DNA of 21,364 nucleotides, from the IMG/VR virus record IMGVR_UViG_3300017989_004145, positions 1 through 21,364 of that record; one strand, given 5' to 3'. Position 1 is the first letter of the stretch. Each line of letters opens with the position of its first letter. The position numbers and the translations under genes are program-made. This DNA comes from a virus. This document shows, in pieces, positions 1 through 21,364 of the stretch. Below the pieces are notes generated by a model, which made no database searches, was not told the origin of the DNA, and saw only the letters and a program-made list of their open reading frames with translations.

Positions 1-53
1 AAGAATAGTTCATTTATTTTTAGCGACAAACAATACAAATAAGTTTTCCACAG

Positions 54-82
54 TTGACAAAATTGAAGATATTATTTATTAG
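54..82 (+). promoter_or_regulatory. Likely sigma70-type promoter for the leader and first gene
   Basis: A perfect -35 box TTGACA (54-59) is followed after 17 bases by TATTAG (77-82), a weak -10 box. Transcription would start near 89, giving a leader of about 135 bases with strong structure ahead of the metallophosphoesterase gene. The -10 match is only partial, so this is a prediction. Confidence 0.5.
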
Positions 83-106
83 TTAGATAGATTCATAAAG
101 GGTATG

Positions 107-193
107 TGGGTAACTAACCAAAATAATAAAAAAGAATATAAAGAAGCGAAGACGGAAAACTATTTTTAGTTACCCATCGTCTTCGCTTTTTTG
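107..193 (+). promoter_or_regulatory. Structured leader with two interleaved perfect stems (attenuator or pseudoknot)
   Basis: Two perfect 11-bp inverted repeats interlock. TGGGTAACTAA (107-117) pairs with TTAGTTACCCA (166-176), and AAGCGAAGACG (144-154) pairs with CGTCTTCGCTT (178-188), which runs into a T tract (187-192). The second stem plus T tract looks like a Rho-independent terminator. The first stem uses most of that terminator's loop, so the two either form an H-type pseudoknot or compete. The layout suggests attenuation of the downstream gene or a terminator of the preceding unit; which one cannot be decided from sequence. Confidence 0.6.
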
Positions 194-223
194 TATTTTA
201 AAATTTAATAAGGTGAGAAAAGA

Positions 224-1333
224 ATGAGATGGACAGAAACGGAAGAGAAATTGCTAAAAGAAAATTTTGCTAAAGCCAGCAAGAAACAGCTGAAACGACT
301 ATTGCCTAAAAGAACTTGGGGAGCAATTACAGCCAAAGCTTATAACTTGGGGCTCCATAGAGAAAAGAGTAAACAAAAACCAGAAGATACTATTGAGTAC
401 AAAGATTTTTATGACAAAATTTCTGAAACACTAGAAAAGAAAAAGCCAAAGACCAGACCCGCTAAGTATAAAAAAGTATTTGAGGGTAAAACAAAAGAAC
501 AAGCTTGCTTATTATTAAGTGACCTCCATATCGGAAAAACCAACTACTGGGTTAATGAAGATACAGGATTAAGTGAGTTGACTTATAACTTGGATATTTT
601 CCAGGAAGAAGTGAATAATCTTCTTTATTCTGTTGAAGATATTAACCAACTGCTTTCAGGTGGTTATGACATTGAAAAGCTCCATATATTCGGAGTAGGA
701 GATTTCTTGGATAACGATATGATATTCAGTGGTCAGAAGTGGCTTGTAGATATTGGAGCCGGTATGCAGTTTATTGAAGCTATTGATACTTTTACTTATT
801 TGTTCAGGGAACTTCTTGGAATTTTTAAGGAAATTGAAGTTACCTTAGTTGGCGGAAACCACGGTAGAGTTTCATCTAGAGCTTCAGAAGCTAAACCATT
901 TTATAACAGTTGGGAATACCTGCTTGGTAGTATGCTTAAAAGGCTTTTTAAAGACCAGTCACGGATTAAGATAGTGACACCCCAGTCTTGGTTTTTCAGA
1001 AAGAAAATCGGCAAATGGAGATATTTTCTCCATCACGGTGATACTGTTCATTCTTGGATGGGTTTCCCCTACTATGGTATTTCAAGGCAGGGAAAATCAA
1101 GGCGTATGGAAATGAACATAGACATTGAGTGTATTGGACACTTTCACAGGGTATTTAATATCCCTATCAGCTCAAATTCCATTACCTTAGTTAATGGATG
1201 CTGGATACCCAAGGACAGCTGGAGCTGGAAAAAGTATGGTTATATTACCAGACCCAAGCAAATTTATTTTGGCATTTCTCCCAAAAGACCAAAGACGTGG
1301 AAGTTTGACCTAGAGCTAGACAAGAGGGGGTAA
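224..1333 (+). CDS. Metallophosphoesterase with N-terminal helix-turn-helix-like region
   Basis: A calcineurin-like metallophosphoesterase of 369 aa. The five metal-binding blocks are visible: D100-x-H102 (SDLHIG), G159-D160 with D163, G211-N212-H213, H270-H271-G272-D273 and G305-H306-x-H308. Residues 1-45 (start MRWTETEEKLL, then PKRTWGAITAKAYNLGL) resemble a SANT/Myb-like or helix-turn-helix segment, suggesting nucleic-acid binding. The family hydrolyses phosphodiesters or phosphomonoesters with two metals; phage members are often thought to act on DNA or nucleotides, but the substrate here is unknown. The ATG is supported by an AGGTGA ribosome binding site 8 bases upstream. It is preceded by the structured leader at 107-193 and is the first gene of the plus-strand block. 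Confidence 0.88.
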   Translation: MRWTETEEKLLKENFAKASKKQLKRLLPKRTWGAITAKAYNLGLHREKSKQKPEDTIEYKDFYDKISETLEKKKPKTRPAKYKKVFEGKTKEQACLLLSDLHIGKTNYWVNEDTGLSELTYNLDIFQEEVNNLLYSVEDINQLLSGGYDIEKLHIFGVGDFLDNDMIFSGQKWLVDIGAGMQFIEAIDTFTYLFRELLGIFKEIEVTLVGGNHGRVSSRASEAKPFYNSWEYLLGSMLKRLFKDQSRIKIVTPQSWFFRKKIGKWRYFLHHGDTVHSWMGFPYYGISRQGKSRRMEMNIDIECIGHFHRVFNIPISSNSITLVNGCWIPKDSWSWKKYGYITRPKQIYFGISPKRPKTWKFDLELDKRG

Positions 1334-1367
1334 GTGTCTTTTTAATCTTATCCCCAATGATTTTTTT

Positions 1368-1508
1368 ATGAAAACACAACTTATTTTTCCAACACTTTTA
1401 ATGGTATTAGACGCTGGAGCTTCTCTGGTGTATTTCGCTAAGGGAGATGTAAAGCACGGAATATACTGGATTGCGGCTCTGGTTCTGACTGCTTGTGTTA
1501 CCTTTTAA
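1368..1508 (+). CDS. Small two-helix membrane protein (46 aa)
   Basis: A 46-residue open frame from ATG 1368 to TAA 1508. It has two hydrophobic stretches: residues about 4-23 (LIFPTLLMVLDAGASLVYF) and 31-46 (GIYWIAALVLTACVTF), joined by a short charged loop (AKGDVKH). Such short two-helix proteins are common in phages; this pattern (LDAGA..VYF..GD...GIYW.AA.VLT..VTF) looks like a conserved phage family, but I cannot name it. It sits between the phosphoesterase and the nucleotidyltransferase genes with no clear Shine-Dalgarno sequence. A holin-like role is possible but not supported by neighbours. Confidence 0.68.
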   Translation: MKTQLIFPTLLMVLDAGASLVYFAKGDVKHGIYWIAALVLTACVTF

Positions 1509-1511
1509 TTT

Positions 1512-1865
1512 ATGAAATATTCATTATTTATCGGCAGATGGCAATGCCTACCTCCTCACGCAGGACACATTGCCCTAATAGAGTCTGAATTGAAGAAAGG
1601 TAATCCTGTGTTGATAGCTATAAGAGATACAAAAAAAGATAAGAATAATCCTTATTCGGTAAAACAGCGAAAGCGAGCATTAAAAGAAGCATTTAAGAAG
1701 TGGGGGGACAAAGTAAAAATAATTAAAATCCCTAACATTAAGGCTGTATGCTACGGGAGAAAGGTTGGTTACGAGATAAAGGAAATTAAATTATCTCCTG
1801 ACCTTGAAAAAATATCAGCTACAAAAGTAAGAGAAAAAAATAAACAAAAAGAATTATGGCAATAA
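1512..1865 (+). CDS. Nucleotidyltransferase of the HxGH (NMNAT/cytidylyltransferase-like) fold
   Basis: A 117-aa protein with the family's nucleotide-binding signature near the N-terminus (FIGRWQCLPPHAGH, H16-x-G-H19) and a C-terminal ISATKVRE block that matches the ISxTxxR motif. The family transfers AMP or CMP from NTP to a phosphorylated substrate such as NMN or pantetheine phosphate. At 117 aa it is shorter than NadM-type or NadR domains (about 160-180 aa), so a middle segment is reduced. It starts 4 bases after the small membrane-protein gene and its 3' end overlaps the kinase-like gene by 10 bases, so the two are probably translated together. The substrate is unknown. Confidence 0.8.
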   Translation: MKYSLFIGRWQCLPPHAGHIALIESELKKGNPVLIAIRDTKKDKNNPYSVKQRKRALKEAFKKWGDKVKIIKIPNIKAVCYGRKVGYEIKEIKLSPDLEKISATKVREKNKQKELWQ

Positions 1866-2182
1866 CTTGGATATATGGACAGAGCAAATCGGGTAAATCA
1901 ACATTGGCTCGCAAGATAAGGACTAATGAGGTTGTCTTAGATGGTGACGATATGAGGTCTGCTATAAACAATGACTTGGGTTTTTCAAAAGAAGACCGTT
2001 GGGAAAATAATTTAAGGATAGCGAGATTAGCCAAAGTGATTGATAAACAGGGGGTTGACGTAATTGTGGCAACTATTTGCCCTTATAGGAAATTAAGGGA
2101 AGAAGTAAGAAGAATCTGCGGTTGTAAATTTATCTACTTGGAGGGTGGTATTAAACACCCAGACTATCCTTTTGAAGTTTAA
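1856..2182 (+). CDS. Short APS-kinase-like (CysC-type) P-loop kinase
   Basis: 108 aa. The P-loop G8-QSKSGKST is followed by LDGDDMR (residues 29-34) and the NNLRIARLAKVI segment, then ICPYRK; this order matches adenylylsulfate kinase. The family phosphorylates the 3' hydroxyl of APS. True CysC proteins are about 200 aa and have a C-terminal lid with a KGLY-type segment; here the protein stops after FIYLEGG..HPDYPFE, so it is a minimal or divergent form and may phosphorylate another nucleotide-like substrate. It overlaps the nucleotidyltransferase gene by 10 bases, suggesting that the two enzymes modify the same metabolite in sequence. Confidence 0.8.
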   Translation: MAITWIYGQSKSGKSTLARKIRTNEVVLDGDDMRSAINNDLGFSKEDRWENNLRIARLAKVIDKQGVDVIVATICPYRKLREEVRRICGCKFIYLEGGIKHPDYPFEV

Positions 2183-2187
2183 TTCCT

Positions 2188-2257
2188 TCTGCCCTGACTA
2201 GTCAGTCAGATTATTCACGCCTGTTGATTTCCTCATCTGAGAGGAAGTCAGGGCAGA
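2188..2257 (+). ncRNA. Hairpin with 12-bp closing stem at the start of a gene-free block
   Basis: TCTGCCCTGACT (2188-2199) pairs perfectly with AGTCAGGGCAGA (2246-2257). Inside, TCCTC (2230-2234) pairs with GAGGA (2241-2245) around a 6-base loop. It lies directly after the kinase-like stop codon and has no T tract, so it is more likely an RNA domain or processing site than a terminator. Confidence 0.5.
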
Positions 2258-2265
2258 GGGAGTTA

Positions 2266-2324
2266 TATGACACGAAGTTAATTTGCTGTCATAGTTATTC
2301 CCGACATATGACATTGGTGTCATA
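2266..2324. repeat. Two tandem TATGACA/TGTCATA dyads
   Basis: TATGACA (2266-2272) pairs with TGTCATA (2287-2293) across 14 bases, and TATGACA (2307-2313) pairs with TGTCATA (2318-2324) across TTGG. The arms are identical in both. A similar dyad, TATGAC-TAAT-GTCATA, occurs at 7312-7327 inside the tRNA array. They could be protein-binding operators or RNA hairpins. Confidence 0.5.
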
Positions 2325-2353
2325 GTTGATGGAGAGTTCCTCATAACCTTAGT

Positions 2354-2438
2354 GTTCTGGGGTGGGGAGAGCCGAGTTGTAATATTATTCATTTTACTCA
2401 TATTGAATTGCCTTTTATTTCTCTCCCCACCTTAGGAC
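2354..2438 (+). ncRNA. Long hairpin, 18-bp stem with AT-rich 49-base loop
   Basis: Bases 2354-2371 pair with 2421-2438 without interruption (three G-U pairs); the core is GGTGGGGAGAG with CTCTCCCCACC. The loop is AT-rich. There is no T tract after it. Stems with a related purine-rich left arm recur at 5664-5704, 9079-9138 and 11344-11373. It may be an RNase III site or a structured leader domain. Confidence 0.55.
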
Positions 2439-2450
2439 ATTAAATAGTTG

Positions 2451-2548
2451 TTGGGGGTCTAGGCTACTAGCGAAATCCTAAAAGCTCTAGTGATAGGGAC
2501 TATGGATAGGAGGTATACCTCGCCCCTCAAGAGCTACTTAGTGGCTCT
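2451..2548 (+). ncRNA. Possible structured leader RNA upstream of the 2584 gene
   Basis: TTGGGGG (2451-2457) can pair with the CCCTCAA at 2524-2530 (one G-U), enclosing a GC-richer segment with a palindrome GAGGTATACCTC (2510-2521). AGAGC (2530-2534) can also pair with GCTCT (2544-2548), so the two pairings compete at one base. No protein frame fits. It does not match a riboswitch or intron family that I recognise. The whole stretch 2183-2583 is non-coding. Confidence 0.35.
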
Positions 2549-2583
2549 AAATCTAATTAAAAATTTAATACTAGGTGATGTGA

Positions 2584-3039
2584 ATGGAATTGACAAAGGA
2601 AGAAGCTGAAATTTTAGAACAACGGAAAGAAACAGCGAGGATAGACACTAAAGTCATCAAAGAGTTCGGGAAAATGATTAAACCCAAAGAATCCAAATGG
2701 AGATACAGGCGTAAGCTATCAAAACTCAAAGAAAAACTATCAGAGCTTAACGAGAAAGACCCAGAGAGCGTTTATCACGCCTTAGATGATATCACATACC
2801 AGCTTGAGGACTTAATTGAGCTTAGAATCGGTCTAAGAAACCGAGTTATCATAGCAAGGATACACACAATAGGGTGTGAACTGATAGACACTATAGAGGT
2901 TACCTTTGCCTTTGAGGTCTGCAAGGAGAACAAGGAACTGCGTGATGTGGTTCAAATGTATTCCTTTGAAGACGGCTGGGGCTTTGATACCAGAGATTTT
3001 ATCAACAGGGATAAATCCAAAAAGGGGATGTTCCAATGA
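2584..3039 (+). CDS. Hypothetical protein, charged N-terminal helices (151 aa)
   Basis: Not recognised. The first 80 residues are rich in K, E and L with heptad-like spacing (YRRKLSKLKEKLSELNEK), suggesting a helical or coiled-coil region. The rest is mixed, with a short IHTIGCELIDTIEVTFAFEV segment and a polar tail. An AGGTGATG ribosome binding site lies just upstream of the ATG, and the stop codon overlaps the next ATG (ATGA), so this gene leads a four-gene coupled unit (2584-3846). Confidence 0.75.
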   Translation: MELTKEEAEILEQRKETARIDTKVIKEFGKMIKPKESKWRYRRKLSKLKEKLSELNEKDPESVYHALDDITYQLEDLIELRIGLRNRVIIARIHTIGCELIDTIEVTFAFEVCKENKELRDVVQMYSFEDGWGFDTRDFINRDKSKKGMFQ

Positions 3040-3266
3040 GCTTTTGTGCTGTCATATGCGAAGAATTTGACTGCCACGCAGTTGTTGCCGTCGTAGCTAA
3101 ATGTCCTTTATGCAGGCTGAAACTCAGTTATGTGGACAGGGACACAGCAGAGTGCTTCCATTGCGGAAGGACTTGGCGACCATATGATTTGGGGCTACAT
3201 TGCTCCCGATGCAACAAAGGTGCTGGAGTTTCCAGTTTAATCTTCTATGAGGTGAAGCCAAAATGA
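3036..3266 (+). CDS. Small zinc-ribbon protein (76 aa)
   Basis: Three CxxC pairs are visible: CPLC, CFHC (with the GRTW following, typical of zinc ribbons) and CSRC. The protein likely binds one or two zinc ions; the function is unknown. The ATGA overlap with the preceding gene and the 4-base overlap with the following one indicate translational coupling. A GGGGA sequence upstream can serve as ribosome binding site. Confidence 0.75.
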   Translation: MSFCAVICEEFDCHAVVAVVAKCPLCRLKLSYVDRDTAECFHCGRTWRPYDLGLHCSRCNKGAGVSSLIFYEVKPK

Positions 3267-3592
3267 CCGAGATAACAGAAAAGGAGTATCTTATTTTAAT
3301 GCAAAAATTCCACTTGGAACTTATAGAGTGGGCAAAAAAAGAGCTATCCCTTATACCAAAGGAAATCCAGAAAATTAACGACAGAACCAGAATCCACATC
3401 AAACAACTGATGTTTGACTTAGAAGCTATTGAAAAAAACTGCAAGATTATATCTTTGCACCGAGCCAAAAAGGAATCTGGTATGAAACTCAACTACAATG
3501 TTGAAAAAGGAAACCCCTCATTCGGGGAAGTCAGGAGAAAGAAACCTAAAAAAAAGAAACTCTCCGAGAACGGAGAAAGGTTATACCAATGA
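3263..3592 (+). CDS. Hypothetical basic protein (109 aa)
   Basis: Not recognised. The N-terminal 75 residues are predicted to be helical (KEYLILMQKFHLELIEWAKK) and the C-terminus is strongly basic (RRKKPKKKK), which would suit nucleic-acid binding. The start overlaps the preceding stop by 4 bases (ATGA) and is preceded by GAGGTGA; the stop overlaps the next start in the same way. Confidence 0.7.
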   Translation: MTEITEKEYLILMQKFHLELIEWAKKELSLIPKEIQKINDRTRIHIKQLMFDLEAIEKNCKIISLHRAKKESGMKLNYNVEKGNPSFGEVRRKKPKKKKLSENGERLYQ

Positions 3593-3846
3593 TAGAGGTA
3601 ATCTTAGAGTGGAGTTCATCTATTCTGTTCTTAGTAGGCGTTTTACTTACCGCTTCAAGGAAATCTTTTAAACCTGTTTTCAGAATATGGGGATTCGTAG
3701 TCTGTATTATAGCTGGTGTGCTTTATGTGATTCTGCTTCTTATAATAGCAAGGTTTGTCTGGGCTGGACTCCAGATAATACTGATATGTGTCAACGGATA
3801 CGGAATTTACGGCTGTATGAAGGAGAAAAAATCCCAATTTAATTAA
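3589..3846 (+). CDS. Small membrane protein, PnuC/YgjV-like half (85 aa)
   Basis: Three hydrophobic segments are visible, roughly residues 4-22 (ILEWSSSILFLVGVLLTA), 33-55 (IWGFVVCIIAGVLYVILLLI) and 57-76 (WAGLQIILICVNGYGIYG). The final block resembles the LNxxGI(Y/W)xW ending of PnuC-like and related phage membrane proteins, where the full transporter moves nicotinamide riboside. At 85 aa it is much shorter than PnuC (about 200 aa), so transport is speculative. It ends the coupled unit that starts at 2584 and has a GGAGAAAGG ribosome binding site. Confidence 0.7.
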   Translation: MIEVILEWSSSILFLVGVLLTASRKSFKPVFRIWGFVVCIIAGVLYVILLLIIARFVWAGLQIILICVNGYGIYGCMKEKKSQFN

Positions 3847-3848
3847 AA

Positions 3849-3906
3849 GAGGTGTTCTCTTAAAAACAATGTTCTAGGGATTTGACACTAATGTCTGGGA
3901 CACCTC
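3849..3906 (+). terminator. Intergenic hairpin, possible terminator
   Basis: GAGGTGTTCT (3849-3858) pairs with 3897-3906 (10 bp, two G-U), followed by AATTTCTTTT. The loop is long (38 bases) and contains a small GACA/TGTC hairpin (3883-3895). A TTGACA inside the loop lacks a good -10 box. A weak terminator or processing element after the 2584-3846 unit is the simplest reading. Confidence 0.4.
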
Positions 3907-3953
3907 AATTTCTTTTCTTATACTAACTAATAAAAGTTAATAAAAGAAATAAA

Positions 3954-4229
3954 ATGGAGAATATATTATGCCGTGATTGCGGCAAAAAGATAATAATCAA
4001 GGACAAAAAAATTAAAAACGGAAAGCTCTTGGCTTATAAACATAAAGGCAAGAAGATTTATGTTTACAAGTGCAACGAGTGTTATGAAAAAGACCCAGCA
4101 CTCAAAGACTTCCAGGATTGTGAGGTTTATTCAAGGGTGGTGGGCTATTTAAGACCTGTAAAACAATGGAACAAGGGCAAGAGGCAGGAATTTAAAGAGA
4201 GGGAAGAATATAAAAGAAAAGAAACATGA
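3954..4229 (+). CDS. Stand-alone NrdD-type C-terminal zinc and glycyl-radical domain
   Basis: 91 aa. Two CxxC pairs (CRDC at 6-9, CNEC at 38-41) are followed by a block reading YSRVVGYLRPV and WNKGKRQEFKER. This is the usual end of class III (anaerobic) ribonucleotide reductases: the zinc site and the glycyl-radical loop, where the G of RVVGY would carry the radical. No reductase body is present in this window. A free radical domain can serve as a spare part, as GrcA/YfiD does for damaged pyruvate formate-lyase, or the large subunit may be encoded elsewhere as a split enzyme. It overlaps the next gene by 4 bases. Confidence 0.75.
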   Translation: MENILCRDCGKKIIIKDKKIKNGKLLAYKHKGKKIYVYKCNECYEKDPALKDFQDCEVYSRVVGYLRPVKQWNKGKRQEFKEREEYKRKET

Positions 4230-4531
4230 ATACAAATCTTAAACAAAAAAAGAAGTATTTCCCTAAATTTATCAAAAAAATGAAAGAACAACTTGAGCAT
4301 GGGGGAAATAGATATAATCTTCCAGAAAGAAATGATAAAGAAATGACTGACTTAGTGTGTGAATTGGCGGGAAATGACTGGATACTGGGTAATATTGTAA
4401 AATATGCTGGTGAATATCGTAATATGAGATATGAACAAAATCTTTATAAAATTGCAGTATATGCTTTTATATTATGGCTAAAAGAACAGAATGAATTTAA
4501 CAAGGGAAAAGATTTGGGTGAAAAAAAATAA
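4226..4531 (+). CDS. Hypothetical phage protein (101 aa)
   Basis: Not firmly recognised. The order LPERNDKEMT, NDWILGNIVKYAGEYRN and YKIAVYAFILWLKEQ recalls short phage proteins of the DUF3310/MazG-like type, in which a GNxxKYxxR segment is followed by a helix, but this is only a pattern-level resemblance. It is coupled to the glycyl-radical gene by an ATGA overlap and is the last protein gene before the tRNA promoter. Confidence 0.7.
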   Translation: MNTNLKQKKKYFPKFIKKMKEQLEHGGNRYNLPERNDKEMTDLVCELAGNDWILGNIVKYAGEYRNMRYEQNLYKIAVYAFILWLKEQNEFNKGKDLGEKK

Positions 4532-4552
4532 AGTTATTCACAGGCTATAAAT

Positions 4553-4581
4553 TTGACATTTTTGAAACACTAAAATAAAAT
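4553..4581 (+). promoter_or_regulatory. Promoter of the tRNA array
   Basis: TTGACA (4553-4558), a 17-base spacer, and TAAAAT (4576-4581) form a near-consensus sigma70 promoter. Transcription would start near 4588, about 23 bases before the first tRNA. This is the best promoter match in the window and fits strong expression of the array. Confidence 0.75.
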
Positions 4582-4610
4582 AAAAGCACATAGAGTGGAA
4601 TAAATGTTAT

Positions 4611-4684
4611 AGCCGACTGATGTAATTGGCAAACATATTAGTTTTAGAAACTAAGTTCTCAGGGTTCGAGTCCCTGGTCGGCTA
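4611..4684 (+). tRNA. tRNA-Leu (anticodon TAG), short variable arm
   Basis: Full cloverleaf: acceptor 4611-4617 with 4677-4683, D stem 4620-4623/4633-4636, anticodon stem 4638-4642/4650-4654 with TAG at 4645-4647, T stem 4660-4664/4672-4676, discriminator A. The variable region is only 5 bases, although bacterial tRNA-Leu normally has a long arm. The D arm (AATTGGCAA) is tRNA-Leu-like. Followed by CA, not CCA. Confidence 0.9.
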
Positions 4685-4690
4685 CAAAAA

Positions 4691-4772
4691 GCTCCTTTGG
4701 TGAAATAGGAAAACACAAGTGGCTTAAAACCACTTGCTGAGAAGCTTACTGGTTCGAATCCAGTAGGGAGCA
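4691..4772 (+). tRNA. tRNA-Leu (anticodon TAA)
   Basis: Class II tRNA: acceptor GCTCCTT with AGGGAGC, anticodon TAA at 4725-4727, a variable arm of about 12 bases (GCT-GAGA-AGC), T loop TTCGAAT, discriminator A followed by CA. It reads UUA/UUG. Confidence 0.92.
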
Positions 4773-4780
4773 CATAATAT

Positions 4781-4854
4781 GCCGCTGTGACGCAATTGGC
4801 AGACGTGCTAATCTCAAAAATTAGTTGTTGAAGGTTCAACTCCTTCTAGCGGCA
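4781..4854 (+). tRNA. tRNA-Leu (anticodon CAA), short variable arm
   Basis: Acceptor GCCGCTG with TAGCGGC (one G-T), D loop with GG, anticodon CAA at 4815-4817, variable region TTGTT (5 bases), T loop TTCAACT, discriminator A followed by CA. Its D arm closely resembles bacterial tRNA-Leu, but the long variable arm is missing, as in the TAG tRNA. Confidence 0.9.
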
Positions 4855-4857
4855 CAT

Positions 4858-4929
4858 AGCCTCATCGTCTAAAGGAAAGGATAGTTGGTTCTCAGCCAAC
4901 AGATGAGGGTTCAATTCCCTTTGGGGCTA
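4858..4929 (+). tRNA. tRNA-Glu (anticodon CTC)
   Basis: Acceptor AGCCTCA with TGGGGCT, anticodon stem GTTGG/CCAAC with CTC at 4891-4893, T loop TTCAATT, discriminator A followed by CA. It starts 3 bases after the preceding tRNA; the IF-1 ATG follows 6 bases after its 3' end. Confidence 0.92.
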
Positions 4930-4935
4930 CAAGAA

Positions 4936-5148
4936 ATGAGTAAACAAAAAAAAGATAAAAAGAAAGGCTTTGTTACTAAACACCTTAAAGGAATTGATTT
5001 TGAGGTAGAACTAAAGAACGGAAAGACTATTAGGGCCTATCTCTCTGGAAAAATGAGGCACAACCAGATTAAAACCTTGCCAGGAGATAAAGTGTTAGTG
5101 GAGATTGGTCCGTATGAAGAAAAAGGAAGAATAATTTACAGATTATAA
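4936..5148 (+). CDS. infA: Translation initiation factor IF-1
   Basis: 70 aa from ATG 4936. After a basic N-terminus (MSKQKKDKKK) comes an S1-like OB fold: FEVELKNGK (22-30), then S37-GKMR, LPGDKV (48-53) and PYEEKGRIIYR (59-69). Order and length match bacterial IF-1 (about 72 aa), which binds the 30S A site during initiation. An in-frame start at 4885 would lie inside the tRNA-Glu gene and add a non-IF-1 segment, so 4936 is preferred. The gene lies between two glutamate tRNAs: 6 bases after one, 5 bases before the next, with no Shine-Dalgarno sequence. IF-1 in a phage tRNA array suggests control of host ribosome initiation. Confidence 0.92.
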   Translation: MSKQKKDKKKGFVTKHLKGIDFEVELKNGKTIRAYLSGKMRHNQIKTLPGDKVLVEIGPYEEKGRIIYRL

Positions 5149-5153
5149 ATATT

Positions 5154-5227
5154 GGCCTCATCGTCTAATTTGGCTAGGACGCTAGGCTTTCACTCTGGTA
5201 ATCGGAGTTCGAGTCTCCGTGAGGCCA
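5154..5227 (+). tRNA. tRNA-Glu (anticodon TTC)
   Basis: Acceptor GGCCTCA with TGAGGCC, D loop with GG, anticodon loop CTTTCAC giving TTC, T arm CGGAG/CTCCG around TTCGAGT, discriminator A followed by CA. It starts 5 bases after the IF-1 stop codon. Confidence 0.92.
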
Positions 5228-5232
5228 CAAAA

Positions 5233-5306
5233 CAGGATATGGTGTTTAACGGTCAGCACATATACCTTGGGCGTATATAGTATTGGTTCGAATCCAATTA
5301 TCCTGA
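5233..5306 (+). tRNA. tRNA-Pro (anticodon TGG)
   Basis: Acceptor CAGGATA with TATCCTG, anticodon stem TATAC/GTATA with TGG at 5268-5270, T arm ATTGG/CCAAT around TTCGAAT, discriminator A followed by CA. Confidence 0.92.
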
Positions 5307-5313
5307 CAAATAT

Positions 5314-5400
5314 GTACAGGTGGCAGAATGGAGAATGCACCAGTCTGTAAAACTGGCACCCTCGTGGTAAACATTGTAGGTTCAAATCCTACCCTGTGCA
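5314..5400 (+). tRNA. tRNA-Tyr (anticodon GTA)
   Basis: Class II tRNA of 87 bases: acceptor GTACAGG with CCTGTGC, anticodon stem CCAGT/ACTGG with GTA at 5347-5349, long variable arm, T loop TTCAAAT, discriminator A followed by CA. Confidence 0.92.
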
Positions 5401-5408
5401 CAAGAAGT

Positions 5409-5493
5409 GGAAGATTGTCGCCGAACCGGTAAGGCACCTGTCTTGAAAACAGGAGATGTAATAGTCGTGGGGGTTCGAATCCCTCATCTTCCG
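5409..5493 (+). tRNA. tRNA-Ser (anticodon TGA)
   Basis: Class II tRNA of 85 bases: acceptor GGAAGAT with ATCTTCC, anticodon stem CCTGT/ACAGG with TGA at 5444-5446, long variable arm, T loop TTCGAAT, discriminator G as expected for serine, followed by CA. The 59 bases before the next tRNA show no gene. Confidence 0.92.
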
Positions 5494-5552
5494 CAACAGG
5501 GTGAATGTTATTCATTGAATTATGGGGATATGAGAGAATTAATTTTTCATAA

Positions 5553-5637
5553 GGAAGAATATCCAAATTGGCAAGGAAGTGGTTTACTAAACCATGGCGT
5601 GTAAAAAGCGTTACAGGTTCGAGTCCTGTTTCTTCCG
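5553..5637 (+). tRNA. tRNA-Ser (anticodon ACT)
   Basis: Class II tRNA of 85 bases: acceptor GGAAGAA with TTCTTCC, D loop with GG, anticodon loop TTACTAA, long variable arm, T loop TTCGAGT, discriminator G followed by CA. The usual anticodon for AGU/AGC is GCT; here position 34 is A, which is rare in bacteria. Confidence 0.88.
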
Positions 5638-5663
5638 CAAAAATATGACGGTGTTCTGTGTAA

Positions 5664-5704
5664 TGGGGAGAGAAGCGAGCTTAATAGATTTCCTCTCTCC
5701 CCAT
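5664..5704 (+). repeat. Bulged hairpin of the GGGGAGAG stem family
   Basis: ATGGGGAGAG (5664-5673) pairs with CTCTCCCAT (5696-5704) with one bulged G. It lies between tRNA-Ser and tRNA-His. The left arm resembles that of the hairpins at 2354-2438 and 11344-11373. It may be a processing or stabilising element. Confidence 0.45.
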
Positions 5705-5727
5705 ACAAACATTTAATATCTTCCGGT

Positions 5728-5803
5728 GTGGCTGTAGCTTAAATAGTTAAAGCTTCGGTTTGTGGCACCGATGATGAGGATGCGAGCTCCTCCAGTCACC
5801 CCA
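5728..5803 (+). tRNA. tRNA-His (anticodon GTG)
   Basis: Acceptor GTGGCTG with CAGTCAC (one G-T), anticodon stem TCGGT/ACCGA with GTG at 5762-5764, discriminator C (5800), then an encoded CCA (5801-5803). The base before the acceptor is T, so the usual G-1 is not encoded. D loop AAATAGTTA has A instead of G18 (5745), and the T loop TGCGAGC has G at position 55 (5782). Confidence 0.85.
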
Positions 5804-5813
5804 GAGGATATTA

Positions 5814-5846
5814 AACTAAAAGTAATAAAAATTATTATCTTTAGTT
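5814..5846 (+). terminator. AT-rich hairpin after tRNA-His
   Basis: Bases 5814-5828 pair with 5832-5846 around AAA, with one mismatch and one G-T. There is no run of T after it, so termination would be weak; it may mark the boundary between tRNA-His and the radical-SAM-like gene. Confidence 0.4.
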
Positions 5847-5892
5847 GATGTAATATTCTCTAACTTTAACAAAAAAAGATGAGGTGATTTAA

Positions 5893-6618
5893 ATGGGATA
5901 TAAAGAGAACCCAAAAACGAAAGGAAGTGGAATTTTTTGTTGTATTCCCCAAAAAGGCAGATGCCCAAATAACTGTAACGATTGTTTCTTTCAATCAGGA
6001 CGTTCCTATTTGGAACCATTAGATGAGAATCTACCCAATATGCCGGAAGATACAGAAAACAGAATAGTCAGAGTTAATGACGGAAATGATAGTAATATTC
6101 ATAGGAATTATGTGATAGCGGTAACCAAGGGTTATAAAATGAAGTTTTACAACACAGCAATAGCTGTAGACCTTGAAGAATTTGATGCACCGGTAGTTTT
6201 AACGATAAACCCCGGCAAGATGACTGATGTTAATTTTTATAAGTTGGAAGAAATTCCCAAGAATCTTATGTTTGTCCGTGTAAGGACGAACACTTGGAAT
6301 TTAATTGATGTTGTAGAGCCGGCTATAAGATATTATAGTAAAAGAAAAGTGCCAATAGTCCTGACATTTATGGCTTATTTTACAACTCCGATTAAGAAGG
6401 GACATGAAAACAGTTATATTTTTAGGAAAAGAACCTTGAATTCATATTACGCAATCACTACCAAGGCGTGGGAGAAAGTAATGAAGCCGTACAAATACAA
6501 TCAATGGGTCTACAGTTGTGGTAAAATTGAAGGAGAATTAGGCACTACCAAGTGTGCCAGGTGTGGAAATTGTATCAGAGAATACTTTGTAACATTAGAA
6601 AGAATGAGGGGTGGATAA
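5893..6618 (+). CDS. Radical-SAM-like protein with C-terminal cysteine cluster
   Basis: 241 aa. C24-PNN-C28-ND-C31-F is a CX3CX2C radical SAM motif followed by the usual aromatic residue; C16 and C17 lie just upstream. A second cluster, C221-AR-C224-GN-C227, near the C-terminus could hold an auxiliary Fe-S cluster or zinc. Between them are alternating strand/helix blocks (APVVLTINPGK, VPIVLTFMAY) as in a partial TIM barrel. Radical SAM enzymes cleave SAM to start radical chemistry; several modify tRNA, which would suit this location, but no substrate can be read from the sequence. A GAGGTGAT ribosome binding site precedes the ATG. It is one of two array-embedded genes with a strong Shine-Dalgarno sequence; the other follows at 6620. 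Confidence 0.7.
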   Translation: MGYKENPKTKGSGIFCCIPQKGRCPNNCNDCFFQSGRSYLEPLDENLPNMPEDTENRIVRVNDGNDSNIHRNYVIAVTKGYKMKFYNTAIAVDLEEFDAPVVLTINPGKMTDVNFYKLEEIPKNLMFVRVRTNTWNLIDVVEPAIRYYSKRKVPIVLTFMAYFTTPIKKGHENSYIFRKRTLNSYYAITTKAWEKVMKPYKYNQWVYSCGKIEGELGTTKCARCGNCIREYFVTLERMRGG

Positions 6619-6619
6619 T

Positions 6620-6856
6620 ATGAAATTTACAGATAATCCTGGACTAAAATTTAAAGACATTTCGAGTGAAAAGTACAGAATATATGTTTTTCCAAACGGA
6701 GTACGGTATAAGATAGAAGAACCATTAGCTGTCTGTGCCAGGAGAGACCACGGACAAAGAGTTATAGATAAAAAAGGAAAAGCATACTGGATTAGACCAG
6801 ATTTCATAGCAATTGAATGGGAAAACCGACAGGGTGAGCCGAGGGTAAATTTTTAA
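6620..6856 (+). CDS. Hypothetical protein (78 aa)
   Basis: Not recognised. The protein is mixed and probably beta-rich (YRIYVFPNGVRYKIEEP, AYWIRPDFIAIEW), without cysteine motifs. A GTG nine bases upstream (6611) is also in frame, but ATG 6620 is preferred because GAGG lies 10 bases before it. The start is 2 bases after the radical-SAM-like stop codon, so the two are probably co-translated and may work together. Confidence 0.65.
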   Translation: MKFTDNPGLKFKDISSEKYRIYVFPNGVRYKIEEPLAVCARRDHGQRVIDKKGKAYWIRPDFIAIEWENRQGEPRVNF

Positions 6857-6860
6857 ATAA

Positions 6861-6891
6861 GAGATAAAATAATTTTTTTATGTTTTATCTC
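6861..6891 (+). terminator. Hairpin between the 6620 gene and tRNA-Lys
   Basis: GAGATAAAA (6861-6869) pairs with TTTTATCTC (6883-6891), a perfect 9-bp stem with a T-rich loop and only ATTTAT after it. It could be a weak terminator or a processing signal that separates mRNA from the following tRNAs. Confidence 0.45.
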
Positions 6892-6897
6892 ATTTAT

Positions 6898-6972
6898 GAG
6901 AGTGTAGCTCAATTAGGCCAGAGCACCTGACTCTTAATCAGAAGCGTGTAGGTTCAATTCCTTCCACTCTCA
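6898..6972 (+). tRNA. tRNA-Lys (anticodon CTT)
   Basis: Acceptor GAGAGTG with CACTCTC, D loop with GG, anticodon CTT at 6933-6935, T loop TTCAATT, discriminator A followed by CA. It begins a run of five closely packed tRNAs (gaps 6-8 bases). Confidence 0.92.
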
Positions 6973-6978
6973 CAAAAT

Positions 6979-7050
6979 TGGGACATAGCTTAATAGAAAA
7001 GCAATGGTCTTATATACCATTGAGTATAGGTGCAAATCCTATTGTCCCAA
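6979..7050 (+). tRNA. tRNA-Ile (anticodon TAT)
   Basis: Acceptor TGGGACA with TGTCCCA, anticodon stem ATGGT/ACCAT with TAT at 7011-7013, discriminator A followed by CA. The D loop is AATAGAA with A at position 18 (6995), and the T loop TGCAAAT has G at position 55 (7032). A TAT anticodon reads AUA directly, whereas most bacteria use a lysidine-modified CAT tRNA. Confidence 0.9.
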
Positions 7051-7058
7051 CAAAAAAT

Positions 7059-7130
7059 TGCAGGGTGGTCTAATTGGTAGGACATGAGACTCTGACTTTC
7101 AAAATTTAGGTTCGAATCCTAATCCTGCAA
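7059..7130 (+). tRNA. tRNA-Gln (anticodon CTG)
   Basis: Acceptor TGCAGGG with TCCTGCA, D arm GTC-TAATTGGTAG-GAC, anticodon CTG at 7092-7094, T loop TTCGAAT, discriminator A followed by CA. Confidence 0.9.
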
Positions 7131-7136
7131 CAAAAT

Positions 7137-7208
7137 AGGGTTATAGCTCAATGGATAGAGTAATTGCCTTCGAAGCAATAAATGAGGGTTCAAATCCTTC
7201 TAGCCCTA
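7137..7208 (+). tRNA. tRNA-Arg (anticodon TCG)
   Basis: Acceptor AGGGTTA with TAGCCCT, anticodon stem ATTGC/GCAAT with TCG at 7170-7172, T loop TTCAAAT, discriminator A followed by CA. It is the only tRNA in the window for the CGN box. Confidence 0.92.
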
Positions 7209-7214
7209 CAAGAC

Positions 7215-7285
7215 AGCCATGTAGTTCAATAGCAGAACCGCTGTTTTACATACAGTAAATACGGGTGCAATTCCTGTCGTGGCTA
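7215..7285 (+). tRNA. tRNA-Val (anticodon TAC)
   Basis: Acceptor AGCCATG with CGTGGCT, anticodon stem GCTGT/ACAGT with TAC at 7247-7249, discriminator A followed by CA. D loop AATAGCA has A at position 18 (7231), and T loop TGCAATT has G at position 55 (7267). Confidence 0.9.
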
Positions 7286-7311
7286 CACAAATGTACATTT
7301 TATTCAGGGAG

Positions 7312-7369
7312 TATGACTAATGTCATATCTTGCACATCCTTTCTAAGAGTTGTTGAGAATGTCAACAGC
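7312..7369 (+). repeat. Two hairpins in a tRNA-free gap
   Basis: TATGAC (7312-7317) pairs with GTCATA (7322-7327) around TAAT; this dyad resembles those at 2266-2324. Further on, AGTTGTTGA pairs with TCAACAGCT around GAATG (about 7348-7370, one G-T). The 91-base gap 7286-7376 holds no gene. Confidence 0.5.
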
Positions 7370-7376
7370 TTCTAAT

Positions 7377-7448
7377 GGGGATATAGTTCAATTGGAAGAA
7401 CAGTTCCCTTTTAAGGAATCAATCAGAGTTCGATTCTTTGTATCCCCA
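7377..7448 (+). tRNA. tRNA-Lys (anticodon TTT)
   Basis: Acceptor GGGGATA with TATCCCC, anticodon stem GTTCC/GGAAT with TTT at 7410-7412, T loop TTCGATT, discriminator A followed by CA. Confidence 0.92.
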
Positions 7449-7453
7449 CAAAA

Positions 7454-7527
7454 GGGCTTGTAGCTCTAACGGCTAGAGCAGCTGTTTTGCACTCAGCAGG
7501 TTGCGAGTTCGAATCTCGCCAGGTCCA
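7454..7527 (+). tRNA. tRNA-Ala (anticodon TGC)
   Basis: Acceptor GGGCTTG with CAGGTCC (two G-T), anticodon TGC at 7498-7500, T arm GCGAG/CTCGC around TTCGAAT, discriminator A followed by CA. The G3-U70 pair that marks alanine tRNAs is present (G7456 with T7524). Confidence 0.92.
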
Positions 7528-7533
7528 CAAAAA

Positions 7534-7605
7534 GCCTTCGTAGCTCAAGGGTAGAGCACTTATCTGAAAAGTAAGGGGGTGTTGGTTCAATTCCAACTGA
7601 AGGCA
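7534..7605 (+). tRNA. tRNA-Phe (anticodon GAA)
   Basis: Acceptor GCCTTCG with TGAAGGC, anticodon stem CTTAT/GTAAG with GAA at 7566-7568, T loop TTCAATT, discriminator A followed by CA. Confidence 0.92.
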
Positions 7606-7611
7606 CATAGC

Positions 7612-7685
7612 AGGGCTGTAGCTCAATTGGACAGAGCAGGACTCTTCTAAAGTCAAGACTGTGAGTTCAAGTCTCACTAGCCCTA
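7612..7685 (+). tRNA. tRNA-Arg (anticodon TCT)
   Basis: Acceptor AGGGCTG with TAGCCCT, anticodon TCT at 7646-7648, T arm GTGAG/CTCAC around TTCAAGT, discriminator A followed by CA. The next protein gene starts 7 bases after its 3' end. Confidence 0.92.
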
Positions 7686-7692
7686 CAAAAAT

Positions 7693-8118
7693 ATGATAGT
7701 TATTGCATTATCATTTGGAACAGGTTATCCTAATAAGGAAATAGCAAGGGCTGCAAAAAAAGAAGGTGGAATAATCATTGCCCAAAAAGAAGTTGCAAAG
7801 TATATTGACAAGTGTTCAGTAATTAGCGAACATAGAGATAAGGGTAAGTATCTAGACACAGTAGAGGTATTGTCCCAAGCAAGTAAGTGGATAAATTCCA
7901 AAGAGGAAATTGTTTTAGTAGCCCATGCTGACCACTTGAAAAGGGTTTGGGATACGGCAAACTACCTAGGAATAAATATTTCAAGGGGAGTTAAGGGAAG
8001 TTTCTCTTATAATCCTAAATCTAAACAATGGTGGACCAGAAATGAACTTGTGTTCAAAATATGGAACATTATAGCGAGTATATACTTGAAAATTAAAAAT
8101 TATTTGGGATTCTGGTGA
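7693..8118 (+). CDS. Possible DUF218 (YdcF/SanA-like) protein
   Basis: 141 aa. The weak family resemblance is in EEIVLVAHADHLKRVWDTANYLGI (residues about 76-99), similar to the beta-strand, His, Arg and LG segment of DUF218 proteins, and in the NELVFKIWNI block near the C-terminus, similar to the final RNE segment. DUF218 proteins are thought to act in envelope metabolism; the reaction is unclear. The membrane segment common in that family is absent. The ATG is only 7 bases after tRNA-Arg, with no Shine-Dalgarno sequence, and the last 13 bases overlap the following tRNA-Asp gene, so an intact mRNA and an intact tRNA-Asp cannot come from the same transcript. Confidence 0.55.
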   Translation: MIVIALSFGTGYPNKEIARAAKKEGGIIIAQKEVAKYIDKCSVISEHRDKGKYLDTVEVLSQASKWINSKEEIVLVAHADHLKRVWDTANYLGINISRGVKGSFSYNPKSKQWWTRNELVFKIWNIIASIYLKIKNYLGFW

Positions 8119-8179
8119 AACCTGGTCATCACGGCTCCCTGTCACGGAGTAATTACGGGTTCAAATCCCGTGAGTCCCG
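8106..8179 (+). tRNA. tRNA-Asp (anticodon GTC)
   Basis: Acceptor GGGATTC with GAGTCCC (one T-G), D stem GTGA/TCAC, anticodon GTC at 8141-8143, T arm ACGGG/CCCGT around TTCAAAT, discriminator G (standard for Asp) followed by CA. The first 13 bases are also the end of the preceding protein gene. Confidence 0.9.
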
Positions 8180-8185
8180 CAATAA

Positions 8186-8257
8186 GTGCCTATCGTTTAA
8201 TCGGCAGGACCTCTCCCTTCCAAGGAGATGATGTGAGTTCAAGTCTCATTAGGCACT
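8186..8257 (+). tRNA. tRNA-Gly (anticodon TCC)
   Basis: Acceptor GTGCCTA with TAGGCAC, anticodon stem TCTCC/GGAGA with TCC at 8219-8221, T loop TTCAAGT, discriminator T (standard for Gly) followed by CA. Only glycine tRNA in the window. Confidence 0.92.
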
Positions 8258-8299
8258 CAGGGATGTGGAACTTTAAAACTATATAGTGCTAACAAGTTC

Positions 8300-8375
8300 T
8301 ATCCTCAATCTTTTATTCGTTTGACTGATAAAAGATAGTTGAGCGGAAGTGGGTAGATACTCATTTTCTGCTCAC
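8300..8375 (+). other. Structured gap between tRNA-Gly and tRNA-Trp
   Basis: The 121-base gap 8258-8378 contains a hairpin in which CTCAATCTTTTAT (about 8302-8314) pairs with ATAAAAGATAGTTGAG, with a bulge, and a second possible pairing of GAGCGGAA with TTTCTGCTC that shares the GAG. No tRNA or protein gene is seen. Confidence 0.35.
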
Positions 8376-8378
8376 TAT

Positions 8379-8452
8379 GGGAGTTTAGTTTAACTGGCTT
8401 AAAACATTGGTCTCCAAAACCAATAATGGAGGTTCGAGCCCTTCAGCTCCTG
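8379..8452 (+). tRNA. tRNA-Trp (anticodon CCA)
   Basis: Acceptor GGGAGTT with AGCTCCT (two G-T), anticodon stem TTGGT/ACCAA with CCA at 8414-8416, T loop TTCGAGC, discriminator G as in bacterial tRNA-Trp. It is followed by CT and then directly by the next tRNA. The anticodon does not read TGA, so TGA is a stop here. Confidence 0.9.
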
Positions 8453-8454
8453 CT

Positions 8455-8525
8455 GGTAACTTAGAGGAACAGTACCTCATCGGTCTCATAAGCCGGAGTT
8501 CTTAGTGCAATTCTAAGAGTTACCA
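8455..8525 (+). tRNA. tRNA-Met (anticodon CAT), probably elongator
   Basis: Acceptor GGTAACT with AGTTACC, anticodon loop CTCATAA with CAT at 8487-8489, discriminator A followed by CA. The 1-72 pair is G-C and the anticodon stem lacks three G-C pairs, which argues against an initiator. The D loop AACAGTA has A at position 18 (8471) and the T loop TGCAATT has G at 55 (8507). A lysidine tRNA-Ile is less likely because a TAT tRNA is present. Only 2 bases separate it from tRNA-Trp. Confidence 0.87.
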
Positions 8526-8532
8526 CAATTTG

Positions 8533-8607
8533 GCCAGTATAGCTCAAGTCTGGTAGAGCTACTATCTTGTAAATAGTAGGTTAGGGGTTCAAATCCTCTT
8601 GCTGGCT
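8533..8607 (+). tRNA. tRNA-Thr (anticodon TGT)
   Basis: Acceptor GCCAGTA with TGCTGGC, anticodon stem ACTAT/ATAGT with TGT at 8568-8570, T loop TTCAAAT, discriminator T followed by CA. The next protein gene starts 7 bases later. Confidence 0.92.
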
Positions 8608-8614
8608 CAAAAAT

Positions 8615-8887
8615 ATGAAAATTAAAACAACATTTTCAAATAAATACATTAATAAATTATGCCAAGAGATTAAAGATTGGCCGGATAATATTAAATGTAA
8701 AGACAAAAAATGTATTGAAGATATTGATAAAAATGCGAATTGTAGAGAATTTATATCTTTTTTGAACAAGATGAAAGGTCTAGTGGACAAGGGAATATTG
8801 AAAGGAGATGAAGAAGGATATTATATAGAGTATAAATGTACAGAAGAAGAATATAAAGAAATAAAGAAAAATAATTTTGGCTTGTAG
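8615..8887 (+). CDS. Hypothetical protein between tRNA-Thr and tRNA-Ile (90 aa)
   Basis: Not recognised. A soluble, lysine-rich protein with four cysteines (LCQEIKDW, IKCKDKKCIE, ANCREF), possibly metal binding, and a charged C-terminal helix (CTEEEYKEIKKNN). The ATG lies 7 bases after tRNA-Thr without a Shine-Dalgarno sequence, and the TAG stop lies inside the tRNA-Ile gene (10-base overlap). The same arrangement is seen at 7693-8118. Confidence 0.62.
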   Translation: MKIKTTFSNKYINKLCQEIKDWPDNIKCKDKKCIEDIDKNANCREFISFLNKMKGLVDKGILKGDEEGYYIEYKCTEEEYKEIKKNNFGL

Positions 8888-8950
8888 CTTAAATAGTAAA
8901 GCCTTCCTCTGATATGGGAAAGAGTATAGGTGCAAGTCCTATCAAGCCAA
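8878..8950 (+). tRNA. tRNA-Ile (anticodon GAT)
   Basis: Acceptor TGGCTTG with CAAGCCA, anticodon stem TTCCT/GGGAA (one T-G) with GAT at 8911-8913, discriminator A followed by CA. The D loop AAATAGTA has A at position 18 (8895) and the T loop TGCAAGT has G at 55 (8932). The first 10 bases overlap the end of the preceding gene. Confidence 0.9.
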
Positions 8951-8956
8951 CAAGAT

Positions 8957-9023
8957 AAGTTGTAGGAGGTTGCCAACCAATAGGGCAATTGGTATTTTCT
9001 AGGAAAATACCTTACTATAACTT
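8957..9023 (+). ncRNA. Three-way-junction RNA, tRNA-like remnant or new small RNA
   Basis: AAGTTGTAG (8957-8965) pairs with CTATAACTT (9015-9023, one G-T). Within it, TTGCC (8970-8974) pairs with GGCAA (8984-8988) and GGTATTTT (8991-8998) pairs with AAAATACC (9004-9011) around CTAGG. This gives an acceptor-like stem and two arms but no T arm, 6 bases after tRNA-Ile. It does not fold as a normal tRNA because the second arm has 8 bp and a 5-base loop. Confidence 0.5.
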
Positions 9024-9054
9024 CATACAATTTATTGTTTAAGGTTTTCTTTTA

Positions 9055-9138
9055 CCTAGGAAATTAATAGTTTCCTAGGAGGTGGAGAAAGGTTTTATAT
9101 TTTTTTAGTTATAGTTTTAGTTTTCCCTTCTCCACCTC
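9055..9138 (+). repeat. Tandem hairpins in the gap before the 9192 gene
   Basis: CCTAGGAAA (9055-9063) pairs with TTTCCTAGG (9071-9079). Next, GAGGTGGAGAA (9079-9089) pairs with TTCTCCACCTC (9128-9138) around a T-rich loop of 38 bases. The second left arm belongs to the purine-rich stem family also found at 2354, 5664 and 11344. The region 8951-9191 holds no protein gene. Confidence 0.5.
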
Positions 9139-9165
9139 TCAGGAAATTATTTTGGACTTTAAAAT

Positions 9166-9178
9166 CTAGAGTCAAGAA
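9166..9178 (+). repeat. Left arm of an inverted repeat around the 9192 gene
   Basis: CTAGAGTCAAGAA is an exact inverted copy of TTCTTGACTCTAG at 9644-9656. Together they bracket the 9192-9626 gene within the tRNA array. Confidence 0.6.
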
Positions 9179-9191
9179 CGGTATAAAAATT

Positions 9192-9626
9192 ATGAACGAA
9201 ACACCGTTGAACAAAGAAAAAATAAAATCTAAGAGAAAATTAAAATATAACTTGGAATTGCTAAAAGGATTTCCAGAATTGGTTGGATGGCTTATACAGA
9301 TAGTTCCCTATAGACAAATTGAAAAATATGTGTATATATCAGACTATAAAGATTCTCTTGATGAAAAAAGAATTGTAGTTAGACTATACACTAAGAATTA
9401 CTATTACCCCATTCATGTCATCAAACCAAAGAATGGAAAATCTAAAGGTTATCTTGGTGCCTATGTCCAAAACCGAAAACCAAGAGCTGGAGAAGAGTGG
9501 ACAAGGGGAAATGACTTGCCGGATGGAGAATGTAATAATGAAACTTGGAACGATATTAAGAATGGGATTCTCAAGTATGAATTTGTAAAGGTTGTGAAAA
9601 ACTCTGAATATGAGGAGGATAAATAA
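9192..9626 (+). CDS. Hypothetical protein bracketed by inverted repeats (144 aa)
   Basis: Not recognised. A lysine-rich N-terminus is followed by segments with alternating hydrophobic residues (KRIVVRLYTKNYYYPIHVI) and a polar tail ending EYEEDK. A short GKSKGYLGAYVQNRKPRAGEEWTRGNDLPDGE stretch (about residues 82-113) looks like a loop-rich domain. No cysteines beyond one are seen. The gene has no Shine-Dalgarno sequence, is not placed directly after a tRNA, and lies between the 13-bp inverted repeats at 9166 and 9644, so it may have been inserted into the array as a unit. Confidence 0.65.
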   Translation: MNETPLNKEKIKSKRKLKYNLELLKGFPELVGWLIQIVPYRQIEKYVYISDYKDSLDEKRIVVRLYTKNYYYPIHVIKPKNGKSKGYLGAYVQNRKPRAGEEWTRGNDLPDGECNNETWNDIKNGILKYEFVKVVKNSEYEEDK

Positions 9627-9643
9627 GTAAAATAAACTAATTT

Positions 9644-9656
9644 TTCTTGACTCTAG
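9644..9656 (-). repeat. Right arm of the inverted repeat around the 9192 gene
   Basis: TTCTTGACTCTAG is the exact reverse complement of 9166-9178. It contains a TTGACT that could be a -35 box, but no -10 box stands at the right distance on the plus strand. Confidence 0.6.
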
Positions 9657-9665
9657 TTTTTAGAT

Positions 9666-9737
9666 TCTACCGTAGCTCAATGGTAGAGCTGTCCCCTGTT
9701 AAGGGAAGGGTTAGAGGTTCGAGTCCTCTCGGTAGAG
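9666..9737 (+). tRNA. tRNA-Asn (anticodon GTT)
   Basis: Acceptor TCTACCG with CGGTAGA, anticodon loop CTGTTAA with GTT at 9698-9700 (outermost stem pair G-A), T loop TTCGAGT, discriminator G as in bacterial tRNA-Asn, followed by CA. Confidence 0.92.
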
Positions 9738-9743
9738 CAATAT

Positions 9744-9817
9744 TCCAGAGTAGACAAAATGGTAAAGTCGCAAGGCTTTGAACCTTGTATCTGGTGGTTC
9801 GAATCCACCCTCTGGAA
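9744..9817 (+). tRNA. tRNA-Gln (anticodon TTG)
   Basis: Acceptor TCCAGAG with CTCTGGA, anticodon stem CAAGG/CCTTG with TTG at 9778-9780, T arm GGTGG/CCACC around TTCGAAT, discriminator A followed by CA. Confidence 0.92.
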
Positions 9818-9822
9818 CATAA

Positions 9823-9898
9823 GATATGGTAGCCAAGTCTGGTTAGAAGGCAACGGATTGCAAACCCGTTTACGTGAGTTCAAATCTCACCCATATCT
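9823..9898 (+). tRNA. tRNA-Cys (anticodon GCA)
   Basis: Acceptor GATATGG with CCATATC, anticodon loop TTGCAAA with GCA at 9860-9862, T arm GTGAG/CTCAC around TTCAAAT, discriminator T (standard for Cys) followed by CA. Last tRNA of the array; the endopeptidase gene starts 7 bases later. Confidence 0.9.
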
Positions 9899-9905
9899 CA
9901 AACAT

Positions 9906-10976
9906 ATGTTTAATTTTTTTAAAAAATTCAGTAAGTATTACAAACCCTCTGGAACAGGGCTTATTCGAGATAAGAGACCACCAGAGAAAAAGGAGGAGGA
10001 CTACGAAGCTAAGGAAATTTTAGCCGACCAGCCGCTTGTTTGGTCAGGCAAAGACCCCGACCAATGGAAGAAATATCCTATTTTTGAACAAGATGGGTCA
10101 GGGTCATGCGTTGCCCAGACCGTTTCAAAGCTCTTGGGGATTTCAAATGTTAAAGAGGAAGGAAAATTTGTACACTATTCAGCAAGGGACATTTACTCCC
10201 AGAGGGCTAATCAGGGAATTAAGGGAATGTGGCAACAGGATGCGTTAGATATTGCATATCGGAAAGGAGTAACTTTAGAACAATTAATGCCTTCACAGGA
10301 CATGACAGAGGAAAAGATGAATGATGACTCGGACAGAAAAAGTATAGACAGGCAGGTGGCTTTAGTAGGAAAGGCGGGAGGGTATGCCCAATCAAAGGAT
10401 GCTAATTTTGACTTGATAGCTAATGCTATCAGGGAAGTAGGGGGAGTGTCATTGGCTTGCCGATTCAGCAGGGGAGATTGGACAAACGCAGAGGTTACTA
10501 ACAGGGATGATGGAACTTACGGACATTTGGTGACGGGGGTTGATTATGGACTTTGGAAAGGAAAGAGAGCTATCTTTTTTGATAACAGCTGGGGATATGA
10601 TTGGGGTTTTGATGGACAGGGAATTATTACTGAAGACCAGCCAATAAGGGCTTGGGGATTCCTGAAAGATTTAAAGAATACATGGAGAGAGAAAGAGGAA
10701 GTAAGTGAAATTCCAAAACCTACCCATCAATGGAAAAAAGATTTAATCTTCGGAATGAATAATTTAGAAGTTTCTTATTTACAGAGAGCTTTAATGTACG
10801 AGGAACTGTTTCCTGTGAATGTGCCAGCGACAGGATATTATGGTACAATCACAGCAAAAGCGGTTCTGGCGTTCCAGAGGAAGTATCAGGTAGCTTCAGA
10901 CGAAGAACTGAATGCATTACAGGGACGTAAAGTTGGTCCCAAAACTAGAGCAAAATTGAACTCAATGTTCAACTAA
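9906..10976 (+). CDS. Papain-like cysteine peptidase with peptidoglycan-binding domain (putative endolysin)
   Basis: 356 aa from ATG 9906. The C1-type catalytic set is visible: C68 in GSGSCVAQ, H207 in YGHLVTGVDYG and N227 in FDNSWGYDWG. Residues about 285-355 (LQRALMYEE, TGYYGTITAKAVLAFQRKY, VGPKTRAKL) form a PG_binding_1 domain. Together they suggest a wall-degrading peptidase used at lysis or entry. The open frame reaches back to 9759, but that part lies in tRNA-Gln and tRNA-Cys, so 9906 is taken as the start. It is 7 bases after tRNA-Cys with no Shine-Dalgarno sequence. The holin-like gene follows after a promoter. No signal peptide is obvious, in keeping with holin-dependent release. Confidence 0.85.
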   Translation: MFNFFKKFSKYYKPSGTGLIRDKRPPEKKEEDYEAKEILADQPLVWSGKDPDQWKKYPIFEQDGSGSCVAQTVSKLLGISNVKEEGKFVHYSARDIYSQRANQGIKGMWQQDALDIAYRKGVTLEQLMPSQDMTEEKMNDDSDRKSIDRQVALVGKAGGYAQSKDANFDLIANAIREVGGVSLACRFSRGDWTNAEVTNRDDGTYGHLVTGVDYGLWKGKRAIFFDNSWGYDWGFDGQGIITEDQPIRAWGFLKDLKNTWREKEEVSEIPKPTHQWKKDLIFGMNNLEVSYLQRALMYEELFPVNVPATGYYGTITAKAVLAFQRKYQVASDEELNALQGRKVGPKTRAKLNSMFN

Positions 10977-10982
10977 GTTTTC

Positions 10983-11011
10983 TTGACTTTTCTATATAAT
11001 TTAATGACAAT
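10983..11011 (+). promoter_or_regulatory. Possible promoter for the holin-like gene
   Basis: TTGACT (10983-10988), a 17-base spacer and GACAAT (11006-11011) make a moderate sigma70-type promoter, with an AT-rich spacer. It would start transcription about 50 bases before the ATG at 11068. Confidence 0.5.
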
Positions 11012-11067
11012 GTAAGAGACAATTCATTTTTAGCAAAGGTCGCTTAAAAAACCTAAGAAAATGAACT

Positions 11068-11337
11068 ATGAGCTTGCTAAAATCGAGCTATAAAGCAGAA
11101 AAGTCAGTTAAAAAGGCTGTCAGATACCCAGTTTGGGGAAGCCTTTTAACACTTGGGGTTGAAATCGTTACAAAATTATTGTCTACAATAGGAGTAACTC
11201 TTGAATTTCCTATCCTAGATACAATTTTGGGAAATGCTGAGTTAATTGGAATGTTAACTACTTTTGGAGCACTAGTCTTCATTGTTGACCTTCTAAAACA
11301 CGGCCTTGGATGGAAACTTCCTGTAATTGACGAATAA
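11068..11337 (+). CDS. Holin-like membrane protein (89 aa)
   Basis: A charged N-terminus (KSSYKAEKSVKKAVRY) is followed by two hydrophobic segments: residues about 21-45 (PVWGSLLTLGVEIVTKLLSTIGV) and about 57-78 (AELIGMLTTFGALVFIVDLL). The size, the two membrane helices and the position right after the endolysin gene suggest a holin, which opens the inner membrane at lysis. Holins share little sequence, so this rests mainly on topology and context. No strong Shine-Dalgarno sequence is seen. A hairpin follows the stop codon. Confidence 0.65.
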   Translation: MSLLKSSYKAEKSVKKAVRYPVWGSLLTLGVEIVTKLLSTIGVTLEFPILDTILGNAELIGMLTTFGALVFIVDLLKHGLGWKLPVIDE

Positions 11338-11343
11338 TGCTTG

Positions 11344-11373
11344 GGGGTGGGGAGTATTTTGCTTTCCCACCCC
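11344..11373 (+). terminator. Hairpin after the holin-like gene
   Basis: GGGGTGGG (11344-11351) pairs with CCCACCCC (11366-11373), followed by TTTAAT. It is a GC-rich stem with a short T run, so partial termination is plausible. Its left arm is like those of the 2354 and 5664 hairpins. The next ATG is only 8 bases downstream. Confidence 0.5.
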
Positions 11374-11381
11374 TTTAATGT

Positions 11382-12017
11382 ATGAGTATTAAACAAAAAA
11401 TCTTGTTTAAGGCGATTCTCTTTACTATTCTAAGCGTTTTTGTCTTAAACCTATCCCAAATACTAGCAAAAAAAGAAAACGCTTCTATCAGCCTCCTGGA
11501 GCTTCCTGAGAGGGATTCATATAATTTGTTCCTAAAACCTATTGTTTCCCCTTATTATATAAGCACAGAAAGCCTGGGAACTATTATTACTGACCAAAAT
11601 AATAGTCTAGTTTCTATAGCAAATATAACAACAGGAAAAGGGGTTATATCAAATAATTCACAAACAACACACGATTATTATTCTTGGATGCTTGAAAATA
11701 TTAAGGGTTGTGAGTGTGGACCCGACCCACGTGATTGTAATTTAAGATATGGATGTATAGCTGGAGCTGGGCCCTGTGGATTTGTTTCTTCTACTTGGAA
11801 TGAAACATTGGAAAGAATGAAGAAAGATGGAGAGTATATCCCCCCGGAATGTAATAAAAAAATGAATTGGAGAGAATTGGATGGTATTCCTGTATCTCAA
11901 AGGACACATCCTGTATTTTCAGATTCTTGTTGTTCTATTTTGGCATTATGGCTTTTGGAACAGGGAGAAAGCTGGAGGTGGGACCAAAGTAGGCATTGCT
12001 GGTCACCCAAATTATAA
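11382..12017 (+). CDS. Secreted cysteine-rich, lysozyme/transglycosylase-like protein
   Basis: 211 aa. Residues 1-29 form a signal peptide or anchor (KQKILFKAILFTILSVFVLNL). After a low-complexity stretch (about 30-95), the C-terminal half has ten or more cysteines and a layout resembling a lysozyme-like domain: WMLENIKGCECG, then GPCGFVSSTWNETL (compare the GxxQFxxxTW segment of transglycosylases) and a final ESWRWDQSRHCW. Many cysteines point to disulfides outside the cytoplasm. A catalytic Glu cannot be assigned with confidence (the E of LENIKGCE is a candidate). Its place beside endolysin and holin supports a wall-related role. Confidence 0.6.
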   Translation: MSIKQKILFKAILFTILSVFVLNLSQILAKKENASISLLELPERDSYNLFLKPIVSPYYISTESLGTIITDQNNSLVSIANITTGKGVISNNSQTTHDYYSWMLENIKGCECGPDPRDCNLRYGCIAGAGPCGFVSSTWNETLERMKKDGEYIPPECNKKMNWRELDGIPVSQRTHPVFSDSCCSILALWLLEQGESWRWDQSRHCWSPKL

Positions 12018-12064
12018 AAAGAAATAAAAGGTCGCCATATATCAGTTTAAAATTAAAAATTATT

Positions 12065-12121
12065 ATGTTTTTTGACGAAGAAGACGAAGAAGAATTTGAT
12101 GACGAAGAAGAGTGTGAATAA
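12065..12121 (+). CDS. Tiny, extremely acidic open frame (18 aa)
   Basis: MFFDEEDEEEFDDEEECE: 13 of 18 residues are acidic. It starts 47 bases after the lysozyme-like gene and ends just before the terminator. Such acidic peptides could mimic DNA or bind a basic protein, but at this length the frame may be chance. No ribosome binding site is seen; the rest of 12018-12178 holds only the terminator. Confidence 0.35.
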   Translation: MFFDEEDEEEFDDEEECE

Positions 12122-12146
12122 ATAATTTCTTGCTCTTCTCTAATAA

Positions 12147-12174
12147 AAAAAGAGGGAATAAAATCCCTCTTTTT
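12147..12174. terminator. Bidirectional Rho-independent terminator
   Basis: AAAAAGAGGGA (12147-12157) pairs perfectly with TCCCTCTTTTT (12164-12174). A runs on one side and T runs on the other make it work on both strands. It lies exactly where the plus-strand block ends and the minus-strand block converges. Confidence 0.85.
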
Positions 12175-12199
12175 GATTGGAAGATGTAATATTTTTATA

Positions 12200-12553
12200 T
12201 TACAATTGCCCCATTTTCCTCTCGTTTAAAATCCAATTTTCTGCAGCTCTTATTGTTAATAACATAGTATTGCCGGTGAAGGTCCTTTTTTCTTTTCCTG
12301 AGTCGGATTCAAGCGTTAGTTTTCTTAGCCCATCTTGGTTTATACTCCATATTCGATTTGGCATCCCTAATACTTGGCAAATTTTTTCCTCTCTTTGTTT
12401 CAGTGGTAAAATAATTTCCTTTCCCTCTTTGCATTGTGGCCAATAAACACAATCCTTACTACATGTTGTAGGGGGCATAGGATAAAGAAATTCTTGATAT
12501 TTTGGGGGTCGGCAATCAACCCGCCCTTTTGTGTCCCTCTTTTTGTATCCCAT
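12200..12553 (-). CDS. Hypothetical cysteine-containing protein (117 aa)
   Basis: Not recognised. A cluster CSKDCVYWPQC (about residues 31-41) could bind a metal. The C-terminal part (LTLESDSGKEKRTFTGNTMLLTIRAAENWILNE) resembles a sheet followed by a helix. It is the last gene of the minus-strand block, ending near the bidirectional terminator. Confidence 0.68.
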   Translation of the reverse strand: MGYKKRDTKGRVDCRPPKYQEFLYPMPPTTCSKDCVYWPQCKEGKEIILPLKQREEKICQVLGMPNRIWSINQDGLRKLTLESDSGKEKRTFTGNTMLLTIRAAENWILNERKMGQL

Positions 12554-12586
12554 TCAATTAATAAATTATTTTTTATCTGACCTTTA

Positions 12587-12820
12587 TTAAGATTTTATGT
12601 TTTGAGTTGCTTGGTTCTTTTGTCTTCTGTTGACAAGAAATTTTTCCGTTTCTTCAGCACATTTGGAGCACAGCTGATACATTGTTTCTGTTTGTTGAGT
12701 ATTTTTTTTATTCCCTAAGCTAAGAAGTGCTTTTGACGGCTTCTTAGAGATTACAAACTGTCCCACAGAATTACTCTCTCCTATTTTTTTTCCACAGCAG
12801 TCACATAATATAATAATCAT
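12587..12820 (-). CDS. Small zinc-ribbon protein (77 aa)
   Basis: CDCCGKKIG near the N-terminus and LCSKCAEE near residue 50 form a typical four-cysteine zinc ribbon; the tail is polar and basic. The start codon overlaps the preceding stop by one base (TAATG), so translation is coupled. Function unknown. Confidence 0.75.
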   Translation of the reverse strand: MIIILCDCCGKKIGESNSVGQFVISKKPSKALLSLGNKKNTQQTETMYQLCSKCAEETEKFLVNRRQKNQATQNIKS

Positions 12821-13104
12821 TATTTTTGAAGTTGTTTTAATTTATTATCAATTTTTTCTTGAAAAGTTGTCTGGATTTTTTCTTTAGAATAACCAGTATA
12901 CTCTTCCCAGGCACAAAACCAAAAGTTTGGTTTTTCATTTGTCCACTCTCGTAAGTCTATAAGATATTCTATGTATAATTCTCGTTCCTCCCTATTGCTG
13001 GGGTTCGATGAAACCCCAATAATCATATATGGGTTTTCAATATGGTGAAGAGTATTTTTTAAAAGCCTAATTACAAGCTCTTGAAGGCCTTTTTCTGTCA
13101 CCAT
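12820..13104 (-). CDS. Hypothetical protein (94 aa)
   Basis: Not recognised. The sequence begins MVTEKGLQELVIRLLKN, has a tryptophan-rich centre (LREWTNEKPNFWFCAWEEYTGYS) and a helical lysine-rich end. It lies between the primase-helicase gene (14 bases upstream) and the zinc-ribbon gene, so it is probably in the same transcript. Confidence 0.65.
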   Translation of the reverse strand: MVTEKGLQELVIRLLKNTLHHIENPYMIIGVSSNPSNREERELYIEYLIDLREWTNEKPNFWFCAWEEYTGYSKEKIQTTFQEKIDNKLKQLQK

Positions 13105-13118
13105 TTCATTTTATTATA

Positions 13119-14762
13119 TCATATTTCTTTAAATTTCCCAATGTCTTTGTTAAACTCCATTTCCACTTTCCCCGTGGGTCCTGTTCTGTTTTTAAGAACA
13201 TCAAGTTGAATCTTCCCTTTCCATTCCCATAAAATTAAGACCATATCAGCATCTTGATAAATGTTTGAACTCGATTTCAAATCGTAAAGCTGTGGCTTTT
13301 TTCTATTTGAATCCTTATCCGGTTTTCTCAAGTGACAAATAAGAAGAATGGGAATTTTAGCATCTATGGCTAGATTCTTCAGTTTGGAAATTACTTTTGC
13401 TGTTTCAGTGGTGTAATATTTCCCAGGAATAAGAATCTTTTGGAGATTATCAATCAATAGGAAATCAATATCATATAGCTTGATAGCTGCCTCTGCCAAC
13501 TCGACTAAATTGTCAGGTGATATTTCCGACAAATATCCCGAATAAAAATATAACGGGAATTTGCTAAATTTTTCTACAATTTCATCAAAATCATCAGAAT
13601 TTTTTAATTCAACAAAGTTTTTCTTTGTATGAGCAGTCATTAGTCTTGAAATCCACCAGGATAATTTTCCCTCAAGTAAAAAAGCTAAAGATTTCCTTTT
13701 TTGTTTTAACAAATTAAGGAGCAAATTCAAAGAAATAGTAGTTTTTCCTATCCCAGAAACACCAGACATAATAATAAGGTCTTCATTCTTGAAACCCCCT
13801 ATTTTATCATCAAGTTGTGCAAAACCTGTAGAAATTCCTTTTACTTCTTGGTCATTATGAACCCACTTTTTAAAGTCCTCCATATAATCTCCAAGAGGTT
13901 TGATTTCTTGCATCTTGAAGATTCTTGCGTTTCTGAATTCTTTTATGAAATCAGACTGGTCTCTTTCTAATAAAAAGTCATTAGCGTCTTTAGTAGGAAG
14001 GATTATATTAAAGCATTTCTGGAAACCAATTTTTTCTGCAATAGAATAAGCACCTTTCTGTCCAGGGTCATCAGAATCGAGGCAAATAAAAACTTTTTTA
14101 AATTTCTGGAAAATTGGAAGCCATTCTGGTTTAAGGTGTCCAGCTCCCGCAGTAAGAGAACAAACATTCTTAACCCCCATTTGCCAAGCAGCTATAGCGT
14201 CAGTTTCACTTTCAACGAGCAAGATAGATGGTTTCTCAAAATCAAGATTATCCTGGTTGAATAATATTGTTGGTGCACCATTAACTCTTTTAAATTTTTT
14301 TGGTTCAATCTTTCTAAATTTAATATTTACAATTTTTCCTTCCCGAAAATGGGGAATAGTAATCCATCCATCTTTTGTACACCCCAAATGAAAATATTTT
14401 ATTGTTTTGATTTCATATCCTCTTTCGTTTGTTAAATATTTCTGTGCTTTCCTGTCTTTAGTAAGGTTTTTTACATATTGTTTATATTCCGTTAATTCTG
14501 TGGTTTTTTCCTTCTCTTTATCTGAAAAATAATCCTTAACACTTTTTATATTTTTAAGGTCTCCAAATCTTGATTTCAACTGATAAAGATTCCCTTTCTC
14601 TCCACACTTAAAGCAGTGCCAGACACCATTATTTTTATTAATATAAAAGTGCCATTTTTTATCTTGACAAAGGGGACAAGTTTTTAATTGAAATTCTTGT
14701 CCACCCGAAGCTACTTTGTATCTCCATCCTTTTTCTTGAAGGTATTTCCAAACCTGTGACAT
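13119..14762 (-). CDS. Bifunctional DNA primase-helicase (T7 gp4-like)
   Basis: 547 aa, domains in order: a CHC2-type zinc finger (C29, C32, C50, C53); a Toprim primase core with E184-S-E186 and D229-S-D231-D232; and a RecA-like DnaB-family helicase with Walker A S336-GIGKTT (336-342), Walker B LLID438 and an ICHLRKP segment followed by LKSSSNIYQDADMVLIL. This layout matches T7 gp4, which makes RNA primers and unwinds DNA at the phage fork. It is the main replication gene in the window. No Shine-Dalgarno sequence is evident upstream of the ATG; the leader is A/T-rich. Confidence 0.93.
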   Translation of the reverse strand: MSQVWKYLQEKGWRYKVASGGQEFQLKTCPLCQDKKWHFYINKNNGVWHCFKCGEKGNLYQLKSRFGDLKNIKSVKDYFSDKEKEKTTELTEYKQYVKNLTKDRKAQKYLTNERGYEIKTIKYFHLGCTKDGWITIPHFREGKIVNIKFRKIEPKKFKRVNGAPTILFNQDNLDFEKPSILLVESETDAIAAWQMGVKNVCSLTAGAGHLKPEWLPIFQKFKKVFICLDSDDPGQKGAYSIAEKIGFQKCFNIILPTKDANDFLLERDQSDFIKEFRNARIFKMQEIKPLGDYMEDFKKWVHNDQEVKGISTGFAQLDDKIGGFKNEDLIIMSGVSGIGKTTISLNLLLNLLKQKRKSLAFLLEGKLSWWISRLMTAHTKKNFVELKNSDDFDEIVEKFSKFPLYFYSGYLSEISPDNLVELAEAAIKLYDIDFLLIDNLQKILIPGKYYTTETAKVISKLKNLAIDAKIPILLICHLRKPDKDSNRKKPQLYDLKSSSNIYQDADMVLILWEWKGKIQLDVLKNRTGPTGKVEMEFNKDIGKFKEI

Positions 14763-14780
14763 TTGATTAGATTTTAATTG

Positions 14781-14861
14781 TTAAAATATAATTCTTAAAA
14801 TAACTAAAAACAGAAGCAATAAAAGTATAAATATTAAAGCCTCTCCTTCTGTTTCATTCAT
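14781..14861 (-). CDS. Tiny single-helix membrane peptide (26 aa)
   Basis: An open frame starting MNETEGEA and continuing as an almost unbroken run of L, I, F and V, ending RIIF. It would be an acidic head plus one membrane helix. The start overlaps the stop of the upstream gene by 8 bases, which suggests coupling. The short length makes this uncertain. Confidence 0.45.
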   Translation of the reverse strand: MNETEGEALIFILLLLLFLVILRIIF

Positions 14862-15111
14862 TGTTTTGTTGTTTTTTATTTTTTTCTATAAAGAAACCGA
14901 CATTTTTGTCTTGTTTAAATTTTATCATAATTATTAAAAAAAACAAATCAATTTTAATAGTATGAATATATCTTTCTTTTGTTGCTACTTCTTTTCCTTG
15001 ATATATTTCAATTTCTTGTAACTGCCTGTAGTTTTTATAACAAACAGTAGCCTTACAGTCGCTAATATGCTCAACTCTTTCAAAGAATTTTTTAAATTTA
15101 ATTTTAAGCAT
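14854..15111 (-). CDS. Hypothetical protein (85 aa)
   Basis: Not recognised. A basic, beta-rich sequence with an IDLFFLIIMIKF hydrophobic stretch near residue 55 and a lysine-rich tail. It overlaps the end of the nucleotidyltransferase gene by 8 bases, so the two are probably co-translated. Confidence 0.62.
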   Translation of the reverse strand: MLKIKFKKFFERVEHISDCKATVCYKNYRQLQEIEIYQGKEVATKERYIHTIKIDLFFLIIMIKFKQDKNVGFFIEKNKKQQNNE

Positions 15112-15793
15112 AGTTTTTAAGAATATGGATTAACAACTTATCAGCTTCCTCGGTCTGGGGATTTTCAGGTAAATCACTTTTCTTAAAGGCTTCATCTAAC
15201 TCTTCAATTCTTTCAGTAAATCTCCTGCAAATGTTCTTATAATCCCATTCTCCTAATTTTATTTGTTTTAATGCATTGGCGTTTGGTCTGGGGAAAGTAA
15301 TAGTTCCTACCTCTAATAACTCAATACCCTGTTCAATCAAACGAATACAATTCATGGCATTTTTCGGGGAATATCCATATTTTAATATCTGTTTCTTTCT
15401 TTTAGCTCCTGTTTTGCCGGTAAGCTTAGTGAGGTTTGAGAATTCAGATTGTGCATATCCTTTAAAACGATGATATGCTTCCTGGGAAATGAAAATATCT
15501 CTTCTGTCCCTAATGAGCTTTGCCGGTTCTTCCATAATATAAATACAGGAGGGGGGAACAAAAAGCCACTCAAAAACAGAAGGATTTGATTTAATCGCTA
15601 ATTTGAAAAATTTCTGGATAGGATACATAATCCTATCCTCTTTTTCTTTTTGCACCCTTAGGTCTTTCAGGGGCTTCATGGAAAGACTTTCCTCTAGTGT
15701 CGGAAGCAAGATACCACGAATATCATTATCAGAGCTTCCGGTAGCTGTTCCATAAGCACGAGAGCCATATAATATTTCATATATTGTTTTCAT
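15104..15793 (-). CDS. Nucleotidyltransferase (RlaP/MNT-like, pol beta superfamily)
   Basis: 229 aa. The N-terminus has the signature G10-SRAYG followed by S21-D22-N-D24-IRG, i.e. GSxxYG and DxD, which bind NTP and metal. The rest is helical and matches the size of RlaP-type predicted nucleotidyltransferases common in phages (about 230-250 aa). These enzymes add NMPs to RNA or protein; the target here is unknown, and tRNA is one possibility given the array. It is coupled to neighbours by short overlaps on both sides. Confidence 0.85.
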   Translation of the reverse strand: MKTIYEILYGSRAYGTATGSSDNDIRGILLPTLEESLSMKPLKDLRVQKEKEDRIMYPIQKFFKLAIKSNPSVFEWLFVPPSCIYIMEEPAKLIRDRRDIFISQEAYHRFKGYAQSEFSNLTKLTGKTGAKRKKQILKYGYSPKNAMNCIRLIEQGIELLEVGTITFPRPNANALKQIKLGEWDYKNICRRFTERIEELDEAFKKSDLPENPQTEEADKLLIHILKNYA

Positions 15794-16017
15794 ATAGTTT
15801 CAGTTTTATTTTTTATTTCTTTATATTTCTTTTTATTATAAATCCGATAGACCTCCATAGCATCACAATAATCAACAAGAACAACTGTTCCATCTAAATC
15901 TCTAAACCATTTTTCAGTATGAAAATCAAGAATGTGATTATTCTGATAAATACCATCATAGCCACACCATAATGGTTGTTTATTGCTTTTCTTTTTCCAT
16001 ATCTCTCTGAATTTCAT
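15790..16017 (-). CDS. Hypothetical protein (75 aa)
   Basis: Not recognised. It has tryptophan-rich and tyrosine-rich segments (PLWCGYDGIYQ, FHTEKWFRDLDGTVVLVDYCDAMEVYRIY) and a lysine-rich tail. It overlaps the nucleotidyltransferase start by 4 bases. Confidence 0.65.
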   Translation of the reverse strand: MKFREIWKKKSNKQPLWCGYDGIYQNNHILDFHTEKWFRDLDGTVVLVDYCDAMEVYRIYNKKKYKEIKNKTETI

Positions 16018-16024
16018 ATCTTCT

Positions 16025-16303
16025 TTATTTTTTGTTTAATTTAATCCAAAGTTTAGCAACTGCGTCTGATGGAGTAGGAACACACTTGAAATTCTGTTTC
16101 ATCATATAGTTATCCATATTGCTTATTGCCACCCAACCTCCTTTCTGATAAATCAGAGCTTCAAACCTTTCTCCACATTCTTTTATCAGTTCAGAAAGAG
16201 TGGGGTTTTTATATTTTTCTTTTCTGGTATAATCGTAAAATAACGGCTTTTTTTGTGGAAACCCAGCCTCTTTTAATTGTTTTGCTAATTTGTATGAAAT
16301 CAT
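16025..16303 (-). CDS. Paralogous small phage protein, copy A (92 aa)
   Basis: Shares its first 40 residues almost exactly with the protein at 16512-16811 (SYKLAKQLKEAGFPQKKPLF, then DYTRKEKYK.PTLSELI) and the ending AVAKLW. The middle is different. The family is often seen in phages as one small protein per genome but its function is unknown. The strong DNA identity over the 5' part shows a recent duplication. Confidence 0.75.
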   Translation of the reverse strand: MISYKLAKQLKEAGFPQKKPLFYDYTRKEKYKNPTLSELIKECGERFEALIYQKGGWVAISNMDNYMMKQNFKCVPTPSDAVAKLWIKLNKK

Positions 16304-16306
16304 TGG

Positions 16307-16507
16307 TTAATTACCATTTTTTATCTCTTTCAATATATCTTCCTGCCCTTTTTTGTAGGATTTTTGTTTTTCTATTAAAATGAAACTTAAAACTTCACCC
16401 TCCATTTCTTGCCAGTTTTTTTCTGGAATACAATCTAAAACATTATCGGCTACAAATTTCTCCCTAAATCTTTTTATCAAATCCTCTTTATTTATCTCTT
16501 TATTCAT
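16307..16507 (-). CDS. Hypothetical protein between the paralogues (66 aa)
   Basis: Not recognised. A charged helical protein (MNKEINKEDLIKRFREKFV, then IEKQKSYKKGQEDILKEIK). It lies between the two copies of the duplicated family with only a few bases on each side. Confidence 0.6.
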   Translation of the reverse strand: MNKEINKEDLIKRFREKFVADNVLDCIPEKNWQEMEGEVLSFILIEKQKSYKKGQEDILKEIKNGN

Positions 16508-16511
16508 GAGT

Positions 16512-16811
16512 TTATTTTATTTGATTTTGACCTTTTTTAAGTTCAAGCCAAAGTTTAGCTACTGCTTCTTCTGGGGAATTGCTATTTTCTCCAACCTGTT
16601 CCATTAAATCATTTGCTACCCAAAAGGCTTTTCCTGTTTTGATATTTTTAAATCTTGTTAGGCTTCCAAACTTATTCCCACAAGCCTCTATAAGTTCTGA
16701 GAGGGTGGGGATTTTATATTTTTCTTTTCTGGTATAATCGTAAAATAACGGCTTTTTTTGTGGAAATCCTGCCTCTTTAAGTTGTTTTGCTAATTTATAA
16801 GAAATTGGCAT
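16512..16811 (-). CDS. Paralogous small phage protein, copy B (99 aa)
   Basis: Like the 16025 gene: nearly the same first 40 residues and an EEAVAKLWLELKKG ending. The middle segment (FGSLTRFKNIKTGKAFWVANDLMEQVGE) differs, which suggests divergence after duplication or exchange of a central segment. Confidence 0.75.
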   Translation of the reverse strand: MPISYKLAKQLKEAGFPQKKPLFYDYTRKEKYKIPTLSELIEACGNKFGSLTRFKNIKTGKAFWVANDLMEQVGENSNSPEEAVAKLWLELKKGQNQIK

Positions 16812-16819
16812 ATTAAAAA

Positions 16820-16849
16820 TTAAGTTTTCGCTAGTTTATAAGAAATCAT
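16820..16849 (-). pseudogene. Remnant of a third copy of the duplicated gene
   Basis: Reads MISYKLAKT and then stops. The first seven residues equal the start of copy A, and the bases match the same region of both copies. It overlaps the end of the YopX-family gene by 4 bases. It is best explained as a leftover of tandem duplication. Confidence 0.6.
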
Positions 16850-17262
16850 AATTCTAATAAGTTCTCATTTTCCCAAATATTTCCAATAATTTCTCCCCTA
16901 TCCCAATACAGGAAACCTATTTCAACCCATGCACCCTTTCCAAATGGTTTGCTAACCTTCCAACAACCATGTCCTGAATCGCTACAAAAAGATACAAGAC
17001 CAATTTCATCATCTGCTGTTTTATAAATATCTCCATCATAGACATCTTTTTGATTTTTATCGCATAATCCTATATTCATTAGTGGTATTAATCTTCCGGC
17101 TTCAGCATTCTCTTCTTTTGGGATTTCAAAAGCAATTATTTTTCCATTCCTAATTGTAATATTCCAGTCATCATCCTCTGGAAAATGCATTTTCTTTTTA
17201 TCAATATTCCAAGCCCTAATTTTAATTTCAGAGATTAACTCTGCTTTAGTCTCATCAAGCAT
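16846..17262 (-). CDS. YopX-family phage protein
   Basis: 138 aa. The family pattern is clear: an early IKIRAWNIDKKKM, a central LIPLMNIGLCDKNQKDVYDGDIY (matching the GlkDknGkeIyegDi block) and an end with GEIIGNIWENENLLEL (matching GNIyEnpeLL). YopX proteins are widespread in phages and prophages; their function is unknown. It is one of the most specific phage markers in this window. Confidence 0.88.
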   Translation of the reverse strand: MLDETKAELISEIKIRAWNIDKKKMHFPEDDDWNITIRNGKIIAFEIPKEENAEAGRLIPLMNIGLCDKNQKDVYDGDIYKTADDEIGLVSFCSDSGHGCWKVSKPFGKGAWVEIGFLYWDRGEIIGNIWENENLLEL

Positions 17263-17279
17263 ATTCTTAATTTAATATT

Positions 17280-17597
17280 TTATAGTGTTGTTAACTCATC
17301 TTCTTCCAGAACAGCTTTTTTTATCATTGACCAATCTGCTTTCGAACCTTGTCTAATCCATAAGTCATATAATTCCCTGTAGTAGGGAAGCCTTTCCTCT
17401 GGAGATAGTTCTCTCCAGCAATCTTCGCAAAGGGGAAAACAGCCCCTATGGGGTGAACCATCCTCTTTTTCAAAGATAGTAGTGTGGTCTTCACAAATAC
17501 TCCAAGGCCTCCCACACCTACCACAGGTACTGTATCTTGGATAAAATATTCTTGCTATTAATCCCTTCAATCGCCTAAACAGTAATCTCAGGTTCAT
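17280..17597 (-). CDS. Zinc-ribbon protein (105 aa)
   Basis: A basic N-terminal helix (RLLFRRLKGLIARIF) is followed by CGRCGRPW, C49 and a PLCEDCWRELS block, a four-cysteine zinc-binding arrangement. The rest is helical (ERLPYYRELYDLWIRQGS). The protein looks like phage-encoded zinc-ribbon proteins with a conserved WxxC block; the function is unknown. Its start overlaps the upstream gene's stop by 4 bases. Confidence 0.75.
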   Translation of the reverse strand: MNLRLLFRRLKGLIARIFYPRYSTCGRCGRPWSICEDHTTIFEKEDGSPHRGCFPLCEDCWRELSPEERLPYYRELYDLWIRQGSKADWSMIKKAVLEEDELTTL

Positions 17598-18112
17598 AAT
17601 TTAAATAATTTGTAGTTAATATCTTTGTGATAAATAACAGGAGAACCTTTTTCGTCTCTAATTTTCCAACCCCCTTCTTCCAATTCTTTTCTCAATTTGT
17701 CTGCTTCCTTAAATTTCTTTTTCTTTCTTAATTCTTCTCTTTCCCTTGCTATTTCCTTGGCTTTTTCAAGAGAATATTCCATATTTTGGGGAAGGGGACG
17801 TATTGAGGGCAATCTTTCATATATCCTTATTTTCCCCTTGTCTCCACGGGTTGTAAGCCTAGCATACCTGATTAACCTTTCTTTTTTGAACGCCTTAAAG
17901 AAAGAAAACTTGAGAGGTTTCTTGTCAATAAGTTTTTTATTGACATACAGACTTAATTCTAAATCCCAGCTAATCTCTAGGGTATCTCCGTTAGAAGTAC
18001 GGATTCCACTCAATTTGATAATTTCGTCCAGATAAGCAAACTCCTCTATACTACACCCCTGACTAACCTCAACATTGTTTGAGTTTTTATCTTTAGTATA
18101 TCTAATTTTCAT
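17594..18112 (-). CDS. Protein with CysRS-like C-terminal tail (172 aa)
   Basis: Residues about 113-160 contain KAKEIAREREELRKKKKFKEADKLRKELEEGGWKIRD in pattern: the ReeLRkkKkFkeADkLRkeLeegGw order matches the C-terminal helical tail of cysteinyl-tRNA synthetase, which contacts the tRNA. The N-terminal 110 residues (strand-rich, LDEIIKLSGIRTSNGDTLEISWDLE) are unrecognised and are not a synthetase core. A tRNA- or RNA-binding role is possible in view of the tRNA array, but this helical motif also occurs elsewhere. It is coupled to both neighbours by 4- and 3-base overlaps. Confidence 0.65.
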   Translation of the reverse strand: MKIRYTKDKNSNNVEVSQGCSIEEFAYLDEIIKLSGIRTSNGDTLEISWDLELSLYVNKKLIDKKPLKFSFFKAFKKERLIRYARLTTRGDKGKIRIYERLPSIRPLPQNMEYSLEKAKEIAREREELRKKKKFKEADKLRKELEEGGWKIRDEKGSPVIYHKDINYKLFKL

Positions 18113-18249
18113 TTTTCTTTCTTTTTATTGCTGTGCTCTCTAGCCCGATAAGCATCCCAAGCTCTTTCACAGGAAGCTTTTGAATGAAACCTACAGCTTC
18201 CATCTTTTCCCATTTTCCATTTTCCGTTGGGACATTTGTAACAAGGCAT
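18109..18249 (-). CDS. Small zinc-binding phage protein (46 aa)
   Basis: MPCYKCPNGKWKMGKDG, then SCRFHSKASCERAW: two cysteine pairs (C3, C6; C19, C26) with a histidine between form a compact zinc-binding site. A lysine-rich tail follows. The pattern CYKCPNGKWKxGxxGxCxFxxxxxCExA looks like a conserved phage mini-protein. It overlaps the next start by ATGA. The ORF is short but has the right composition and coupling. Confidence 0.75.
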   Translation of the reverse strand: MPCYKCPNGKWKMGKDGSCRFHSKASCERAWDAYRAREHSNKKKEK

Positions 18250-18250
18250 A

Positions 18251-18412
18251 TTATTCTTTTTCTACATTAACTATTTGCATTGAAGCTACTTCATCTCCGT
18301 CATCCAGAGTAATGCCTCTTATTCCTTTAGCTTCTCTGCCCATAGGTCTTATGTTTTCTAAATAAAACCTTTTAATCTTACCTTTTTTGGTAACTATTAC
18401 TACATACTGCAT
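18251..18412 (-). CDS. Single GyrA-type beta-propeller blade (53 aa)
   Basis: VVIVTKKGKIKRFYLENI, then RPMGREAKGIRGITLDDGDEV: this is the pattern of one blade of the DNA gyrase A C-terminal pinwheel (TkkGxiKR..., GR.akGirgi.L.dgDev). In GyrA, six blades wrap DNA; here one blade is alone. The ATG at 18412 fits the blade start. An upstream TTG (18463) in frame, overlapping the previous stop, would add 17 residues of no clear function. Alone it may join host gyrase or oligomerise. Confidence 0.72.
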   Translation of the reverse strand: MQYVVIVTKKGKIKRFYLENIRPMGREAKGIRGITLDDGDEVASMQIVNVEKE

Positions 18413-18459
18413 AATTTTATTGTTATTTAGATTTATAATTTGACTTTTTGAAACCGGGT

Positions 18460-18879
18460 TCAATTTCCATTAAGAATCTTTCTTTTGCCAGCGTTATAAC
18501 CTCTGGCATAAATTCTAGCAACTTCATCCCTGCAATTATCACAATATCTTGCTTTGGGGTTTTTAGCTCTAAACATAGTTCCACAAAAAACACATTCTAC
18601 CATTCCATTTTCTTCCTTTTTCTCTTTCTCTTTCTTTTTCTTTCTTTGTTTTTTATGGTATTTTCTATCTCGTTGTTTTTTTGCTTCGTCTGCACAATCT
18701 TGGGAGCAATAAACCCACCTTGAAGAATTTCTAGGAATTGGATTTCCACAGTATTCACACAGCCTCTCCTTATTTTGATGAATACTATTTTCCTTTTCTT
18801 TAGGTTCCCCATCTTTCTTGTTAGCCCAAATTATCAAAGCTAATAACGCAAGAAATCCTAATTGAGTTAAAATTTCCAT
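18460..18879 (-). CDS. Membrane-anchored double zinc-ribbon protein (139 aa)
   Basis: An N-terminal hydrophobic helix (residues about 3-19, LTQLGFLALLALIIWA) is followed by one zinc ribbon (CEYCGNPIP...YCSQDC), a long lysine-rich linker (KKQRKKKKEKEKKEE) and a second ribbon (CVFCGTMF...YCDNC). The layout suggests a membrane-tethered protein that could bind nucleic acid or protein. Function unknown. Confidence 0.72.
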   Translation of the reverse strand: MEILTQLGFLALLALIIWANKKDGEPKEKENSIHQNKERLCEYCGNPIPRNSSRWVYCSQDCADEAKKQRDRKYHKKQRKKKKEKEKKEENGMVECVFCGTMFRAKNPKARYCDNCRDEVARIYARGYNAGKRKILNGN

Positions 18880-18914
18880 ATTTCTTGATTGGTTAAATTT
18901 TTATTCTCCGACCT

Positions 18915-19157
18915 TTAATTTTTATTTGAATAATTGAATGACCCGAATAAAGACTTGCAGACAAATAATAATAACATGGTTATCCAGAAATCAAGTTTCC
19001 TAATAGGTAAGCCAAAATATTCTATAATATGATTAAGAGCAAATTGAACAACCAAAACATATCCAAAGAATATTACTGACACCAATAACACACTCAATAC
19101 AACTAGAATAATCTCTACTATATCTTCCTTTAGGTTTTTATTTTTTTCTTGCATCAT
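18915..19157 (-). CDS. Membrane protein with two helices (80 aa)
   Basis: Two hydrophobic segments are visible: residues about 13-38 (VEIILVVLSVLLVSVIFFGYVLVV) and about 58-72 (WITMLLLFVCKSLFG). The N-terminus is charged. Function unknown. The start (MM) overlaps the upstream gene by 20 bases; the second ATG three bases in is an equal alternative. Confidence 0.68.
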   Translation of the reverse strand: MMQEKNKNLKEDIVEIILVVLSVLLVSVIFFGYVLVVQFALNHIIEYFGLPIRKLDFWITMLLLFVCKSLFGSFNYSNKN

Positions 19158-19527
19158 AAATATCTGTTTCTCCAGAAAGCCACCGATAGTGGTCTTGCTG
19201 AGGATGAATATTTAGGTGGGGACACACCTTGTAGACATGAACAGTTTTATCAATATATTTATATTCAACAGGGAATTTTTCTCTTAAAAATTCGGGAAAC
19301 CATCTTTCTTTAAACGCTTGCCACCAATCTGAGGGATAGCTAAAGTGCTCTACTACTTCTGTTTTTTCTTTTCTTCCCCAGAGGAAAAACCTCAATTCAG
19401 TAAGAAAGCCATCAAATGGTTTATTTTTTCTAATTTCAAAACTCATATTTTTCAAAAATTCTTTACTCACATGCTTACTAACTCCCATCCTTATTTTCTT
19501 TAAAATATATTCTCTTTTAGGCTCCAT
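19138..19527 (-). CDS. Hypothetical protein (129 aa)
   Basis: Not recognised. It has a tryptophan- and aromatic-rich centre (SYPSDWWQAFKERWFPEFLREKFPVEYKYID) and a CPHLNIHPQQDHYRWLS segment with histidines and a cysteine near the end, perhaps metal binding. It overlaps both neighbours (11 bases upstream, 20 bases downstream), so it is part of the coupled minus-strand run. Confidence 0.7.
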   Translation of the reverse strand: MEPKREYILKKIRMGVSKHVSKEFLKNMSFEIRKNKPFDGFLTELRFFLWGRKEKTEVVEHFSYPSDWWQAFKERWFPEFLREKFPVEYKYIDKTVHVYKVCPHLNIHPQQDHYRWLSGETDIYDARKK

Positions 19528-19798
19528 TTTCTATAGATATTTTTTTAGTTTCTCCAAATATATTTTTTTGACCAATATGTTCATATATCTTTTCCATTGC
19601 AATAGCAATATTTTTATCTCTCTCTTCGTTCTCTTCATGAAACCTTTCTATAATTTCACTTGCTTCATTTCTTGTTAAATCTTTTGATGTGTCTACTCCG
19701 TAAAATAATTTTAAATATAGCTTCCTATAGTTCTGGAAGGTTTCAGAAAGGATAATATTCATATAAACAAGTTGTTTTTCTGTAATTGGTTCTGTCAT
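19517..19798 (-). CDS. Hypothetical protein with EASEIIERF motif (93 aa)
   Basis: The order ITEKQLVYMN, LYLKLFYGVDTSKDLTRNEASEIIERF is a pattern common to the ends of several phage recombination and DNA-binding proteins (compare tskeLtkkEAseiIdxL), but here it stands alone. Function not established. It overlaps the 19138 gene by 11 bases. Confidence 0.65.
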   Translation of the reverse strand: MTEPITEKQLVYMNIILSETFQNYRKLYLKLFYGVDTSKDLTRNEASEIIERFHEENEERDKNIAIAMEKIYEHIGQKNIFGETKKISIENGA

Positions 19799-19849
19799 TT
19801 TATTTATAATTTTTCTTCAATAACATTAATTAGTGCTTCACAATAAATT

Positions 19850-20023
19850 TCATATAGTTTCTCCAATCATTCGACTTAATGATAAAAATATAATAATTAC
19901 AGGGATGAGGAGAGTATAGGGGAAAAGGATTACCAAAAAGACATATCCCAATAGTATCAAGCAACTTACGATTAAAAAAATAGCTCCTTTCAATGTTTTA
20001 TTAAACTCTTCTTTTAAAATCAT
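19850..20023 (-). CDS. Small two-helix membrane protein (57 aa)
   Basis: MILKEEFNKTLKG is followed by two hydrophobic stretches (AIFLIVSCLILLGYVFLVIL and PYTLLIPVIIIFLSLS), ending RMIGETI. It starts one base after the RtcB stop codon. A short phage membrane protein of unknown role. The remaining bases 19799-19849 show no gene. Confidence 0.62.
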   Translation of the reverse strand: MILKEEFNKTLKGAIFLIVSCLILLGYVFLVILFPYTLLIPVIIIFLSLSRMIGETI

Positions 20024-20024
20024 A

Positions 20025-21364
20025 TTATCCTTTGATTACTGCTAATGGTTTTAATTCTACAAGGGTTTCAACTAAATCTTCTTGATTTTTCATAACAACA
20101 CTAATGTCCTTATAAGCGGAGCTGGCTTCGTCTAGGTCTTCTTTATATCTAATAGCGTGAATAACCCCCCTTTTGTCGAGTTTTTCTTTTTCTTTTTCTA
20201 TATTAAGAGTTTTCCTTGCTTCTGTTCTACTCATAACCCTTCCTGCTCCATGAGAACATGATTTAAAACTATCAGGATTTCCTTTTCCTTTTACGATATA
20301 TGAATTACTTCCTTGACTTCCCGGAATAATCCCAATCGTATCTTTATATGCTTTTGTTGCTCCTTTCCTGTGAACCCAGACATTTCTCCCAAAATGGTTT
20401 TCGAGTGAGGCGTAATTATGGGCTATATTTATCATCTCTGATATTTCAATATCTTTGGGTAAATTAACCTCTAAAGAAAAAGCTTCAATAACTCTTTCCA
20501 TCATTAATTTCCTGTTAGCTAAAGCAAATTCAACACAATACTGCATTTCTTTAATATATGCTTGACCTAAACAAGAATCTATTGGGAGAAAAGCCAAATC
20601 CCAAAAAAGTGGAACCCTTGAGTACCATTTCTTGTTTACCTTTTTAGCTTCATTATTATAATACTTTGCAACCTGATATCCTAAATTTCTACTGCCAGAA
20701 TGAATCATCAACCAGATAAATCCGTTTGAACCCTTTTGAATTTCAATGAAATGATTACCCCCACCCAGGGTTCCGATTTGAGTTCTTGCTCTTTCAAATT
20801 CCTTGAAAACAACTAAATCTTCAGATATCTTCGCTTTTCTTAAGTCTGGCATTAACTCAAACTCACAAACCTTTTTGTGGTGCTTAAATCCAACTGGTAT
20901 ACTTAATCTGATTCTTCCCATTATTCTTTTAAGGGTATTAGTATTAATTTCTTTTATGGGAGTTTTGATAGCACACATGCCACAATTATGAACAAATACA
21001 CCAGCAGATAAAGCGAAATTATGATACTTTTCTACAGTTAAACAATAAACATCTTCTTTTTTATTTATTTTTCTAACAGAAATTACTTTATGATTATTTC
21101 TATTTTTATTCCAAGAAGCACCAAACCCATATTTTTTACCTATTTCTGATGATTTCTTTCTGCCTTTTTCTGATTTATTATATTTCATTAAATACTCTTT
21201 TCCTCTTTGTCCAGCTAATTTGTCTTGTTCTTTTTTCTTTTTACTTTTGTTATATTCGGTTATGTTTTTTATAGCTACTGTTTTCTTCTTATCTTTAAAT
21301 TTATCATCATAAAATCCATTTTCTTTTAAAGTTTTCATTCTCTTTTCCTTAAAATCATCTGAAT
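20025..21364 (-). CDS. rtcB: RtcB RNA ligase with intein, 5' part cut off by the window
   Basis: The frame stays open through the right edge. After residues of an intein comes FALSAGVFVHN directly before CGMCAIK (Cys codon 20982-20984). From there 319 residues match RtcB: GGGNHFIEIQ, HSGSRNLG, PGSQGSNSYIV and SHGAGR (the histidine that takes GMP). RtcB joins 2',3'-cyclic phosphate and 5'-OH RNA ends and can repair tRNAs cut by anticodon nucleases. An internal ATG at 21338 is not the true start. Next to a full tRNA set, tRNA repair is a likely role. Key residues in the visible part are intact. Confidence 0.9.
   Translation of the reverse strand, partial: SDDFKEKRMKTLKENGFYDDKFKDKKKTVAIKNITEYNKSKKKKEQDKLAGQRGKEYLMKYNKSEKGRKKSSEIGKKYGFGASWNKNRNNHKVISVRKINKKEDVYCLTVEKYHNFALSAGVFVHNCGMCAIKTPIKEINTNTLKRIMGRIRLSIPVGFKHHKKVCEFELMPDLRKAKISEDLVVFKEFERARTQIGTLGGGNHFIEIQKGSNGFIWLMIHSGSRNLGYQVAKYYNNEAKKVNKKWYSRVPLFWDLAFLPIDSCLGQAYIKEMQYCVEFALANRKLMMERVIEAFSLEVNLPKDIEISEMINIAHNYASLENHFGRNVWVHRKGATKAYKDTIGIIPGSQGSNSYIVKGKGNPDSFKSCSHGAGRVMSRTEARKTLNIEKEKEKLDKRGVIHAIRYKEDLDEASSAYKDISVVMKNQEDLVETLVELKPLAVIKG
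20985..21364 (-). mobile_element. C-terminal part of an intein inside RtcB
   Basis: Codons up to 20985 end in VHN, and the next residue is cysteine, the standard intein C-terminal junction (HN|C). Block F-type text NHKVISVRKI and YCLTVEKYHNFAL precede it. Upstream, lysine-rich segments (KGRKKSSEIGKKYGFGASWNKNR) may be part of a homing endonuclease, but no certain nuclease motif is visible. Insertion immediately before the catalytic cysteine of RtcB matches the site used by inteins in archaeal RtcB proteins. The N-terminal half lies beyond the window. Confidence 0.85.

Follow-up and report, generated by a model that had tools for sequence, protein, structure and literature searches.

The virus-classed stretch of DNA analysed here, an entire IMG/VR record of 21,364 bases (hereafter the window) that is probably a fragment, contains five tRNA genes in which the elbow bases G18 and U55 are replaced by A18 and G55, a covarying two-base replacement in which every other elbow base is kept. 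The contact between G18 and pseudouridine 55 is described in reviews as near universal (PMC7912444, PMC4810234). We consider it likely, with a probability of about 0.7, that the tRNAs from these five genes are functional and have an alternative elbow, A18/G55 having replaced G18/U55 as a unit, and that this form persists because the likely Patescibacteria host would not depend on pseudouridine 55.

Analysis with ARAGORN and Rfam identified 28 tRNA genes in the window, which also codes for phage-type replication genes (an exonuclease and a primase-helicase) and for two proteins from the context of tRNA/RNA repair. The features of relevance are:

4611..9899, plus strand: cluster of 28 tRNA genes; the 23 other than the five listed next carry canonical G18 and U55
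5728..5800, plus strand: tRNA-His(GTG), A18 at 5745, G55 at 5782, T-loop UGCGA, A53-U61, CCA encoded at 5801-5803
6979..7050, plus strand: tRNA-Ile(TAT), A18 at 6995, G55 at 7032, T-loop UGCAA
7215..7285, plus strand: tRNA-Val(TAC), A18 at 7231, G55 at 7267, T-loop UGCAA
8455..8525, plus strand: tRNA-Met or Ile2 (CAT), A18 at 8471, G55 at 8507, T-loop UGCAA
8878..8950, plus strand: tRNA-Ile(GAT), A18 at 8895, G55 at 8932, T-loop UGCAA
15104..15793, minus strand: RlaP-type RNA-repair nucleotidyltransferase (Pfam PF10127, 3e-24)
20025..21338, minus strand: RtcB RNA ligase with an intein remnant (Pfam PF01139, 2.8e-91; PF14890, 1.7e-10)

The remnant of the intein splicing domain precedes the RtcB reading frame (20025-21338), and since the record ends just past RtcB, the intein is cut. 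A near-identical independent record (IMGVR_UViG_3300017987_000313) contains the same 28 tRNAs, including the same five with A18/G55.

Positions 18 and 55 were assigned by Sprinzl numbering taken from the ARAGORN structures. The initial annotation had placed the exchange in exactly these five tRNAs (His, Ile-TAT, Val, Met and Ile-GAT), and all ten of its coordinates proved exact; its reading of the other 23 tRNAs as G18/U55 also holds, including two with AGG in the D loop in which G18 is present. The split into five and 23 is thus perfect (Fisher p = 1e-5). Each of the five has all 21 cloverleaf stem pairs and a 7-base T-loop, covers the whole Rfam model RF00005 (1-71/71) and scores 54-69 bits versus a gathering score of 29. 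Compared to the canonical tRNA elbow, the cloverleaf, G19-C56 (as previously claimed), U54-A58, a purine at 57, A14, U8 and U33 are retained, and 15-48 is A-U. None of the five combines G18 with U55, however; the 18-55 combination is A-G, so that neither pseudouridine 55 nor Gm18 can be present. An additional feature, absent from the initial annotation, is A53-U61 in tRNA-His where G53-C61 is usual.

An apparent A18 could in principle arise from a register or detection artefact, with G18 being present under another D-loop alignment. While some D loops in other loci do contain AGG and are ambiguous in this respect, GG occurs in none of the five D loops of the window, and the register of position 18 is supported by linked 19-56 changes in related tRNAs (A19-U56, U19-A56 and C19-G56, several of them together with A18-G55). 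A register shift was therefore rejected, and we regard the chance of such an artefact as negligible.

A first IMG/VR pattern scan for tRNAs with A18 and G55 returned at least 120 stretches. Among 1301 classifiable tRNAs of the fetched loci, which came from a bait-pattern search and may include IMG/VR records that are bacterial arrays rather than viruses, 489 were A18/G55 and 804 G18/U55, while the single changes A18/U55 and G18/G55 accounted for seven and one, respectively. Restricting the count to non-bait tRNAs of the viral loci gave 189 A18/G55, 528 G18/U55, four A18/U55 and two unambiguous G18/G55 tRNAs. Three IMG/VR scans with identical D-arm constraints and all else equal yielded 82 loci for A18/G55, six for A18/U55 and four for G18/G55. 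Most of the apparent G18/G55 exceptions have AGG in the D loop, which is compatible with A18-G19-G20, and were rejected as such. With positions 18 and 55 masked, same-isotype pairs of at least 80% identity comprised 43 double and no single changes; at 72% identity, 223 double and six single changes were counted. Numerous relatives with one change only were looked for and were seen neither in the scans nor among the close pairs. These data bear out the proposal that the 18-55 contact is exchanged as one unit: that both bases nearly always change jointly in hundreds of tRNAs from phages, tRNA arrays and bacteria with small genomes gives the combination the appearance of a real alternative elbow. 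The swap in this phage is real, but it is not peculiar to it, as A18/G55 forms a recurring class that as a whole spans all 20 isotypes. The 262 viral A18/G55 tRNAs fall into 245 clusters at 80% identity, which indicates many origins.

The same counts bear on relaxed selection, under which the five would be decaying or spare tRNAs with a drifted elbow. Redundancy is frequent among phage and array tRNAs, and the tRNA-His has lost G53-C61 in addition, yet all 21 stem pairs are intact at Rfam scores of 54-69 bits, and drift predicts many single changes rather than the ratio of 43 to 0 in close pairs. Pseudogene drift was rejected on these grounds, and relaxed selection, largely refuted by the covariation, appears very improbable.

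Common descent, in which the five tRNAs would go back to a single ancestral set with A18/G55 by acquisition or duplication, seems unlikely for a different reason. The two tRNAs for Ile are mutual best matches in the window (70%) and have A18/G55 tRNAs as nearest neighbours, but with 18 and 55 masked the closest neighbours of those for His, Val and Met have G18/U55, and the A18/G55 class taken together shows great diversity. The position of these three likewise upholds the earlier view that a block duplication is not the source. Taken with the double changes in close pairs, the nearest-neighbour results indicate that the 18/55 state has switched as a unit, independently of the remaining molecule, many times.

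The sequence class itself points to a possible geometry. A18/G55 tRNAs have a purine at 57 in 100%, A58 in 96% and G53-C61 in about 100% of cases, and U54 is mostly kept. Positions 54-58 read TGCAA or TGCGA in 437 of 481 of them, the share of A57 rises from 22% to 55%, and the consensus is otherwise unchanged. This is the consensus of the UGNRA T-loop, or type R1 lonepair triloop, known from rRNA and the TPP riboswitch, where a composite GNRA tetraloop commonly arises through pairing of the loop G with an A from outside (PMC2258182). All five tRNAs of the window have such a U-G-N-R-A loop (UGCGA or UGCAA) with an outside A available for the loop G, and the loop G and the outside A change together in close pairs (43 double and no single changes). 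What differs is the origin of the outside A, which would be base 18 in the D loop of a tRNA, adjoining G19-C56. Because it is residue 18 that intercalates from outside between bases 57 and 58 in tRNA (PMC4810234), A18 together with G55 is the partner combination expected from the UGNRA consensus. A18 would accordingly still slide between T-loop bases 57 and 58 and form an A-G pair with G55, probably sheared, instead of the G18-pseudouridine 55 contact; A18 and G55-C56-R57 would then constitute a composite GNRA tetraloop as in the UGNRA T-loops of other RNAs, with G19-C56 and U54-A58 retained beside the A18-G55 pair. Such an elbow would be independent of pseudouridine 55. A near-isostructural elbow of this kind appears to us the best reading, with the pair geometry as well as function in translation being predicted.

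A search of 84,980 prokaryote genomes with the strict A18/G55 pattern returned 104 stretches. Matches in Patescibacteria were single chromosomal tRNAs, mostly Thr and His, array matches were located in tRNA arrays of Verrucomicrobia, Planctomycetota and Myxococcales or deltaproteobacterial MAGs, and those in Nostocales belonged to a conserved tRNA-like element. In one Staskawiczbacteria MAG (G001), A18/G55 is found in seven of 46 tRNAs, among them what are apparently the only tRNAs for Tyr-GTA, Cys-GCA and Thr-TGT; within the order of this MAG, 12 of 147 genomes contain A18/G55 and none of the 147 A18/U55. A TruB search of the MAG gave no match, although the MAG may be incomplete, and as no tRNA-Asn was found in it, the status of the Tyr and Cys tRNAs as the only ones is uncertain. 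That apparently sole Tyr and Cys tRNAs have A18/G55 in a genome with no detected TruB makes the form probably functional.

The initial annotation had further proposed that the five tRNAs avoid TruB. That G55 cannot become pseudouridine is correct and chemically trivial, but as a reason for the exchange avoidance is at most tentative: TruB is detectable in only 12 of 60 surveyed genomes of the order, so such a host may leave nothing to avoid. TruB was detected in three of 18 A18/G55-positive Patescibacteria, as compared with 188 among the 287 genomes examined from the phylum (p = 5e-5); against the order (12/60) the difference is not significant. TruB loss was therefore rejected as an independent correlate, as its absence tracks lineage and offers no separate evidence for an association with A18/G55. 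TruB is also present in several genomes carrying A18/G55 tRNA arrays.

A hint at the host comes from the tRNA 3' ends. An N73-CA tail, as opposed to CCA, is encoded by 26 of the 27 window tRNAs without encoded CC (26 of 28 genes). The share of N73-CA among non-CC tRNAs amounts to 73-83% in four Patescibacteria sets and to 0-14% in Verrucomicrobia and Planctomycetota arrays, deltaproteobacterial and other arrays, and pooled other viral loci. The 3' ends thus suggest a Patescibacteria host for the phage, and N73-CA may be a sign of a specific route of 3' processing as well as of the host.

A further explanation is evasion: the swap would hide tRNAs of mobile elements from host factors reading G18 and U or pseudouridine 55 (T-loop nucleases, TruB, TrmH), while the RNA-repair kit of RlaP and RtcB would deal with other damage. 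Viral contigs and tRNA arrays often contain A18/G55, array and phage tRNAs swap 19-56 as well with pairing kept, and phage tRNAs have been proposed to escape nucleases through anticodon-loop changes (PMC10264068). The presence of RlaP and RtcB in the window and the frequency of A18/G55 in mobile elements are compatible with evasion and no proof of it. On the other hand, no nuclease or enzyme of such specificity was identified in this analysis, just five of 28 tRNAs are changed, and A18/G55 also occurs in ordinary chromosomal Patescibacteria tRNAs, for which reasons we view evasion as a rather improbable cause. Similarly tentative, and in our estimation doubtful, is a broader proposal in which A18-G55 would be a second, modification-independent elbow (a composite GNRA of D- and T-loop) that arose independently on many occasions, with phages and arrays using it to obtain tRNAs that both fold without pseudouridine 55 and escape host enzymes or defence nucleases recognising G18/pseudouridine 55.

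The phage tRNAs with anticodon-loop changes (PMC10264068) resemble those of the window as a phage tRNA cluster that departs systematically from the host consensus; the change differs in lying in the elbow instead of the anticodon loop, and the proposed nuclease link concerns the anticodon-loop changes. Likewise, the tRNA array units of plasmids and mycobacteria (PMC5966550, PMC12803027) are dense clusters on mobile elements, and some arrays found in this study are rich in A18/G55. Papers on phage tRNAs and arrays treat anticodon-loop changes or gene content, and not the elbow. Our literature search, which covered few subscription journals, returned no earlier report of an A18-G55 elbow, so that a precedent is possible. 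Work of the Steinberg laboratory on engineered elbows would be the likeliest place for one. If the replacement is coherent and evolved repeatedly, the tRNA elbow would have a second stable solution; A18/G55 tRNAs would offer a natural test of the purpose of pseudouridine 55 and TruB, would supply ready-made orthogonal tRNA scaffolds, and would add the elbow to the sites where tRNAs of mobile elements depart from those of the host.

Phages Silvergun, DC31 and pf16 contained no A18/G55 among their numberable tRNAs, and comparison of the window tRNA-Ile(GAT) with the phage collection gave no match. The one plasmid array examined, on plasmid 3 of Variovorax sp. RA8, likewise had no A18/G55 among numberable tRNAs; a gene of the RNA ligase family is embedded in this array.

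Several minor observations were made in the surveyed loci. The 19-56 pair is also swapped with compensation (A19-U56, U19-A56, C19-G56), notably in tRNA-Arg and in some cases together with A18/G55, in arrays L160, L210, L227, L168 and L165 and in viral loci L035, L045, L055, L079 and L245. Each of the Patescibacteria genomes G001, G002 and G003 has a second tRNA-His(GTG) with A18/G55 beside the canonical one. G18/C55 (T-loop TCC), another class unable to carry pseudouridine 55, is common in chromosomal Patescibacteria tRNAs (L326-L385), with 4/46 in G001, 3/49 in G002 and 8/37 in G003. In Nostocales, a conserved tRNA-like element (AAAAGCTTACATAC...AGCTTTT) combines an A18/G55 elbow with a variable anticodon (L132, L133, L156, L161, L163, L179, L185, L213 and others, e.g. 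L179:5266-5337). The copy in L179 precedes an ORF of 241 aa (5976-6701) by about 0.6 kb, and after this ORF comes another tRNA-like gene, with G18/U55 (6734-6807); in most other Nostocales loci, a second tRNA-like gene is located 1.2-1.8 kb from the A18/G55 element.
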